Positions 1 to 64,000 of a stretch of 64,000 nucleotides of DNA are shown here, in pieces (within the stretch, counting starts at the first letter, position 1; each line of letters begins with the position of its first letter). Below the pieces are notes generated by a model, which saw only the letters and a list, made by a program, of their open reading frames with translations, made no database searches and had not been told where the DNA came from. This DNA is from Deltaproteobacteria bacterium (GTDB lineage: Bacteria > UBA10199 > JACPAL01). Both the position numbers and the translations under genes were made by a program. The stretch lies in the NCBI GenBank assembly GCA_016180855.1, contig JACPAL010000002.1, forward strand, positions 1 to 64,000, written 5' to 3'.

Positions 1-22
1 GTTTGTTACGAAGATGCCACTG

Positions 23-95
23 GCTCCCATCGTCTAGAGGCCTAGGACGGTGCCCTCTCACGGCATAAACACCGGTTCGAATCCGGTTGGGAGCA
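23..95 (+). tRNA. tRNA-Glu (anticodon CTC)
   Basis: A full cloverleaf can be folded. The acceptor arm is GCTCCCA/TGGGAGC (23-29 with 88-94) with discriminator A95. The anticodon stem is GTGCC/GGCAT with one G-T pair, and the 7-nt loop CTCTCAC carries anticodon CTC at 57-59. The T arm is ACCGG-TTCGAAT-CCGGT. The 3' CCA is not encoded; CAA follows. The gene is the left border of an accessory segment, and its last bases recur near 1744. Confidence 0.95.
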
Positions 96-99
96 CAAA

Positions 100-329
100 T
101 TTTCAAAATCAGGGGCCACCACCTGATGGGCCTGGTGAGCCGCCTCCAGGAATTCCCGGTACGGTTCGAGCCAACCGGTGGCATATTCTTCGAAAAGCTT
201 TTTAATCAATGGAGCCTTTTGAGGGTCAAATTTTGGAAAACTGTGGTGGCCACTGGCGAGTCGCTGCTGTGCCCTGAGCAGAGTCGAAGGGGGAAGGGCA
301 TCACACAGACCCAACAAATCCAATGCCAC
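100..329 (-). pseudogene. Serine-recombinase C-terminal fragment (remnant)
   Basis: Reading the minus strand from 329, a frame contains DPQKAPLIKKLFEEYATG at about 174-227. This resembles the stretch just after the catalytic domain of large serine recombinases, where DPEKAPLVRKLFELYATG-like sequence is common. Nothing like a catalytic domain is present, and the open frame simply runs on into the antisense of tRNA-Glu, so this is not an intact gene. A 20-bp palindrome interrupts the upstream part at 272-291. I infer a decayed recombinase next to a tRNA, consistent with an old integration. A chance resemblance cannot be excluded because the match covers only about 20 residues. Confidence 0.45.
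272..291. repeat. Short palindromic repeat
   Basis: CCCTGAGCAGAGTCGAAGGG is an imperfect palindrome of the CCCTTCGA-CTCAGGG type that is scattered in intergenic DNA of many bacteria. It lies inside the recombinase remnant, which supports the view that this stretch is no longer coding. Only one copy was noticed in the window. Confidence 0.5.
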
Positions 330-380
330 AGGAGTTCACCGTATCCAAATAATTGAAATGCAGTTGGAGATATTAAACTT

Positions 381-429
381 TACCGGGAATCCCGGTAGCT
401 TGACACATTACCGGGATTCCCGGTAATAT
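381..429 (+). promoter_or_regulatory. Promoter with two perfect inverted operators
   Basis: A perfect 17-bp palindrome TACCGGGAATCCCGGTA (381-397) sits just upstream of a consensus -35 box TTGACA (400-405). Its exact reverse complement TACCGGGATTCCCGGTA (409-425) fills the 18-bp spacer and touches the -10 box TAATAT (424-429). Operator centres are 28 bp apart. The ATG of the next gene begins 6 nt after the -10 box, so transcription should start at or next to the start codon. No Shine-Dalgarno sequence is present. A repressor bound here would block RNA polymerase; no HTH regulator is encoded next to it. Confidence 0.8.
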
Positions 430-435
430 GTCCGC

Positions 436-1407
436 ATGAAGATACATCTCCCCAATAGCGCCTTCTTGGGAAATATTGACCCGTTTATTCGCGGGTTTGA
501 TCCCTTGAATCCCACTTCGTTGGCAATCACTTCCAATGATAAATGGATTTCTGTTCATCCGGTTGTGCTCTCAATGATTGCCGCATTGGGGTTGACCCTC
601 AACCCAGATCACATCCATTTTGATAAGTTGGAGGCCAAATCAAAACATTACCTTGTGCGGATGGGACTTTTCGAAATTCTGGGAATCTCGTCCGGTATTA
701 ACGTCGTAGAACATGAACCAGCAGGGAGATTTATTCCAATCACTCAAATTAAAACATCTAACGAGCTCACCAAATTTATTACGGAGATGATTCCATTGCT
801 CCATCTGGAGGCGGAGCAGTCACAGACTATTGGATATATTGTGAGTGAGCTCGTTCGAAATGTGATTGAACACGCAGGGGCACAAAATGGTGCGCTTCTT
901 TGCGCTCAATATTATGAAAAAAGCAATTCCATCCGCATTGGCATTGCCGACACTGGCGTAGGAATCAAAAAAACAATCAATCAGTCCCATATGGCCAAAA
1001 CAGATTTACAGGCGATTCAGCTGGCGTTAACCCCCGGAATTACAGGCACTACAGGTAAAGAAGGCGGCACGGAACAAAATGCCGGTGCGGGACTATTTTT
1101 CATCAAATCGATTGCCTTCGTAAATCGGGACTACTTCACTATTTATAGCGGAAACGGTTTTTATAAACTTTTGAAGCGCACATCTGATAAACAGATTTCG
1201 TTGCACGCTGATCCATTTGATGACAGGCATTCTATCGGATCCGAGAGAGGAGTGTTTCCATATTGGAATGGAACGATAGTGGGAGTGGATATTACGCTCG
1301 ATCAAACCAAGGAATTCTCTCTACTGTTAGATGCAATCCGTAAAACATATAGTTCAGCTGTACGCGAACGGAAAAGGGAACGTTACAAAAAACCAAAATT
1401 TATATGA
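436..1407 (+). CDS. GHKL-fold ATP-binding protein paired with STAS protein
   Basis: A 323-residue protein with a Bergerat/HATPase_c fold in its second half. It shows an N box with SELVRNVIEHA (137-147), a G1 box DTGVGI (172-177) and a glycine-rich lid GGTEQNAGAG (210-219). The first 120 residues have no recognised domain, and no phospho-acceptor histidine domain is visible. It is therefore not a normal sensor kinase and is closer to anti-sigma-type kinases (SpoIIAB/RsbW class). Its stop overlaps the start of the STAS gene by 4 nt. It starts with ATG 436 directly after the operator-bearing promoter and has no Shine-Dalgarno sequence. I infer a kinase/ATPase switch acting on the STAS partner; the output is unknown. 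Confidence 0.8.
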   Translation: MKIHLPNSAFLGNIDPFIRGFDPLNPTSLAITSNDKWISVHPVVLSMIAALGLTLNPDHIHFDKLEAKSKHYLVRMGLFEILGISSGINVVEHEPAGRFIPITQIKTSNELTKFITEMIPLLHLEAEQSQTIGYIVSELVRNVIEHAGAQNGALLCAQYYEKSNSIRIGIADTGVGIKKTINQSHMAKTDLQAIQLALTPGITGTTGKEGGTEQNAGAGLFFIKSIAFVNRDYFTIYSGNGFYKLLKRTSDKQISLHADPFDDRHSIGSERGVFPYWNGTIVGVDITLDQTKEFSLLLDAIRKTYSSAVRERKRERYKKPKFI

Positions 1408-1700
1408 AGATAATTACCATTTTTAAAGAGGCGGGAGCCTTTGCCGAAAACAAGGATGTCGCAAGGAACATGCGCTTGCAGGAAATAATACCTGCTCTGG
1501 AAAATCATGAAGAGGTTATTCTGGATTTCAGCCAGGTCACTGCGGCGACTCAGTCATTTGTGCATGCCCTTATTAGCGATGTATTGAAAAAGTTTGGAAA
1601 CGGCGTTTTGGATCGTATTTCATTTAAATCTTGCAATGACACCGTCAAAAAAATTATAGGGATCGTAGTAGACTATATGCAGGAAGGCATGGGGGATTAG
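1404..1700 (+). CDS. STAS-like protein (DUF4325 family)
   Basis: A 98-residue protein matching the STAS-like DUF4325 pattern: a beta strand and turn with VILDFSQVTAATQSFVHAL (about residues 37-55), followed by an alternating helix/strand pattern. In anti-anti-sigma STAS proteins the regulatory Ser lies at the start of the helix after this strand; here Thr49 and Ser51 are candidates. The start codon overlaps the ATPase gene by 4 nt (ATGA), implying coupled translation and a fixed stoichiometry. Such ATPase/DUF4325 pairs recur in accessory DNA, but no sigma factor is adjacent here, so the target of the switch is not evident. Confidence 0.75.
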   Translation: MKIITIFKEAGAFAENKDVARNMRLQEIIPALENHEEVILDFSQVTAATQSFVHALISDVLKKFGNGVLDRISFKSCNDTVKKIIGIVVDYMQEGMGD

Positions 1701-1743
1701 GTGGAGAATGGAGGCCTCCTCCAGGTTCAGCCAATGCACCTCA

Positions 1744-1754
1744 GGGAGCACAAA
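1744..1754 (+). repeat. 11-bp direct repeat of tRNA-Glu 3' end
   Basis: GGGAGCACAAA at 1744-1754 is identical to 89-99, which spans the acceptor 3' strand of tRNA-Glu and the bases after it. The two copies bracket the recombinase remnant and the ATPase/STAS pair (about 1.65 kb). It may be an attachment-site duplication. At 11 bp, chance remains possible. Confidence 0.4.
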
Positions 1755-1768
1755 ATAAGGAGGACTCT

Positions 1769-2104
1769 ATGCAAATCATAAAACTGGCTATCGTGATGGT
1801 GGCGCTTCTTGCTCTACCAATTCCGGCCCTCGCCAAGACCTTCAAGGTCAGTGAGTATAAAAAGTCGGGCGTTTATGAGCAAGAGATCGGTGATTTCCGC
1901 TACCTGTATGATACGGTGACCGGGTTGTGTTTCTTCCTGTATACGGATGGAAGCACGGCCGCCGGACTGACCTCTGTCGACTGCAGTAACGTCACCAAAC
2001 GGCCCGAATGGTCCAACTTGCTAAAAACACCGGCATCTGAAGCAGAGCCGGAGGTAGCGCCAGCGGCAGAGCCTGAAGTTACTAAGCCGAAGAAAAAGAA
2101 GTAA
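1769..2104 (+). CDS. Small secreted hypothetical protein
   Basis: A 111-residue protein with a clear signal peptide (hydrophobic residues 4-19, likely cleavage after ALA-K or PALA). The mature part has two cysteines (in GLCFF and VDCSN), possibly one disulfide, and aromatic-rich strands. The tail is Pro/Ala/Glu-rich and ends in a run of lysines. A strong Shine-Dalgarno AAGGAGG about 7 nt before ATG 1769 fixes the start, unlike the leaderless gene pair before it. No family recognised. It starts 14 nt after the putative right repeat of the tRNA end, so it probably lies just outside the inserted module. Confidence 0.7.
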   Translation: MQIIKLAIVMVALLALPIPALAKTFKVSEYKKSGVYEQEIGDFRYLYDTVTGLCFFLYTDGSTAAGLTSVDCSNVTKRPEWSNLLKTPASEAEPEVAPAAEPEVTKPKKKK

Positions 2105-2270
2105 ACAAATGACCTGCAGGTTATGTTCATGTCATAGGAACTGGGGAGGATGAGGGGTGTTATTTTGTCTTTGTCAGGAAGTACACACCCACCGGCGTGA
2201 CTTCCTTCACAGCTCAACAGGCTCCCTCCCCGCTGGAGATCCAAAGTAACTCCTGCCTCATCGATCGAAT

Positions 2271-3419
2271 TCAAGCGATAATCTTCCCTGACCAAAGCTC
2301 TTCTAAAAAGATATTCCAGGGCAAAATTCGAATATCACCGGCCAAGCGTGGTGAAGAGTCCAGAGAAACTAAAATTGATTTGTTAACTTTATATTCCTCC
2401 TGAAATGCCTTGAGTCCCTTTAAGTGTTTCTCTTGAGCCAAAGAAGTTCCCTTGATCTCAAGGGCGATCTCATGATCCCCCAAAATAAAGTCAACTTCCA
2501 TTTGGGAACTTGTTCTCCAGAAAGAGATTCCATAATTAAGCCGCGAATAATGGCTGTGCGTTACGATTTCATGATAAATGAAATGTTCCAGCGCCTTACC
2601 GAAAACCTCGCTCCCTTTTTCAATTTTACCTCTCTTCAAAAGAAAATTTACAATTCCCATATCAAAAAAATAAAATTTTGGGGCTTTTGTTACACGTCGT
2701 TTCGGTCTCTTTTGATACACGGGAAGAAATCTCCCAATCAGAGTGTCTTCGAGAATTTGAAAATAATTCCTGACCGTGCTCGAATAGACACCGCAATCGC
2801 TGGCAATGTTCGTATGGTTCACCTGTTCTCCATTACTGAATGCGGCCCCCTCCAAAAATTTTGAAAAAGCCTGCAAATTGCGCGTTAGAGCTTCTGCGAA
2901 GATTTCCTCTTTGAGGTAGTCCCCGACATACGCATGAATGAGGTCTATGGGAGCTTCATGCAGGTAGTGTTGGGGTAGAAGTCCGTGGTTTAAGGCGCGA
3001 AGAAGGTCAAAATTGGGAATTTCCTTGTAGACGAGCGGGTAGAGTTCGTACCGGACGGCACGCCCACCCAAAAGATTTCCTGCCCCCCTTTTCAGCTTTC
3101 TGGCACTGGAACCGCTTAAGATAAATTGGGTATCGTACTTTGTTATTAAGTGTTGAACGATATCCAGCAGCCTCGGAATTTTTTGAATTTCGTCGATGAT
3201 GACAGGCTTTCGGTTTTTGGCTTCCGCTAAAACTTTTTCCTGAAGGAGGCCGGGGTTGAGGGTCAATTCTTCATAGAGTCGTGGATCAAGTAAATCGAAC
3301 AGAAGTGAATCGCTAAAAATTTTACCAAGAAGACTTGTCTTGCCAACCTGTCGTGGACCCCATAGGAAGCAGCTAGAATTATTTAGGTTTTTAAAGGTTT
3401 GGAGACGATTGAGGAACAC
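2271..3419 (-). CDS. AAA_14/DUF4143 family ATP-binding protein
   Basis: A 382-residue protein of the archaeal/bacterial AAA_14-DUF4143 class. Walker A is GPRQVGKTSLLG (about 20-31), Walker B is PVIIDEIQKIP (about 72-82), and a sensor-1-like LSGSSARKLKRG (about 100-111) follows. A winged-helix-like middle and a C-terminal DUF4143 segment with a PD-(D/E)XK-like pattern (EVDFILGDHEIALEIKG) complete it. The biological role of this family is poorly known; members are common in accessory DNA. The start is GTG 3419 with no Shine-Dalgarno sequence, 4 nt after a putative -10 box. Length fits the family, so it appears intact. Confidence 0.85.
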   Translation of the reverse strand: MFLNRLQTFKNLNNSSCFLWGPRQVGKTSLLGKIFSDSLLFDLLDPRLYEELTLNPGLLQEKVLAEAKNRKPVIIDEIQKIPRLLDIVQHLITKYDTQFILSGSSARKLKRGAGNLLGGRAVRYELYPLVYKEIPNFDLLRALNHGLLPQHYLHEAPIDLIHAYVGDYLKEEIFAEALTRNLQAFSKFLEGAAFSNGEQVNHTNIASDCGVYSSTVRNYFQILEDTLIGRFLPVYQKRPKRRVTKAPKFYFFDMGIVNFLLKRGKIEKGSEVFGKALEHFIYHEIVTHSHYSRLNYGISFWRTSSQMEVDFILGDHEIALEIKGTSLAQEKHLKGLKAFQEEYKVNKSILVSLDSSPRLAGDIRILPWNIFLEELWSGKIIA

Positions 3420-3423
3420 AAAC

Positions 3424-3453
3424 TAATTATGCATGTAATTTTAGTATTGTAAA
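3424..3453 (-). promoter_or_regulatory. Putative promoter of the AAA_14 gene
   Basis: On the minus strand, TTTACA (3453-3448), an 18-bp AT-rich spacer and TAATTA (3429-3424) precede the GTG at 3419 by 4 nt. The expected transcription start falls on the start codon, so the message would be leaderless. Boxes are imperfect. Confidence 0.45.
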
Positions 3454-3589
3454 CTATGAATTATCTCTCTGTGATATTTTAGGCAAAATAGGTTCGAACT
3501 TATGTCCCATTAGCTCAAACAGAAAGATCTTACGTGAGAGAGGTGGCCTTTACTTTTTAGGACAGGATTTGAGGTCGGCATAAGTGAAG

Positions 3590-3606
3590 CCCCGCGGTGC
3601 GGAGGG
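3590..3606. repeat. REP-like hairpin, copy 1
   Basis: CCCCGC-GGT-GCGGaGGG with flanking GTGAAG on the left. Read on the minus strand it is AATTtACC..GCGGGG-CTTCAC, related to the hairpins at 4281 and 4367 (CCCCGC..GCGGGG with ATGAAT or TTCAT beside it). All three lie in the accessory segment. Confidence 0.45.
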
Positions 3607-3657
3607 TAAATTCTTTGGGAGAGCAAAATTTTTCATGGATCGTAGTAGCGTATTCCA

Positions 3658-4125
3658 CTAATCCTTCTTACGACCAAGCTTGGTAGGGACATCGGGAGTG
3701 TATTCGCACCCCCTGCGTTCGGGGTTGTAACGCCCGGTCCATTTTTCTGCTCCAGCCTCTCTAAGGGCGGTTTGAGCCTCAGCTGTTTGGGTTAAGGGGC
3801 TTTTCTCTGCAAATCGGGAACAGGTCCTGTTTAATAAAGCGATCTTTTCTTTACCATCTAGAAATGTCGGTTGATCGTTAGCGAACATCCCTGGGTCACC
3901 AAAGAGATCGTTATGGTCCACCATCCCATCAGGTTTTTCTCCAGAATTACCAGGCAGATCCAGCACTCGGACTCGACTATCTTCAAGGTCTTGACTGAAT
4001 CGCCATTGAGCTTCGCAGGAGGCCTCTCTGAACGCCTCCAACTCAAACTCCTCCTGAGCAGCGTTAAAACCATCGACCGTCAAGGGATTAAATAGTACCG
4101 GCCTGACTCCATTAGATCCTCCCAT
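3658..4125 (-). CDS. Hypothetical protein
   Basis: 155 residues, no recognised family, no signal peptide or membrane segment. The protein is rich in acidic residues and ends in a basic tail (KLGRKKD). A very good Shine-Dalgarno (AAGGAGA, 6-7 nt before ATG at 4123-4125) sets the start; an upstream in-frame TTG at 4140 overlaps this site and is unlikely to be used. Local sequence GRYNPERRGCEY near the C-terminus is distinctive but matches nothing I know. It stands alone between REP-like hairpins. It is probably a real gene because of the ribosome site and uninterrupted frame, but its function is unknown. Confidence 0.6.
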   Translation of the reverse strand: MGGSNGVRPVLFNPLTVDGFNAAQEEFELEAFREASCEAQWRFSQDLEDSRVRVLDLPGNSGEKPDGMVDHNDLFGDPGMFANDQPTFLDGKEKIALLNRTCSRFAEKSPLTQTAEAQTALREAGAEKWTGRYNPERRGCEYTPDVPTKLGRKKD

Positions 4126-4225
4126 AAATGTCTCCTTCAAATTGATACAGAGTTTTCCCTGTCAGATTCATTATCGGCATACCCCCCTCATCAAAGTTGC
4201 GTCGGTTGTCCTTTATCGAAATTTT

Positions 4226-4245
4226 CTGTTCTCTGCAGAGAACAG
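4226..4245. promoter_or_regulatory. Perfect 20-bp palindrome (candidate operator)
   Basis: CTGTTCTCTGCAGAGAACAG is fully self-complementary. It lies in the 402-bp gap between the hypothetical gene (starts 4125) and the end of the HTH gene (4528), about 100 bp upstream of the former on its strand. The CTGT..ACAG half-site spacing is 12 nt, not the 8 nt of the enterobacterial LexA box. It could be an operator or a factorless hairpin. Apart from this and two REP-like hairpins, the 4126-4527 gap shows nothing that reads as a gene. Confidence 0.5.
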
Positions 4246-4280
4246 TTTTGGCCTAAAATGTGTTTAATCGGGGCTTAATT

Positions 4281-4298
4281 CCCCGCCGTCTTGCGGGG
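4281..4298. repeat. REP-like hairpin, copy 2
   Basis: CCCCGC-CGTCTT-GCGGGG, 6-bp perfect stem, preceded by CTTAATT and followed by ATGAATGG. Same family as 3590-3606 and 4367-4387. Confidence 0.55.
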
Positions 4299-4366
4299 AT
4301 GAATGGTCCGGAGATCCGAAGCATTGGCAGAGGAGGGTTGGTGGCTACGGGGATTCCGCCAAGAAA

Positions 4367-4387
4367 CCCCGCGGTCTTGCCGCTGGG
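4367..4387. repeat. REP-like hairpin, copy 3
   Basis: CCCCGCGG-TCTTG-CCGCTGGG, an 8-bp stem with one mismatch, followed by AGCTTCAT. It shares the TCTTG loop with copy 2, 86 bp away. Confidence 0.55.
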
Positions 4388-4527
4388 AGCTTCATGTGCG
4401 GAAGATTTTTCATCTTACGATGATGAATGGTGGCATTTTTACTATGGAAATCAATTTTGGGCATTTCAAAAACAAAAACCATCGGCTATTTATGGTGAAA
4501 TTGTCCCTTGATGAATCCAAGGGAAAC

Positions 4528-4893
4528 TCACGCCGCCAAGTTGAATTCGACCGTGTCGTACTCAACCACAGGCATTCTTACCTTTCGTCCAGATACCGTG
4601 GCCGTCTTGACCCTCACGGCTCCAACTTCCTCAAAGAAAAGGATGATCTTGTTTAAGTTAGAAACATCCATTTTTGTAATCTTAGCCAGCTCATAGATTG
4701 ATTTCGGTTTGAAGATCAGGATGTACTTCAGAACGTGTAAGTTCCTGGCAAATCGATCGAAATCGTTTTTATTGTCAAAACTGACTTCGTAGTGTGGTTC
4801 TTTTGGAGTCGCTTTTTTTGCCTTGCGAAATGCCCTTTTGAAATCATCCAGGATCTCATCAGCGGTCTTTAGTGACACAATAAGGTGTTTCAT
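4528..4893 (-). CDS. HTH (MarR-like) DNA-binding protein, predicted antitoxin
   Basis: A 121-residue protein with a winged-helix core: SIYELAKITKMDVSNLNKIILFFEEVGAV (about 66-94) reads as the recognition helix plus wing of the MarR/HVO_A0114-like group. The N-terminal 60 residues are basic and probably mediate dimerisation or toxin contact. Its ATG overlaps the stop of the upstream TumE-like gene by 4 nt, so the two are co-translated, with the toxin-like gene first. By analogy with TumE/TumA modules it is the antitoxin and autorepressor. The AT-rich dyad at the shared promoter (5189-5202) is a plausible target. Confidence 0.75.
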   Translation of the reverse strand: MKHLIVSLKTADEILDDFKRAFRKAKKATPKEPHYEVSFDNKNDFDRFARNLHVLKYILIFKPKSIYELAKITKMDVSNLNKIILFFEEVGAVRVKTATVSGRKVRMPVVEYDTVEFNLAA

Positions 4894-5180
4894 ATCTTCA
4901 CCCCCATGTTTTCAAAAATTAATGTTTTAAAGTCTTTGATCAACTTTTCCTCGCCTGAGAATTCATAGGCTATTTCCTGGCTATCCAAATGAACATGGGG
5001 CCCTTTGGGATGATGGTTGTCCATGAGAATCTTTTTCCCGCTCTTTAGGTCAGCCAATACAAGTCCATACTTAATTCCATGAGGATACTTCTTCGAGAGT
5101 CCGACCTTATGTATCTCCATTTCAAGAACATACCGTCCCTGAAGACGAGCCTTATGCCAGTAGACCAGGACGGCCTTCAT
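4890..5180 (-). CDS. TumE-family toxin-like protein
   Basis: A 96-residue protein matching the TumE/DUF6516 pattern: an N-terminal strand with basic residues (MKAVLVYWHKARLQGRYVLEM), a middle YGLVLADLKSGKKILMDNHHPKGPHVH segment with a histidine cluster, and a C-terminal helix LIKDFKTLIFENMGVKI. The conserved NHHPKGPHxH motif (about 54-63) is typical of the family. It is the first gene of a two-gene operon with an HTH partner. No Shine-Dalgarno sequence precedes ATG 5180; a promoter with its -10 box 8 nt upstream suggests a leaderless transcript. The biochemical activity of the family is not known to me. Confidence 0.75.
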   Translation of the reverse strand: MKAVLVYWHKARLQGRYVLEMEIHKVGLSKKYPHGIKYGLVLADLKSGKKILMDNHHPKGPHVHLDSQEIAYEFSGEEKLIKDFKTLIFENMGVKI

Positions 5181-5188
5181 ATTGGTTT

Positions 5189-5218
5189 AATATACCTATA
5201 TTGTGCTCCGCCTGTCGA
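5189..5218 (-). promoter_or_regulatory. Promoter and dyad of the TA operon
   Basis: Minus strand: TCGACA (5218-5213), an 18-bp spacer and TATATT (5194-5189), ending 8 nt before ATG 5180. The -10 box is one arm of the dyad AATATA-CC-TATATT (5189-5202), which suits autorepression by the HTH partner. No ribosome site follows. Confidence 0.55.
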
Positions 5219-5317
5219 GTGGTATTTTGATCTACGGTATTTTTGGGGGGAGACACCGTTATTCAATTGCAATCGTTGCGGACAAGAATTCCATAAATAT
5301 CTCAGGCACAAATCACT

Positions 5318-5776
5318 ATGCTGATCAAAACAATCATCTCAGGCGGTCAAACGGGGGTCGACCGGGCGGCGCTGGATGTTGCCTTAGAGTTAGAAATTCC
5401 CTGCGGCGGTTGGTGTCCGAAGGGACGGCAGGCCGAAGACGGCACGATTGATTCGATTTATCCGCTTCAGGAAACCCCTTCGAAAAATTACTCCCAACGA
5501 ACGGAATGGAACGTCCGTGATGCCGATGGGACTTTGATCCTTACTTGGGGTCTACCCTCTGGCGGAACCGCCTATACGATCGAATGTGCCAGAACGTATC
5601 GAAAGCCTCTTCTGATCGTGGAGATGAAAAAGTCTCCTTCAAAAGCAGTTTTCTTAAGATGGATTACAGAGCATCAGATAAAGAAGCTCAATGTCGCCGG
5701 CCCAAGGGAAAGCCTTTTTCCGGGATTTATCTATAAGGAAGCGAGACAAATTCTGATGAATTGGCTGGGGCCTTAA
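5318..5776 (+). CDS. YpsA/SLOG-family putative molybdenum carrier-like protein
   Basis: A 152-residue Rossmann-like SLOG protein. The N-terminal IISGGQTGVDRAALDVALE (6-24) is the phosphate/nucleotide-binding loop of the family annotated as putative molybdenum carrier (cpYpsA-related). GGWCPKGRQAEDG (30-42) and GTLILTWGLPSGGTAYT (71-87) are the other conserved blocks. SLOG proteins are thought to bind or process nucleotide-derived ligands; the carrier name is historical. It stands alone and diverges from the TA operon. The start is ATG 5318; no strong ribosome site. Full family length. Confidence 0.85.
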   Translation: MLIKTIISGGQTGVDRAALDVALELEIPCGGWCPKGRQAEDGTIDSIYPLQETPSKNYSQRTEWNVRDADGTLILTWGLPSGGTAYTIECARTYRKPLLIVEMKKSPSKAVFLRWITEHQIKKLNVAGPRESLFPGFIYKEARQILMNWLGP

Positions 5777-5897
5777 GGTTCAGCTAAACTCTGGCTCACA
5801 GGGCCTATCTCTTTTGGAAAGTAAGAAATGAGAATGACGACCTTCGGTATTCCTGGCATATGATTATGATATTGCCGATAATTTTTGTAAAAAGATT

Positions 5898-6551
5898 CTA
5901 ATGACTGGTTGCTTCTCTTTCCAAATTGTGGAAAACATCCGGCGTTGTCATCCGTACACCCAATTTGACGACCCACTCGGGGATGTGCCCTCCGAGATCT
6001 GAAATCTCTTCATAATAGAGAAAGGTCTCACCTCTTTTTTCTGTAGGTTGGAGACGAAAACAGCCTTGAACCGAACGAACATTACCATCGATCATGGACC
6101 AGCACTGTTCGTACTTCCGTTCATAAATTTTACTTTCATTGTTTAAGTAGCGCAGAAGGAACCAGCGATTGGCGACCGGGAATGGTGTATTAACCACCTG
6201 AAAGGCTATTCCGCCCCACTTTCCTCTACGGTGGGGTTTTCTATCAATTTTGAATTGTGCAGCTAGTTTCGATAAGAACTTTGGGTTCTGATTTCTGGTC
6301 TTTTGTATGGCAACAACCCCTTCTTCAGAAACGTAGTGGCTTACCGGCATTCTTGGCATAAAGTGGGACCAATCATTAATTCGGATGATTATCTCCCAAA
6401 TTTGTTCTGGTTCTCCCTTGATGATTCCCTCAGCATGCATTTTGCTAGGGCGATGAGAATCACCTTTTTGATAAGAAATTTTAATGGGAGAGGCAATGCT
6501 TATCAATGGATAAGATAAAAGCAGGCTGAGAATAAGTGACTTAGTTAACAT
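5898..6551 (-). CDS. Secreted SRPBCC/START-like lipid-binding-fold protein
   Basis: 217 residues. The N-terminal signal peptide has a hydrophobic core of residues 4-20 with likely cleavage after SIAS. The rest matches the SRPBCC (START/Bet v1) pattern: HAEGIIKGEPEQIWEIIIRINDWSHFMPRMP is the typical first strand, helix and the W-x-x-(F/Y)-x-P motif. A long sheet follows with NRWFLLRYLN and a C-terminal helix. The fold forms a hydrophobic pocket, so a periplasmic lipid or aromatic ligand is likely. It lies 13 nt downstream of the gamma-glutamyl hydrolase gene on the same strand, so it may be the last gene of that operon, though its functional link is unclear. Confidence 0.75.
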   Translation of the reverse strand: MLTKSLILSLLLSYPLISIASPIKISYQKGDSHRPSKMHAEGIIKGEPEQIWEIIIRINDWSHFMPRMPVSHYVSEEGVVAIQKTRNQNPKFLSKLAAQFKIDRKPHRRGKWGGIAFQVVNTPFPVANRWFLLRYLNNESKIYERKYEQCWSMIDGNVRSVQGCFRLQPTEKRGETFLYYEEISDLGGHIPEWVVKLGVRMTTPDVFHNLEREATSH

Positions 6552-6564
6552 CGCAATAGATCGG

Positions 6565-7332
6565 TTAAGAAGTGCCCCGACATTTTTCTAAAAATGCCGC
6601 CATGATTTTTTGCCCATCGTCGAGTGAGAGTTTTGGATTTCCCTCCCATTCTGGATGCCATTGAACACCCAGAAGAAAAGAGTTTAAAGGTCTTGCTAGC
6701 TCAACCGCTTCGATGAGGCCGTCTTCGGAGATGGCACTTGCCTTAAGCCCCTTTCCCAGGTCTTTGACCGCTTGGTGGTGAACGCTATTCACCTTAAGCC
6801 GTGCTTTGTTGTAGAGAGGGAAAAGAAGACCGTTTTCTTCCAGACTGACAAAGTGGTTGTTATGGTCATATTTTTCCACATCCCGATGGAGGAGGGTGCC
6901 CGGTTTTTGGCTGGTAATATCCTGGTAAAGGGTTCCACCAAAATAGACATTGAGGATCTGGCACCCGCGGCAGAGGCCGAGGATTGGCTTTTTAGCCTTC
7001 AAGGCCAGGTCGATAAGGCGTAATTCGTAGGCATCCCTTTTAGGATCCCCTGGCCAGCGTTCACTGATCGGTTTCTCATGATAGGTTTGAGGGGCCACAT
7101 CCGCCCCTCCCGTCAAGATAAGGCCATCGATTAGCTCGATCATCTGCTCCGCATCAGAGGGTGTTCCTGTTTCGGGGAGCATGATCGGCAATCCACCTGC
7201 CCTTGACACAGCCTGGAGGCCCTCCATCTCCAGCGCCTGGATATGTTTCTTGGCGTAGATATTTCTGGGGGGATCCGGTGGATAGATATTGCCGGTCATC
7301 CCGATGATCGGTTTTTGCCTTGAGTGCTTCAT
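6565..7332 (-). CDS. puuD: Gamma-glutamyl amide hydrolase (PuuD-like, class I GATase)
   Basis: 255 residues, peptidase C26/PuuD family. The nucleophile elbow LGLCRGCQILN contains the catalytic Cys (about 119). The His of the catalytic pair is in GVQWHPEW (about 224-231), followed by the acidic residue two positions on. The oxyanion block LTGGADVAPQTY is present near residue 72. In E. coli PuuD the enzyme splits gamma-glutamyl-GABA to glutamate and GABA. Here the gene is 1 nt from the aldehyde dehydrogenase and in one operon with a GS-like ligase and an alcohol dehydrogenase. I infer it releases glutamate from the final gamma-glutamylated acid of that route. Confidence 0.88.
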   Translation of the reverse strand: MKHSRQKPIIGMTGNIYPPDPPRNIYAKKHIQALEMEGLQAVSRAGGLPIMLPETGTPSDAEQMIELIDGLILTGGADVAPQTYHEKPISERWPGDPKRDAYELRLIDLALKAKKPILGLCRGCQILNVYFGGTLYQDITSQKPGTLLHRDVEKYDHNNHFVSLEENGLLFPLYNKARLKVNSVHHQAVKDLGKGLKASAISEDGLIEAVELARPLNSFLLGVQWHPEWEGNPKLSLDDGQKIMAAFLEKCRGTS

Positions 7333-7333
7333 A

Positions 7334-8701
7334 TTAAGGGTGACGTAAATAATAGGCCTTCGGTTTCACAAAGGGGTAGAGACCCAAAAAGGAGAGCGTA
7401 GAGCCGAGGCCCGAATGTTTCCTTCCGGACCATGGGAGATACGGACTCACACGGTCGCAGCAGTTCCAGTATCCCGTGCCGGTGTTGATTTGACCCAAGA
7501 CGGCACGGGCCCTCTCCTCTGACGTGGAATAAACGGCGGCTGTCAGACCAAATTCTGTGTCATTCATGAGACGGACCGCCTCTTCATCATCTTGAACCTG
7601 CTGGATACCGATCAGAGGTCCGAACGTCTCCTCCCTCATGAGACTCATTGTATGATTTACATTCGTAAAGATCGTTGGTTCGAAAAACGCCCCTTTTGTT
7701 CCCCATCTCTTTCCTCCGGCCAGGAGTCTCGCACCACGATTGACTGCATCTTTGACCTGTGCCTCCAAAAAAGGGATCTGTTGAGGACGTGCCAGAGAGC
7801 CTTGGGTCGTTTGGGAGTCTGTCGGATCTCCGACTTTAAGTTTTTTTGTCTCGTTCAGGAAGCTTTCAAGGAATGGCTCGAAGATCTTCTTCTGGACATA
7901 GATCCTTTCTACCGCGCAACAGCTCTGGCCGTTGTTGTAAAAACTCCCCTCAACCGCAGCGGCCGCAACTTGTCGTATCTCCCGAATATCCTCCATGACG
8001 TACAGGGGATCCTTCCCCCCCAACTCAAGCCCCATCGGGATCAATCGCGAACCGACCGCCGAGGCGATCGACTGCCCGGTCCGATAGGAACCGGTGAAGA
8101 AAAAACCGTCACAGGGGAGTGAGAGAACCATTTCTCCGACACGCCCGCCCCCGATCGCTACCTGAAAGAGATCTTCCGGAATCCCCGATTTCCATAGGAG
8201 CCGGCCGATCTCGATGCCGGTGAGCGTTGCATGTTCAGACGGTTTGTAGAGGACCCCGTTTCCCGCAATGAGGGCCGGGATAAAGACATTTACGCCGACC
8301 AGATAGGGGTAATTCCAGGCCGAGATATTGGCAACGACACCGAGCGGCTCAAACTCGAGCCACTCTTTGAGTCCCGTCTCTTCACGCGCGAGGCGGGATT
8401 TAAGGATTTCAGAGGCGTGGTCGATAAAAAATTGCATTTTTTTCCTGACCCCGGTGAGTTCGTTCAAAGACTCGCGAATCGGCTTGCCGACCTCCAAGGT
8501 CAGGGTTTTTGCGAGCGATTCCTTGTTCTGTTCCAATAAAAGGGAAAAACGTCGGATCGGCTCGACTCTTTTTTCCAGGGGGATCTTGGACCATCGCCTC
8601 TGACCCTCCCGAAGGGCGTCGTATTTTTTTTGAAGTGAACTGGTCGTCTCTTCTTCAACTTCCTTGATTAATTCTTCCGTGGCAGGGTTTAAAATTTTCA
8701 T
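7334..8701 (-). CDS. NAD(P)-dependent aldehyde dehydrogenase
   Basis: About 455 residues, ALDH superfamily. It shows the cofactor-binding block VVANISAWNYPYLVG, the catalytic Glu motif LELGGKDPLYV, and the catalytic Cys in NNGQSCCAVERI (two adjacent Cys). The C-terminal FGLTAAVYS and FKPKAYY-like ends are intact. I chose the ATG at 8699-8701 (MKILNPATEEL, the usual family start); an upstream in-frame ATG at 8722 abuts a hairpin and has no usable ribosome site. The gene sits between the iron alcohol dehydrogenase and the PuuD-like hydrolase. It is expected to oxidise a gamma-glutamyl-aminoaldehyde to the acid, the third step of the inferred pathway. Confidence 0.88.
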   Translation of the reverse strand: MKILNPATEELIKEVEEETTSSLQKKYDALREGQRRWSKIPLEKRVEPIRRFSLLLEQNKESLAKTLTLEVGKPIRESLNELTGVRKKMQFFIDHASEILKSRLAREETGLKEWLEFEPLGVVANISAWNYPYLVGVNVFIPALIAGNGVLYKPSEHATLTGIEIGRLLWKSGIPEDLFQVAIGGGRVGEMVLSLPCDGFFFTGSYRTGQSIASAVGSRLIPMGLELGGKDPLYVMEDIREIRQVAAAAVEGSFYNNGQSCCAVERIYVQKKIFEPFLESFLNETKKLKVGDPTDSQTTQGSLARPQQIPFLEAQVKDAVNRGARLLAGGKRWGTKGAFFEPTIFTNVNHTMSLMREETFGPLIGIQQVQDDEEAVRLMNDTEFGLTAAVYSTSEERARAVLGQINTGTGYWNCCDRVSPYLPWSGRKHSGLGSTLSFLGLYPFVKPKAYYLRHP

Positions 8702-8722
8702 AAGATAAATTCTCAGTACCAT

Positions 8723-8745
8723 GCCCCCCTTAGGGTAAGGGGGGC
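8723..8745. repeat. CTTA-NNN-TAAG hairpin, copy 1
   Basis: GCCCCCCTTA-GGG-TAAGGGGGGC, a perfect 10-bp stem with a 3-nt loop, located between the ADH and ALDH genes. It shares the CTTA..TAAG tip with hairpins at 19471, 19890 and 20732. There is no T-run, so it is not a standard terminator. Confidence 0.7.
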
Positions 8746-8768
8746 CTATGGGGAGTTAAGGAGAAAAT

Positions 8769-9911
8769 CTAAAAAATCTCCCGATACATCCTCTCAAAAT
8801 CCTGCCGGGTAACGGGACGCGGGTTTTCCAGTTGGCAGACATCCTGAACGGCGAGATCGACGAGTCGTCCCATCATCTCTTCTTTCACACCGGCATCCCG
8901 GAGTCGCGGGGGAATTCCGATCGCTGCCGTCAATTTTTTCATAAAGGTAATGAACCCTTCAGCGGTTCGATCCTCAAGGCCACTATGCGTCGCGAGTGTC
9001 TCCAAACGATCCCGACGGACCTCCTTGTTAAAGGTGAGTGTTGTGGGAAGACAGAGGGCATTCGCAGTTCCATGGGGGATACCGGCAACTGTTGTCAGCG
9101 GATGGGCCATCGAGTGATTGACGCCCAGCCCTTTTTGAAATGCGATCGCCCCCATCATAGCGGAGAGCATCATTCCACTTCGGGCCTCCATATCCTTCCC
9201 ATTTTTGACCGCCCGCTCCAGATATTTGGAGGCATAACGCGTTCCCTCCAGGGCGACGCCGTCACAGATCGGGTGGAACCCCTTGGCGAGATACGCCTCC
9301 ACGTTATGGGTCATCGCATCCATGCCGGTGGCGGCCGTAATTGAAGGGGGAAGATTTAAGGTTAATTCAGGGTCGGCAACAACGAATTTCGGCAAGAGGC
9401 GAGGTGAAAAGACGACGTGCTTGATCCCGGTCCGGTCCTCGCCGATGACTGCACTTCGACCGACTTCCGAACCGGTCCCTGCCGTTGTCGGGATCGCGGC
9501 GATTGGAAGAACATTCTCGGGGACCGATTTGTTTCCCATCTCGGTATAGTCAAAAAGGGAGCCCTCGGCACACGCCTTCAGGGCGATCGCCTTGGAGGCA
9601 TCCATCGGGGATCCACCGCCAATCGCAATGATCCAGTCGGCCCGATTTTCGAGACAAAGCTTGGTTCCGCCAACGACGTCGCTCTCGATCGGGTTGGCAT
9701 GAACCTCAGAATAAACGGCTGGGTTATAGCCGGCCTTTTTCAATTCGGTCATGATCGTTTCAAAGAACGGTTGTCGGACAACGCCGCTGTCGGTCACAAC
9801 AAACGGTCTTTCGCAACCGCGGCTTTTGAGCTCGCTTGTCAGCTTCTTGATCGCTCCAGCACCAAACAGGATTGTTGTTGGAAAGTAAAAGGCATGCACG
9901 GTTTCGCTCAT
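8769..9911 (-). CDS. Iron-containing (group III) alcohol dehydrogenase
   Basis: 380 residues. It shows the NAD-binding GGGSPMDASKAIAL (about 95-108), the metal-site Asp/His in TGMDAMTHNVEAY, and the downstream histidines in GVNHSMAHPL and IPHGTANAL, the standard Fe-ADH ligands. The start at ATG 9911 is fixed by AAGGAGG 6 nt upstream; the frame extends 8 codons further without such a site. It lies 10 nt after the GS-like ligase gene and ahead of the aldehyde dehydrogenase. An alcohol dehydrogenase at this place, where the putrescine pathway has an amine oxidase, suggests an amino-alcohol substrate (oxidation of a gamma-glutamyl-aminoalcohol). Confidence 0.9.
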   Translation of the reverse strand: MSETVHAFYFPTTILFGAGAIKKLTSELKSRGCERPFVVTDSGVVRQPFFETIMTELKKAGYNPAVYSEVHANPIESDVVGGTKLCLENRADWIIAIGGGSPMDASKAIALKACAEGSLFDYTEMGNKSVPENVLPIAAIPTTAGTGSEVGRSAVIGEDRTGIKHVVFSPRLLPKFVVADPELTLNLPPSITAATGMDAMTHNVEAYLAKGFHPICDGVALEGTRYASKYLERAVKNGKDMEARSGMMLSAMMGAIAFQKGLGVNHSMAHPLTTVAGIPHGTANALCLPTTLTFNKEVRRDRLETLATHSGLEDRTAEGFITFMKKLTAAIGIPPRLRDAGVKEEMMGRLVDLAVQDVCQLENPRPVTRQDFERMYREIF

Positions 9912-9921
9912 AAATTCCTCC

Positions 9922-11286
9922 TTATATAATTTCAAAATACCGTTTTAGTTCCCAGTCCGTTACGGCCTTGTTGTACTCACGAACCTCCCATTCACGCGTT
10001 CGAACGTAGTGATCAACAAACTCCTCTCCAAAAAGTTCTCGTGCCAAGAGACTCCGTTTTAACCTCTCCGTCGCCTCAGCCAAGGTTCGTGGGAGATGCG
10101 GCACCTCCTTGGTTGACAACTCATACGCCGTCCCCTTTACCGGTTGTTGATCGAGGGGGAGTTTCCTCTCGATCCCATAGAGACCGGAGGCGAGTGTTGC
10201 CGCAAGCGCCAGATAGGGGTTGATATCCGCCCCGTTGGTTCGTTGTTCGACACGCGTCGCCTTCGGGTCGAGGCCGGGAATGACTCGCAGGGCGGTGGTA
10301 CGATTTTCAACTCCCCATGTCGCATTGAGCGGTGACCAGACCCCCGGGACGCTCCTCTTATAGCTGTTGATCGTTGGGGCATAAAACGCCATCAGATCGT
10401 GGAGCCCATTCAGGACGCCCGCAACAAAGTGACGGAAGAGGGGGCTCATTCGGTTCGGGTCGTTCGAGTCGGCGAAAGCGTTCGTTTCATCCCTCCAGAG
10501 ACTCAGATGGGCATGTCCACCGCAACCGGGCAGGTTTTGATTTCCCTTTGCCATGAAACTGGCGACCTTTCCCTCCTTGTAGGCCAACTCCTTCATGCCG
10601 GTCTTGAAGAGGACCGCCCGGTCGGCCGCCTCGAGTGATCTGGTATAGAGGATCGCCGATTCATAGACACCCGGACCGGTCTCGGTATGGATCCCCTCGA
10701 TCGGGACATTAAATCCGTTCATTTGGCTCACAATCTTTGTCATGAACTCACTGTTGGCAGAGGCGCGGAGGATCGAATAGCCAAACATCCCCGGGGTGAG
10801 TGGTTTGAGGTTCTGAAAATTCTTCTCGTGGAGGGTATGGGGGGTTTCGTCAAAAAGAAAATACTCAAACTCGATTGAGGAATAAGGCTCGAACCCAAGA
10901 CGTTGATACCGCTCCACGACCTTCTTGAGCAGATTTCTGGGGCAGACCGGATACGGCTTCCCTTCTGTTGTATAAAAGTCGGCCAGTAAAAACGGCCGGT
11001 CGGCCTCCCAGGGGATCTTCCGGAAGGTCGCCGGATCGACCTTGGCAACAATATCGGGGTAACCGGTATGCCAGCCGGTCAGTTTGGCATTGTCATACAG
11101 GACATCGGCGCTGTCCCACCCGAAGACGACGTCACAAAAGCCAAAACCTTTATCGATCGCTGAAAGGACCTTTTCCTTTGAGAGATATTTTCCACGCAGC
11201 ACGCCGTCGATGTCGCAGGTGGCGACCTTCACCTCGGGGTGCGGGCTGGCCTTAATCGTCTCCAAAACCTGCTGCTTTGTCGACAT
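9922..11286 (-). CDS. Glutamine synthetase-like gamma-glutamyl-amine ligase (PuuA/GlnA4 type)
   Basis: 454 residues, GS superfamily. Recognisable blocks are the N-terminal TCDIDGVLRGKYLSKEK, the Glu/metal strand SSIEFEYFLFDE, IEGIHTETGPGVYE, the ATP-site His/Ser strand GCGGHAHLSLW, and the Arg/Glu block NRTTALRVIPG..NGADINPYLALAA. It lacks the adenylylation-loop character of nitrogen-assimilating GSI. AAGGAGG 5 nt before the ATG at 11286 fixes the start. It heads ADH-ALDH-hydrolase genes in one direction. The set matches gamma-glutamylation routes for amines (putrescine by PuuA, ethanolamine by GlnA4-type enzymes). I infer it charges the substrate amine with glutamate. Confidence 0.88.
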   Translation of the reverse strand: MSTKQQVLETIKASPHPEVKVATCDIDGVLRGKYLSKEKVLSAIDKGFGFCDVVFGWDSADVLYDNAKLTGWHTGYPDIVAKVDPATFRKIPWEADRPFLLADFYTTEGKPYPVCPRNLLKKVVERYQRLGFEPYSSIEFEYFLFDETPHTLHEKNFQNLKPLTPGMFGYSILRASANSEFMTKIVSQMNGFNVPIEGIHTETGPGVYESAILYTRSLEAADRAVLFKTGMKELAYKEGKVASFMAKGNQNLPGCGGHAHLSLWRDETNAFADSNDPNRMSPLFRHFVAGVLNGLHDLMAFYAPTINSYKRSVPGVWSPLNATWGVENRTTALRVIPGLDPKATRVEQRTNGADINPYLALAATLASGLYGIERKLPLDQQPVKGTAYELSTKEVPHLPRTLAEATERLKRSLLARELFGEEFVDHYVRTREWEVREYNKAVTDWELKRYFEII

Positions 11287-11310
11287 AGAGCCTCCTTAAA
11301 ACTCCAAATC

Positions 11311-12588
11311 TCAAGGATTTACCTTCTTATGCGGTGCCTCAACATTCCACAACAGGGATGTCAACGATCCTGCGATGAATGAGAGTCCTATAAAAAGGTA
11401 GAAGAGATAATTCCAGCCAAATTTCTGTGAGACATACCCCACAATCAACCCTTGAAGTGCGGCGCCCGTGGAGCCCATTCCATTGATAAATCCTGCCGCC
11501 GTTGAGGCCCCTTCTTTTGTTCCAAAGTCCATGGCGGCCGCCCCGGTCAAGATCGAGTCAGGTCCATAAATCATAAATCCGACGAGCGCCATCCCGACCG
11601 CATTCATGAGTGGGCCCATGAGGGTCAGGTAGGTGTGGGCATAGATCGAAAGGCCCAAACCAAAAAGCATGAGGGCGGCGATCGGTCCGCGACGCGAATC
11701 AAAGAGCTTGTCCGAGACATAACCGGCCACGAGCCCTCCCAGAAACCCACCGACCTCCACGATGATTGAATGGTAACCGGCCTGATCCGGTTTATAACCG
11801 AGCCGTTCCACCATATAGAGCGGGAGCCAAAACATGAGGGCGTAGCGTACCAATTTGAGACAGAAATAACTCGCCCCGCAGATCCAGACGGTCGAGCTTG
11901 AGAGGACATCCCTCAAGACGGTCTTAAAAGGGAGCCTGCCATTTTTCTCTTCCAGGATATTTTTATCTTCTCTCCGATAGGTTTCGATATCCGGGAGACC
12001 GACATCCTCCGGATGATCCTTCTGGAAGATAAAAAAGAGGAGCGTGATTCCGGTCAGAAGCAGGGCTGGGACAAAAAACGAATAACGCCATCCCCAATGG
12101 GCGAGTGACCAGGTGGCGACTGCCGTTGCGATTGCGGAGCCGATTTCGAAACAGCTCCCCCACCAGCCCATTACAATACCCCGTTCATGGACAGAGAACC
12201 AGTTCGCCATCGTCTTGACGAGCCCGGGCCAGCCGGTTGCCTGGGCATAGCCGTTAATCCCATACAGCATCATGAGGAATCCAAGGACTGAGCCGTAGCC
12301 AAAGAGATAATTGGTGATCACGACGACAACGAGCCCCACGCCAACCGTCACCTTCGCTCCGAATCGATCGCCCAGGACCCCGTTTAAAAAGGCGCCAATG
12401 GCGTAAGTCGTCAGATAGGCGGTGTCGATAAGCCCAAGCTGAAGGTTGTCGAATCCGAACTCCGTTTTGAGCGGGGATTTGACGACGGCGAAATTTTTTC
12501 GACAGAGATAAAACCCGGCATAGGTGATCCAGGTTACCGCAAAGATCTTGATCCGCCAGAGCTTGTATTTACGATCAATATTTTCCAC
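11311..12588 (-). CDS. MFS transporter, organophosphate:phosphate antiporter (GlpT/UhpT-like)
   Basis: 425 residues with about 12 hydrophobic segments. The OPA-family signature WITYAGFYLCRKNFAVVKSPL (helix 1 and following loop), GVLGDRFGAK after helix 2, GWPGLVKTMANWF in helix 4 and a cytoplasmic loop at about 200-220 are visible. Family members exchange glycerol-3-phosphate, hexose-phosphates or glycerophosphodiesters for phosphate. It lies 24 nt upstream of the ligase gene and is the likely first gene of the operon. It starts with GTG 12588, which lies inside a perfect dyad and has no Shine-Dalgarno sequence. The substrate is not deducible; an ethanolamine-containing phosphate ester would fit its neighbours. 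Confidence 0.85.
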   Translation of the reverse strand: MENIDRKYKLWRIKIFAVTWITYAGFYLCRKNFAVVKSPLKTEFGFDNLQLGLIDTAYLTTYAIGAFLNGVLGDRFGAKVTVGVGLVVVVITNYLFGYGSVLGFLMMLYGINGYAQATGWPGLVKTMANWFSVHERGIVMGWWGSCFEIGSAIATAVATWSLAHWGWRYSFFVPALLLTGITLLFFIFQKDHPEDVGLPDIETYRREDKNILEEKNGRLPFKTVLRDVLSSSTVWICGASYFCLKLVRYALMFWLPLYMVERLGYKPDQAGYHSIIVEVGGFLGGLVAGYVSDKLFDSRRGPIAALMLFGLGLSIYAHTYLTLMGPLMNAVGMALVGFMIYGPDSILTGAAAMDFGTKEGASTAAGFINGMGSTGAALQGLIVGYVSQKFGWNYLFYLFIGLSFIAGSLTSLLWNVEAPHKKVNP

Positions 12589-12600
12589 TTGTGAGTGGAA
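12583..12600 (-). promoter_or_regulatory. Dyad over the transporter start codon
   Basis: TTCCACTTGTGAGTGGAA is a perfect 7-bp inverted repeat with a 4-nt centre, and the GTG start (12588-12586) lies in one arm. On the minus strand a possible -10 box (TACTAA) lies about 12 nt before the start codon. It could be an operator or an RNA hairpin masking initiation. Confidence 0.45.
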
Positions 12601-12641
12601 TTAGTATTAATTTTTATGAGGCACAACTGTTCTTTTAAGGG

Positions 12642-13046
12642 CTATGCCTCTCTCCGTAACCGACCTTCCATCATAGTAAAACCAATTCCGAGACCTACCA
12701 GAAGAGCGGCTGAGAGGAGTGAAGTCGTCAGTCGACGGTAGGTTGTAACCTTCACCCAGCCTCGTTCTCTTGGGACAATTCTTTCAATGCGATGATCACC
12801 AATTAACTCACGCAGAACGGCATCTGGGTCGGTATCACCAAAGGTAGTGACGTGAAACATGTCCCCCACGTTGGCAGTAACCTCCTCAACGGCCCCTCGG
12901 GCCGCCATAGGGTCCAATGAATTTAAAGGATCACTCACCAAAAAAAACGCCCGGCCTTGGGCCTCCAAGGATCCAACGCTAGGGCCTGTTATAATGACCT
13001 GTCTGGCGAAATCGGCGGGTGGGGTTGTGGGTGGGGGCATAATCAT
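12642..13046 (-). CDS. Hypothetical protein with C-terminal membrane anchor
   Basis: 134 residues, not recognised. The N-terminus is Pro-rich. The middle (VIITGPSVGSLEAQGRAFFLVSDPLNSLDPMAARGAVEEV) alternates strand and helix. The only hydrophobic segment is near the C-terminus (SLLSAALLVGLGIGFTMM, about 109-126), followed by RLRREA, so it looks tail-anchored with the bulk in the cytoplasm. GAGGAGG 6 nt before ATG 13046 fixes the start. It lies 53 nt upstream of the transporter gene on the same strand and could be co-transcribed; no functional link is apparent. Confidence 0.65.
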   Translation of the reverse strand: MIMPPPTTPPADFARQVIITGPSVGSLEAQGRAFFLVSDPLNSLDPMAARGAVEEVTANVGDMFHVTTFGDTDPDAVLRELIGDHRIERIVPRERGWVKVTTYRRLTTSLLSAALLVGLGIGFTMMEGRLRREA

Positions 13047-13130
13047 AAGAATCCTCCTCTTTTTTTTAAAAAAACTACCTCGCGTATCGATTTCAAACCC
13101 CTAAAGGTGCTTCCATAACTTTCATGACAG

Positions 13131-13158
13131 ATAAAAGTGTACTCTTTGGGGGTACACT
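13131..13158 (-). terminator. Intrinsic terminator after the HAD gene
   Basis: On the minus strand AGTGTAC-9 nt-GTACACT (13158-13136) is followed by TTTTAT, starting 20 nt after the stop of the HAD phosphatase gene at 13178. The stem is 7 bp and perfect. The plus strand also has TGTTTTT after it, so it could act both ways. Confidence 0.65.
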
Positions 13159-13177
13159 GTTTTTAGGGGAAGCGGCC

Positions 13178-14191
13178 TTAAAAGGCCGTCTGGATCAACC
13201 AGCCGTTCTTTTCGGCGTGGCTCCTGGTCTCAGGATTTCCGGAATCAATCAAGAGGGAGATTTCGGTGGCACTCTCCATCATTGCAAAATCGGATGGACT
13301 GTCGCCGGCGACAAAATTGGGGATCCGGCCGATCTGTTTCAAAATCGCCTCGAGCTTTCCCGGCCCCATCGGTTGGGGGTGGACCGGATCAGAGGTCAGA
13401 ATTCCATTCCTGACCTCGACCGCCATGCCGATAAAGTTGTCGACGGGTAGCTTAAGTTGTTCGAGCACTTTTTGGATAATCCATCGTGCCGAGGCGGAGA
13501 CGACCCAGACCTCGACCCCCACCTCTTTCATGAGCCGCATTAATTGTTCAATCTCCGGATAGAGACGGATCCCTCGTTTTACATGAAGCGGGTGTTGGTC
13601 CGCTGGATCTGTACGAATCTCTTCCTCGGTAATCGCTCTCCTCAACTCCTCTTTAATTGCCTGGCCCGTCAGCTGATACATCTCTCGTTCAGAGAGCCCG
13701 GCAAAGACGGCAACGACCCAGGGATAGGCCGCCTTGGAACCTTCTTGTTCAATCCGATGATAGTAGGCCCCTAGAATGGCCTTCTGATATTTTCTATAAA
13801 GAGGATCTTTTCGACGCTGTTCGGGTGACAATGGGAGGAGGCGTTTGACCGCCTCTTCGATGAGTTTAGCTTCGTATCGTTCCCCGATATGTTTATAGAG
13901 CGATGACGAATAGGCCAGCTTCATATTCTCGGCAAGGTAGTGGAAGACCGCCTCACCGACGTCGTTCTGAATAACGGTCTTGTCGAAGTCGAAGATCGCC
14001 AGCGGTGGTTGTCGACCATTTCCCGGTTTGGTTACCTTGCCAAGCCAGTTCTCCAGCCTCTGTTTCGTTTTTTCTGACCAGAGACCATTGAGTTGTGACA
14101 CGAGATCTCGATAGCATCCTATCCGGCCCTTGCCAAGGCCTGGGCCTTCTCTTCCAAAAATTTTTTGAAAAAAACGCGAAACCTCTTCCAA
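13178..14191 (-). CDS. HAD-superfamily phosphatase (phosphoserine phosphatase-like)
   Basis: 337 residues. HAD motif I is IFDFDKTVIQND (about 64-75), motif II is VWVVSASARW (about 236-245), and motifs III/IV are FVAGDSPSDFAMME (about 295-308), all with the catalytic residues in place. A large helical cap (90-215) fits the SerB-like subclass. The first 60 residues are an unassigned helical extension. The start is uncertain: the frame opens at a TTG at 14189-14191 without a good ribosome site, and no ATG occurs before motif I. The gene is followed by an intrinsic terminator, so it is probably monocistronic. The substrate cannot be inferred. Confidence 0.8.
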   Translation of the reverse strand: MEEVSRFFQKIFGREGPGLGKGRIGCYRDLVSQLNGLWSEKTKQRLENWLGKVTKPGNGRQPPLAIFDFDKTVIQNDVGEAVFHYLAENMKLAYSSSLYKHIGERYEAKLIEEAVKRLLPLSPEQRRKDPLYRKYQKAILGAYYHRIEQEGSKAAYPWVVAVFAGLSEREMYQLTGQAIKEELRRAITEEEIRTDPADQHPLHVKRGIRLYPEIEQLMRLMKEVGVEVWVVSASARWIIQKVLEQLKLPVDNFIGMAVEVRNGILTSDPVHPQPMGPGKLEAILKQIGRIPNFVAGDSPSDFAMMESATEISLLIDSGNPETRSHAEKNGWLIQTAF

Positions 14192-14226
14192 GGTAAACCG
14201 ATAATTACCCCAAGACAGAGTTAACT

Positions 14227-14838
14227 ATGGTTAAACTACTCGATGTCCTTCCTCAGCGCGGCAAAGCCTTTTCTATCCTCGAGAGTTGTTTTGGGCGTTT
14301 TCGGTGGGGGGTGTTGGATCCCGCAAGCGTTGTCTTCGAAGAGTCTGCGCAGGGCGTCGTTGCCAGATGTTTGGTAGACCTAGGTAGGAAGAGGAGTGTC
14401 TTTGTCAGGGCGGAGGTCACTGATTCAATAACCAGCCTCTCTCTGAAATTAAGATGTGGTACAATGCAAGCAAGAAGTCGGTGGATCTCTGCCTATTTTG
14501 ACCGTACTCATCCCGGTAGCCCCCTGCTGATGTATGGTAAGGGGACAAGGCGACCGACAGTGAATGAGTCTCAATCTATTTATGCGGGATTCTCCCGACC
14601 CGATTTATTGGGGCAGGCCCCTGATGCTGTGTTGGAAGATCTGACGCAGTGGCAACCACGAGAGCTTAGTGGAAAAGCACTTGATGAGGCACTTACGTGG
14701 CTTGCTCTCCCGTCAAGCCCTGGTTGGAAAACGACAGATCCCGTTGAGTCGATGGTCTCCGGGGTCATACGAGCGTCACGTATGCAGGTTGCTCGCGAGC
14801 TCCGGTGGACCGACAGTAGTTTTAGGGGTAATTGCTAA
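14227..14838 (+). CDS. Hypothetical protein
   Basis: 203 residues, no recognised domain, no signal peptide or membrane segment. The N-terminal part (KAFSILESCFGRFRWGVLDPASVVFEESAQGVVARCLVDLG) looks like an alpha/beta domain; the C-terminal part is helical and Trp/Ser-rich. It diverges from the HAD gene and precedes PolX by 59 nt. Codon use resembles its neighbours and no alternative frame is better, so I believe it is real. I have no basis for a function. Confidence 0.55.
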   Translation: MVKLLDVLPQRGKAFSILESCFGRFRWGVLDPASVVFEESAQGVVARCLVDLGRKRSVFVRAEVTDSITSLSLKLRCGTMQARSRWISAYFDRTHPGSPLLMYGKGTRRPTVNESQSIYAGFSRPDLLGQAPDAVLEDLTQWQPRELSGKALDEALTWLALPSSPGWKTTDPVESMVSGVIRASRMQVARELRWTDSSFRGNC

Positions 14839-14858
14839 ATATCCCCCATCAAAAATCA

Positions 14859-14888
14859 TTGAGAACACCTCCGATTGCCTGTTAGAGT
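14859..14888 (+). promoter_or_regulatory. Possible polX promoter
   Basis: TTGAGA (14859-14864), an 18-bp spacer and TAGAGT (14883-14888), with the GTG start of polX 9 nt later and no Shine-Dalgarno sequence. Both boxes are imperfect. Confidence 0.3.
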
Positions 14889-14897
14889 CTATTTCCC

Positions 14898-16607
14898 GTG
14901 GAAAAAGAGACCGTCGTTTCTATCCTTAATGAAATCGGCATGCTTCTGGAGCTCTTGGGAGAAAATCCGTTTAAGGTTCGTGCCTATCACAACGCGGCTC
15001 GAACGTTGGAGGGGCAAACGGAGTCGGTTGAGGAGTTGGTCAGGAGCGGCACGCTTCAAGAGTTATCTGGCTTTGGTGAGGCGTTGGTCGAGAAGGTGAC
15101 AACCCTGGTTCAGACAGGTCGCCTCCCTTATTACGAGGAGTTAAGGAAAAAGGTCCCGGCCGGTCTCCTGGAGATCATCAAGATAGCGGGTGTTGGCCCC
15201 AAAAAGGCGAGCGTCCTCTACAGAAAGAAGAAGATTGATACCGTCTCCAAGCTGAAGATCGCCTGTCTTCGGGGGGAGATCAGGGAGTTGGAAGGTTTTG
15301 GGGAGAGGAGCGAGAAAAAGATCCTGGAGGGGATCACGCATCTCGAGAAATATGCCGAGAGGCGTCGTTATGATGAGGCGCTTGCGGCGGCCCTCCCGCT
15401 TTTTCAAAAGATAAGGAAACAGCCTGACGTTATCCGGTGCGAGCTCGGGGGCTCATTGCGCCGACATCGGGAGACGATTGGGGACATCGACATCCTTGTG
15501 AGTACAAAGAGGCCTCAAAAGGTGATGGCCGATTTTGTTGCCCTGCCGGAGGTTGATTCTGTCATCGGGCAGGGGGAGACGAAGAGCTCTGTCATTTTGA
15601 AGGAGAGCGGGATGCAGGTTGATCTCCGTTCCGTCTCCGATGACGAATTCCCGTTTGCGCTTCATCATTTTACCGGGAGTGCCGAACACAATACCGAGAT
15701 GCGGAACCGGGCCAAGGAGTCTGGTCTCAAACTGAATGAATACGGTCTTTTTAAGGGGGAGAGACGTCTCCGATGCAGAAGTGAGGAAGAGATCTTTGGC
15801 CGATTAGGACTCGCCTACATCCCACCGGAGCTCCGCGAAGGGATGGGGGAGATTGAGGCGGCGAGTCAAAATAAGATCCCGGATCTGGTCCAGGGAAAAG
15901 ATATTCGCGGGGTTTTTCATGTCCATTCCACATGGAGTGACGGAACGGCCTCTCTGGAACAGATGATTGCAGAGGCAGAGCGGCTCGGATTGGAATATGT
16001 TGGCCTGTCGGATCACAGCCAGTCGGCCTACTACGCGGGAGGACTCAAGCCGGATCGGCTCTCCTTGCAACAGAGGGAGGTTGAAACGCTCCGGAAGAGA
16101 TTCAGGATCAGGATCTTCTGGGGAGTTGAATCGGATATCCTGCCGGACGGCTCTCTCGATTATTCCGATTCGATTCTGCAGCGGTTTGATTTTGTAATCG
16201 GTTCGATCCATTCCTCGTTTAACATGCCGGGTCATGAGATGACTGCGCGGATCATCAAGGCGCTTCAGAATAAGTATTGCACCATCTTGGGACACGCGAC
16301 GGGGAGGCTCCTCCTTCAAAGGGAGGGAATACAGGTTAACATGAGACAGGTGATCGATGCCGCCTCGGATTACGGTAAGGTGATTGAACTCAATGCGAGC
16401 CCCCATCGTTTCGACCTCGACTGGCGATTTGGTCCTTATGCGAAGGAGAAGGGGGTAAGGATATCGATCAATCCTGATGCCCATTCTGTTGATGGTTTGT
16501 CGGTCTATAAACTCGGTGTGGGGATTGCCCGAAAAGGGTGGTTTACGAAGAAGGATGTCTTGAATACGATGGTGGTGTCTCAGATCGAGAAATATCTCGG
16601 GACTTAA
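14898..16607 (+). CDS. polX: DNA polymerase/3'-5' exonuclease PolX
   Basis: 569 residues, the normal PolX size. The N-terminal helix-hairpin-helix region is visible (ELSGFGEALVEKV, IAGVGPKKASVLY, LEGFGERSEKKI). The pol-beta palm carries the metal-binding pair in GSLRRHRETIGDIDILVS (about 187-204). The C-terminal PHP domain starts with FHVHSTWSDGTASLEQMI (about 338) and keeps its His/Asp ligands (GLSDHSQ, HATGR, NPDAHS). PolX fills short gaps in base-excision repair, and the PHP domain provides 3'-5' exonuclease and AP-endonuclease activity. The start is GTG 14898 in a context without a ribosome site. Confidence 0.93.
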   Translation: MEKETVVSILNEIGMLLELLGENPFKVRAYHNAARTLEGQTESVEELVRSGTLQELSGFGEALVEKVTTLVQTGRLPYYEELRKKVPAGLLEIIKIAGVGPKKASVLYRKKKIDTVSKLKIACLRGEIRELEGFGERSEKKILEGITHLEKYAERRRYDEALAAALPLFQKIRKQPDVIRCELGGSLRRHRETIGDIDILVSTKRPQKVMADFVALPEVDSVIGQGETKSSVILKESGMQVDLRSVSDDEFPFALHHFTGSAEHNTEMRNRAKESGLKLNEYGLFKGERRLRCRSEEEIFGRLGLAYIPPELREGMGEIEAASQNKIPDLVQGKDIRGVFHVHSTWSDGTASLEQMIAEAERLGLEYVGLSDHSQSAYYAGGLKPDRLSLQQREVETLRKRFRIRIFWGVESDILPDGSLDYSDSILQRFDFVIGSIHSSFNMPGHEMTARIIKALQNKYCTILGHATGRLLLQREGIQVNMRQVIDAASDYGKVIELNASPHRFDLDWRFGPYAKEKGVRISINPDAHSVDGLSVYKLGVGIARKGWFTKKDVLNTMVVSQIEKYLGT

Positions 16608-16610
16608 ACT

Positions 16611-17315
16611 TTATTCCTTCATGAGCTCGAACAGCGCCTTTTCTAGGGAGTCGTGATCTCCCTGAATGGAGGCGATGACGGCACGGCACCAGGATTCCTT
16701 GGCCGCGCGTCGGATGATCGCTACCTCCTCCTTCCGAAGAGGCGGCTCACAGTAGGAGAGAAAGATTCGCTTGGCCCCCCTCGCATCGACCTCCCCTTCT
16801 GCCTTTTGGGGGAGTTGACTCACGATGGAGAGCGGTACGGTTTTCTTCTGAATCAGGGAGTTGAGGTCTTCCGGCTGTTTCTCCTGTTGGGGCTCATTGG
16901 TCAGCAGGCGGGCATAGGATTCATCGATAAAATGACGGATCCTCTGTTTGTCCCATGGTTTTTCAAAAAATGCGGTAACACCAGCCTTCCGTTTTGCCTC
17001 CTCCTTTAAGGGGGCACTCGAATAGGCGGAGAGAACGGCACGGACCGTTTGGGGAGAGACCTTCTGGACCTCCGACAAAAAGTCGATACCGGAGATCTTC
17101 GGCATACTGAGGTCGGCCACTACAAGAAAAATTGCATGTTCCTGGAGGATCTGAAGACCCTCCTCCGCTGAGGGGGCGGTCAGGACGAGCCAGTCTCCCC
17201 GGAAGGCATGTTCGAAGAGGAGGCGGTGCGACGGCTGGTCATCGACGTACAGGATTGTGGCGTCGTTGGAAGGGAAAAGGCCCACGTTGATATAATCGGC
17301 AATAACCCCCTTCAA
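16611..17315 (-). CDS. Response regulator (receiver domain, novel C-terminus)
   Basis: 234 residues. The receiver domain is at about 20-140: acidic pair DD (25-26) in ILYVDDQPSH, phospho-Asp 68 in VVADLSMPKISG, switch Ser in LSAYSSAP and Lys in EKPWDK. The remaining 90 residues lack any DNA-binding or enzymatic domain I recognise; they contain LSIVSQLPQKAEGEVDARGAKRIFLSYCEP, which may be a protein-interaction module. The upstream region is occupied by a 118-bp palindromic repeat. The start is uncertain: TTG 17315 lacks a ribosome site, and an in-frame GTG lies 10 codons later. The cognate kinase is not adjacent. Confidence 0.8.
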   Translation of the reverse strand: MKGVIADYINVGLFPSNDATILYVDDQPSHRLLFEHAFRGDWLVLTAPSAEEGLQILQEHAIFLVVADLSMPKISGIDFLSEVQKVSPQTVRAVLSAYSSAPLKEEAKRKAGVTAFFEKPWDKQRIRHFIDESYARLLTNEPQQEKQPEDLNSLIQKKTVPLSIVSQLPQKAEGEVDARGAKRIFLSYCEPPLRKEEVAIIRRAAKESWCRAVIASIQGDHDSLEKALFELMKE

Positions 17316-17329
17316 GTTGCGTTAGTGTC

Positions 17330-17447
17330 GTGTCCCATAAATTCCTTTATGCGGCGTCGCCCTTCGTCGGGCATCCTCGACGTACTTCCAAGTACGCCTC
17401 CGGTGCCCTTCTCAGGGCTCCTGGCCTAAAGAGAATTTATGGGACAC
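17330..17447. repeat. Long-palindrome repeat, copy A
   Basis: Outer arms GTGTCCCATAAATTC (17330-17344) and its perfect complement (17433-17447) enclose a core with CGTACTT-CC-AAGTACG and the flanking strings CATCCTCGA..CCTCCGGTG. Copy D at 42649 has the same architecture and much of the same sequence. It starts 14 nt upstream of the response-regulator start and ends 3 nt from the stop codon of the 421-residue gene. Confidence 0.85.
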
Positions 17448-17450
17448 TCA

Positions 17451-18716
17451 TTAAGAGTCGGGGAGGATCGGTTCCACAAGAAAGGCGATCCGGACGAGTT
17501 CCTGCAGATAAGACTGCAGGAGGGGGGATGGCTTTTCGGATAGCCCAAAGATGAGGCAGTGACCATCGGCGCATCTTATATCAACGGTTGGCGCGAGATT
17601 GTTAAAGGGTAATCCGCCATCGTGGGGCACCCCGCTTTCGGAGTGTAACAGATTGACTGCATTGATTAAGTCAGGGCCTGAGACCTTTAGAGAGACCGAG
17701 GGCACTTCGTCGCTATAATCGTACCGTACATCGAGGAGGGCTGACCTCAAATCGTTGGGGGGATAGTCATCTGAAACTTCTATCGTCACAACATCATCAT
17801 TGAGCGAAAGGAAGGAGGTATCACTGCCTTGTTCCATGGTGCCTACAAAGCTTTCGTAATTTAAGGCAAAGTCGGGAAGCTCAGTGTTTATCTCTATCTC
17901 CTGGACCGACCAGAAGCGATACTCGCACATCTCCCTCTTTTCCTGATCAAACGAAGGCCCCCAGTAGATCAGATACTCGTCCGATTCGAGTCGTTCATTC
18001 CCTTCCTCAAAGGGACGATCGGGGAATTCCTGTTCCCACAGGGAAGGGGTGAGTGGCAATGCCTGAAACTGGTTCATCGGGATACGTTTTTCGTTGGAGA
18101 GGACGAGGACTGTTGTCCCCTCGGACGCCTCGGTTCGACAGACGAACAATTGAGCTCTATCCGGAATTGGGTCGGGTCTCTCCGGCCACTCCCAATGGGG
18201 ATCTCGCACGGTTATTTTTTTGCGATATTTTGGTATTTCGATTTCAGGAACAGAACGGTTTTCTGTCTCCGCGGGTTGGTCGGTAATCCTTTTGGGATTT
18301 TCTTTGTCCAATCCCAACTGGAGAGAGCCAAAGGCAAGCAGGGCGAGGCCCGTGGCATGAAAGGGACGACTTTTGAAATAAAACCCCAGGAAGAGTGCCG
18401 CCCCGCTGAGCAACAGATCAGAGGCGATCAACAGATGTTTAACCCGCCGGACAGCCGCCTCGGTGACTGCATCGATAGCCTCTCCTTCTCTTCCGGAGGC
18501 CTTAAGTTGACCCCAGTGGAATGATGAGGCGGCCAAAAAAAGCCCTGAGGCGAGACGAATCGGCTTATTGCTTACCGCGATTCCGATGCCGAACGAGGCG
18601 ACGGCAAAGGAGGCGGTCACTGCCTTTTGTACTGTTTGTGAAAAAGAGGAGAGATCGGAGACAACCGGGATTGTTGCCAGCAGGGGATAACCGGCACTTT
18701 GTTCAACATGACGCAT
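17451..18716 (-). CDS. Hypothetical membrane-associated protein
   Basis: 421 residues, unknown. The first 135 residues hold about three to four hydrophobic segments (around 30-47, 57-66, 93-110, 120-133). The remaining 290 residues are acidic, apparently soluble, with a Pro-rich linker (EWPERPDPIPDRAQ) and repeated strand-like segments ending in GHCLIFGLSEKPSPLLQSYLQELVRIAF. No motif suggests an enzyme. Starts at ATG 18716. The stop codon is 3 nt from palindromic repeat copy A. Confidence 0.6.
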   Translation of the reverse strand: MRHVEQSAGYPLLATIPVVSDLSSFSQTVQKAVTASFAVASFGIGIAVSNKPIRLASGLFLAASSFHWGQLKASGREGEAIDAVTEAAVRRVKHLLIASDLLLSGAALFLGFYFKSRPFHATGLALLAFGSLQLGLDKENPKRITDQPAETENRSVPEIEIPKYRKKITVRDPHWEWPERPDPIPDRAQLFVCRTEASEGTTVLVLSNEKRIPMNQFQALPLTPSLWEQEFPDRPFEEGNERLESDEYLIYWGPSFDQEKREMCEYRFWSVQEIEINTELPDFALNYESFVGTMEQGSDTSFLSLNDDVVTIEVSDDYPPNDLRSALLDVRYDYSDEVPSVSLKVSGPDLINAVNLLHSESGVPHDGGLPFNNLAPTVDIRCADGHCLIFGLSEKPSPLLQSYLQELVRIAFLVEPILPDS

Positions 18717-18758
18717 CTCTATTCTTGATATCGGCAGGAGGGGGCGAGAGTTGCTTTT

Positions 18759-18815
18759 TAACTCACCCCTTTCACCCCTTCACGGCAACCATGATGGTCC
18801 ATGAAGGGTGAGTTA
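18759..18815. repeat. TAACTCACC/GGTGAGTTA element, short copy
   Basis: 57 bp with perfect 10-bp terminal inverted repeats TAACTCACCC and GGGTGAGTTA. The right part, starting GGCAACCATGATGG at 18784, is almost identical to 19921-19951. The stop codon of the cyclase gene (18813-18815) is supplied by the right terminus. This copy lacks the internal CTTA hairpin. Confidence 0.75.
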
Positions 18816-19436
18816 TGGGAGCGCAACCTTCGCCACAACCCTCACGGGGGCTCCGTCTGCCTCAAGTTTTATGGGGAACGCAAAAATTTCAAAATCATCC
18901 ATTCTGATTAACGATTCCAAATTTGTCATATTTTCGATAATCAGGATCTCTTTTTGCAAGAGGAGCTTGTGGATCTCAAATGGATCAAAATCGGGGCTTG
19001 GGGTGTCAAGCCCCAAGAGTTTAATTTTAAGATCGACGAGCCTTTGGGCAAAGCCCTTCGTGACTTGGGGAAATTTTTCATAATATTCCTTTACACCAAA
19101 TTTTTTTGACCAAGCGGTGCAAACGAGCATGATCTCACCTTGGGGAACATTGTTTAAAAGGGGGAGATCTATTTCTGACTTCCCCCGTGCGTCGATCAGC
19201 AACCCTCTTCCACAAAATCGTTCCACAGGGATTTCTGAGAGTCTTCTCCCACCCGAAATCATATGGATGGGGGCATCAATATGGGTCCCAACGTGAAGGC
19301 TGGTTTTTATCAGTTGACCGTTATAGCCATCATTATCAAGTGTCGCTTTTTGTGTAAATTGTGGATCGGTATCCCCCGGCCAAACTGGCATTTTGGGGGC
19401 AAAGGTGTGGGAGAGGTCGATCAATCTGTAGTTCAT
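18813..19436 (-). CDS. Cyclase-family hydrolase (kynurenine formamidase-like)
   Basis: 207 residues of the cyclase/KynB family. The Zn-binding signature HVGTHIDAPIH (about 47-57) is complete, and the N-terminus YRLIDLSHTFAPKMPVWPGD is characteristic. Members hydrolyse N-formylkynurenine or related amides/lactones; no tryptophan-catabolism genes are adjacent, so the substrate is open. Both ends of the gene are set in repeat sequence: the ATG (19434-19436) directly abuts a TAACTCACCCC terminus, whose complement provides an SD-like AAGGGG 6 nt before the ATG. The stop codon lies in the short copy of the same element. Confidence 0.85.
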   Translation of the reverse strand: MNYRLIDLSHTFAPKMPVWPGDTDPQFTQKATLDNDGYNGQLIKTSLHVGTHIDAPIHMISGGRRLSEIPVERFCGRGLLIDARGKSEIDLPLLNNVPQGEIMLVCTAWSKKFGVKEYYEKFPQVTKGFAQRLVDLKIKLLGLDTPSPDFDPFEIHKLLLQKEILIIENMTNLESLIRMDDFEIFAFPIKLEADGAPVRVVAKVALP

Positions 19437-19497
19437 AACTCACCCCTTCACGGCTATCACTTAGCCAACTGCCCCTCTCTTACACTAAGAGAGGGGC
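19436..19497. repeat. TAACTCACC element with CTTA hairpin, left copy
   Basis: Begins TAACTCACCCCTTCACGGC at 19436 (shared with 18759) and contains the perfect 12-bp hairpin GCCCCTCTCTTA-CAC-TAAGAGAGGGGC (19471-19497). The stop codon of the DUF559 gene (19485-19487) lies in the hairpin tip. Confidence 0.75.
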
Positions 19498-19865
19498 CTC
19501 GTGCACAGAGAGGAGAAAACCTTGCGTATTTTTGTCAGAACGTCTTCAATATTTTTCAGTACTTCTTGGTTCCAAAATCGTATTACTTTAATATCCTCTG
19601 ATTCTAGAAACAGTGATCTTTCCTCATCAATCTTTCGGACTTCTTCAATTTGATGATGGGCACCATCCAGTTCAACAGCAAGGCGGCAGGCAGGAGAGAA
19701 GAAATCAAGTATGTAGGGACCGACGCTATATTGCCGATAAAATTTTGTGTTGAGAATTTGCCGATTTCTCAATTGCTCCCATAGAATTTCTTCAGCATCT
19801 GACTGCTTAATCCGCAGCCTCTGGCGTCGTGGTTTCAGGATCGGATTGTTGTACTTGTGCTGTAT
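19485..19865 (-). CDS. DUF559 (Vsr-like) endonuclease-domain protein with ATA in the start position
   Basis: 126 residues when read from 19865. The sequence matches DUF559 from end to end: QHKYNNPILKPRRQRLRIKQSDAEEILWEQLRNRQ at the N-terminus, then KFYRQYSVGPYILDFFSPACRLAVELDGAHH with the nuclease Asp/Glu pair, and a C-terminal VIRFWNQEVLKNIEDVL. The family expects a Met just before QHKYN, but the codon there is ATA. The context GGTGAGTTATA matches GGTGAGTTATG at the cyclase start. An in-frame stop lies just upstream, and the next usable start (TTG 19772) would remove a third of the domain. It is either a start-codon mutation (pseudogene) or rare ATA initiation. It is framed on both sides by the repeat elements. 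Confidence 0.75.
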   Translation of the reverse strand: MQHKYNNPILKPRRQRLRIKQSDAEEILWEQLRNRQILNTKFYRQYSVGPYILDFFSPACRLAVELDGAHHQIEEVRKIDEERSLFLESEDIKVIRFWNQEVLKNIEDVLTKIRKVFSSLCTRPLS

Positions 19866-19951
19866 AACTCACCTCTCCGGGGCGTCCTGGCTCCCTCTCT
19901 TAATGTAAGAGAGGGAGCATGGCAACCATGATGGTCCATGAGGGTGAGTTA
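19865..19951. repeat. TAACTCACC/GGTGAGTTA element, full copy
   Basis: 87 bp with termini TAACTCACC (19865-19873) and GGTGAGTTA (19943-19951), and an internal perfect 13-bp hairpin GCTCCCTCTCTTA-ATG-TAAGAGAGGGAGC (19890-19918). The segment after the hairpin repeats the short copy at 18784-18815. The element supplies the ribosome site of the DUF559 gene and ends 2 nt from the stop of the SDR gene. Confidence 0.8.
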
Positions 19952-19953
19952 GG

Positions 19954-20697
19954 CTATCCCCCCATGGTGAGTCCGCCAGAGACCGATAGTACCTGACCGG
20001 TGATGTAATCAGCATCAGCGGAGCAAAAGAAGGCAACCCCGGCGGCAATCTCTTCCGGTTTTGCGATCCGTTTGAACGGGATGATCTGAGAAAAGACCTC
20101 TTTGACCTTCGGGTTGATCGCCTCTTCATAAAGTTGGGTGTCGGTTGGACCGGGACAGATGCAATTTACAGAAATTTGATAACGGGCCACTTCACGCGCT
20201 AATGCCTTGGTAAAACCGATCACCCCGGCCTTGCAAAGTGAATAGACAACCCCCTGCATCTGTCCGACACGCCCGGCGTCGGAGGAGAGGTTGACGATCT
20301 TCCCTCCCTTTTGTTTTGACATCTCTTTAAGAACGGCTTGTGTAACGAGAAGCCCCGTCTTGGAATTAACAGCGATAACCTTGTCCCAGTAATCTTCATT
20401 CTCTTCCATAAAGAAAGTGGGAAGGGCCCAGCCGATGTTATTGACGAGAATATCGATCTTGCCGAACTGCTTGATAACGTCCGCAATGCTTCGATCCACT
20501 TCACTCTTCTTGGTACAGTCGGTTTGGAGGAACAGACCACGGATCTCTTTTGCAACGGCCTCACCCGGCCCCGGTTTGAGATCGAGGAGGGCGACCTGGG
20601 CCCCCTCCTGGCCAAGTCTTTGACAAATCGCCTTTCCAATCCCCTGGGCCCCGCCGGTGACGATTGAAACTCTTCCTTTTAGTCGCCCATTGGTCAT
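19954..20697 (-). CDS. Short-chain dehydrogenase/reductase
   Basis: 247 residues, classical SDR. Cofactor loop TGGAQGIG (15-22), NNIG (about 86-89), catalytic Ser in NLSSDAGR (about 138-145), YxxxK as YSLCK (about 153-157) and the PG motif CICPGPTDT are all present. It resembles 2-hydroxycyclohexanecarboxyl-CoA dehydrogenase and 3-oxoacyl-ACP reductase-type SDRs (FabG/BadH). GAGGGAG precedes the ATG at 20697. It is divergent from putA with a 93-bp gap that contains a CTTA hairpin. No fatty-acid synthesis genes are adjacent, so a catabolic oxidoreductase role is at least as likely. Confidence 0.88.
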   Translation of the reverse strand: MTNGRLKGRVSIVTGGAQGIGKAICQRLGQEGAQVALLDLKPGPGEAVAKEIRGLFLQTDCTKKSEVDRSIADVIKQFGKIDILVNNIGWALPTFFMEENEDYWDKVIAVNSKTGLLVTQAVLKEMSKQKGGKIVNLSSDAGRVGQMQGVVYSLCKAGVIGFTKALAREVARYQISVNCICPGPTDTQLYEEAINPKVKEVFSQIIPFKRIAKPEEIAAGVAFFCSADADYITGQVLSVSGGLTMGG

Positions 20698-20731
20698 AGC
20701 TCCCTCTTAAAGGTTAAACTTGACAGAAGGC

Positions 20732-20756
20732 CCCCCCTCTTAAGGTAAGAGGGGGG
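20732..20756. repeat. CTTA-NNN-TAAG hairpin, copy near putA
   Basis: CCCCCCTCTTA-AGG-TAAGAGGGGGG, a perfect 11-bp stem. The following bases (ATGGCAA..GGGGGTGTTATG) look like a diverged right end of the GGTGAGTTA element and lead into the putA start codon. Confidence 0.7.
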
Positions 20757-20790
20757 TAATGGCAATCTTGAAGTTTACGGTGGGGGTGTT

Positions 20791-23700
20791 ATGAGCAGCA
20801 TTCTGCTGGAACAACAAACCCAAACAATCGGCCGCCGACTTTTGGGTTCGATGTCTCATCGTTCCTGGAATCTTCGTCGCCGCTTTCTCGATCGGATGAT
20901 GGAGGCGTCCATGCAAAATGAGGAGGTTCGTGGGGCGCTCCTTCGATTTGTCGACCTCCTCCCGATTCTGAAGACCGATGGGCAGGTTTTAAGGCTCCTC
21001 AAAGAACATATGAATCCGGTTCGGAGTTTCCTCCCCTGGCGCGTGAGGTTCGGGATTGAGTTCGCCTTGACCCGTTTGATTCCAAAAAAGATTCGGGCCG
21101 CCGCGGTTCGATTGGGCGCGGAACTTTTTGCGCGTCAGTTCATTGCGGCGACAAACTTTCAGCAGGCGGCGGAGGCGAGTCGTCGTCTCCATAAAAAGGG
21201 GTGGAACGTTACATTTGATATCCTGGGCGAAGTGGTTACGAGTAACAAACTGGCTCAGCAGTATTGTGACCAACTCTGCGAGTTGATGCGTGTCTTGAGG
21301 CAGTCAGGGGTGACGGACATCAACATTGCCGTCAAATTTTCCGCCTTTGACTCGGAGCTTCATCCTGTCAATTGGGAGGGTTGTATCGGCAAGATCCAGG
21401 CCTCTTTTGAAAAGGTGCTTGAGGTGGCGGAAGAGGTCGGGGCGTATGTCTGGGTTGACCCCGAAAAGCATGAGACTCTCGAGCTCTGTCTTGAAGTTTT
21501 TCAGAGGACGTTGGCCAAAGAGGGTCGTTACGGCAGATTCCGTCGCGTCGGTATCGGGCTTCAGGCCTATTTAAAAGATGCCGGGGTAAGGGCCCAAAGG
21601 TTGCTGGAATGGGTCGGTGCACGCGGGACCCCCATCGGTATCCGCCTTATCAAAGGGGCGTATTGGGATTATGAGGTGATGCATGCGGGTGAGATGGGAT
21701 GGGAGATACCGGTTTACACGGAGAAGTGGCAGAGTGACGCCTGTTTTGAGCGGTTGACCGATTTCCTTCTGGATCATGCCGATTCCTTTGATGTCGCCTT
21801 TGGGACACACAATGCGAGGTCCGTTGCCTGCGCGATGGCAAAGGCGGTGGAGAAAGGATTGCGGGAGAAGATCGAATTTCAGGCCCTTTATGGAATGGCC
21901 GATTCACTCAAGGAGGCGATTGGGAAGGAACGGTATCGACTTCGTGTCTACACTCCGTTTACGGTCGACAACCAGTACCTCCCCGGGATGTCTTATCTGG
22001 GACGTCGGATCCTCGAGAACACCTCTCAAGAATCTTTCCTGCGGCAGGCATCGGGGACGAGTCTTGATCCGGGGCCTTTGCTCAGTCCCCCTCACTTGAA
22101 CAGAAAAGTTTCTGTGGTGCCGGCGGTTTTTGTCGACGACGGTTTGGGAGGGTATCGTCCCTGTCCGTTCGCGAATTTTGCCCTAAAAGAGGTACGTCAA
22201 CAGATCGCCTCTGAGGTTACCAAGCAGTCGATTCCCTCTCTCCGCGAGACCGCACCGGACGAGATTGACAGGATTGTCTCCACGGCCAACGGCTCATTTG
22301 ATCTCTGGAAGGGAAAGTCGGTGATGGAACGATCCGATATCCTTCTCCAGGCTGCCAGCCTGTTGGAGCAGCGCCGTTTTGAGTTTGCCGCGATTATTGT
22401 CAATGAGGGGAATAAGTCATGGCGGGAGGCGGACGGGGATGTTGTCGAGGCGATCGAGGCGCTCCGTTTTGCCGCTTGGGATATCCGTCGACTTGAAAGG
22501 GAAGGGTACCTCAATTTTCATGAGTCAGCAGGTCCGACGGTTGTTATTTCGCCATGGAACTTCCCGCTCGCGATTCCGACGATTGGCGTCTCCTCCGCCC
22601 TCGCTGTTGGAAATACGGTTATTCTGAAACCGGCGGAACAAACACCGTATGTAGCGAACCGGCTGGTTCAGCTCCTTCATGAGGCCGGAGTGCCTCAAGC
22701 GGTCTTGTCAGTGGTCGTTGGTGGTGGGAGGGCGGGAGAACGGCTTGCGGCAAATCCGGCGGTCGCTGTGATCGATTTTACCGGTTCGGAGGCGGTCGGT
22801 CGGGAGCTTTACAGCTGGGCTTGGCAGAAGAAGGTGATCAGCGAGATGGGGGGCAAGAATGCGATTATTGTCTCCTCAACTGCCGATCTGGATGAGGCGG
22901 TGGCCGGGGTCGTTGAGTCGGCCTTCGGTCACAGTGGACAAAAATGTTCCGCCTGTTCACGCGTGATTGTGGATGACGATCTGTACGAAGAGTTTGTTGG
23001 AAAACTCTTTGATGCGGCGGTGTCGCTCTCCGTTGCGCCGGCCAAGGAGCCTGGGGCTCGCGTGGTCCCGTTGATCGACGATGAGGCGAAAGAGAGGGTT
23101 TTAGAATTCATTCAAAAAGCACCTCAGGCGGGACGCCTCCTCTTGAATGGGGCCGAGGGCTCCTTTTCAGATCCTCGCCTCGTTGGTCCCACTCTTGTGG
23201 TCGATGTCGATCCCCGGAGTGAGTTGGCTGAAAAGGAGATCTTTGGGCCGGTGCTTGCGGTTTTCCGCGGTGGCCGAAATCTCTCCCGAATGATTGAGAT
23301 GGCAAACGCCTCACGTTACGCGTTAACGGGTGGGCTCTTCACGAGGAGCCCGGTTGAGAGGGAAAAGGCGATTCGCGAGTTCAAAGTAGGGAACCTTTAT
23401 ATCAACCAAAAAATCACCGGGGCCCGGATTGGGGCCCAGCCGTTTGGTGGTTTCAAGAGTTCCGGGGTCGGCTCCAAGACTGGTGGGCCGGACTACCTGC
23501 TTCAATTTATGAAGACGAAATCATCGACACTGAAAAGTTGGATCGGTGGTGACAGGATTCCAGGACTTCGCCACGAACCGGAGTGGGAGCCGGTGCGTCG
23601 CGCCATCCTGGAACTTTGGAAGCGGTCTGATTTGGTCGACGAAGCGATGGAGCTGCTCAATCATTTCCCCGATTATCAGTTGACGCAGGTCCAGCTTCCA

Positions 23701-24156
23701 GGACAGACCAACCTGCTCAAGTATGAACCTTTGGGGAAAGGGATCCTGTTGGTCGATGATACCGCTTCTGCCAAAGAGATCCTCATGACGATTTCGGCCG
23801 CCTTGATCTCCGGCAACCAGCTCCGGATTCGTGATTTGGGAAAGGTCCCAAAGGGGCTTGATGAGATTGTGAATCGATTCCGAGAGGTCGGTATTGGTGA
23901 AGAGACGCTTGCGATTGATCCGGCGCATTCGATCGAAGATATCCAAGGGGTACGTTTTGTGATGACGGTTGGGAAAGGGATCACCCCTCAAAGATTGGCC
24001 TCTCTCGTCAGAAAAGATGTGACGATTCCCTATCTTCCCCGTTTGGTGTTGGAACCGGTTTCTCTGAAAGATCGCGCGACGCTTGAACAACTTCGCTGTC
24101 CCCGCTCCATCTGTGTCGTGACGTCGCGACACGGGCATCTGGAGTCGTTTTGGTGA
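20791..24156 (+). CDS. putA: Bifunctional proline dehydrogenase/L-glutamate-gamma-semialdehyde dehydrogenase (PutA)
   Basis: 1121 residues. The PRODH barrel (about 130-440) keeps the proline/FAD residues in RLIKGAYWDYEV, FGTHNARSV, QALYGMADSL and YLGRRILENTSQESFLR. The P5C dehydrogenase domain (about 480-960) has SPWNFPLAIPT, the catalytic Glu in EMGGKNAII and Cys in GHSGQKCSACSR. The last 160 residues look like the degenerate C-terminal ALDH-like domain of long (type B) PutAs. No ribbon-helix-helix DNA-binding domain is present, so it should be an enzyme only. It converts proline to glutamate with quinone and NAD. Downstream pgpA overlaps its stop by 4 nt. Confidence 0.93.
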   Translation: MSSILLEQQTQTIGRRLLGSMSHRSWNLRRRFLDRMMEASMQNEEVRGALLRFVDLLPILKTDGQVLRLLKEHMNPVRSFLPWRVRFGIEFALTRLIPKKIRAAAVRLGAELFARQFIAATNFQQAAEASRRLHKKGWNVTFDILGEVVTSNKLAQQYCDQLCELMRVLRQSGVTDINIAVKFSAFDSELHPVNWEGCIGKIQASFEKVLEVAEEVGAYVWVDPEKHETLELCLEVFQRTLAKEGRYGRFRRVGIGLQAYLKDAGVRAQRLLEWVGARGTPIGIRLIKGAYWDYEVMHAGEMGWEIPVYTEKWQSDACFERLTDFLLDHADSFDVAFGTHNARSVACAMAKAVEKGLREKIEFQALYGMADSLKEAIGKERYRLRVYTPFTVDNQYLPGMSYLGRRILENTSQESFLRQASGTSLDPGPLLSPPHLNRKVSVVPAVFVDDGLGGYRPCPFANFALKEVRQQIASEVTKQSIPSLRETAPDEIDRIVSTANGSFDLWKGKSVMERSDILLQAASLLEQRRFEFAAIIVNEGNKSWREADGDVVEAIEALRFAAWDIRRLEREGYLNFHESAGPTVVISPWNFPLAIPTIGVSSALAVGNTVILKPAEQTPYVANRLVQLLHEAGVPQAVLSVVVGGGRAGERLAANPAVAVIDFTGSEAVGRELYSWAWQKKVISEMGGKNAIIVSSTADLDEAVAGVVESAFGHSGQKCSACSRVIVDDDLYEEFVGKLFDAAVSLSVAPAKEPGARVVPLIDDEAKERVLEFIQKAPQAGRLLLNGAEGSFSDPRLVGPTLVVDVDPRSELAEKEIFGPVLAVFRGGRNLSRMIEMANASRYALTGGLFTRSPVEREKAIREFKVGNLYINQKITGARIGAQPFGGFKSSGVGSKTGGPDYLLQFMKTKSSTLKSWIGGDRIPGLRHEPEWEPVRRAILELWKRSDLVDEAMELLNHFPDYQLTQVQLPGQTNLLKYEPLGKGILLVDDTASAKEILMTISAALISGNQLRIRDLGKVPKGLDEIVNRFREVGIGEETLAIDPAHSIEDIQGVRFVMTVGKGITPQRLASLVRKDVTIPYLPRLVLEPVSLKDRATLEQLRCPRSICVVTSRHGHLESFW

Positions 24157-24608
24157 AATCTTTTATTCTTTTCATCGCAACCGGTTTCGGAAGCGGGTAT
24201 ATCCCCAAAATACCCGGGACCGTTGGGACGTTGGTTGGATTACTTCTTTTTCTCCTCTTGAAGGATTTGTCTCCTGTTTCCTATGGGGTGACGCTGATCG
24301 GTTTTATTTTTCTCTCGGTTTGGGTAGCAACCGTTGCCGAATCCTGCTTTCAAGAAAAGGATTCCCGCAAAATTGTTATCGATGAAGTGCTCGGCTTTTT
24401 GGTGTCAATGGCGTTTGTTCCGTTTTCATGGCCAAACCTTCTGGCGGCGTTTATTCTGTTTCGTCTCTTTGATATTTCAAAGCCGTTCCCCTGTCGCCTT
24501 ATTGAAAGACGCCTCCCTTCCGGCTGGGGGGTTGTGGGGGATGATGTGGTCGCCGGGATTTATGCAAACCTCGTACTTCAGATTTATGGTTTATTGACTT
24601 TCAATTAG
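24153..24608 (+). CDS. pgpA: Phosphatidylglycerophosphatase A
   Basis: About 151 residues, PgpA family. N-terminal ATGFGSGYIPKIPGTVGTLVG is the signature loop. The acidic active-site residues are in VIDEVLGF (about 76-83) and RLFDISKPFP (about 107-116), and GVVGDDVVAGIYAN (about 128-141) carries the final conserved Asp. Four hydrophobic segments indicate an inner-membrane protein that dephosphorylates phosphatidylglycerol-phosphate. I chose GTG 24153, which overlaps the putA stop as GTGA; TTG 24150 is the alternative. Palindromic repeat copy B begins 6 nt after its stop. Confidence 0.9.
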   Translation: MKSFILFIATGFGSGYIPKIPGTVGTLVGLLLFLLLKDLSPVSYGVTLIGFIFLSVWVATVAESCFQEKDSRKIVIDEVLGFLVSMAFVPFSWPNLLAAFILFRLFDISKPFPCRLIERRLPSGWGVVGDDVVAGIYANLVLQIYGLLTFN

Positions 24609-24614
24609 CAGGAT

Positions 24615-24723
24615 GTTGACAAAGGCCCATCTACTTCGTTGGCTGCTTCGGTCGCTCCTCGACGTACCGGCAAGTACGCCTGCGTCGCGCCTCAGCAGCC
24701 TGCCTCGAAACCCCTTTGTCAAC
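24615..24723. repeat. Long-palindrome repeat, copy B
   Basis: Outer arms GTTGACAAAGG (24615-24625) and CCTTTGTCAAC (24713-24723) enclose CTCCTCGACGTACC..CAAGTACGCCTGCGTCGCG, the same core as copy C. Arm sequence is unrelated to the other copies. Lies directly behind pgpA. Confidence 0.85.
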
Positions 24724-24766
24724 AGACTGTTAGTACAATTTAAAATGACCAACCACAAGTATTTCT

Positions 24767-24802
24767 AACTTTTTATCCGCACTACCGTACGAATAAAAAG
24801 TT
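24767..24802. other. AT-rich inverted repeat
   Basis: AACTTTTTAT and ATAAAAAGTT form a perfect 10-bp stem with a 16-nt loop between repeat copy B and cinA. It could act as a weak terminator for the putA-pgpA unit or as an operator for cinA. The 273-bp gap holds nothing that reads as a gene. Confidence 0.45.
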
Positions 24803-24881
24803 GAAACACTATATCATTTTTCCCAGAGCTTGCTGTAGAATACGGTTCCATTTTCCCATTGTCTGATTAGAATAGAGAAAC

Positions 24882-26114
24882 ATGAACATCGAAATTATCA
24901 CGATTGGAGATGAGGTTTTATCGGGAGCGGTTATCAACACCAATTTTTCCTGGATTGCTGAGCGTCTCTGGAGCCACGGTTTTGATCTGATTTGGCAGAC
25001 GACCGTTGCGGATGATCCCCTACGGATGGGGCAGGCGTTTTTGGCGGCGGCCAACCGGGCTGAAATGATCATCGTCACCGGTGGTTTGGGGCCAACAACG
25101 GATGATATCACGCTGGAAGTTGCGGCTAAAACATTGGGTGTGCCACTCGTTTTGAATGAAGAGGCGCTTTCTGAAATCAAAAATCTTTTTAAGAAAATTG
25201 GCAGGACCATGACCCCCAATAACGAGCGGCAGGCCTGGTTGCCGCAAGGGGCTGTAAAAATTTCTAACCATTTTGGAACGGCACCTGGTTGTCGACTTCA
25301 GTGCAAGAAGAGTCATTTTATCTTTCTTCCGGGGGTTCCGACCGAGATGAAGGGCGAGTTTAACGAATCGGTTTTGCCATTCTTGGAACAGATCAATCCG
25401 GGCCGGATTTATTACTCGAAACAGTTTCGTTGTTATGGGGTTCCGGAGGCGTCATTGGATCAGGCGCTTCGCGAGGTGACGATGCCGGAGGTTCGTCTTG
25501 GCTGGAGGATCAACTATCCGGAGGTGATCATCAAGATCTCCTCCAAAGATCCTCAAAAAGGTGAAAAGGAAATGGCGTTGGCGGAGCGGATAATCCGTGA
25601 AAAAATTGGGGAATCTATTTATGCCGAGGGGGATGAGACGATTGAGGAGAGGATCGGTCGGATGTTGAAGGAGAGGAGCGAGACCTTGGCTGTGGCAGAG
25701 TCGTGCACGGGAGGATTCCTGTCGAATCTGATCACGAGTCTCTCGGGGAGCTCGGCCTATTTTGTTCAAGGAGTTGTGACTTACAGCAATCAGGCGAAAC
25801 AAGGGATGCTGGGGATCGATGAAAAGTTGATCCAAGAAAAGGGAGCGGTCTCTTCCGAAGTGGCAAAGGCGATGGCAGAAGCGGTCCGTCGTCTTTCAAA
25901 AACAACATACGGAATTGGCGTCACCGGCATCGCCGGTCCTTCCGGGGGAACCCCCCAAAAACCGGTTGGTACGGTCCATATTGCTATTGCAGGCCCTAAG
26001 CGAACGAGTGAACGGGAGTATTATTTCCCCCGAGGTCGTGAATGGTTCAAACGGGCCGCCTCTCAGGTGGCACTTCATAAGCTCCGGAGAATGATGGAGA
26101 AACAAAACTTATGA
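24882..26114 (+). CDS. cinA: CinA family protein (nicotinamide-nucleotide amidohydrolase)
   Basis: 410 residues. The N-terminal molybdopterin-binding-like domain begins MNIEIITIGDEVLSGAVINTN and contains VTGGLGPTTDD (about 66-76). The C-terminal deamidase domain (about 260-405) has AVAESCTGGFLSNLIT, GVVTYSNQAK and GVTGIAGPSGG. The protein recycles NMN (deamidase) and hydrolyses ADP-ribose-type pyrophosphates in characterised members. A TAGAAT -10-like box lies 8 nt before the ATG. Its 3' end overlaps the convergent mfd gene by 6 nt. Confidence 0.92.
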   Translation: MNIEIITIGDEVLSGAVINTNFSWIAERLWSHGFDLIWQTTVADDPLRMGQAFLAAANRAEMIIVTGGLGPTTDDITLEVAAKTLGVPLVLNEEALSEIKNLFKKIGRTMTPNNERQAWLPQGAVKISNHFGTAPGCRLQCKKSHFIFLPGVPTEMKGEFNESVLPFLEQINPGRIYYSKQFRCYGVPEASLDQALREVTMPEVRLGWRINYPEVIIKISSKDPQKGEKEMALAERIIREKIGESIYAEGDETIEERIGRMLKERSETLAVAESCTGGFLSNLITSLSGSSAYFVQGVVTYSNQAKQGMLGIDEKLIQEKGAVSSEVAKAMAEAVRRLSKTTYGIGVTGIAGPSGGTPQKPVGTVHIAIAGPKRTSEREYYFPRGREWFKRAASQVALHKLRRMMEKQNL

Positions 26115-29100
26115 CACCGTTGCCGCCAGACCCCGTAAAAACTTTTTGGTCTCTGCCAGCACATGATCGGGGGGGAGCGCTTTTCTCATAATCAATCTCA
26201 TATCAGGTGTCAGCTTATTCAGCTTGGGATCTTTTTGGATCAGTTTCATCAAGGTTTCGGGAGGCAAGGGGCAAGTCGGGTCAAAGGCATAGGCAAAACT
26301 GGAACCGTCGTAACGGATCTGTTTTAAACGCAGTTTTTTTGCGTACGTTTTGATTGCCGAAAACTCGATCAAGTTTTGGACCTCAAGTGTCGGAGCACCA
26401 AAGCGGTCACGGAGTTCATCCAGGATCGGTTCGATCTCCTCCTCCGATTCAAGTGAGGAGAGGCGCCTGTAAATTTCGAGTCGGATCGGTGGATCGGGGA
26501 TATAATCGTTGGGGATGTAAGCGGGGAGTTTAAAATGAAGTTCGGGCTCAATCTCTTCCAACACTTTTTCACCTTTGAGTTCACGGATCGCTTGCTCCAG
26601 AAGCTCTGTATAAAGTTCATAGCCCAAGGCGACCATCTGCCCGGATTGTTCCTTGCCCAGGAGATTTCCTGCCCCGCGGATCTCAAGATCGTAGGAGGCG
26701 AGCTCCGCGCCGGAACCGAGTTCAGAAAATTTTTGTAGGACCTGCAATCTTTTTTCTGCATCGGCCGTTAGTTCCTTGTCTTGCGGTACGAGGAGATAGG
26801 CAAATGCGCGGTGGTTGCCGCGTCCGACCCGACCCCGGATTTGATAAATTTGGGCGAGCCCTAATTGATCGGCATTATTAATCAGAATTGTATTGGCGGA
26901 TGGGATATCGATTCCTGACTCAATAATAGTGGTGCAGAGGAGGAGTGAAAATTCCTGATGATAAAATCGAACCATCACCTCCTCCAAGGTATCCTCTTTC
27001 ATCTGGCCATGGGCGATTTCTGTTTTTGCCTCCGGGACCAGTTTGTCCAGGTACTCCTTCATCCGGCCAATTGTTTCGACCTTGTTATGGACAAAGAAAA
27101 CCTGTCCCCCGCGTTGGACCTCCCGGAGGATCGCCTCACGAATGACAGAATCCTCGAAAGGAAGGACATAGGTCCGGATTGCCAGGCGATTGGTGGGAGG
27201 CGTCTCGATAACGCTCAAACTGCGAATGCCGACCATGGACATATAAAGTGTGCGTGGAATCGGTGTGGCGGAGAGGGTCAGGACATCGACATTCTTCCGG
27301 AGTTTTTTGATCCGTTCCTTATGGGCGACGCCAAAGCGATGCTCCTCATCAATCACGAGAAGGCCCAGGTTCTTAAAGGAGATGTTTGGTTGAAGGAGGC
27401 TGTGAGTTCCAATGACGATATCGATCGTTCCCTCGGAGAGCTCACGAATCACCTTTTTTTGTTCCGCCGTGGTTCGAAAACGGGAAAGCATCTCCACGCG
27501 GACCGGCCAGTCCTTGAAGCGTTCCGAAAACCGTTCCCAGTGTTGGAAGGCGAGCAGTGTGGTTGGTACGAGGACGGCCGTTTGTCTGCCGTCGAGAGAG
27601 GCCAGACAGGCGGCTCGGATTGCGACCTCTGTCTTGCCGTAGCCGACATCTCCGAGGACAAGGTGGTCCATCGGCTTGTCGCTTTGCATCTGGGCGAGTG
27701 TCTCTCCGATCGCCTTGGCCTGATCCGGCGTCTCTTCAAAAGGGAAGCTTGCTTCGAACGCCTCAAACATTTCGTTAGGGGCCGAGAAGGGGTGCCCCTT
27801 TCCATGTGATCTTGCCGCGTAGAGATTTAGCAGGTCTCCTGCCATTTCCCGGATCGCTTTTTCTGCCTTCTTGCGCAGGGTAATCCACGAGGTTCCGCCG
27901 AGCTTGTCGATTTGGGGCGGTCCGTCCCCTCCCGTATAACGCTGGATCAAGTTCAATCGATAGACAGGGAGATACAGCTTGTCTCCTCCCCGGTACTCCA
28001 AAAGGACAAAGTCATTTTCAGTCCCCTCAATCTGGAGATGAAGCATCCCGCGATAGAGGCCGATTCCATGTTGTTTGTGGACGATCGCGTTTCCTTCCTG
28101 GATTTCTGACAGCGAAGAAAAAGAAAGTCCCTTGTCAGACGATTTTTTATCCGCTGGACGGTGGACGCGGGGGCCGAAGATCTCTTGATCGGTTAAGTAG
28201 GTGATCTTCTCTTCGGGCAGCCGGAAGCCAGAGGAGAGTTGTCCGACCTCTATTGAAAACGGGAGTTGTGACGGGAAATAGGGGGACAGAAGGTCCCAAA
28301 GGCGCGATCTCTGGATTTCTGATGAGGCAATGAGGATCAGTCGGTCGGTCTCTGTCCAGGAGGAGATCTTTTTCGCCAGCGGCTGAAGCGGTTCTGAAGC
28401 TTTTCGGCGGATCTCTTGCCGGATCCCTTCATGGGTCTCAACAGAAAAATCGATTGCTTGAGGTGAGGGGAGGGCTCCAAATTCAAGAGAGCGTTTTTCT
28501 CTAACTTTTTCTAAAAGGTTTTTTGGCCCACACCATTCTTCCGGGTCAATCAGGAGGTGCGTGTTCGAGGTGATTCGCCGGATCTCCTCACGGTAATCTT
28601 CCGCCGCGCGCTGGATTTCCGTCGGTTGATCGAGGATCCAGATTGCATCAGGGAAACAATCCCAAAAGCGACACCCCTCTCCATAAAAAAATGGGAGATA
28701 GGTTTCAATCCCTGAAAAGAAGATCCCCTCTCTCACCTTTTCCACCATCGATCCCCAACGGGATTTGGGAATATCCCGGCTCTCGGCCGTTTCGCGGATC
28801 TTCTTCTGAAACTGTTGTATCTGTTCTTCACAGAGGATGACCTCCCGGGAGGGAATAATTTTGCACTCCGGCAATTCCCCCGCCGATTTTTGAGTGGTGG
28901 CCTCAAACAGGCGGATCGATTCAACCCAGTCCCCGTACCATTCCAAACGGAGCGGTTTTTCATGGGAAGGGGTAAAAATATCGAGGATTCCCCCTCGTAC
29001 GGCAAAGGTCCCACGGTCGGTGGTCAGCGGGACTTTCTGGTAGCCCCACTGCAGCAGTTTTTGAATGAGATGTTCCCGGTGGATCTCTTCCTCTTTTTTT

Positions 29101-29504
29101 AAAAGGAGTTGTGTTTTGCGGATGGCTGGTGGGGGGAGTGGGGAGAGGAGGGCTGTTGCCGTAGTGACAATAACAGGAGCAGGACTCGAAGCGGACAGGA
29201 GACCGACTCTTTGGCAGAGGATGTCGGTATGGGGAGAGAGGCCGGAGAACGGGAGGGCGTCGTAGGGAGGAAAAAGAGAGGCGTTCACCCCAAAGAAGGA
29301 GAGGTCATTTAAGATACGATCGGCCTCTTTGAGGGAGGCGGTTAAATAAACAAAACCGCTCTTCCCCTCCCTTTGGGAGAGGTGGGAGATCAGATACGCC
29401 TTGGAAGAGCCTGCGAGCCCTGTGCATTGGATCTGCCGTGCACCACTCGTGAGCCGTTCCAGAACTTGCCTAAGACCGGTCATGGGACTGTTGAAAAATG
29501 CCAT
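26109..29504 (-). CDS. mfd: Transcription-repair coupling factor Mfd
   Basis: 1131 residues, the full Mfd length. The N-terminal UvrB-homology modules are at about 1-370. The RNA-polymerase interaction (CarD-like) domain is at about 445-520 ([17 protein letters not shown]). The translocase has Walker [14 protein letters not shown] and the DEEH box [12 protein letters not shown], motifs [12 protein letters not shown] and QIRGRVGRG, and the C-terminal TRCF domain is present. It displaces stalled RNA polymerase and recruits UvrA. Two starts compete. ATG 29504 lies inside palindromic repeat copy C with GAGGGG 8 nt upstream; ATG 29483 lies immediately outside the repeat and gives a more typical N-terminus. 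Confidence 0.95.
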
Positions 29505-29606
29505 CTGCTGCGTTCCCCTCGTCGCCGGCTCCTCGACGTACCCTCAAGTACGCCTGCGTCGCGGCTTCTCGGGGTGCCTTGCAGCTGGGCATTTTTGAAC
29601 AGTCCC
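29484..29606. repeat. Long-palindrome repeat, copy C
   Basis: 19-bp outer arms (29484-29502, GGGACTGTTGAAAAATGCC, and 29588-29606) pair with one mismatch. The core CTCCTCGACGTACC..CAAGTACGCCTGCGTCGCG is shared with copy B. The mfd start region overlaps the left arm. Confidence 0.85.
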
Positions 29607-29734
29607 CAAAAGCCATTGTTCAACACACCCGTCATCTATCGGCCCAGGGTTGTTACCCAAATCTTGCCGCTGGGCAACCCATAAATCTGATCGACCGATA
29701 ATAGAAGATGAGATAGAATAAAAAAGGGTTTTTT

Positions 29735-31054
29735 ATGCCTATTGAGGGTGCTGATAAAAAGGTAGATGCCACCGCCACCACCAAAGTGGCTGAAAATGCT
29801 GCCTCGGGGGCGACCAAGAAAGAGAGTTCGCCGGAACCGCAGACAGAAAAACAGCCTCTTACGCCTAAGACCGATCACTACCATGTTGATCCTGGCACCG
29901 GCCGCAAGGTCCCTCATGAAGAGTTTCATGGGACGCAGAAGACGAACCGGCCGATGATCTGGTTAATGCAAAGAGTTGCCTTCCTCAAAAACTGGATCGA
30001 ATCTTCGGGGGTACGACCGCTACAAACCTCCCAACAGCCACAGAAGGGGACAGGGGTCATTGTGGATCGTGCGATCAAGGCAGCTCCCCGACTCACAACA
30101 TTTGAGAAACTTTTTATCGGGCGCTATGGAGAGGAGGAGGGGAAAAGGCAGCCCTGGAGTGGTCAAGGCTCTCTCTCAAAAGGGCAGTTTCATTTCGCAA
30201 AAAAGACGGTCTCGGAGTGGGTTTCTTTAGTTACCAAATGGTTCCCTTTTACATTGGAGACAAAGGGTAAGACTGGCGAACTCGATCGGGCCGTCTTTCG
30301 AGGGGTTGTGGAGAAGGCGCCGATGCCACCTCCTAAGGGGGAGTCGGCTTCTTCGACCAAAAGAGAAACCGCAATGCTTATCTCCGATCTTCGATTTCTC
30401 TCCGGTAAGACCGAAAAATTTGCAAGGATTCCCTTGTCCTCTTCGGCCCAGGTGCGACAAATTCTGGCGCAACTTGAGGCGTTGAGGCCGGGTCAACTAC
30501 TCGACAAGCCCCAACTGCTGCAGTTGTTGGGGAGTGCCGACTTTCCGTATCTGGTACTCTCCCGGAAGATTATCCGTCCGGAGCTGGCCCAAGTGGAACC
30601 GCAGAATCCGCTCGTAGAATCGGCTCGGGCGCATGAAGGGGGGGGCATTGCCTACAGTCGTGAGGCGACCAAGGGGCTCGCCTTCTCCGCCAAGACGGAG
30701 GAAATGATCGCGAGCCAACTTGATTTAAATATTCGTCCGACCTCCGCGCTTCAACAAAAGGGGGAATCATCCGGGATGGCCGCAACTCTGACCACGCCAG
30801 TTGGTGGTCCTTTGGGTAGTACAGAAGATCAAAAACGACTGTTTGGATTTTTGAAAAAAAGGCGCCGAAGAGAGGCCGGTGAGGGAGAGGCCCTTTATGA
30901 AGGTGGATTCGTTCCGTGGTATCAACTCGTCTGGAGGCCCAAGAAATGGAAGGGAAAGCCGCGCTGGTGGATCCCTCTTCTTTATCTCATTGCGATCTCC
31001 GTTATTGTCTTTTCGATCGTCTATCTGGTTCGGTTTGTGCTTCCGCAGCAGTAG
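29735..31054 (+). CDS. Hypothetical tail-anchored protein
   Basis: 439 residues, not recognised. The first 60 residues are low-complexity (Ala/Thr/Lys/Glu). The middle is helical with basic patches and no known motif. The only hydrophobic segment is at the C-terminus (WWIPLLYLIAISVIVFSIVYLVRFVL, about 410-435), preceded by KRRRRE and WRPKKWKGKPR, so the chain faces the cytoplasm and is anchored by its tail. Starts at ATG 29735 after a T-rich leader with a weak GGG ribosome site. It diverges from mfd across repeat copy C. Likely lineage-specific. Confidence 0.6.
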   Translation: MPIEGADKKVDATATTKVAENAASGATKKESSPEPQTEKQPLTPKTDHYHVDPGTGRKVPHEEFHGTQKTNRPMIWLMQRVAFLKNWIESSGVRPLQTSQQPQKGTGVIVDRAIKAAPRLTTFEKLFIGRYGEEEGKRQPWSGQGSLSKGQFHFAKKTVSEWVSLVTKWFPFTLETKGKTGELDRAVFRGVVEKAPMPPPKGESASSTKRETAMLISDLRFLSGKTEKFARIPLSSSAQVRQILAQLEALRPGQLLDKPQLLQLLGSADFPYLVLSRKIIRPELAQVEPQNPLVESARAHEGGGIAYSREATKGLAFSAKTEEMIASQLDLNIRPTSALQQKGESSGMAATLTTPVGGPLGSTEDQKRLFGFLKKRRRREAGEGEALYEGGFVPWYQLVWRPKKWKGKPRWWIPLLYLIAISVIVFSIVYLVRFVLPQQ

Positions 31055-31057
31055 AAT

Positions 31058-31186
31058 TCTAAGTCCTTCGATTCATAAATTCGGTGACGAATTTATTCAC
31101 TCAGGACTAGTGCTGAGCGAGTAATTTGATTGATTTTTCTGGCTTTTCAGATACGTCATAGTCATTACGAGTCGAAGTACTAAGGG
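31058..31186. repeat. Nested inverted repeats between convergent genes
   Basis: A perfect hairpin ATAAATTCG-GTGA-CGAATTTAT (31075-31096) is enclosed by AGTCCT/AGGACT (31062-31067, 31103-31108). The outer edges TAAGTCCTTCGATTC and GAGTCGAAGTACTAAG are again imperfectly complementary. The whole unit fills the space between the two stop codons. No T-run, so not a simple terminator. Confidence 0.5.
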
Positions 31187-34100
31187 GTCTCTTTTTTACC
31201 GTGGGGGAGCAGTATTAAAAATCGTGATCCCCCTTGGGGAGATGTCTCCACCCGAATCTTTCCACCATGGAGATGGATGATGTTTAAGATCATGGTGAGG
31301 CCAAGGCCGATCCCCCCTGAGACCTGCTGTTTCTCTTCCTTGGTTGTGAAGAAGGGCTCGAAGATCTTTTCTCTCAATTCCAAAGGAATTCCTGGACCAT
31401 CGTCGGAAACCGTCAGCCGAATCCAGCCGTTCCCCCCTTCCTGTGTTTCCACATCGATCGTTCCGCCTCCCTTCAGGAAAAGGGCATCCTGGGCATTGGT
31501 CATCAGATTAGCAACTGCCTGTCCCATCATCGTTTCATTCCCTTCAAACCAGAGAGGCCTCTTTGGAAAAGTTTTCTTCACCGTTACCTTAGGGTTTCTC
31601 AAAGGTTCAAAATTCTCGAGTGCACGTCCCACGGTTTCCGAGAGATTCATCAGTTTGAGGGGGGGGCGCCCCTTCCCGGCAAAGAACCGGATCTGGTGAA
31701 GGATCTGGCTGATCTTCTCAGCCGATTCGATGACCGGTTGTATTTCCTTGACGCCGTCACGGGAGAGCATCTCCGCATGACACCGGATAGCGGCCAGTGG
31801 GCTTGCGATCTCATGGGCCAGACCGGCAGACATCTGCCCCAGCGTGTTCAACTTTTCTCCCTGAACCAGTTTGTCCTGGGCTTCTTTGAGTGAATGATTG
31901 GTCTCTCGCAACTGGTCAACAAGACGCGCATTCACGAGCGTCAGTGTTGCCTCATCGGCAAACGCCTGGAGGAGGGGGAGCTTCTGATGATATTTCTTGG
32001 GCCTTTTCGAGTCCGCATAAATGATCCCTATCGTTTCTCCTCTATTGTTCAACGGGAGACAAAGGACCGATTGAAGTCCGAGATCGGCCACACTTTGCGT
32101 CATCAGGTTCATCTCTTTGGTGTTGGGAATAAGGGCAGGAAGGCCTGATTGGAAGACGCCTTGCGAGATCGTTGAGGAGATTCGACTTCCCAATTCCTCG
32201 GCCTCGGGCTTTGAGAGATTGTGCGTTGAGTTAATAGAGAATGTCTCCCCGTCCTTGAGGACAAGCAACCCCCGATCACTTTCCGAGAGCTGCAGGACCG
32301 ATTCGAGGATGAGATCGATGATTTCCTGTGTCGGGCATGCTTCGGCAATCATTTCATGGAGTCGGTGGAGACGGTCGAGGAGTGAGGAACCGAGCGGTCC
32401 CGTTTTTCCGGAGAGGGGGTGCCGGCTGGGGGAGGTGACTCCCGGTCTTCCAAGCCGGAGGGCTGTCCAGCGCATCGCACCCTGACGACGGCTTTTCTTG
32501 GCGATCCGCTCCAGAGAGGTCAGGACGGCCTTTTCTTCGGGGGAACCTCGTTCCAGATGTGGAAGGTCCTCCTTAAAACGGCGTGAAAGGTCTTGGTCGT
32601 CGAACTCACCTTTGGCGAACCGGTCGATCCACAAAGCATCTGAAACGGCCTGCTGGATGGATGGAGGGCTTTGTTCAGAAACCTTGGCCTGGATCCGATC
32701 CCACAAACGATCAAACGCGTCGAATTGTAAATCTTCGGTATAGATTCTGAGAAGGTTGATCTCGGCCATTGTTATTTCCAGAGAGGTGCCGAGGATCGAG
32801 AAAATGCGGAGTGCCGCTTCGTAATTTTTTTGGGCCTCCAGAAGATTTCCCTCCTGGGAATGAATGTCACCCAGGATGAGCAGACTGTAGGCTTCGAGGT
32901 ATCCCGTTCTTTTCTCATGGCAGCGTCTTAAGGAATCATGAATCAGCTCTTTGGCCCTTAGAATATTCCCTTGGTGGAGATGGGTATTGGCCAGATTATT
33001 GAGAACACGCGGGATCTCAAATCCATAACCGATCCTCTGAAACTTCATAAGACTCTCGCAGTAGTGTTCCAGTGCCTTGGGGTATTCTCTCTTTTGCTGA
33101 AACAGGGCCCCCAGGTTCATCAGATAAGAGCCCTCACCAACCACGTCAAAAATTTCACGCGCTGTTTTGAGGGCCGTTCGGTAACATTGTTCCGCCTCAG
33201 CCTCTTTCCCCTGACGTAACAGGGCGTTTGCGAGGCTGTTTTCCGATGAGGCGGTATGAAGTTTGTCACCCAAGCGTGAATAAAGAAGGCCTGCTCTTTG
33301 AAAACAGGGGATCGCCTCTGCAAGATTCCCCTCATAAAAGTGGAGGACACCCGTGCTATTTTCACGGCCTGCCTGCTCGGACGGGGTGAGTTCCTTCTCT
33401 CCCGACAGTGATTCAAGGGTCTCTCTCGCGGCGCTGAAATCTCCTTTTTTCATAGAGCACTTGGCAGAGAGCAAAATTGATTTTGACCCCCTCTGCTTCA
33501 ACCGCTTGAGATGGGTGAGTGCCTCATCAACCGCTCCTTTTTCATAGAGAAGCTCTGCCAGGGAGAGGCGATGGTTTTCATCTCCTTGATCGACGAGCTT
33601 TTCATAAAAAGCGATCGCCCGTTTCAGAGAGAGGGTATAAGGGGACTCTTCCTTTTTACGGAAACCGAAGAGGGGATCTGTCTCGTAAAAATCAAACAGA
33701 TTGATGTGGGCCAGTTGGGGGGCGAGTGGTTCATACGGTATCAGTAAGTTCTCAAGGAGGTCGCTTATGATTGAGACGATCTGGGCCGGTCTTCCTCCTG
33801 TCAGTTTAAGCAGGTCTTGAGTCAGCAGGGAGGGGGCTTCGCTTTCAAGGGCGTGTTCGAGCAATTGATCGGTCTCTTCCTCATTGAGTGGATTCAGGAG
33901 AATACGGCAAGAGGGGTCAGGAAGGGGGATGTTGGACCACTCCGTTGTGCTTACGATGACTGTCCAGAGGTTCTTTCTGGCTTGATCGATCAGATTCATT
34001 TGATCGGTTGCCGGCAGCAGGTCGAAATCGTCGATGAGCAGCAGGCACCGGCCATGGAAGGGAGGGGCCAAAAATTGATGACCTGAAATGGACAGGGTGG

Positions 34101-35094
34101 GAAGTTTATCTTCGAATTGTTGTTTCAGTTCTCTTAGTAATCTCGTTCGACCACTTCCCGATTCTCCTTGAATGACTATAAACGGCGCTGTACCACGACC
34201 CATTTTTTCAGCGAGTTCTGTGATCGTTTTATCCCGTCCGACAAGTGGAAGAGAGGAGAGGCGTCGATGGAGGGAAGGAACGGTCTCCAGGGGAAAGTGA
34301 CTACCGAAGGAGATGTTGATCTCCCGGATGATCTGAACCGCTTCGGCAGGCCGGTCGTGTGGCTCTTTGTTCAGGAGCCGAAGAATGAGGTCGCCCCATG
34401 CCGTAGGATAAGCCGAAGTCGATTGAGAGGGGTGCTTGGCGATCTCCAGATGATGTGCCATCATGGCGGAGGGGAGATCAGTGACCTGGAATGGGAGATG
34501 GCCGGTTGTTATCTCGTAGAGCAGAACTCCGAGGCTGTACAGATCGGAGCAGACAGTCGGTCTTCCTCCCGAGAGGACTTCAGGGGCAAGATACGGAAGG
34601 GTTCCGCCGATCGTCCTTCCGCTTGTGGGATTGATTTTCTGTGACAGGCCAAAATCAACCAGCTTCACTTGGTCACCGACCAGCAGGAGGTTGGACGGCT
34701 TCAGATCTCCATGGACGATTCCTTTCTGATGGAGATGGGCGAGGGCCTGACAGATCTGAACGGTTAACTGAAGAATCTGGGGAAGAGAGAGCTGTCCCGA
34801 TCGGGTCGAAAGGGGCACCCCCTCAAGAAACTCTTCGGTAAAATAGAATCTCTTTTTTGATCGGTCGACTCCAAAATCGTAAATTTCAACGATGTTTGGA
34901 TGGGACAGGTTTTTGAGGCACCCGTACTCGTTGTAAAGGGTGTCGAACGCCTTTTCGCCCTCTGGCTGTGTCACCATCTTCAGGGCGACTTTCTTATCCT
35001 CCTGAAACCGGTCCAGGGCGACATACAACTCTCCCATTGTCCCTTTGGAGATCTCACCGATCACAAGGTATCGTTCGTTGAGTAGAAAGGTCAC
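31180..35094 (-). CDS. Hybrid Ser/Thr protein kinase-NTPase-TPR-GAF-histidine kinase
   Basis: 1304 residues combining two kinase types. The Ser/Thr kinase (about 8-270) has VALKM, catalytic IVHGDLKPSNLLL (HGD instead of HRD), metal-binding LVDFGLS and APE as LAPEVLSG. A STAND-like NTPase follows (P-loop IQGESGSGRT at about 305, Walker B LLIDDFD), then about eight TPR-like repeats (480-800) and a GAF domain near 910-1060 (DRGLLVLKDG). A His kinase (GQMSAGLAHEIASPLAAIR, then HATPase DDGPGIP..GGIGLGL) ends the protein. The glycine loop is atypical (SKGTMGE). The start is GTG 35094, 3 nt after the stop of the lipoprotein gene, so translation is coupled. I infer integration of a cell-surface cue with phosphorelay output. 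Confidence 0.9.
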   Translation of the reverse strand: MTFLLNERYLVIGEISKGTMGELYVALDRFQEDKKVALKMVTQPEGEKAFDTLYNEYGCLKNLSHPNIVEIYDFGVDRSKKRFYFTEEFLEGVPLSTRSGQLSLPQILQLTVQICQALAHLHQKGIVHGDLKPSNLLLVGDQVKLVDFGLSQKINPTSGRTIGGTLPYLAPEVLSGGRPTVCSDLYSLGVLLYEITTGHLPFQVTDLPSAMMAHHLEIAKHPSQSTSAYPTAWGDLILRLLNKEPHDRPAEAVQIIREINISFGSHFPLETVPSLHRRLSSLPLVGRDKTITELAEKMGRGTAPFIVIQGESGSGRTRLLRELKQQFEDKLPTLSISGHQFLAPPFHGRCLLLIDDFDLLPATDQMNLIDQARKNLWTVIVSTTEWSNIPLPDPSCRILLNPLNEEETDQLLEHALESEAPSLLTQDLLKLTGGRPAQIVSIISDLLENLLIPYEPLAPQLAHINLFDFYETDPLFGFRKKEESPYTLSLKRAIAFYEKLVDQGDENHRLSLAELLYEKGAVDEALTHLKRLKQRGSKSILLSAKCSMKKGDFSAARETLESLSGEKELTPSEQAGRENSTGVLHFYEGNLAEAIPCFQRAGLLYSRLGDKLHTASSENSLANALLRQGKEAEAEQCYRTALKTAREIFDVVGEGSYLMNLGALFQQKREYPKALEHYCESLMKFQRIGYGFEIPRVLNNLANTHLHQGNILRAKELIHDSLRRCHEKRTGYLEAYSLLILGDIHSQEGNLLEAQKNYEAALRIFSILGTSLEITMAEINLLRIYTEDLQFDAFDRLWDRIQAKVSEQSPPSIQQAVSDALWIDRFAKGEFDDQDLSRRFKEDLPHLERGSPEEKAVLTSLERIAKKSRRQGAMRWTALRLGRPGVTSPSRHPLSGKTGPLGSSLLDRLHRLHEMIAEACPTQEIIDLILESVLQLSESDRGLLVLKDGETFSINSTHNLSKPEAEELGSRISSTISQGVFQSGLPALIPNTKEMNLMTQSVADLGLQSVLCLPLNNRGETIGIIYADSKRPKKYHQKLPLLQAFADEATLTLVNARLVDQLRETNHSLKEAQDKLVQGEKLNTLGQMSAGLAHEIASPLAAIRCHAEMLSRDGVKEIQPVIESAEKISQILHQIRFFAGKGRPPLKLMNLSETVGRALENFEPLRNPKVTVKKTFPKRPLWFEGNETMMGQAVANLMTNAQDALFLKGGGTIDVETQEGGNGWIRLTVSDDGPGIPLELREKIFEPFFTTKEEKQQVSGGIGLGLTMILNIIHLHGGKIRVETSPQGGSRFLILLPHGKKETP

Positions 35095-35097
35095 GGA

Positions 35098-36249
35098 TTA
35101 ATTCCTCCCCCTTCGGTCCCCACCGTTATTCTGGCTCTGGTTATTTCCATCGGAATTTCCGTTTCCTTCTCCCCGATTCTCACCCCCGTTGTTTTCGTTC
35201 CTGTTGTTGTTCCCGCTATCCCTGTTGGAATTTTCATTCTCCTGGTTCTGATCGTTATCCTCATCTCCTTCTCCATTGTTTCCATTGGAATTTCCGTTTC
35301 CTTCTCCCCGATTCTCACCCCCGTTGTTTTCGTTTCGGTTGTTGTTCCCGCTATCCCTGTTGGAATTTTCATTCTCCTGGTTCTGATTATTGTTCTCATT
35401 GCCGTTGTTTTCTTCACTCTCTTCATTCTCGCTATCATCTTTTTTTGAAGGGTTTGTTGGCGGATCGCTCTCTTTCTGTTTCTTCTCTACCTTGATCGGT
35501 GCTTCTCTTTCAACTCCTCCCTTCAAATCATGCAGGGCCTTGGCAATCTCCTCGCGTACAGAGACAGACCGGCTCGCTGCCTTTTCTTCGGAGAGGATGA
35601 TTGTGCCTCCGGCGGGAATGGACTCCTCTTGAACAAGGGTTTCCAGGGCGGTTTGGGATGCCTCAAGGGCGACCGTTGTATTCAACGTGATTGTGATGTC
35701 ATAGCTCTCTTCCGAACCGGTCGACAATGCCAGAAGGGGACTCGTTGCTGCGGTGAGTGAGAACAGGTCCTCAGAGAGTGTTGAGGAGGTGGTGATCTCT
35801 TGTTCGGTTTCAATCTGGTAATTGTAGGTAATTCCATCGATGACGACAGATCCCGACATCGTGAGGGAGGAGAGGTTCAGGGTGACTGCTTGATAAGCAT
35901 CGAGGCCTTCTACTTCTGTTGAGGAGAGGAGTGCCGTCCCCTCCGAGGAGAGGTCGACTTCAAGTCCGGCAGATGAAAGGATCTCCAGCGCCTGGTTTCC
36001 CTCCAGGGAAAGGTTTTCAACGGTTACATTGACCGAACTGACGGAGCTTCCCGCCGGGAGCGCCCCTTCACCCTGATGATTGCTGAGGAGATAGAAACGG
36101 ACATCCCTGAAGATTGGGGTTGGTGGTGTGAAGGCCGCCTCTTCATCCCCATCGTTCGTGCTTTGGAGAACAGTCCCCGTCCCCTCGTCGATAAGACAGG
36201 AGGTGAGTAAAAGATAAAACAAACAACCGAGAAGACGATATCTTCTCAT
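35098..36249 (-). CDS. Lipoprotein with Asn/Glu/Gly-rich repeat tail
   Basis: 383 residues. The signal sequence ends in a lipobox LLTSC (about 15-19), so the protein should be lipidated. Residues 20-250 are strand-rich, Ser/Thr/Leu-rich, resembling a surface beta-sandwich (SVNVTVENLSL, YDITITLNTTV). Residues 260-383 are an extreme Asn/Glu/Gly/Arg tail containing a 36-residue unit twice, encoded by a 109-bp direct DNA repeat. TAGGAG 7 nt before ATG 36249 sets the start. A promoter lies upstream. The kinase hybrid follows after 3 nt, which suggests a dedicated surface input or target. No enzymatic motif. Confidence 0.8.
   Translation of the reverse strand: MRRYRLLGCLFYLLLTSCLIDEGTGTVLQSTNDGDEEAAFTPPTPIFRDVRFYLLSNHQGEGALPAGSSVSSVNVTVENLSLEGNQALEILSSAGLEVDLSSEGTALLSSTEVEGLDAYQAVTLNLSSLTMSGSVVIDGITYNYQIETEQEITTSSTLSEDLFSLTAATSPLLALSTGSEESYDITITLNTTVALEASQTALETLVQEESIPAGGTIILSEEKAASRSVSVREEIAKALHDLKGGVEREAPIKVEKKQKESDPPTNPSKKDDSENEESEENNGNENNNQNQENENSNRDSGNNNRNENNGGENRGEGNGNSNGNNGEGDEDNDQNQENENSNRDSGNNNRNENNGGENRGEGNGNSDGNNQSQNNGGDRRGRN
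35144..35387. repeat. 109-bp direct repeat inside the lipoprotein gene
   Basis: 35144-35252 and 35279-35387 are nearly identical, offset by 135 bp (45 codons), so the reading frame is kept. Low divergence points to recent duplication or gene conversion. Confidence 0.85.
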
Positions 36250-36313
36250 CAACTGACTCCTACCCGCTGCCACCCGTTGTCTTGACTAGAAAATAAATTG
36301 CCAACAGTATGAA

Positions 36314-36342
36314 ATTGTAGTTATTTTTTACTATTTATGCAA
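36314..36342 (-). promoter_or_regulatory. Promoter of lipoprotein-kinase operon
   Basis: Minus strand: TTGCAT (36342-36337), 17-bp AT-rich spacer, TACAAT (36319-36314). The predicted transcript has a leader of about 58 nt with a normal ribosome site before ATG 36249. Confidence 0.5.
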
Positions 36343-36401
36343 ACTATTTTCAAAGTGAAAAGAAAAACGATTTCATAGACTTGTCGGGCGTGACAGCGAG
36401 A

Positions 36402-36743
36402 TCAGCCAGGCGGCCACTGAAGGGGACGTCCTGCAAGGAAATGGAGATGGAGGTGCCAGACCGATTGGCCGGCCTGTTCTCCATTATTGATGACGATTCG
36501 GAAGTCGGTTAGCCCCATTTTTTTTGCCAGTTGCTTGGCGACCCAATGGAGATGACCGACCAATAACTTGTCTTCAGCCGACATGTCGGCGATTTTCCGA
36601 AGATGACTCCGCGGGACAATCAAGAGATGGGTTGGTGCCTTGGGGTTGATATCCTTCAACACAACACATTGGTCATCCTCATGAAGAAATTCACCCTTGA
36701 TCTCTTTCCGTATAATCTTGCAAAAGAGGCAGTCGGCACTCAT
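36402..36743 (-). CDS. HIT-family nucleotide-binding hydrolase
   Basis: 113 residues, HINT/Hit family. The N-terminal zinc-type CLFCKIIRKEI, the strand PTHLLIVPRSHL and the histidine-triad motif HLHLH (about 97-101, in SVWHLHLHFLAG) are complete. The enzyme hydrolyses AMP-linked amides such as adenosine phosphoramidates. Its ATG overlaps the stop of hisI by 4 nt and it ends the his cluster. It may simply be carried along, though clean-up of adenylated by-products is conceivable. Confidence 0.93.
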   Translation of the reverse strand: MSADCLFCKIIRKEIKGEFLHEDDQCVVLKDINPKAPTHLLIVPRSHLRKIADMSAEDKLLVGHLHWVAKQLAKKMGLTDFRIVINNGEQAGQSVWHLHLHFLAGRPLQWPPG

Positions 36744-37123
36744 TTTTTGTACGCCTCTCTCGGATCAAAAACTTTTTTGGCGATAATCTGCATTTTTCCG
36801 TCCTCTATTTTTCTAAAAAAATCACTTCGATAGCCTTCGTGACAGGTGGCGACCTTTTGGTCGACCTTGATTAAAAGGGTATCTGCATCGCAATCAAGAA
36901 ATATTTGTTTTACTTCTTGTGTATGTCCGGACTCCTCCCCCTTGACCCAGATTTTTTTTCGAGAGCGAGACCAAAAAGCGACATAAGGACCTTTCAGTGT
37001 CATTTCGACGGCCTGTCGATTCATATGGGCGACCATGAGAACCTCGTTGTTCTGGTAGTCCTGGATGACGGCAGTGAGCAGCCCGTTTTCATCAAACTTG
37101 AGTTGGTTGAGGATCTCTTTCAT
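36740..37123 (-). CDS. hisI: Phosphoribosyl-AMP cyclohydrolase
   Basis: 127 residues, stand-alone HisI without the HisE domain. The signature KFDENGLLTAVIQDYQNNEVLMVAHMN opens the protein. The metal-binding cluster DCDADTLL and the two cysteines in FLDCDAD and VATCHEGYRS are in place. It opens the purine ring of phosphoribosyl-AMP in histidine synthesis (step 3). It lies 24 nt after hisF and overlaps the HIT gene. Confidence 0.95.
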   Translation of the reverse strand: MKEILNQLKFDENGLLTAVIQDYQNNEVLMVAHMNRQAVEMTLKGPYVAFWSRSRKKIWVKGEESGHTQEVKQIFLDCDADTLLIKVDQKVATCHEGYRSDFFRKIEDGKMQIIAKKVFDPREAYKK

Positions 37124-37147
37124 TGTTCCACCCCCTCACCCACAGAA

Positions 37148-37912
37148 TTATAATCTGATCGGAACATCATGTTGCCAGAGATACTCCTTAACTTCCTCAA
37201 TCCGATATTCACGGAAATGAAAGATGGAGGCGGCGAGTACAGCGTCTGCCGAGCCTTTTGTCAGCGCTTCCAGGAGGTGTTGCGGATGTCCCGCTCCTCC
37301 CGAGGCGATCACGGGAATGCTGACGGCTTTTGAAACCGCACGCAGCAGATCCAGATCATAACCATCCTTGGTGCCGTCGCGATCCATGCTTGTCAAAAGA
37401 ATCTCTCCGGCACCCAGTTTTTGGGCCTTTTTGGCCCACCGGACAGCATCAAGACCGGTCTTTTCCCGCCCCCCATGGGTATAAACATGCCATTTTTTCA
37501 GACTTGGTTTCACCCTTTTTGCATCAATGGCGACAACGATACACTGGCTCCCGAATTTCTCTGCTGCCTTTGAAATCAGTGATTGGTTCTGGACCGCCGC
37601 CGTGTTCAGAGAAATCTTGTCGGCACCGGCCAGAAGGAGTTCCTGAATGTCTTTTAAATTTCTGATGCCGCCCCCGACCGTCAGGGGCATGAAAATTGCC
37701 TCGGCGGTTCTTCTGACAGTTTCCAGAAGAATATTTCTGTTGTCTGATGAGGCGGTGATATCCAGAAAAACGAGCTCATCGGCCCCTTCTTGATCATACT
37801 GGGCCGCGACGAGCGCAGGGTCGCCGGCATCGCGGAGGTTCACAAACCTGGTTCCCTTGACAATCCGGCCGTCCTGGACATCTAAGCAGGGTATAATACG
37901 CTTTGCTAACAC
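37148..37912 (-). CDS. hisF: Imidazole glycerol phosphate synthase cyclase subunit
   Basis: 254 residues, (beta/alpha)8 barrel. Catalytic Asp residues are in [14 protein letters not shown] (Asp11) and VVAIDAKRV (about Asp130). Phosphate-binding loops TVGGGIR and IASGGAG are present. With HisH it makes IGP and AICAR. hisA overlaps its start by 7 nt. The glutaminase partner hisH is not in the window. Confidence 0.96.
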
Positions 37913-38616
37913 AATTTTAGAGCCTCCTTCAGGTAGACCTTCCCTTCGTAAATTGATCGTCCCAAAATTGCGCCGTCACAACCGATCTCCTTTAATTTTT
38001 TTAGGTCGTCAAGCGAAGAGATACCGCCGGAGGCGACAATCGGAATTTTCGTTAGCTGAACTAGCTGTGACAGCGACTCGATATTGGGGCCGCCCATCAT
38101 TCCGTCGCACTTCACATCCGTGCAGATAAAGCAGGCGGGCTGAAGATTTTCGAGCTTTCTGACGATTGTCAGCACTGGAAACGCCGTCTCCTCTTTCCAG
38201 CCCCGAATGGTGACCTTCCCTTCTCTCGCATCAAGACCGAAAACGATTTGGGACCGGTATTTTTTGGCAAGCATCTCACAAGATGGAAAGTCTTCAATGA
38301 CGGCGCTTCCTAAAACAACCCTTTCCAGCCCCATTTTCAGAAAAGAGAGAACGGTTTCCTCGGTACGAATCCCCCCTCCTGCCTGCAGTGCAATGGAGAC
38401 GGTATTTCGGATCTGTTCAATAACCTTTTGGTTTTTTGGCTGTCCATGGAGGGCCCCGTCCAGATCAACCAGATGCAGCCATTCGGCCCCTTCATCGGCC
38501 CATTGTTTGGCCGCGTCGACCGGATTTTTGAAATAGACCTTCGACCTTTTAAAATCCCCCTGGGTGAGACGGACACATTGGCCTTGGTATATATCGATGG
38601 CGGGATACAATATCAT
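37906..38616 (-). CDS. hisA: ProFAR isomerase (HisA)
   Basis: 236 residues, the barrel isomerase of step 4 of histidine synthesis. The catalytic Asp8 is in [14 protein letters not shown] and the second Asp is in [11 protein letters not shown] (about 129). Phosphate loops QAGGGIRT and VASGGISS are present, and the N- and C-terminal half-barrel repeat is clear. First gene of hisA-hisF-hisI-HIT on the minus strand. It starts at ATG 38616; a tRNA-Thr gene lies 57 nt upstream on the same strand. Confidence 0.95.
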
Positions 38617-38673
38617 AGCATCTGGGCCGTTTTTCGAAGTGCCCTTATCTTAATATTTATGAAGCGTGACAAT

Positions 38674-38745
<72 letters not shown>

Positions 38746-38831
38746 GGTGAAACAAACGTTGATTAACAAAAGTGTTGGAACACCTCAACAAATAAACAAC
38801 ATTTGCTTAGGAATAGCGAAGATAACGGGGC

Positions 38832-39368
38832 ATGGCACAATCGACCTTCAGACCAATCTCCCTTGAGGAAATCCGACAGTACGATCGGTGGATGACACGG
38901 GTCGGTTTCGCGGCCCTGACGGGAGGGGTTGTTTCGTGGGGAATCGCCTCTTTTTATGAGAGGCGACACAAGAGTTTTCCCTTCACGTTTAAAGGTCCGG
39001 TTCCTGGCTGGAGATTTTTTGCCTTAAGTATCATCGGGACACTTGGTTGGAATGGGATCCGGGCCTTTGATCGCCTCTCTCCGTCACACAAGTGGGAAAA
39101 AAGTAACGATCCAATGGCCGATTCCCTGCTTTTTTTTGGTGCTGGTTTTGGTGTTATGTCAACTGCCTGCACCCTTGGCTCATTTAACCCAATGGCCTTT
39201 CTGACCGGATTTTTGGGAACAGGGATGAATCTGTATGCCTTTTATCGCTCATCACGTCAGCCCTCAGGGGAGTCTGATCAGGTTCGGAAAGGTCAGCTCC
39301 TCTTGCAGACGTCGCTGATGATTTTGTCGGTTGTTTTGATGATTCGAGGAGCCAGGGCTCTGCCTTAA
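38832..39368 (+). CDS. Hypothetical multi-pass membrane protein
   Basis: 178 residues with four hydrophobic segments (about 25-42, 60-76, 97-122, 155-172) separated by basic loops. The N-terminal 20 residues are soluble ([18 protein letters not shown]). No known family. It diverges from tRNA-Thr and the his genes and its stop overlaps rpoZ by 4 nt in convergent orientation. Start ATG 38832 lacks a strong ribosome site. Confidence 0.55.
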
Positions 39369-39583
39369 TGCTTCGCCGATTTTCCGTTCGAGCTTGAGTC
39401 TCCAACAAACATAACCTTGTCGGCGGCGATCTCGCGCAGTGCCGTTACGACCTCTTTGTTCTTGCAACGGACGAGCGGATCAACACCCTTGTACAGTTCC
39501 CGAGCCCTTTTGGCGGCAACGTGAACTAAGGCAAACCGATTTTCAACCTTTGTCAGGCAATCTTCAACGGTGACTCGTGCCAT
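39365..39583 (-). CDS. rpoZ: RNA polymerase omega subunit
   Basis: 72 residues, RpoZ family: [33 protein letters not shown] and [21 protein letters not shown] are the conserved helices. The protein assists beta-prime folding and core assembly. A promoter with TTGACT is possible upstream on the minus strand. The usual neighbours gmk and spoT are absent. Confidence 0.93.
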
Positions 39584-39652
39584 AGATCGCAGCCTTTTAA
39601 AGGTGAACAGGCACCCAAGTCAAGGCCAATCGAGCTCTGGCAGAAACAAGCG

Positions 39653-39693
39653 GCCAAATTGACGCCTCTCGTCACGAAAGCCAAATTGACACC
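39653..39693. promoter_or_regulatory. Twin direct repeats between rpoZ and histidine kinase
   Basis: GCCAAATTGACGCC (39653-39666) and GCCAAATTGACACC (39680-39693) are 27 bp apart. The second contains a perfect -35 TTGACA (39686-39691). With an 18-bp spacer, TAATCC at 39710-39715 would be the -10 of the histidine-kinase gene, whose GTG follows 7 nt later. The repeats may be a regulator's binding sites. Confidence 0.5.
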
Positions 39694-39722
39694 CCTTTTT
39701 ATCGCATGGTAATCCGAGACCA

Positions 39723-41600
39723 GTGAGCGCCGGCTTTTATCAATCCAGGCTTGATATCCGATTCCCCGATTTTCTTGAAAGACACGTATTCGCAGGAAAG
39801 CTCCGGATGGTGATCCTGCTCGGACTTTGGGTCTTTGCGATTTTCTATGCCCCGCCTCTCTTGGCGATTCATCCCTCACCGATGCTTCTTTACAGTCTTC
39901 TTTTCGTTCTAACCACGATCAGTTACCTGTTCATCTTCCGAAGAATAGCCGCCTCCTTATTTTTCATTATCGAGCTTTTGGCGGACGTTGCCGGTGTGAC
40001 CCTGCTGGTTTATCTGACAGGAGGACCTAAGGGATACTTCTGGCTCGTCTATGTCCTCTACACCTTGGCGGGTGGGCTTTTCTATGGTTGGAAGGTATCG
40101 CTTCTTTCCGGTATTGTCTCTCTCTTTTTTTACGGAGGGCTCTATTTAACACTTGAGGGGGGATGGATCACCCCTTTTCCCATCTTGCCACTGCCTGAAA
40201 TTGCACTTCTAAGCCACGATGAAACTGTCAGAAATGTGACACTTCTCTTTTTGTCGCTGGCCGTTGCCATTTACGGGGTTCGCTTGGCCAGTCATTTCAG
40301 TCGATTAAGAGAGAACGCGCTTGAGGCAAAAAATCTGGAACTGACCGCCAGAAATCAGGTTGCCTCGCTCGCCAAAGGGACGTTGTCTCTGGAACAGATT
40401 CTGCTTCGGATCCTCAAGGCCTGCCGGGAGGGACTCCTGTTCGAGGCCGTTCTCCTGGTCCTTGGAGACGAAGACGGAAAATCCTATCATATCCAGGTTG
40501 AGGAGGATCTGAACCTTTTAGAGATCAAGGAGGCGTTGGGGTTTGATCTGCAAAAGATCAAGATCTCTTCCGAGAACAGCGAGAGCCCGATCATCCAGTC
40601 GATCCAAAACAAAAAGGTTGTTATTCGGTACGAACTTTCGTCGCTTTCTGCCGGGATGGTTCCTGCGATCTCCCGCGATGCTGCCTCTGCCATTCAGAAG
40701 AATCTTGGTTTCGGGAAATTTATTGTGGCGCCCCTCGTGGTTGAGCAGAAGCCGGTGGGGGCCCTGGTTGGGATCTCACAAAAGGACTGGGTTGAGGAGG
40801 AGGTGATTCGGACCTTTGAAGGCTTTGCCGATCAGGCGGCGCTCGTTATCGAAAACCAGCGATTGATTGAAGAGCTAAAAAAGAAGAACGTTGAACTGGA
40901 GCGGGCAAATCGCGCCAAGTCGGATTTTCTGGCGGCGATGAGCCATGAACTTCGTACCCCTCTCAATGCGATCCTCGGCTTTTCCGATCTACTCGATGAA
41001 GGAGAGATGGGGACGCTGACTTCCTTGCAACAGGAAGGTCTGCACAAGATCCGGGAAAACGCGAACAATCTTCTTCGGCTCATCAACGACCTCCTCGATC
41101 TTGCCAAGATTGAGGCGGGAAAGATGGAGCTCTACCTTGGTCCGGTCAGCCTGAATGACCTTGTAACGCGGATTCAGGGGATGATTCGTTCACTTGTACA
41201 GAAAAAAGGACAGAATCTCGAGGTGCATTTACTTCAACCCTCATCGATCCTGTACGCGGACGAGGCGAAGCTTCAACAGATTCTACTGAACCTCCTTTCC
41301 AACGCGATCAAGTTTACTCCGGAAAAGGGACGAATTGTTGTTGATCTCAAAAAATGGGAGGACTCCTATCAGGTTTCGATTTCAGACAACGGGATCGGGA
41401 TTCCCCATAAAGATTTGGAGAAGGTTTTTGACTTCTTCCACCAGGTTAAGGAGCCGAAGGTTCAGAAGGAGAGGGGAACCGGGCTTGGGCTGGCATTGGC
41501 ACGCCAATTTGCGGAGCTCCATGGCGGAACTATTCGTGTTTCAAGTGAAGAGGGAAAAGGCTCGATCTTCACGGTTTCGCTCCCTGACAGAACCCCTTGA
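39723..41600 (+). CDS. Membrane sensor histidine kinase with GAF domain
   Basis: 625 residues. Five to six membrane helices lie in residues 28-190. A GAF-like domain follows (about 220-375, VLLVLGDEDGKSYHIQ to DQAALVIENQR), then a short coiled coil. The HisKA H-box is SDFLAAMSHELRTPLNAILGF (His at about 410). The HATPase has N box LNLLSNAIKFTPEKG, G1 SDNGIGIP and G2 GTGLGLALARQF. It ends directly upstream of gspC on the same strand, with a 67-bp gap. Start GTG 39723 has no ribosome site and lies just after a promoter. No receiver is adjacent; it could control the secretion operon. Confidence 0.9.
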   Translation: MSAGFYQSRLDIRFPDFLERHVFAGKLRMVILLGLWVFAIFYAPPLLAIHPSPMLLYSLLFVLTTISYLFIFRRIAASLFFIIELLADVAGVTLLVYLTGGPKGYFWLVYVLYTLAGGLFYGWKVSLLSGIVSLFFYGGLYLTLEGGWITPFPILPLPEIALLSHDETVRNVTLLFLSLAVAIYGVRLASHFSRLRENALEAKNLELTARNQVASLAKGTLSLEQILLRILKACREGLLFEAVLLVLGDEDGKSYHIQVEEDLNLLEIKEALGFDLQKIKISSENSESPIIQSIQNKKVVIRYELSSLSAGMVPAISRDAASAIQKNLGFGKFIVAPLVVEQKPVGALVGISQKDWVEEEVIRTFEGFADQAALVIENQRLIEELKKKNVELERANRAKSDFLAAMSHELRTPLNAILGFSDLLDEGEMGTLTSLQQEGLHKIRENANNLLRLINDLLDLAKIEAGKMELYLGPVSLNDLVTRIQGMIRSLVQKKGQNLEVHLLQPSSILYADEAKLQQILLNLLSNAIKFTPEKGRIVVDLKKWEDSYQVSISDNGIGIPHKDLEKVFDFFHQVKEPKVQKERGTGLGLALARQFAELHGGTIRVSSEEGKGSIFTVSLPDRTP

Positions 41601-41667
41601 AATTCCTTGGCAATAGGGCAGAATTTTGATACCCTCAACCCAAGGGTAGCGGCCGCTTGGGGGGAGT

Positions 41668-42645
41668 ATGATTGTTGTCGTCAAACGTTACAGCTGGACT
41701 CTGCATTTTCTGACGATTGCGTTGGCGAGCTATCTCGTTGCCCAGGCGTTCTCAACCTACATCGCCTCCAAACTAGAATCGATGACTCTCAGCAAACCGG
41801 AAGCAGAGGCGCCAAAGCAGGAATTGGCTCCGGAAGAGGAGACGGCGGTCGATGCCGGGATTGAGGAGGATGCGTACAAGGTTATTGCCGAGAGAAATAT
41901 TTTTAACTCGGCTGCAACGGGCATTGCCGAGGAGAACCCGATTGTGGAAGATCCCACGATGCTCGGAGAGCTGGGGCCGGCGGTTAAAACGGGTCTCAGT
42001 GTAAAATTGTTGGGGACGCTCGTTGTGGATGGAGGAGCCGATCGGCGCTCTTCGGCGACCGTTAAGGGAGGGGGAAAGAAGGAGATTGATGTTTATTATG
42101 TGGGGGATGAGAAGTCATTTGGAGAGAACGTTCGTCTTACAAAAGTGATGAAAGATCGAATTGAGTTTGTCAACGGATCACGATTGGAGTATGCGGAACT
42201 GGAAGATTTTGCCCAGGGAAAATCGATCTTTGATAAGGCGGAGGCGGTTCACGGTGACGGAAAATCGTCCGGGTCGTCCAAGGGTGGGGCGTCAGTTTCC
42301 GATGAGGGAGGGGCTATTGTTGCACAGGGGGATAAAATCTTTATTGACCAGAGCGCTATTGATGACGCCCTCACGAATCTGGATCGCTTTTATACAGAGA
42401 TTCGCATTGTCCCCCACTTTGATCAAGGAAAGGTCTCCGGGATGAAGGTCCTTTCGGTCAAGCCAGGGAGTCTGGTTAGTAAACTGGGCTTGCAGAGAGG
42501 GGACATTTTGGAGAAGATTAACGGACAGGAGCTCGACGTCAAAAGGGGTATGGCGTTGTTTGCGGAGCTGAAGGATCAGAAAAATTTTAGTATTGATCTT
42601 AAGAGGGGGGGGCAAAATAAAACATTGGAATATGAGATTCGTTGA
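41668..42645 (+). CDS. gspC: Type II secretion inner-membrane/clamp protein GspC
   Basis: 325 residues. A single membrane helix near the N-terminus (about 14-34) is followed by an acidic linker. The homology region begins VIAERNIFNS (about 71-80) and continues KLLGTLVVDGG. The C-terminal PDZ domain has GLQRGDILEKINGQ (about 274-287). It links the inner-membrane platform to the secretin. GGGGGAG precedes ATG 41668. First gene of the gspC-N operon. Its PDZ selects substrates in known systems. Confidence 0.9.
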   Translation: MIVVVKRYSWTLHFLTIALASYLVAQAFSTYIASKLESMTLSKPEAEAPKQELAPEEETAVDAGIEEDAYKVIAERNIFNSAATGIAEENPIVEDPTMLGELGPAVKTGLSVKLLGTLVVDGGADRRSSATVKGGGKKEIDVYYVGDEKSFGENVRLTKVMKDRIEFVNGSRLEYAELEDFAQGKSIFDKAEAVHGDGKSSGSSKGGASVSDEGGAIVAQGDKIFIDQSAIDDALTNLDRFYTEIRIVPHFDQGKVSGMKVLSVKPGSLVSKLGLQRGDILEKINGQELDVKRGMALFAELKDQKNFSIDLKRGGQNKTLEYEIR

Positions 42646-45307
42646 GGCCGCGATCCATAAATTTCTTGATGCGGCGTCGTTGTTCGTCGAGCATCCTCAG
42701 CGTACCACCCAAGTACGTCTCCGGTGCTCTCCTCACATCTCCTTGCCTCGAGGGAATTTCTGGATCGCGCTTGTAACTTTTTTAACTACCATTTTATTAT
42801 CGGGCCAAGTTTTTGCAGCGGATGTGACACCGCTTCCGCCCGTTGTCATCGACTCCCCGGCAAATCCCAGTCCAGCAGCTCCTCCACTCAAAGCCCCTTC
42901 CGCCGATGTGGAACTTCCTCCCGCGATCAAGCTGGATCAACCGGCGCTGCAGCCACAGACGCCTGTTACGACGGCCCCAACAACTTCTCCTTCGGTCCCC
43001 TCGGCACCGACGGGAGGAGTGACAACTCCCGCCGCCCCCTCCTCTGAACAGGCAGCCGTTGCTCCTTCAGTTGGGGCCCCCGTAGGGACGGCACCGGCCC
43101 CAACAGAGACCCCGGAAGTTACCCAAACAGGTGTACCGTCTGTTTCCCAGACGCTTGGACCAGCTCCGGAGACAAAAACCGAGGAGCTTATTGAGGAACA
43201 GGGGATGTATTTCAATGTGGCTGACGAGGACCTGAAGGAGGTTATCAAACAGATCAGCCGCGCCCTGGGGAAGGACTTTCTCCTCGATGAAAAATCCTGC
43301 AAGGGAAAGATTACCATTATCAGCGAAAGAAAATTGACCAAGGAGGAGGTTTGGGAGGTTTTTCTTTCTGCGCTCGATGCCAACCAGTGCACGGTTGTCA
43401 AAGGGCCCGCCGGACTCTACCGATTGATTCCACGCCGCGAGGCGTTGAGTTATCCGATTGAGTTTTACAAAGACGACAGCCCGGTGAGTGACCGATTCAT
43501 CACGCGTCTCATCACGCTCAAAAATATCAGCGCGGCGGATATGGCCAACGTGATCAAGGGACTTGTTTCGAAAGAAGGGAACCTTTTTGCCTACCCCGTG
43601 ACCAATACGTTAATTCTGACTGATACTGGAACGAACATCGACCGCCTTGTTCGTTTGATCAAGGAGCTTGATACAGAGGGCCCTCAGGAGATCATGGAGA
43701 TCATACCGATTGTTTTTGCTGAGGCGAAGGATATTGCGAACAAGATTACCCAGATCTTTGAAGAGGAGACCAAAGGAGACAAGGGGGGCGGAAGAAAAAG
43801 AGGCGGAAAGGACGAGGGAGGAGAGGATATTCCACAGATCCGGAAGGTGCTTCCGGATGATCGGACCAATTCAATTATCCTGCTTGCCTCCAAGAGGGCG
43901 ATACAGGACATACGGGATCTTATAAAAAAACTGGATCGGCCGATGGCCGGTGAGGCGGGTGAGATTCATGTCCATTACTTAAAGCATGCTGCTGCAAAGG
44001 ATATGGCATCCGTCTTATCCTCGATCTCCGGTCAGGTTCAAAAGGATAAAGGGGCCAAAGGAATTGCACCGCCGGCAACCGGGGCGGGAGGGATCTCTTC
44101 GCTGGAGGGGCTCGATATCCTTGGCAAGTTTTCCGTTACCTCTGATGAATCGACAAACTCCCTTGTCATCACGGCAAGTGCCAAGGACTACCAGATCCTT
44201 GTCGATCGAGTCATTTCAAAATTGGATATCCCACGCAAGCAGGTCTATGTCGAGGCGATCATCGTTGAGCTTTCAGTTGCTCAGGATCAGCAGGTTGGGT
44301 TTGGTGTGCTGGGTGGAAAACTGTTTAACGTGGGTGGAAACAGTATCGCCACCTTTGGAAGTACGCTCGGCTTTTTGGGTCCTAACTTTTTAACTGATCC
44401 GAGCAGGGTTTTGAGTGGTACGGTAGGAGGGGTTAATACAACCAACACCGTTACGATTAACACGCCGGGGGCACCAGGCTCGACCGCAACGACGACATTG
44501 CCCGTGCCAGCCTTCCTGACCGCGCTCCAACTGGCGCAGGGGAATACCGACGTCAATATCCTCTCCACCCCGAATATTCTCACGCTGGATAACCAGGAGG
44601 CGGAGATCACGGTCGGTCAGAAGGTTCCGTTCCCCTCGGCTCAGGCAACAACAATTGGAGGCAGTCTACAGACTTCATTTACGCGTGAAGACGTGGCACT
44701 GAAATTAAAGATCAAACCTCAAATCTCGGAGAGTGACACGATCCGGCTTGAGGTTGCCCAGGAGGATCATGAGGTTCTTTCAAACCAGCCTGCCTCGGCA
44801 GCCCAATCTGGTCCATCAACAACGGAGAGGAAGATCAAGACGACGATTGTTGCGAACAACGGCCAGACGATTGTCTTAGGAGGGCTCATCAAGGACAAGC
44901 ATGAGACGATCGTCAACAAGGTTCCGGTATTGGGGGATATCCCCCTCCTGGGGTGGCTCTTCAAGACGCGCAGAAAAACAAAACAAAAGGTTAACCTCGT
45001 TGTTTTCTTAACTCCCAACATTATTCGGGAGCCGCGTGATTTTCTGTCGATCCTGCAGCGAAAGGTGACTGAGAATAACGCCTTTATTGATGAAAATTTC
45101 AGCAAGTCCCAGCGGCGACAGATCAAGAAGAGTCTGGAGGTTCACGCGAGCCATTTGGCGGAATTCATAGAGGAGAGTGAAGAAGCAACCTCTTACCAAG
45201 AGAAGCCCCGCCATGAAGAGCCGATAAAACAGGAATCGCCCAAGACATCCCCCCCTGCCAAGAAGTCTAACCCACCAGCAGAGGAAGACGTCGACTTGGC
45301 ACTTTAG
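42632..45307 (+). CDS. gspD: Type II secretion outer-membrane secretin GspD
   Basis: Up to 891 residues. After the signal peptide comes a Pro/Ala/Thr-rich linker of about 120 residues, then N0 (GMYFNVADEDLKEVIKQIS), the N1-N3 ring domains (RLITLKNISAADMANVIKGL; IMEIIPIVFAEA; HVHYLKHAAAKDM) and the secretin core. The core ends with LSTPNILTLDNQEAEITVG and VPVLGDIPLLGWLFK. A Gly/Lys-rich insertion lies in the N2 region. ATG 42632 overlaps gspC. However, codons up to about 42769 are palindromic repeat copy D. Starting at the in-frame TTG 42743 would give a normal 25-residue signal peptide whose hydrophobic core is partly encoded by the repeat arm. Confidence 0.92.
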   Translation: MRFVEAAIHKFLDAASLFVEHPQRTTQVRLRCSPHISLPRGNFWIALVTFLTTILLSGQVFAADVTPLPPVVIDSPANPSPAAPPLKAPSADVELPPAIKLDQPALQPQTPVTTAPTTSPSVPSAPTGGVTTPAAPSSEQAAVAPSVGAPVGTAPAPTETPEVTQTGVPSVSQTLGPAPETKTEELIEEQGMYFNVADEDLKEVIKQISRALGKDFLLDEKSCKGKITIISERKLTKEEVWEVFLSALDANQCTVVKGPAGLYRLIPRREALSYPIEFYKDDSPVSDRFITRLITLKNISAADMANVIKGLVSKEGNLFAYPVTNTLILTDTGTNIDRLVRLIKELDTEGPQEIMEIIPIVFAEAKDIANKITQIFEEETKGDKGGGRKRGGKDEGGEDIPQIRKVLPDDRTNSIILLASKRAIQDIRDLIKKLDRPMAGEAGEIHVHYLKHAAAKDMASVLSSISGQVQKDKGAKGIAPPATGAGGISSLEGLDILGKFSVTSDESTNSLVITASAKDYQILVDRVISKLDIPRKQVYVEAIIVELSVAQDQQVGFGVLGGKLFNVGGNSIATFGSTLGFLGPNFLTDPSRVLSGTVGGVNTTNTVTINTPGAPGSTATTTLPVPAFLTALQLAQGNTDVNILSTPNILTLDNQEAEITVGQKVPFPSAQATTIGGSLQTSFTREDVALKLKIKPQISESDTIRLEVAQEDHEVLSNQPASAAQSGPSTTERKIKTTIVANNGQTIVLGGLIKDKHETIVNKVPVLGDIPLLGWLFKTRRKTKQKVNLVVFLTPNIIREPRDFLSILQRKVTENNAFIDENFSKSQRRQIKKSLEVHASHLAEFIEESEEATSYQEKPRHEEPIKQESPKTSPPAKKSNPPAEEDVDLAL
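42649..42769. repeat. Long-palindrome repeat, copy D
   Basis: Arms CGCGATCCATAAATTTC (42649-42665) and GAATTTCTGGATCGCG (42754-42769) pair with one mismatch and one bulge. The interior (TGATGCGGCGTCG..TTCGTCG..GCATCCTC..CAAGTACG) matches copy A. It begins 3 nt after the gspC stop and is read through in frame by gspD. Confidence 0.85.
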
Positions 45308-45326
45308 ATGTGATACGGTGCCCTCC

Positions 45327-47051
45327 ATGATCGAGGATCGGAGTTTGGGGGCGATTCTCCTGGAAAATACCTCGCTGACCCAACAACAGCTCGATGAGGC
45401 GCTCACCCTGCAGCGAGACAAGGGGATCAAACTGGGCGAGGCGCTCGTCCAGCTCAAGTTTTTAAGAAATGAAGATATCCTCAAGGCGCTTTCGATCCAG
45501 CTCGGCATTCCTTACGAGGTGAAATTAGAACCCGATTCAATAGCGACCGATCTCGCCTCGACCGTCTCTCTGAACTACGCCAAAAAGAACGAAGTGATGC
45601 CGATCCGTCGTGAGGATCATGCGATTGTCGTGGCGATGTCGGATCCGCTCAACCATTACGTCGTGGATGACTTAAGGGTGTTATATGGATCGGCCGTCCG
45701 TCCTGTCATTGCGAGCTCTCTGGAGATCATGGGAGCGATCAACTCGGTCTTCAACCGGATGAGCGATGTGGGTGACCATGCGGCCGAAGAGCTGGAGGGA
45801 GAAAACCTCGATACCCTGGGGCAGGAATTGGAGGAGGTACAGGACCTCCTTGATTCTGCGGACGAGGCCCCGATCATCCGGCTCGTGAACTCGCTCATCT
45901 TCAGGGCGGTCAAACAGAAGGCGTCGGATATCCACTTTGAGCCTTTTGAAAAGGAGCTTATTGTTCGTTTCCGTGTCGATGGAACGCTTTATGACATCAT
46001 GCGTCCACCCAAGAGGGTTCAGGCAGCGGTGACGTCACGTCTCAAGGTCATGGCAAGTCTCGATATCGCTGAAAAACGGCTCCCGCAGGATGGTCGGATC
46101 CGTCTCAAGATTGCCGGCAAGGATATCGATGTTCGTGTCTCGACGGTTCCAACCGCCCAGGGAGAATCGATTGTCCTCCGTCTCCTGGACCGGAGCAGTG
46201 TCATGGTCGATCTCGACAGACTTGGGATGGCGCCTCTTCTTCTGAAAAAATTTAACGAGGTGCTCGATAGGACGCATGGGATCATCCTTGTGACCGGTCC
46301 CACAGGAAGCGGAAAGACGACGACGCTCTATGCCGCGCTTTCGAAACTCAACACGCCAGACGTCAAGATTATTACGACGGAAGATCCAGTCGAGTATCAG
46401 TTGCAGGGGATCAACCAGATCCCTGTGAATGCGAAAATCAACCTGACCTTTGCTGCGGGGCTTCGGTCGATCCTCCGCCAAGATCCGGATATCGTCATGG
46501 TCGGCGAGATCCGTGACAAGGAGACGGCAGAGATTGCGGTTCAGGCCGCGCTGACGGGGCATCTCGTCTTTTCGACGCTTCATACCAATGATTCCGCCTC
46601 GTCTGTGACCCGCATGATCGATATGGGGGTTGAACCGTTTTTGATCTCCTCTTCCGTTCTGGCGATCCTGGCTCAACGACTCATCCGTCGTGTCTGCCTC
46701 GATTGCGGCAAAAAATATGTCCCAACCCCGGAAGAACTGGTGAGGGTCGGTATCAAGCCGGAGGATCTCAAGGGGCGTCAGCTTTACCGGGCGGTCGGCT
46801 GTCCCAATTGTATGAATACCGGCTACGCCGGTCGTGTTGGCATTCATGAGCTGCTGATCATGGATGAAGAGATGAGGGGGCTTGTTGTCAAAAATCCGGA
46901 TGCGACTGTGCTCAAGAGGAAGGCGATGAGCAAGGGGATGGCAACGCTGCGGGAGGATGCATTACAGAAGGCGCTTAAGGGGATGACGACTCTCGAAGAG
47001 GTGTTATTGTCAACACAGGAAGATGTGATGAGGGAAGAAGCAGCTGTTTGA
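45327..47051 (+). CDS. gspE: Type II secretion ATPase GspE
   Basis: About 574 residues. The N-terminal domain (T2SSE_N: LGAILLENTSLTQQQLDEAL) is followed by the ATPase with Walker A GPTGSGKTTTLY (about 326-337), Asp box EDPVEYQL, Walker B DIVMVGEIRDKETAEIA and the His box LVFSTLHTNDS. The tetracysteine zinc motif CLDCG..GCPNC is present. It powers pseudopilus assembly from the cytoplasm. I chose ATG 45327; an in-frame GTG at 45318 is the alternative. It lies 19 nt after gspD. Confidence 0.95.
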   Translation: MIEDRSLGAILLENTSLTQQQLDEALTLQRDKGIKLGEALVQLKFLRNEDILKALSIQLGIPYEVKLEPDSIATDLASTVSLNYAKKNEVMPIRREDHAIVVAMSDPLNHYVVDDLRVLYGSAVRPVIASSLEIMGAINSVFNRMSDVGDHAAEELEGENLDTLGQELEEVQDLLDSADEAPIIRLVNSLIFRAVKQKASDIHFEPFEKELIVRFRVDGTLYDIMRPPKRVQAAVTSRLKVMASLDIAEKRLPQDGRIRLKIAGKDIDVRVSTVPTAQGESIVLRLLDRSSVMVDLDRLGMAPLLLKKFNEVLDRTHGIILVTGPTGSGKTTTLYAALSKLNTPDVKIITTEDPVEYQLQGINQIPVNAKINLTFAAGLRSILRQDPDIVMVGEIRDKETAEIAVQAALTGHLVFSTLHTNDSASSVTRMIDMGVEPFLISSSVLAILAQRLIRRVCLDCGKKYVPTPEELVRVGIKPEDLKGRQLYRAVGCPNCMNTGYAGRVGIHELLIMDEEMRGLVVKNPDATVLKRKAMSKGMATLREDALQKALKGMTTLEEVLLSTQEDVMREEAAV

Positions 47052-47058
47052 ATAGTCG

Positions 47059-48291
47059 ATGCCAGCTTACTCTTATAAGGGGCTTAATACCCAGGGGAAG
47101 AATACCAGCGGAGTGATTGAGGCCGAGTCGGAAAAGGCGGCGAGGCTCAAGCTCCGGAAGCTGGGCGTGTTTCCAACCGATGTGACTCCCGAGGGGAGTC
47201 GCCGTTCCGGTGGCATCAGCTTGGGGAGCGATGTCAATTTCAGCAAGTACTTTCAGCGGATCAAGATCCAGGATCTGGCCGATATGACCCGCCAGCTCTC
47301 TACGCTACTGTCGGCGCATATCCCAATGGTCGATGCCTTGGGCGCCCTTGTCGACCAGACGGCGAATCCAAAACTTCGAGGGATTATCGGATCGGTCAAG
47401 ACATCGGTCGTTCAGGGGAGTCGTCTCTCCGAGGCGTTGGCGGCCCATCCCAAGATTTTTTCCGGGCTCTTTACCCACATGATCGGGGCTGGAGAGGCGT
47501 CCGGTGCGATGGACACGGTTATGAAACGGTTGGCCGATCTCCTGGAGAACCAGGCCAAGTTGAAGGCGAAGATCCTTGGGGCTCTCATGTATCCCCTCAT
47601 TATGGCGATTGTCGGCCTTGGGCTGATGGGATTTCTGTTGGTTTACGTGGTGCCGAAGGTAACGAAGATCTTTGAGGATGTGAAGGCGACCCTGCCGATT
47701 CCCACACGAATCCTGATCGCCATTTCACATGCCTTGGCCAATTACTGGTATGTTTTTATCCTGCTCGGTCTCGGTCTCTTTTTCGGACTCCGAAAATTTT
47801 TGAAGACGCCTCGAGGCAAGGTATTGTATGACCGGTTGACGCTCAAAATGCCGATCTTTGGAAAACTGTTCCGGATGGTTGAGATTTCCCGGTTTGTCCG
47901 GACGCTTGCCACGCTTCTGGGGAGTGGCGTGACGCTGCTCAATGGACTCGATATCGTCAAGAAAATTGTCCAAAATTCGCTGCTGGTCAATGCGATCGAG
48001 GAGACGAGGGTCGGAGTCCGCGAGGGGGAGCCGCTGGCAGGCCCCTTAAAGCGGAGCAAGCAGTTTCCTCCGATCGTCATCCATATGATCTCCATCGGGG
48101 AGAAGACGGGGGAGTTGGGAACAATGATGGAGAGGATTGCCGACAATTATGATCAACAGATTGACAATCTGGTCGGGACCCTGACAACATTGCTGGAACC
48201 GGTCATGATTCTGGTGATGGGGGGGCTGGTCTCTTTTATTGTGATGTCAATTTTGTTGCCAATTTTGCAATTGAACCAGTTGGGATCTTAA
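47059..48291 (+). CDS. gspF: Type II secretion platform protein GspF
   Basis: 410 residues, GspF/PilC family. The N-terminal PAYSYKGLNTQGKNTSGVIEAES is typical. Two homologous helical domains (about 70-195 and 270-400) alternate with three membrane helices (around 175-195, 225-245, 375-400). Signature stretches FSGLFTHMIGAGEASGAMDTVM and FPPIVIHMISIGEKTGELGTMM are the domain repeats. Lies 7 nt after gspE. Confidence 0.95.
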   Translation: MPAYSYKGLNTQGKNTSGVIEAESEKAARLKLRKLGVFPTDVTPEGSRRSGGISLGSDVNFSKYFQRIKIQDLADMTRQLSTLLSAHIPMVDALGALVDQTANPKLRGIIGSVKTSVVQGSRLSEALAAHPKIFSGLFTHMIGAGEASGAMDTVMKRLADLLENQAKLKAKILGALMYPLIMAIVGLGLMGFLLVYVVPKVTKIFEDVKATLPIPTRILIAISHALANYWYVFILLGLGLFFGLRKFLKTPRGKVLYDRLTLKMPIFGKLFRMVEISRFVRTLATLLGSGVTLLNGLDIVKKIVQNSLLVNAIEETRVGVREGEPLAGPLKRSKQFPPIVIHMISIGEKTGELGTMMERIADNYDQQIDNLVGTLTTLLEPVMILVMGGLVSFIVMSILLPILQLNQLGS

Positions 48292-48321
48292 AAGAGTGTG
48301 TAACAATAAAGGGGGGAGTTT

Positions 48322-48783
48322 ATGATCAAAAAACTAGGACGTGAGAACGGTATGACGTTGATCGAAATCATGGTCGTGGTGACGATCCTGGGACTCATCG
48401 CAACGATCGTGACCGTCAATGTCTTGGGCAAACTGGATCAGGCAAAGGTTTCAGCAGCCCAGACGCAGATCAAGACGCTGGAAGAGGCGCTCGATGCCTT
48501 CCGGGCTGACAACGGTTTCTATCCGGGGACCGAACAGGGGCTCAAGGCGCTCATTGAAAAACCATCCGTCGGACGGATCCCAAAATCGTATCCGCGGGAC
48601 GGCTACCTCAAGGGGAACAATGTTCCGAAGGATCCCTGGAGTTGTGATTACCTCTACGCCAGTCCTGGCTCCCATGGCAATCGTGTCGAGATAATCTCCT
48701 ATGGGGCCGATTGTCAGGAGGGGGGCGAGGATACGGATGCCGACATCAACTCCTGGGAAATAGGCGTAGAGAAGAGTGAATAA
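48322..48783 (+). CDS. gspG: Major pseudopilin GspG
   Basis: 153 residues. The prepilin leader MIKKLGRENG is cleaved before MTLIEIMVVVTILGLIATI, with Glu5 present. The C-terminal GspG fold has the conserved YPGTEQGLKALIEKP, DPWSCDYLYASPG and the calcium-site-like QEGGEDTDADINSWE. AAAGGGGGGAG precedes ATG 48322. It is the main subunit of the pseudopilus. The first mature residue is Met instead of Phe. Confidence 0.95.
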   Translation: MIKKLGRENGMTLIEIMVVVTILGLIATIVTVNVLGKLDQAKVSAAQTQIKTLEEALDAFRADNGFYPGTEQGLKALIEKPSVGRIPKSYPRDGYLKGNNVPKDPWSCDYLYASPGSHGNRVEIISYGADCQEGGEDTDADINSWEIGVEKSE

Positions 48784-49429
48784 AAAAAGGTCCGATCGTC
48801 AGTCTGGGATCACACTGATTGAGCTTCTCGTGGCGATGGCGATTGTGGGGGCGATTTTTGCCTTGTCCGCCAGTGGGCTGCGTCAGGCGTTTGATCTTGA
48901 GCTCAAAAACTCCTCCCGTCGACTCTCCTCCCTCATGCGTTATTTAAGAATTCAGGCCGTGACGGAACATAAATATCTGCGTCTCTGTCTTGATATGGAG
49001 AAGGATGAATATTGGGTGGAAGAGACCAAAGAGAGTTTTGTCATTGCTTCCTCCGACGAGGAACAAACGGATGTGAAAAAGGCGGGTGAAAAGGAGAAGG
49101 CGTCTGATGCCCTATCGGCTGAGGGGGAGGAGAAAGAGGCGGGGGATGAGGCGTCGGTGAAGGGCAGTTTCCAGGAGTCGGACAAGACCGTTGTGAAGAG
49201 AAAAAAACTCGGTTCCGGGGTGCTCTTCAAGGACGTCTCGGTCTCCTATCTCCCGATGAAAGCGGAGAACGGGCAGGTTTACGTCTATTTTTTCCCTGAT
49301 GGTTATGCCACGCCGGCGATGATTCATCTCCAGAATGAGGATGATGATGCCCATTACTCTCTGGAAGTCTTTCCTTTAACCGGAAAAGTAGAGGTGGAGG
49401 GGGAATACCGTGAATGGGAAAAGAAATAA
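48776..49429 (+). CDS. gspH: Minor pseudopilin GspH
   Basis: 217 residues, starting with GTG 48776 and overlapping gspG by 8 nt. The prepilin site is SG-ITLIELLVAMAIVG with Glu5. The usual GspH beta-sandwich is interrupted between about residues 80 and 145 by an acidic, Lys/Glu/Ala-rich stretch (EKEKASDALSAEGEEKEAGD), longer than in ordinary GspH. The C-terminal half (FKDVSVSYLP..VYVYFFPDGYATPAMIHL) matches the family. Confidence 0.88.
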   Translation: MNKKRSDRQSGITLIELLVAMAIVGAIFALSASGLRQAFDLELKNSSRRLSSLMRYLRIQAVTEHKYLRLCLDMEKDEYWVEETKESFVIASSDEEQTDVKKAGEKEKASDALSAEGEEKEAGDEASVKGSFQESDKTVVKRKKLGSGVLFKDVSVSYLPMKAENGQVYVYFFPDGYATPAMIHLQNEDDDAHYSLEVFPLTGKVEVEGEYREWEKK

Positions 49430-49892
49430 GGGATTCACCTTAATCGAAGTGATGGTCGCTGTTGCGATCCTTTCGGTCTCTCTGATGGCCCTCATGAATC
49501 TCCAGAGTCGGTCGATCCTGGCCTCCGCAAGGGCCCAGAGGATCTCTGTCGCAACGCTGCTGGCGCGCCAAAAAATGGCCTCCGTCATTCTCGAGATTGA
49601 AAAAGGAATTCCCAAAGGGGATTTCCCTGATGAGAAGGAAGAGGAGGGAATTTTTGAGGAGGAGGATTTTCAGGACTATTACTGGAAGCTCGTGATCAAG
49701 ACGGTCGAGCTCCCGGTACCCGAGGGGGCCGAAGGAAAATCGGAGATCATGGGCCAGGTCATGAAGATGCTTTCGGAGGAACTCTCCAAGTCGGCCCGTG
49801 AAGTCCGGTTGATTGTTGGCTGGAAGGAGTTTGAGGAGGAAGAGGAGGGGATTACACTCGTTACACATATCGTCAACCCTCTCGGTGTATGA
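49410..49892 (+). CDS. gspI: Minor pseudopilin GspI
   Basis: 160 residues. Prepilin leader MNGKRNKG, then FTLIEVMVAVAILSVSLMALMNLQ, with Glu5. The C-terminal part is acidic (EEEGIFEEEDFQDYYWKLVIKTVELP). In known systems GspI nucleates the GspI-J-K tip complex. The start overlaps gspH by 20 nt and the stop overlaps gspJ by 4 nt. Confidence 0.9.
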   Translation: MNGKRNKGFTLIEVMVAVAILSVSLMALMNLQSRSILASARAQRISVATLLARQKMASVILEIEKGIPKGDFPDEKEEEGIFEEEDFQDYYWKLVIKTVELPVPEGAEGKSEIMGQVMKMLSEELSKSAREVRLIVGWKEFEEEEEGITLVTHIVNPLGV

Positions 49893-50581
49893 AAAAAAAC
49901 GGTTTTACATTGATTGAGGTCCTTGTTGCGATTGTTCTGCTCGCGATCATCTCGTTACTTGTTTGGCAAGCGTCCGGGGCAACGATTCAGTCCAAGGAAC
50001 GTTTTGAGAAGAGGGATGAGCTGTTTCAGTCGGCGACGCTGGCATTGGGACAGATGACGCGTGACCTCGAATCGGCAGCGATTTTTTCGGCGATTGACTT
50101 TTTGGGTGCCTCGGAATCGGGAGAACAACGGTGGAAATCGGTTTTTATCGGAAAGGATGAGGGGGACCAGGACCGGGTTATCTTTTTTGCCTTTTCGCAT
50201 GTCCGGTACCTCAAGGATGTCAAAGAATCGGATCAGGCCGAAATCAGCTATTTTTTGGAGAGGGATGAGGAGACGCCCGAGCTCTTTTCGTTAAAGAAGA
50301 GGGTCTCTTCTCCCCCCGACGCGAATCCCGAGGAGGGGGGGGGAACCTATACGCTCATTCGCAACGTTCGGGAACTCAACTTTCGTTACTATGACCTAAA
50401 GCAGGCGCAGTTCTTTGACAGCTGGGATTCCACCAGTCTGGATCAGCGAAATATTCTCCCGAGGGCGGTTGAAATCCTGATGGTTCTTCAGGATCCGGAG
50501 GCTGAGGAGGAAGAGGAGGGGAGGCTCCGGTTTTTGACGACGGCTTTTTTAGGGCTCGCCCCCGGCCCGAATGATTTTTAG
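49889..50581 (+). CDS. gspJ: Minor pseudopilin GspJ
   Basis: 230 residues. Leader MKKNG, then FTLIEVLVAIVLLAIISLLVWQASG with Glu5. The remainder has GspJ features: FEKRDELFQSATLALGQMTRDLESAA, a beta-rich core and a terminal FLTTAFLGLAPG. Starts within the last codons of gspI (ATGA overlap). Confidence 0.9.
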   Translation: MKKNGFTLIEVLVAIVLLAIISLLVWQASGATIQSKERFEKRDELFQSATLALGQMTRDLESAAIFSAIDFLGASESGEQRWKSVFIGKDEGDQDRVIFFAFSHVRYLKDVKESDQAEISYFLERDEETPELFSLKKRVSSPPDANPEEGGGTYTLIRNVRELNFRYYDLKQAQFFDSWDSTSLDQRNILPRAVEILMVLQDPEAEEEEEGRLRFLTTAFLGLAPGPNDF

Positions 50582-50587
50582 AAAGAG

Positions 50588-51886
50588 ATGATAAACAAAC
50601 TTTTCAAGAATGAGTCGGGTGTTGCCCTCATGCTAGTTCTCTCTTCGCTTCTTCTCGTCTCCACCGTTGCGGTAGAGTTTGCCTACAATGTTCATATTGC
50701 CTACGAAGTAGCGGCGACTCAGAGAGATCGGCTCAAGGCAGAATATCTGGCACAATCGGCGGTCAATCTTGTTCGTTGGGAGTTGGCGGCTGAACGGAAA
50801 TTCAAACAGAGGTTCTCCAGCCTCCTGCAACAGCTCTCCGGTGGGAGTTTCACGCAGGAACCTTTTTGCAAGGCATTCCCGCTTGCGAGTGGAATGATTG
50901 AGGGGATCGGGCTCTCCGGAGCCTCTGGCGAAGGTGAGATGAAAAAGGAAGAGGGAGAAGAAAACCAGGGGGAAGATAAGGGAAAACCGGATGAGCCAGA
51001 AGAGAGACCCAGCGAAGATCTCCTTGATCTCGGGGGCGATTTTGAAGGTTCCTGCGACACTGAAGAGAGTCGGATCAATCTGAACGCCTTTCGTTCCTCG
51101 GCGGTTCCTAATGCACAGACACCTCCACGGGAAGAAGAAGAGGAGACGGGGGGGCGGCGGCCACAAAACCCGAAGAATCCGGCAACTCCGTCCCCTATGG
51201 TCTCTGCAGCGGTCCTTTATGAGGAACAAAAAAATCTATTGGTCTCTCTCCTGTCGCAGAAGTCTCTTGAACCCCTCTTTGAGGGAAAGACGGACGAGAT
51301 AAAAAAACTGGTGACCCGGATTGGCGATTGGGTCGATGCCGATGATCGGATTAACGAGGCGCAGGGAGTTCAGGGAGGGTACGAAGAGTCCGAATATAAG
51401 GAAGTCAATTATAAGCCGAAGAATGGGAAGTTTGCGAGTCGTGCCGAGCTTCTATTGATTCCTGGTTTAGGAGATGAGATTTATCAGAAGATTGAATCGA
51501 GTTTGACCGTCTACGGTGATGGCAAGATCAATATATGTCAGGCAAATGATCAGACGATCCTGACCTTCCTGCTCTTTATGAGCATGACGCCGGGCGCTCC
51601 CCGTTTCAATCTGGAGGACGAGAAGAAAAACGAGGCGATTTTGGAAACGGTTCGCAAGGGGTGTGCCGAACCGAACCCTCAGCCGAATCAACTGGCCCAG
51701 ATGATTGCTGCCAATACGGGGGGGGACAGCCGGGTGTTGTCCTCCCGCATCAGCACCCAGAATCGTTTCTACACGTTGAAGGGGGTTGGCGTTGCCGGGG
51801 ATGCCGAGGTGACAATCCATACGGTGATTGATACCGATTCGTCAAACCCTAACCTATGGAAAATACTTTATTTTCGGGTTGAATAA
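50588..51886 (+). CDS. gspK: Minor pseudopilin GspK
   Basis: 432 residues. The prepilin region MINKLFKNESG-VALMLVLSSLLLVSTVAVEFAY lacks Glu5, as expected for GspK, the tip subunit. The large globular part has the family's helical insertion (LLIPGLGDEIYQKIESSLTVYGDGKINICQAN). Two acidic low-complexity stretches (about 118-142 and 178-200) are unusual. Starts 6 nt after gspJ. Confidence 0.9.
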   Translation: MINKLFKNESGVALMLVLSSLLLVSTVAVEFAYNVHIAYEVAATQRDRLKAEYLAQSAVNLVRWELAAERKFKQRFSSLLQQLSGGSFTQEPFCKAFPLASGMIEGIGLSGASGEGEMKKEEGEENQGEDKGKPDEPEERPSEDLLDLGGDFEGSCDTEESRINLNAFRSSAVPNAQTPPREEEEETGGRRPQNPKNPATPSPMVSAAVLYEEQKNLLVSLLSQKSLEPLFEGKTDEIKKLVTRIGDWVDADDRINEAQGVQGGYEESEYKEVNYKPKNGKFASRAELLLIPGLGDEIYQKIESSLTVYGDGKINICQANDQTILTFLLFMSMTPGAPRFNLEDEKKNEAILETVRKGCAEPNPQPNQLAQMIAANTGGDSRVLSSRISTQNRFYTLKGVGVAGDAEVTIHTVIDTDSSNPNLWKILYFRVE

Positions 51887-51925
51887 GTATAATATTCGAA
51901 CCGGGGGATTGTTTTAAGGTAAAAT

Positions 51926-53539
51926 ATGCGGCAGAGAATTCTGGGAATAGATGTCGGCGGCTATTCAATCAAGGTGGCCGAGATCGAGAGATCTTTCCGC
52001 ACCTTTGAGCTGGTCGGTTTTTATGAACAGCCGATTCTTCGTGGGGAGTCAGGAGGTGGCGAGACGGGCGCATTGCAAAGACTCTTCGAAGAATATAATC
52101 TGTCCACTGATTTTCTCTACACGGCCCTGCCAGGCCACCTGACGGCCCTCCGGTTGGTCGAGCTTCCGTTCAGCAATTTCAAAAAAGTCGATACCACCAT
52201 TGAGTTTGAGATGGAAAATTATCTTCCGCTCCCGCTTGAAGAGACGGTGGTTGATTATCAATTTGTTATCCAGGAAAAAAACAGCTCCAAGATTATGGCT
52301 GCCTATGCTCGGAAAGGGGAACTCATCAAATTCACGAATCATTTTGCCTCGGCAGAGCTCGATCCCCGTTTTGTGGGTGCTGAGGCGGTGGAGATCAGCA
52401 ACCTTTTAAAACTGGGGGTCGTTGTGCCGGAGGGAAGCTATGCTGTTGTTGATATCGGTTACCAGAAGACGAATCTCTACCTTTTTGTCAGCAAGACGCT
52501 TTATTTGACACGAAGTATCATGATTGGGGGGCGTGACTTGACCCATGCCGTGGCAACGACCCTTACGATGTCGGAACCGGATGCCGAAAAAATCAAGATT
52601 GAAATGGGGCAGCTCGGTCCAGCCTCCGAGACAGCGGATGCGATGACTCGCCAGGTTGCTGGAGCGCTGAGCAAGCCGCTTGATGATCTTCTCGTCCAGA
52701 TCAAGCAGACGATGCTCGCTTTCCAGCAGGAACGGGGTGAGGTGGTCCAGGCCGTCCTCTTGACGGGAGGATCGTCCCGTCTCCGAGGAATTGATCAGTT
52801 TTTTTCGCAAGCCTTACGGAAGAATGTCAGCTTCCTTGATTGTATGGATTTTGCGGGGAATCGACTTTCGGATACTGGCTGGTGCCGACCAATCGCCGCG
52901 ACCTCTCTATCCCTTGCCTACCGAGGGGTTTTAGGGGTGGGAAACAAGGATCTTCATTTTCGTCGAGGGGAGTTTGCCTATCGGGGTGAGATGAAGGATC
53001 TGTCATCTCTCATCAAAGAGGTAGCGATCCAAATTGGAATTATCACCGCCTTTGTTCTTGTCACCTTTCTTGTCAGTTATTTGAGTCTGCGTGGAAGGAT
53101 CAAGGAGCAAGAGACGCGTATTGCTAAAATAGCAGGGGAGGTGCTGCCGGATCTTCCTCCCAAGAGCCTTTCCAACGCCAAAAATGTTATTTCGGTTTTG
53201 GCCGGCAGGATCACCGAGGCGAGTGAGAAAAAGCAAAAGCTGGATGAGGAGACAGCGATTTCGATTCTGGATGCCCTGAAGGAGGTTTCCGAGAAACTTC
53301 CGGCCAAGGATAAGATCAAAGTTGATATTGACGACCTCATGATTGCGAGTGGGAGGATCAAGCTGACCGGGCGGACCGATTCTTTTGAGGCGGTTGATCA
53401 GATCAAGGGGGCATTGTCTCAATCAACAGCCTTTCAGGATGTGACCACCCAGAATGTACGTAAGGGGGTTGGCGATGAGGTGAAATTCGATCTCTCTTTT
53501 GAGCTGAAGATTGGAGAGGAGGAGAAGGATGGCGCTTAA
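51926..53539 (+). CDS. gspL: Type II secretion protein GspL (PilM-like)
   Basis: 537 residues. The N-terminal actin-like cytoplasmic domain opens with GIDVGGYSIKVAEIERSF and contains YAVVDIGYQKTNLYLF and VLLTGGSSRLRGI, the PilM/FtsA-type ATP-binding blocks. A single membrane helix (about 370-390) is followed by a coiled-coil and ferredoxin-like periplasmic part. It couples GspE to GspM/GspC. It resembles PilM more than enterobacterial GspL, as in other deltaproteobacterial systems. Its end overlaps gspM by 11 nt. Confidence 0.88.
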   Translation: MRQRILGIDVGGYSIKVAEIERSFRTFELVGFYEQPILRGESGGGETGALQRLFEEYNLSTDFLYTALPGHLTALRLVELPFSNFKKVDTTIEFEMENYLPLPLEETVVDYQFVIQEKNSSKIMAAYARKGELIKFTNHFASAELDPRFVGAEAVEISNLLKLGVVVPEGSYAVVDIGYQKTNLYLFVSKTLYLTRSIMIGGRDLTHAVATTLTMSEPDAEKIKIEMGQLGPASETADAMTRQVAGALSKPLDDLLVQIKQTMLAFQQERGEVVQAVLLTGGSSRLRGIDQFFSQALRKNVSFLDCMDFAGNRLSDTGWCRPIAATSLSLAYRGVLGVGNKDLHFRRGEFAYRGEMKDLSSLIKEVAIQIGIITAFVLVTFLVSYLSLRGRIKEQETRIAKIAGEVLPDLPPKSLSNAKNVISVLAGRITEASEKKQKLDEETAISILDALKEVSEKLPAKDKIKVDIDDLMIASGRIKLTGRTDSFEAVDQIKGALSQSTAFQDVTTQNVRKGVGDEVKFDLSFELKIGEEEKDGA

Positions 53540-54110
53540 AACAAAATATTCACCTCTCCAGCACTTCTCGCTTGAAAATCTGTACAACTCGTTTTTGGGA
53601 CTTGATCCACGCCAAAAAATCATTGCCCTTTGTTTCATTGGCGTCTTGCTCTTGCTTCTCCTGTTTTTGCCGTTTTCTCTTGTCTCCAGTCAAATCAGCT
53701 CGCTTCAGCGCAAGATTATTATTGCCCAGAAAGGATTTCGTGATGTTCAACAAAAGATCGGTGAGTATCGCGAATCCGAGGCCTCTATTGCCTCCTTGGA
53801 GAGAAAGTTTGGTCATGGGGGGTCGGTCACCGGCCGTGTCGAGGGAGCCGCCAAAAAATTGGGGATTGCCGTGAGTCAGCTCAAGGAGAATCCACCACAG
53901 GAAACTGATTTTCTCACAATTACGGCGGTCGATGTCCGGTTTTCCAATGCAACTCTTCAGCAGGTGATCGACTTTTTGCAGGAGATCGAGAAAGATGAGT
54001 CAAGTCTCATGCGGGTTCGGCGGATCCAGATCAAGCCAAAGTACGCCAACCGTCAGCTTCTGGATGTTTCCTGCGAGGTCGCCACATTTGCACTGAAAAA
54101 GGAGACCTGA
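53529..54110 (+). CDS. gspM: Type II secretion protein GspM
   Basis: 193 residues. One N-terminal membrane helix (about 32-55, ALCFIGVLLLLLLFLPFSL), a coiled coil and a C-terminal ferredoxin-like domain (FLTITAVDVRFSNATLQQVIDFLQEIEKDE). ATG 53529 follows AGGAGAAGG and is preferred over the upstream in-frame TTG 53511. It partners GspL in the inner-membrane platform. Confidence 0.85.
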   Translation: MALKTKYSPLQHFSLENLYNSFLGLDPRQKIIALCFIGVLLLLLLFLPFSLVSSQISSLQRKIIIAQKGFRDVQQKIGEYRESEASIASLERKFGHGGSVTGRVEGAAKKLGIAVSQLKENPPQETDFLTITAVDVRFSNATLQQVIDFLQEIEKDESSLMRVRRIQIKPKYANRQLLDVSCEVATFALKKET

Positions 54111-54114
54111 GGAT

Positions 54115-55005
54115 ATGCCGTTAACGCTCCGGTTAATTCTCTATCCTGCCTTCGCCTTTTTTTGCCTTCTCGTTTTCTCCATTCTCCTTTTCCCGTTTGA
54201 CAGCCTTAAAAACCGTTTTGAAGGTGAGATCGAAAAAGGATTGGGGGGAGGGTTTTCAGTCACTGTCGGAAAGATTTCCCCCGCCCTGCTCAGCGGCGTC
54301 ACGCTTAAAAATCTTGAGATACGGTCTAAAAAGAATGATGCCAAGGTCAAACTTGAGAGGGCTAAGCTCAAGATCGCGCTGTTTCCTCTCTTGTGGGGTA
54401 AAAAGAATATTTCACTCGCGGTAAAATCAGGTCCTTCATCAATAGAAGGGCGAATGATCATTGGCAAGGAGACGCTCCGTCTTGATCTGGACTTGGACAA
54501 GATGGACATTGCGATTGGCCGTATCTTGACCTCTCTTTCCCTACCATTAGCTGGTACCATCAGCGGCCAGATCAAGCTGGATCTCTATCCGACCGATCCC
54601 CTTCGGAATGCCGGAAAGGTTCACCTTGTTTTTCCTGATTTTCGTCTGGATGAGGGGGCAACGCTCGGTGGTTTTCCACTCCCTTCTGTCATGCTCTCCA
54701 AGGGGGATTCTTCGGGTATTGATATTGAGGTGAATCGGGGCAACTGGGAGGTCAAGCTCTTCAAGTTTGAGGGGGGAGATCTCCAGCTTGAGGCGGTCGG
54801 AAAAGTCTTTGCAGCGCGCAGGATAGAAAATTACCGATGGAATCTTCAGGGGACATTTCAACCCGCCCCGGGTTCCGAGGAAAAACTTTCTTTTTTAAGT
54901 CTTGTGGGGGATCAAAAAGGGGAGGATGGAAAATATCCGCTTTCCATCTCAGGGAAGTTGTCGAAACCGGCGATCCGTATTGGAACGTTTCAACTGCCTA
55001 TTTAG
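54115..55005 (+). CDS. gspN: Type II secretion protein GspN
   Basis: 296 residues. An N-terminal membrane segment (about 8-28) is followed by a periplasmic beta-rich region with AsmA/GspN-like repeats (LLSGVTLKNLEIRSK, IKLDLYPTDPLRNAGKVHLVFPDFRL). Last gene of the operon; its 3' end overlaps the convergent ftsB-like gene by 8 nt. No gspO prepilin peptidase follows. Confidence 0.8.
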   Translation: MPLTLRLILYPAFAFFCLLVFSILLFPFDSLKNRFEGEIEKGLGGGFSVTVGKISPALLSGVTLKNLEIRSKKNDAKVKLERAKLKIALFPLLWGKKNISLAVKSGPSSIEGRMIIGKETLRLDLDLDKMDIAIGRILTSLSLPLAGTISGQIKLDLYPTDPLRNAGKVHLVFPDFRLDEGATLGGFPLPSVMLSKGDSSGIDIEVNRGNWEVKLFKFEGGDLQLEAVGKVFAARRIENYRWNLQGTFQPAPGSEEKLSFLSLVGDQKGEDGKYPLSISGKLSKPAIRIGTFQLPI

Positions 55006-55264
55006 GAGGAGGGGTGATTTCGAGGAGTCTCTCCCCCTCCCGGATGTAACCGCGCTCTTCCCGGATAAATCGTTCGAGGGCAACCGGATCCTGGAGCTTT
55101 GAGATAGCCTGCACCAACTCCTCATTTTTCCCCTGGAGGGCAGCGTTTTCCCGTTCAAGAGTTTTTTTGTGTTGAAGAAGTTGGTAGAGGCGGTACGCCC
55201 CCTGTTCACCAAAGAGACTCAGGAGTACCAGAAAAAGAGAAGCGAGAATCAGTTTAACTGACAT
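54998..55264 (-). CDS. ftsB: Septum formation initiator (FtsB/DivIC-like)
   Basis: 88 residues: a membrane helix (about 3-20, [17 protein letters not shown]) then a coiled coil ([32 protein letters not shown]) and the family's [20 protein letters not shown] end. Divisome scaffold protein facing the periplasm. ATG 55264 overlaps the ruvB stop by 11 nt and lacks its own ribosome site, so translation is probably coupled to ruvB. Confidence 0.85.
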
Positions 55265-56300
55265 TGTTAAAATCCAGCTTCTGTTGGTTATTTTGTGATG
55301 GAGCAGGATACGGTATTCCAAGATGCTTATAGGCCAGTGGTGTCGCGACGCGTCCGCGGGGTGTCCTGTTCAGATAACCGTTTTGGATCAGAAAAGGTTC
55401 GTACATATCTTCGATCGTCTCCTTTTCCTCGCTGATCGCCGAGGAAAGAGTCTCGACACCGACCGGCCCCCCCCCAAATTTTTCAATAACTGTTTCCAGG
55501 ATCTTACGATCCATCTGGTCAAATCCCTTTTCATCGACTTCGAGGAGGCGAAGGGCGTTCTCGGCCGTTTTGCGATCAACATGCCCGCTTCCTTTCACGT
55601 CAGCAAAGTCGCGAATACGTCGGAGGAGGCGGTTTACAATTCGAGGAGTGCCTCGTGAACGGCGGGCAATTTCAAAGGCTCCGTCTTCCGTGAGTGGGAC
55701 ATTCAGAATCTTGGCGGAGCGAAGACAGATCTGTGAAAGTTCTTCCGGCTCATAAAAATCAAGACGACAGGAAATCCCGAAACGGTCGCGCAGCGGTGAG
55801 GTCAGGAGCCCGGCGCGTGTTGTCGCGCCGATTAATGTGAAGGGAGGCAGGTCCAGTTTAATCGTCTTTGCGGAGGGGCCCTGTCCGACAAGGATGTCCA
55901 ATTTGTAATCCTCCATCGCTGGATAAAGAATCTCCTCAACCACACTATTCAGGCGGTGAATCTCGTCGATAAAAAGGACCTCATGCGGCTCCAGGTTGGT
56001 CAGGATGGCAGCGAGGTCGCCTGGCCGTTCGATGACAGGACCGGAAGTCGATTTGATTGAGACTCCTAGTTCACTGGCGATTACATGAGCGAGAGAGGTC
56101 TTGCCCAATCCGGGAGGACCATAAAAAAGTGCGTGGTCCAGAGATTCCTTCCGTTTCTTGGTTGCCTCGATGAAGATCGTCAGCTTTTCCTTGATTTTTG
56201 GTTGACCGATGTACTCCCTGAAGTTTCTCGGGCGAAGCGAGGCCTCGATCTGCCTATCCTCCTCCAAGGGAACGGGAGACAGGTTTCTCTCATCACTCAT
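55254..56300 (-). CDS. ruvB: Holliday junction branch-migration ATPase RuvB
   Basis: 348 residues. Walker [13 protein letters not shown] (about 60-71), Walker [11 protein letters not shown], sensor 1 LIGATTRAG, and the winged-helix domain at 265-340 with [18 protein letters not shown]. The protein forms hexameric rings on both sides of the RuvA-junction complex. The start overlaps the ruvA stop by 4 nt. Confidence 0.97.
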
Positions 56301-56902
56301 ACGCGCCTCTCCGAAAGAATTTTCAACGCCTCTTTAACACAATTTTCCAAAGGAATCCCCTCGGGGAATTTAAGTTGGGAGACCGTCTTCTCAGCCATTG
56401 GTCTGGCATAACCCAAATTGAGCAGGGCCGAGAGGGTCTCTTCATACAGTTGCCTTTTCTCTCCACGATAGGCCGGGGAGGTCGTTCCGTCCCCTCCCAG
56501 ATCGGCCAGTTTGTCCTTAAGATCAACAATCATTCTCTCGGCGGTCTTTTTTCCGATCCCCGGAATCGAGGTCAAACGGACCAGATTTTCCTCCTGAAGT
56601 GCCCTGGCCAACTCCTGGGGTGCAATTCCAGAAAGGATCGTGATCGCCAGTTTAGGACCGATACCGGACACTTTGATCAACTTTTGAAACAGTTTTTTCT
56701 CTGCATCGGTTAGAAAGCCGAAAAGGGAGATATCATCTTCGCGGACAGCGGTATGAATGAGTAAAGAAATCTTCTCGCCTGGTGGGGGGAGATGGGTCAG
56801 GGTTCCTTTGGAAACGGCAACTCGATAACCGACACCACTGACGTTAATGACCACTTCCTGATTCTCCTTTTGTTGCAGCAACCCCGAAAGTGACGCGATC
56901 AT
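56297..56902 (-). CDS. ruvA: Holliday junction-binding protein RuvA
   Basis: 201 residues. The N-terminal OB fold ([28 protein letters not shown]), the tandem HhH motifs ([37 protein letters not shown]) and the flexible linker plus RuvB-binding domain III ([18 protein letters not shown]) are all there. Overlaps ruvC and ruvB by 4 nt on each side. Confidence 0.96.
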
Positions 56903-57384
56903 GATAAAAGTTCCTTCATCCGATGCGACTGCATATGGCAGATGGCGACCGCCAGGGCATCGGAGGCATCCTCCGCCGCCACCTCCGGAAGTTTTAAAAG
57001 TTGTTGTACCATTTTTTGAATCTGTTCCTTGGTGGCCTGGCCGTAACCGGTAACCGCCTGTTTAACCTCGCGGGTGCTGTACTCGTAGATCGGGATGTTT
57101 TCGGATGCCGCGGCTAGCATCGAAACGCCGCGGGCCTCTCCAAGCTTCAGGGCACTCATCGCATTTTTGGCCAAAAACACCTTTTCGATAGCGACCGCAT
57201 CAGGTCGAAACTTTTTTATAGCTTCCTTGAGCATGCAAAAGATCTCCCACAGTCTTTCCGCAAAAAGGTCTTTGGTATGGACACGATAAGCGATGTTTTC
57301 AAGATGTCTCAACCCGGACCCGTTTTTTTCGATGACCCCGAGGCCTGTAATTTGTGATCCGGGATCAATCCCCAAGATTTTCAT
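56899..57384 (-). CDS. ruvC: Holliday junction resolvase RuvC
   Basis: 161 residues from the ATG at 57384. Catalytic acids are in MKILGIDPGSQITG (Asp7), AVAIEKVFLAKN (about Glu67) and AAEDASDALAVAICH (Asp residues near 139-142). The frame extends six codons upstream to GTG 57402, but the shorter form matches the family. Order ruvC-ruvA-ruvB, with yebC just upstream, is the common arrangement. Confidence 0.95.
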   Translation of the reverse strand: MKILGIDPGSQITGLGVIEKNGSGLRHLENIAYRVHTKDLFAERLWEIFCMLKEAIKKFRPDAVAIEKVFLAKNAMSALKLGEARGVSMLAAASENIPIYEYSTREVKQAVTGYGQATKEQIQKMVQQLLKLPEVAAEDASDALAVAICHMQSHRMKELLS

Positions 57385-57411
57385 GATCCCCCTGGCCCTC
57401 ACCCTTGAAGA

Positions 57412-58170
57412 TTAGGCAACCAATTTGCTGATACGCTCCATCTCCTCTTTAGAGATGTCGAAATTGGAAAAAACCTCCTGAACGTCGTCATGATCTTCCA
57501 ACGATTCCATGAGGCGGAGCATCTTTTCGGCATCGCTACCGGAGAGATTAACCGTATTTTGCGGCACCATCGTGAGTTCAGCGCTAAGCGGCGTCAACCC
57601 TTTTTCGGCAAGCGCCTTTTTAACCGGCTCAAAGCTCTCTGGTTTTGTCATGACATCCCAGGTGTCCTCCTCATCCTTCAGATCCTCGGCGCCTGCTTCA
57701 AGAACAAGTTCCATAAGCTGATCCTCCGAAAACTGGCTTTTATTAAAATGGAGAACCCCCAATATCTTGAAGATCCAGGAGACGCAGCCGGTTTCCCCCA
57801 TGTTCCCGCCGTTTTTGTTCAGGATATTTCGGACCTCCGAGATGGTCCTGTTTCGATTGTCGGTCAGGATCTTGAGGATGAGTGCAGCACCACCGGGACC
57901 ATACCCCTCATATAAATGTTCCTCGTAAGTGACTCCCTCCAGCTGTCCAGTACCTCGTTTGATCGCCCGATCGACATTTTCCTGCGGCATGTTGACGGCC
58001 TTCGCCTTGTCGATAACGGTGCGGAGACGGGGGTTTCCGTTCGGATCGCCTCCCCCCTGACGGGAAGCGGCAGAAAGCTCTCGGATGATTTTCGTAAAGA
58101 GCTTCCCCCGCTTGGCGTCTGCGGCCCCTTTTTTCCTCTTAATGGTAGCCCACTTGGAGTGCCCTGACAT
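57412..58170 (-). CDS. yebC: YebC/PmpR family regulatory protein
   Basis: 252 residues. The N-terminal [27 protein letters not shown] is the family signature, followed by [23 protein letters not shown] and the three-domain arrangement. YebC proteins act in transcription control and, as shown more recently, in relieving ribosome stalling. The gene precedes ruvC by 27 nt on the same strand. Confidence 0.96.
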
Positions 58171-58269
58171 CTTGACTGAAACCTATCATAATGGTTTGAG
58201 AGCAATCAAGATGCATTTGGCGTGGGTGATATGCCGAGCTTTGTGTAAATGGGGGGGAGGAGAGAAAAG

Positions 58270-58644
58270 ATGAGGTGTGTTTATTGCCGATCGAAGGCCG
58301 GTTTTCTCAAGAGGACCTGTCCGGATTGTGTTAAGTTCGTGGAGGCGGTCAATCAATTACCCGGCTCGTTCGGATTTAGAGAGCTTTTGGATGTTCTTTT
58401 CGCAACAGGCGCCTCGGATGAAAAAATCAGGCTCTTTATTGATACCGATGTTGATGGAACGGGCTCTCTCCGGGATCACCTGACTGCCCGAATGACGAAC
58501 GAGGTCATGGCTGGTCTGGGACAGCCCTCTCATCTCAAGGCCGATGACATCAAAAAAGTGAAAAAGGAGATGACCGAAGGAACGGCTCCTTCGAAGGTCG
58601 ATCAAGAGGTCGTGAGTTATAATCAGTTAAAGAATAAGGGCTGA
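58270..58644 (+). CDS. Small zinc-ribbon-like hypothetical protein
   Basis: 124 residues. Four cysteines form CVYC-10 residues-CPDC (positions 3, 6, 17, 20), a likely zinc ribbon. The rest is helical with FIDTDVDGTGSLRDHLTARM (calcium-loop-like acidic pattern, not a clear EF-hand). ATG 58270 is preceded by GGAGGAG. Its stop is directly followed by the stop of the convergent thioesterase gene with no spacer. Function unknown. Confidence 0.65.
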   Translation: MRCVYCRSKAGFLKRTCPDCVKFVEAVNQLPGSFGFRELLDVLFATGASDEKIRLFIDTDVDGTGSLRDHLTARMTNEVMAGLGQPSHLKADDIKKVKKEMTEGTAPSKVDQEVVSYNQLKNKG

Positions 58645-59073
58645 CTAGAATTTTCTCTTCTCAAATCTTTCAATCTGTTGGCGGAGTTTCTTGGAGAGAG
58701 GGATGCTTTCTTCCTTGCGGTAATTGAACATGACTTGAATGGTCGTGGCGGTTGCAACGAGCCGCCTGGTTTTCTTCTCCCGGATTTCGTACTCCATCCG
58801 AAAGCTCCGGTTTCGCATCTCAGCAATCCGTATCTGAACGATGAGCGTTTCATCCACATGGGCTGGCGATTTGAAGGTGCAACAGGCCTCGGCAACGATA
58901 AATCCGAAGGCGGTTTTAGGATTCATGACTCGAAGGTCAAGCGCCTTCAGTTTCTTATAGTACTCCACACGCGCTTGTTCCATGAATGTAAAAAAGCGGG
59001 CGTTGTTACAATGCCCCATCGGGTCACAGTCGGAGAAGTAGACGCTGATCTCTTTTTTAACGGGGAATTTCAT
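58645..59073 (-). CDS. Acyl-CoA thioesterase, hotdog fold (YbgC/4HBT-like)
   Basis: 142 residues. The hotdog signature YFSDCDPMGHCNNARFFTFMEQAR (with the catalytic Asp of DxxGHxNN) is near the N-terminus, followed by the four family strands. The start at ATG 59073 lies 5 nt after the stop of the upstream gene; a longer frame to 59121 overlaps that gene. It probably hydrolyses short acyl-CoA or aromatic thioesters. Confidence 0.85.
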   Translation of the reverse strand: MKFPVKKEISVYFSDCDPMGHCNNARFFTFMEQARVEYYKKLKALDLRVMNPKTAFGFIVAEACCTFKSPAHVDETLIVQIRIAEMRNRSFRMEYEIREKKTRRLVATATTIQVMFNYRKEESIPLSKKLRQQIERFEKRKF

Positions 59074-59078
59074 CGGTA

Positions 59079-59903
59079 TTACTGGATCAAATTGACCTTT
59101 TCGCGAAGTTCCTGGATGCATTCTTCAATCAGAGGGCGGTCGAACGCCTGAGGATCTCTCGACAGATAGTTGACAAAGTCGTTTAAGGCCGGCCGAAAAC
59201 ATTCGAGTTGAGCATAGAGCATCCCACGCTCTTTGAGAGACTGGGATGATTTTGGTTCAAAAAGGAGGAGCCGGTTTAAGATCGGGAGGACCTGATTAAA
59301 ATCTTTTTTCAGGATATACATGATTTTTAGATTGGCAAGGATCCGCAGGAGAACTTGCCGATGGGAGGCGGGATCCAGAAACTCCTCCTGAAATATCAGT
59401 TCGGAGCCGTACGCTCTTTGCAGTTTTTCCCGGCAGTCGCCGGTCGTCAGGATCGTCCCCTTATCGAAGACATCAACAAAAAACGCCTCTGACTTGAAGT
59501 CATAACGAACCAGAAAATGCCCCGGGAAATTGACGCCGGAAAGGGGAAGACCCAGGCGGCGTCCTATGGCCATGTAAACGATAGACAGGGTAATCGGGAT
59601 TCCAGAGCGATGGTCCAGGACGTCGTTCAGATAGCAGTTTGAAGGATTGTAATAATCGGCGCGATTTCCACAGAAACCTTCCACCTCAAAGAAATAATGA
59701 TTGAATGCCTGGATCGCCTGCCGTCCTCCCTGGACATTATGGATGTAAGGGCGGGCCCGTTGGGCGAATTCTTCAATCCGGGCGAGATAATTTTGGGTGT
59801 TTAATTCCCTGTATTTCTCTTTGGCCACCAGAAGGGTAATCTCCTCGAGGGAGACGGACTGGAGGTCGGTGTGGATAAGGTCTTCCAGTTTTTCGATCGC
59901 CAT
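59079..59903 (-). CDS. SirB1-type transglutaminase-like/TPR protein
   Basis: 274 residues, COG2912-like. The transglutaminase-like core has NCYLNDVLDHRSGIPITLSIVYMAIGRRLGLPLSGVNFPGHFLVRY with the conserved His, but the catalytic Cys position is not convincingly occupied, as in other SirB1-like proteins. Two TPR-like repeats at about 195-260 close the protein. The cellular role of the family is uncertain. It lies 11 nt after the Nudix gene. Confidence 0.85.
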   Translation of the reverse strand: MAIEKLEDLIHTDLQSVSLEEITLLVAKEKYRELNTQNYLARIEEFAQRARPYIHNVQGGRQAIQAFNHYFFEVEGFCGNRADYYNPSNCYLNDVLDHRSGIPITLSIVYMAIGRRLGLPLSGVNFPGHFLVRYDFKSEAFFVDVFDKGTILTTGDCREKLQRAYGSELIFQEEFLDPASHRQVLLRILANLKIMYILKKDFNQVLPILNRLLLFEPKSSQSLKERGMLYAQLECFRPALNDFVNYLSRDPQAFDRPLIEECIQELREKVNLIQ

Positions 59904-59914
59904 AAGAAGGTTAA

Positions 59915-60328
59915 TTATAGCCCAGATTGGATTAACTCTTCAATAACCGTTTGATCCGCCGGTGGGAACTCGTAGGAGGCGAATTCGCCGGGACTTATCC
60001 AACGGGCCTCACGACATTCGATCGGTCTTGGGAGTCCGGCAACCCAACGACAGAGGACAAAATAGAGATGGATATGACCGTGGGGATAGTCATACCAGAG
60101 ATCTTTCAAGCGGCGAATCGGATCAATCGTGATGCCAACCTCTTCTCGACATTCCCGGATGGCGCATTGCTCAACCGATTCCCCGGGTTCAATCTTTCCG
60201 CCGGGGAATTCCCAGCAATGCCCCATGGGGGAGGTCTCAAGTCGTAGAGTGATCAAAAACTTCCCCTTGTCCTGAATAACGGCCGCAACGGCCTCGATTT
60301 TTTTCTTGTTGCCCTCTTTTTGTGCCAT
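59915..60328 (-). CDS. Nudix hydrolase, MutT-like
   Basis: 137 residues. A complete Nudix box GGKIEPGESVEQCAIRECREEVGI (about 43-66) is present with the REEVG metal ligands (here RECREEVGI). It resembles MutT/8-oxo-dGTP diphosphatases and (deoxy)nucleoside triphosphate pyrophosphohydrolases. The upstream neighbour upp is divergent. Confidence 0.9.
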   Translation of the reverse strand: MAQKEGNKKKIEAVAAVIQDKGKFLITLRLETSPMGHCWEFPGGKIEPGESVEQCAIRECREEVGITIDPIRRLKDLWYDYPHGHIHLYFVLCRWVAGLPRPIECREARWISPGEFASYEFPPADQTVIEELIQSGL

Positions 60329-60396
60329 GGGATACCGTTTCTGACTGATGTCCTGTGAAATTGCAATCGGTGTTGGAAAATACTAATGAGGAAAAC

Positions 60397-61032
60397 ATGT
60401 CTTTCAAAAATCTGACCGTTATCAAGCATCCACTCGTTCAGCATAAACTGAGTCTCATGAGAGATAAGAGAACCCCGTCGGCCCTTTTCCGTGATTACCT
60501 GCGTGGGATCAGTCTCTTGTTGGCCTATGAAGTCCTTCGTGATCTTCCTGTCAAGTATCAGGAGATTGAAACACCACTGGCCCCGATGAAGGCCCCGATG
60601 GTTGATGGGAACAGGATCGCCCTGATCTCCATTCTGCGGGCGGGGAACGGTCTTCTTGATGGAATCCTCGAGATTATTCCTGATGCGCGTGTTGGCCATG
60701 TTGGCATTTACCGTGATCATAAAACACTGAAAGCCGTGGAGTATTATTTTAAAGTACCGACGCCTCTCGACGAGTGTGATTTGATCGTTGTTGATCCGAT
60801 GCTTGCGACTGGTAATTCGGCGATTGCCGCCATGGCGCGTTTGAAACAGCTCAAACCGAAGTCGATCAAATTTGTCTGTCTCCTCGCGGCACCGGAGGGG
60901 ATACAAGCGCTCCAGAAAGAGCATCCTGATGTTCCCATTTTTACAGCGGCTATTGATGAATGTCTCAATCAACAGGGCTATATTCTTCCCGGTCTTGGAG
61001 ATGCGGGGGATCGCCTTTATGGGACCCGGTAA
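60397..61032 (+). CDS. upp: Uracil phosphoribosyltransferase
   Basis: 211 residues, the normal UPRT size. N-terminal [19 protein letters not shown], the beta-hairpin region, [11 protein letters not shown] (PRPP loop, about 133-143) and the uracil-binding C-terminus [16 protein letters not shown] are intact. The start at ATG 60397 (MSFKN) follows GAGG at 5 nt; the frame opens 14 codons earlier without a site. Converts uracil and PRPP to UMP. Confidence 0.95.
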
Positions 61033-61081
61033 AAAACCTCTTTGACGTCTTCCTCGAAGGATAGTATCTCTAAGGGCCCTT

Positions 61082-61792
61082 ATGGCCAAGACCGTTAAAC
61101 CGGAGTGTCCTGTTTGCCCATCTCGGTTCTTAGGCGTCTTTTGTGACCTGGAGGCCGGGGCGCTTGAGGAATTTAACCAGCACAAAACCAATAATACCTA
61201 CAAAAAAGGACAGATCATCTTTTACGAGGGGAACCGCGCCTTTGGTCTTTATTGCGTCTTTTCGGGGAAGGTGAAACTTTACAAGACCGGGATTGATGGT
61301 CGGCAGCAAATCATCCGGATTGCGAGCGCCGGTGATATCCTTGGCTACCGTTCTCTCTTTGTTGATGAACCTTATTCCGCGACGGCTGAGGCACTTGAAG
61401 ATGCGACGATCTGTTGCATCGATAAAAACGCCTTTTTCCCGATGTTGGCAAAAAATTCCGATTTATCCCTCAACATCATCCAGAAATTGTCACGGGAGCT
61501 TCGTCATGCCGAGGATCTGGCAACCAGCATTGCCCATAAGTCGGTTCGTGAACGGATGGCGGAGTTGTTGCTTATGCTCAAAGAGGTTTATGGGAAACAG
61601 ACGAAGAAAGGGATTGTGATAGGACTGGAGCTCTCTCGTGAAGAGATGGCGGAAATGATTGGAATTACTCAGGAAACAGCGATCCGCCTCCTCTCGGAAT
61701 TTAAAAAAGATGGCCTCATTGAAATTCAGGAACGGGCCATTACAATTCTTGATTCAAAGTCCCTTGTCGAGACAGCCCGTCTCGAAATCTAA
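61082..61792 (+). CDS. Crp/Fnr-family transcription regulator, FNR-like cysteines
   Basis: 236 residues. The cyclic-nucleotide-binding-like domain (about 25-145: KKGQIIFYEGNRAFGLYCVFSGKVKLYK) is followed by a Crp HTH (LSREEMAEMIGITQETAIRLLSEFKKDGLI, about 183-212). Cys9, Cys12 and Cys21 near the N-terminus (CPVC..FC) plus a Cys in DATICC, which aligns with Cys122 of E. coli FNR, could hold an Fe-S cluster, though the spacing (CX2CX8C) differs. It may be an oxygen-responsive regulator. A weak promoter TTGACG-17-TATCTC lies at 61042-61070. Confidence 0.88.
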   Translation: MAKTVKPECPVCPSRFLGVFCDLEAGALEEFNQHKTNNTYKKGQIIFYEGNRAFGLYCVFSGKVKLYKTGIDGRQQIIRIASAGDILGYRSLFVDEPYSATAEALEDATICCIDKNAFFPMLAKNSDLSLNIIQKLSRELRHAEDLATSIAHKSVRERMAELLLMLKEVYGKQTKKGIVIGLELSREEMAEMIGITQETAIRLLSEFKKDGLIEIQERAITILDSKSLVETARLEI

Positions 61793-61889
61793 AACAGGCA
61801 TGATTAAAATCATATTGGAATCTGCGGGACGTCATTAGTTCTGATCGATTCATGGGGTATTTCTCTTAAAGAAGGTAAGAGGTGATACT

Positions 61890-62195
61890 TTGTTGCCTGA
61901 GTCTCATCATTGGGAGGATCTGGTTAGAAAAGGGGAGGAGCTTGTCTTCAGGAAAGGGCAGGTCCTCTTTTATGAGGGGCATCAGCCTTACGGGGTCTAT
62001 GTTGTAAAGTCCGGTGAATTCTCTTTTGCCAAGGAGGGAGTTCCTTGTCGTGGTAGCCATGTTGATAAAGTTGGTTCTCTTAAGGTTTTAGGATTGCACG
62101 ACTTCTTTAATGGAAAACCGTTTTGTTGTACGTGCACCGCAACGGCCGATTGTCGGCTTATTTTTCTATCACGATCTCAATTAACCTCTCATTAA
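61890..62195 (+). CDS. Stand-alone cyclic-nucleotide-binding-like domain protein
   Basis: 101 residues, similar in pattern to the N-terminal domain of the preceding regulator (RKGQVLFYEGHQPYGVYVVKSGEFSFAKEG) but with no HTH. It ends with LIFLSRSQLTSH where the dimer helix would start, so it is either a truncated paralogue or an independent sensor. Five cysteines (VPCRG, FCCTCTATADC) are notable. The start is TTG 61890 after AGAGGTGA. A CTCTTA..TAAGAG stem (61863-61881) surrounds the ribosome site. Its 3' end overlaps the convergent MBL gene by 4 nt. Confidence 0.7.
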   Translation: MLPESHHWEDLVRKGEELVFRKGQVLFYEGHQPYGVYVVKSGEFSFAKEGVPCRGSHVDKVGSLKVLGLHDFFNGKPFCCTCTATADCRLIFLSRSQLTSH

Positions 62196-63553
62196 TTGAG
62201 GTCGACGCTTTCGCCATAATCAGGGATATGACACTTCCAGTGAAGCTCCTCTTCAATTCTCTTCCGCAGGGTATCCGCTGCGAGCGGTTCTCCATGGACA
62301 ATAAAGGTCTGACGGGGGGCCTTCGTAAAATGTCTAAGCCAGCTTAAGATTCCTTCCTGATCGGCATGGGCGGAGAGGCTGTCCAATATGCGAACCTCCG
62401 CGCGAACGGGTACCAGGAGCCCGTGAATTTTGATCTGCTTGGCGCCGCCCACTAATGCCTCCCCCCTTGTTCCTGCGGCTTGAAACCCTGCGAACAGGAT
62501 TGTATTTCGGTGGTTGGGGGCAAGCGATTTCAGGTGGTGAAGAATCCGCCCGCCGGTTGCCATACCGGAGGCCGAAATAATGATGGAGGGGAAGAGAAGC
62601 GAGTTCAATTTTTTTGATTCTTCGACGGTTGTCACAAAACTGGCGGTTTGTGCGATCATCGCCGCCTCTTCCACGCTCAGACTCATCTCCTTTTGAAACA
62701 ATTGGACGGTGCGTGTTGCCTCAACGGCCATCGGGCTATTCAGATAGATCGGGACATTGGGGATCGCCTTTTTTTTCCTCAGGCGTGCCAAGAGGAGAAG
62801 AACCTCCTGGACCCGGCCGACGGCAAAGGCTGGAATGATAAGAGTTCCACCCCTCTTGATCGTTTTATGGATAATCGTTTTAAGGGTCTCCTCAGGATTC
62901 TCCTTGGGGTGTGTGCGGTTTCCGTAGGTTGATTCGACAACCAGATAGTCGGTCTTTGGGATCGACTTCGGTGGACTCATCAGCAAGGAATTCGGTTTTC
63001 CCAGGTCACCCGAGAAGGTAACGAGGACTCCAGAGGCGGAGAGCTGGACCAGAGAGGCACCCAGAATATGGCCGGCCGGATGGAATACAAACGAAAGATC
63101 ACGGCCAAGAGAAACCTTTTTCCCCCAAGGGACCGGCTTGAAATATTCCAGAGAACGGCGTGCATCCTCCTCGGTGTAGAGAGGGAGGGCGGGGTGGTGT
63201 TTTGAAAAACGATGTTTATTGGCAAAGAGGGCGTCTTCTTCCTGAATATGCCCCGCGTCCGGCAAAAGGATCTCACAGAGGGCTCGTGTGGCCGCCGTGG
63301 TGTAAACAGTTCCACGAAATCCGTTTTTGACAAGAAGAGGGAGATAACCGCTGTGATCAATATGCGCATGGGTCAGAAGGATTGTCTCAAGCTGGCGTGG
63401 GTTGACCGGAAAGGGAATCCAATTTTTCAGACGAAAGGCCTTGAGTCCCTGGAAGAGGCCGCAGTCGACCAGCAGGTGTTTGTTTCGCTGTGTGACGAGG
63501 AACTTAGAGCCGGTGACCGTCTGGGTGGCCCCCAGAAACTGGAGCTTCAGCAT
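62192..63553 (-). CDS. MBL-fold/beta-CASP RNA-processing hydrolase
   Basis: 453 residues. The metallo-beta-lactamase motif is LLTHAHIDHSGYLP (about 59-72). Later His/Asp ligands are in HPAGHILGAS and TFSGDLGK. The beta-CASP and RMMBL parts contain LIIPAFAVGRVQEVLLLL, SASGMATGGRILHHL and the terminal SAHADQEGILSWLRHF and TFIVHGE. It belongs to the CPSF73-like group widespread in bacteria (YSH1-type RNases). Likely a ribonuclease. No operon partners. Confidence 0.92.
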   Translation of the reverse strand: MLKLQFLGATQTVTGSKFLVTQRNKHLLVDCGLFQGLKAFRLKNWIPFPVNPRQLETILLTHAHIDHSGYLPLLVKNGFRGTVYTTAATRALCEILLPDAGHIQEEDALFANKHRFSKHHPALPLYTEEDARRSLEYFKPVPWGKKVSLGRDLSFVFHPAGHILGASLVQLSASGVLVTFSGDLGKPNSLLMSPPKSIPKTDYLVVESTYGNRTHPKENPEETLKTIIHKTIKRGGTLIIPAFAVGRVQEVLLLLARLRKKKAIPNVPIYLNSPMAVEATRTVQLFQKEMSLSVEEAAMIAQTASFVTTVEESKKLNSLLFPSIIISASGMATGGRILHHLKSLAPNHRNTILFAGFQAAGTRGEALVGGAKQIKIHGLLVPVRAEVRILDSLSAHADQEGILSWLRHFTKAPRQTFIVHGEPLAADTLRKRIEEELHWKCHIPDYGESVDLN

Positions 63554-63695
63554 GCCGGTTCAAGTATGGCCGGGGATTCTCCGCTTGGCAAGATATAAGG
63601 TATTCTCATTAGGATGCCGCGGTCAATCATGGTTTCTCAAGCCGTATGAATAAGTATTGCCGACAAGATCTGAATTCAGGATAAGGAATAAATCT

Positions 63696-64000
63696 ATGGC
63701 GTCTGTTCTTGAAATGGAGGGGATTGGAAAGCGATATGAGGGTCGTTGGATCCTCAGAGATCTTCGTTTGACCGTTTCCCGTGGGGAAACGGTTGCCCTG
63801 TTTGGAGGCAACGGCTCTGGCAAGACAACCCTTTTAAAGATGATCGCCCTCCTTCTTCCGCCAACAACCGGGCAATTCAATGTTTTCGGGAGCGAGCCGG
63901 CAACAAATTCCAGGGAAATCAGGACGAAAATCCGTTTTTTGGGACATGAGAAAAGGTTGTATGAGGCGCTGACGGTGCGTGAGAACGCACAGTTAGTGGC
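63696..64000 (+). CDS. ABC transporter ATP-binding protein, CcmA-like (partial)
   Basis: The first 101 residues of an ABC ATPase that runs off the window. Walker A is GGNGSGKTTLLK (about 38-49), and the Q-loop region FLGHEKRLYEALTVRENAQL (about 80-99) resembles CcmA of the cytochrome c maturation exporter, where GH..LY..LT..ENL is typical. Start ATG 63696 follows AAGGA. Whether it belongs to a ccm operon depends on sequence beyond the window. Confidence 0.8.
   Translation, partial: MASVLEMEGIGKRYEGRWILRDLRLTVSRGETVALFGGNGSGKTTLLKMIALLLPPTTGQFNVFGSEPATNSREIRTKIRFLGHEKRLYEALTVRENAQLV

Follow-up and report, generated by a model that had tools for sequence, protein, structure and literature searches.

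The two overlapping genes near the start of the window (the whole 64,000-nucleotide stretch of deltaproteobacterial DNA that was analysed) form a compact switch, in which a SpoIIAB-like ATPase is combined with a small STAS partner. It looks like a stand-alone relative of the newly described DNA-damage-triggered immune switches, and on balance we favor the reading that it is a self-regulating kinase-STAS switch that acts on its own and is related to CapK/CapS and VapK/VapS, systems described together with the toxin VapC (EMBO J 2026, PMC13373217). The operator in front of the genes and the gene pair are inherited together and co-vary in the diverged members, and the simplest reading of this is a cis-encoded autoregulation by the pair.

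The original prediction of a self-contained GHKL/STAS pair at this place is confirmed by the open reading frames, the domain matches and the fold models (Table 1). The end of the GHKL reading frame is joined to the start of the DUF4325 frame by a 4-bp ATGA overlap, which bears out the proposed translational coupling, and an overlap of 4 bp with the STAS gene is found in nearly all intact copies examined. The product of 436-1407 matches HATPase_c_2 (E=6e-7, above the gathering cut-off), and that of 1404-1700 matches DUF4325 (E=7e-12). The AlphaFold model of the 323-aa protein (pLDDT 86) has a STAS-like fold at the N-terminus followed by the GHKL domain, for which the best reliable Foldseek match in the PDB is SpoIIAB (1tid, probability 0.99, TM 0.70 on the target). 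The HisKA/DHp module is absent from this protein, so that the expectation of a SpoIIAB-like fold lacking a histidine-kinase module holds. The model of the 98-aa protein is matched best by RsbS (6jhk, probability 0.99, E 0.019), and across the family the STAS partners have 94-104 aa and consist of the STAS domain alone. No HTH or other known DNA-binding domain is recognisable in either protein of the pair.

Table 1. Features of the module and its surroundings in the window.
Feature	Position	Strand	Remarks
tRNA-Glu	23-96		real, but the window begins at the contig end
Operator palindrome 1, TACCGGGAATCCCGGTA	381-397	.	upstream of -35; same place in nearly all close relatives
-35 hexamer TTGACA	400-405	+	between the palindromes; TTGAC kept there in most bacterial relatives
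Operator palindrome 2, TACCGGGATTCCCGGTA	409-425	.	28 bp from palindrome 1; runs into -10
-10 hexamer TAATAT	424-429	+	6 nt to ATG; 6-8 nt in several relatives
STAS-GHKL ATPase/kinase	436-1407	+	323 aa; relatives at 48-86% identity
Phe10, motif PNSAFLGN	463-465	+	putative equivalent, by position, of the ssDNA-stacking CapK Trp68
N-box E138-L-V-R-N142-V-I-E-H146	847-873	+	SpoIIAB-like SExxxNxxxH; E138, N142 and H146 invariant (29/29)
Basic C-terminal tail RERKRERYKKPKFI	1360-1404	+	after a long helix; kept across the family
DUF4325 STAS partner	1404-1700	+	98 aa; without C-terminal extension
T49-Q50-S51-F52 loop of the STAS protein	1548-1559	+	invariant (28/28)

The promoter region contains two palindromes (TACCGGGAWTCCCGGTA) placed 28 bp apart around the -35 element and at the -10 element. 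Four palindrome matches are observed in the window versus 0.18 expected from shuffles, and the palindromes have no further copy (with up to two mismatches) in the rest of the 2.2-Mb genome, in line with the tight operator control that had been anticipated. Given that a generic promoter scan alone is not significant (1 found versus 3.4 in shuffles), the evidence for the promoter and operator is their conservation across genomes; the arrangement of the window, with a palindrome on either side of the -35 and contact with the -10, recurs in most close relatives. Since only 6 nt separate the end of the -10 hexamer from the ATG, the transcript is probably leaderless.

Relatives of the kinase in the identity range given in Table 1 were found in Elusimicrobiota, Saganbacteria, Collierbacteria, Berkelbacteria and Woesearchaeota, and further ones in a deltaproteobacterium placed in Myxococcota and in a spirochaete (Spirochaetota). 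In the phylum to which the window belongs, 8 of 46 genomes have the module; in Patescibacteria, the phylum around the Collierbacteria genome, it was found in 9 of 380, two of the nine being partial. The gene tree intermingles phyla, in agreement with horizontal transfer, although binned genomes call for their customary caution. The archaeal members bear directly on the suggestion that the pair follows anti-sigma logic. SpoIIAB-like GHKL and RsbS-like STAS folds would suit a classical anti-sigma factor/anti-anti-sigma factor pair acting on a host sigma factor; however, no sigma factor is linked to the module, and among 279 genomes sampled from the archaeal phylum of a Woesearchaeota genome, 11 carry the module. 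Archaea use TBP/TFB and, to our knowledge, have no sigma factors. Because relatives live in such hosts, anti-sigma logic in the strict sense is not supported: the archaeal members cannot have a sigma factor as their output, sigma factors are ruled out as the general output, and this explanation of the module is highly improbable.

No conserved neighboring gene was found among 18 loci, and the neighbors of the module across relatives are mostly ordinary genes. This agrees with the earlier remark that neither a sigma factor nor an output gene is attached, and does not support a defence-island setting. The proposed link to a tRNA did not hold either, given that adjacency to a tRNA is not conserved in the relatives, and a tRNA integration site for the module was rejected for the same reason. 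The two archaeal loci that were checked lie among archaeal genes: one is near a TrmB-type regulator as well as an MtrA/thymidylate synthase gene, and the other near an archaeal helicase. Further along the window, an overlapping pair at 4528-5180 (-) matches a TumE toxin and an HVO_A0114-type antitoxin, 5318-5776 (+) encodes a circularly permuted YpsA SLOG-family protein, and 2271-3419 (-) encodes an AAA_14/DUF4143 ATPase, with a similar gene near the archaeal module locus L015.

The conservation of the operator was evaluated by its geometry, defined as the outer half-sites with an exact gap of 25 bp (28 bp center to center) and up to two mismatches. Of 26 genomes that carry the module, 21 have this geometry, which lies at the module with the exception of two weak off-module matches; the reversed pattern used as control gives 0 in all 26. 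Those off-module single palindromes that were examined sit in coding regions, and a regulon made up of such sites was therefore rejected. Among 341 Elusimicrobiota genomes, 28 carry the geometry with up to one mismatch, and 22 of these have a family match directly behind the operator (19 with both genes at full length, 3 decayed or cut); the other six comprise one orphan operator without module, one contig edge and four chance-like matches. At four loci (L271, L290, L094 and L019) the operator persists although the module has disappeared, carries an internal deletion or is cut short. In the diverged clade, with 57% (L018), 54% (L090), 53% (L091) and 48% (L092) identity to the window protein, the half-sites differ and the spacing around the -35 is about the same. 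The archaeal members have the same half-sites around a TATA box. There, a palindrome precedes the TATA-like box, which is conserved (ATTTATAAATA), and another half-site comes about 39 bp later, close to where transcription should start.

Binding by the pair itself is the best explanation for these observations, given that the spacing is kept under two kinds of RNA polymerase, that there is no other genomic target and that the operator changes together with the protein. The fact that the pair travels with its own control site indicates a direct self-regulation and not one that goes through sigma factors. The lack of a visible DNA-binding domain in the pair would be accounted for if the operator were read by a conserved host regulator, but such a regulator is very unlikely in view of an operator that is absent elsewhere in the same genomes, is the same in bacteria and archaea, and has changed in step with the proteins of the diverged clade. 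We infer, therefore, that the pair itself binds the operator and represses; it would then probably recognize a specific DNA sequence without the help of an HTH.

The same organization is also reminiscent of a toxin-antitoxin-like selfish unit, in which one protein is harmful when free, the other restrains it and the complex autorepresses the operon. Overlapping genes, autoregulation through a palindrome, the absence of fixed neighbors and a patchy spread across phyla are all in agreement with such a unit, as are the decayed copies that retain the operator after internal deletions, the toxin-antitoxin pair nearby in the window and the existence of VapKSC as a kinase-STAS toxin system (PMC13373217). 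Nonetheless, no toxin domain was found in the GHKL protein or in the STAS protein, and the strictly conserved GHKL catalytic residues are better explained by a signaling role, which makes a selfish unit unlikely.

For the kinase-STAS switch that we favor, the conserved residues suggest where signaling would take place. The GHKL catalytic residues E138, N142 and D172 and the glycine motifs are invariant across the family alignment. Thr49 and Ser51, which the original prediction had named as sites to be tested for phosphorylation, are invariant in 28 of 28 STAS proteins, and the Ser51-Phe52 motif is common to CapS and to phage and plasmid STAS proteins. The profile alignment places Gln50 in the column of VapS Ser48, which makes Ser51 (or Thr49) the more likely acceptor; from its conservation, Ser51 is the candidate phospho-acceptor, and it may correspond to CapS Ser54, a correspondence that relies on an inferred tag numbering. 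In the known kinases aromatic residues stack on ssDNA (W68 in CapK and F54 in VapK; PMC13373217). Of 29 family members, 28 have an aromatic residue (Phe, Trp or Tyr) at position 10 of the GHKL protein, and the proposed pairing of this position with CapK Trp68 comes from a hand alignment of the strand and helix order to a CapK-like protein, in a region that automatic alignments leave unplaced. The basic C-terminal tail is missing from the CapK-like and the plasmid and phage relatives and is a candidate operator-binding element. The residues distinguishing one operator class from the other are dispersed, without pointing to any one reading surface.

In the mechanism proposed, the pair, either as a complex or through one of its partners, would in the resting state occupy both half-site pairs, which are spaced by 28 bp, and hold its own leaderless promoter closed. 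By homology, the trigger would be ssDNA produced when DNA is damaged or a phage replicates, and it would be sensed in the cleft that the STAS domain forms with the GHKL domain. The ATPase/kinase activated in this way would then phosphorylate Ser51, in the Ser-Phe motif of its STAS partner; the assembly on the DNA would come apart, and the operon would be de-repressed in a burst. Homology to CapKS and VapKSC (PMC13373217) makes a response to stress or phage plausible. With no known output gene, a pair that regulates only itself would bring no obvious benefit, which speaks against this model; the pair of proteins may act as its own effector, or foreign DNA carrying the operator may be a second target. 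A partner-switching control of an unlinked effector, with the operator merely setting the level of the pair itself, would be compatible with the fold and the active site, and related pairs do act on different partners (sigma factors, VapC and DNA). Such an effector is nonetheless quite unlikely, given that the extreme diversity of hosts, archaea included, would demand a target that is universal or co-transferred, and that no neighbor is conserved.

Viral contigs, unexpectedly, also contain copies of the operator. With the 25-bp gap, the exact outer half-sites occur in 22 contigs, or about 17 after merging evident relatives, compared with 12 in total for gaps of 16-23, 13 for a gap of 24 and 7 in total for gaps of 26-32; most other spacings give about one to two each, and a rearranged-motif control gives 1 over 7 spacings. 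The inner halves of the gap-25 sites have on average 3.7 mismatches in 12 versus 8.5 at other spacings (Mann-Whitney p 5e-7, the viral matches being not fully independent). Copies of the 28-bp-spaced operator include L063:10954-10996, L056:1735-1777 and those of about 20 further contigs. The copy in L063 lies directly upstream of a small phage gene, and other copies are inside coding regions, including portal and replication-initiation genes. Several of them fall in proline-/glycine-rich coding stretches, which may contribute to the excess at gap 25, but the gaps of 22, 28 and 31, which such coding should also favor, are not enriched. These copies may be decoys, hijacked regulation or chance codon effects. 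Relatives of the module proteins were not found in the viral contigs with two short peptide patterns as the only queries, nor at E 0.01, in a search without positive control, in 22 viral records (21 of the 22 exact-site contigs and L056). The diverged-operator pattern has matches in viral contigs at other spacings and none at 25 among the matches listed, and one operator-bearing phage protein has no host link in the 341 Elusimicrobiota genomes. A more far-reaching version of the proposal, namely a cross-domain stand-alone anti-phage/DNA-damage switch that binds DNA directly by a non-canonical surface and is countered by phage decoy operators, often in linker-coding parts of structural and replication genes, is rather unlikely as a whole. 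The viral copies do make the connection to phages testable, and a defined operator is now available for direct tests.

This module extends the newly found kinase-STAS immune controllers by a solitary form that occurs in bacteria as well as archaea. In the literature, no treatment of the function of DUF4325 is apparent in full texts that mention it, and the CapKS paper does not use this name (PMC13373217). A connection to DISARM DrmA was rejected, given that the match to the PADLOC model PDLC02567 covers no more than the N-terminal ~390 of its 1750 positions and no helicase was found; this part of the model matches a GHKL and a STAS protein, which suggests fusion members or a mixed model.

Several known systems share parts of this design. 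SpoIIAB/SpoIIAA, RsbT/RsbS and RsbW/RsbV combine a GHKL kinase fold with a STAS fold, whereas the module has an N-terminal STAS fused to the GHKL domain, is linked to no sigma factor and is found in archaea. The phage families phrog_3364 and phrog_5816 and the GHKL+STAS pairs of the Marinitoga phage MPV1 and of plasmids have the same architecture as the module, and one 441-aa profile of phrog_5816 matches both module proteins, but identity to the module is about 20-30% and no twin operator was found upstream. A CapK/CapS-like pair flanked by IS elements is located at L306:2599-4341, on the Acinetobacter johnsonii plasmid pXBB1-8; its kinase, a relative of the module kinase, is paired with a CapS-like protein that matches solved CapS structures.

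The closest comparison is with CapKS and VapKSC, where GHKL kinases activated by ssDNA phosphorylate their STAS partners and thereby switch immunity genes or a toxin, the phosphorylated partner leaving DNA (CapS, which binds through a wHTH) or the toxin (VapS) (PMC13373217). Like CapK/CapS, the module is a gene pair of kinase and substrate with palindrome autoregulation, GHKL catalytic residues and a Ser-Phe motif in the STAS protein. It differs in that the kinase has no HTH and begins at the STAS-like fold (a CapK-like comparison protein has an extra N-terminal stretch of ~60 aa), the STAS protein has no wHTH, no immune operon lies behind the module and the operator is CCGGGAWTCCCGG versus the TTAA half-sites of CapK/CapS. 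Like VapKSC, it has a STAS-GHKL kinase that carries no HTH and, behind it, a small STAS protein, and the best PDB sequence match of its STAS profile is VapS (9z7o, E=0.005). Unlike VapKSC, it has no adjoining VapC/PIN gene in the window and no conserved third gene in the relatives, its STAS protein lacks the VapS-type C-terminal extension and has a Gln at the column of VapS Ser48, and its strong palindromic operator is conserved in bacteria and archaea. Membership of CapKS or VapKSC thus fails on the defining features (HTH, wHTH, VapC and immune operon). In fold the module works like these systems, and in switching it probably does so as well.
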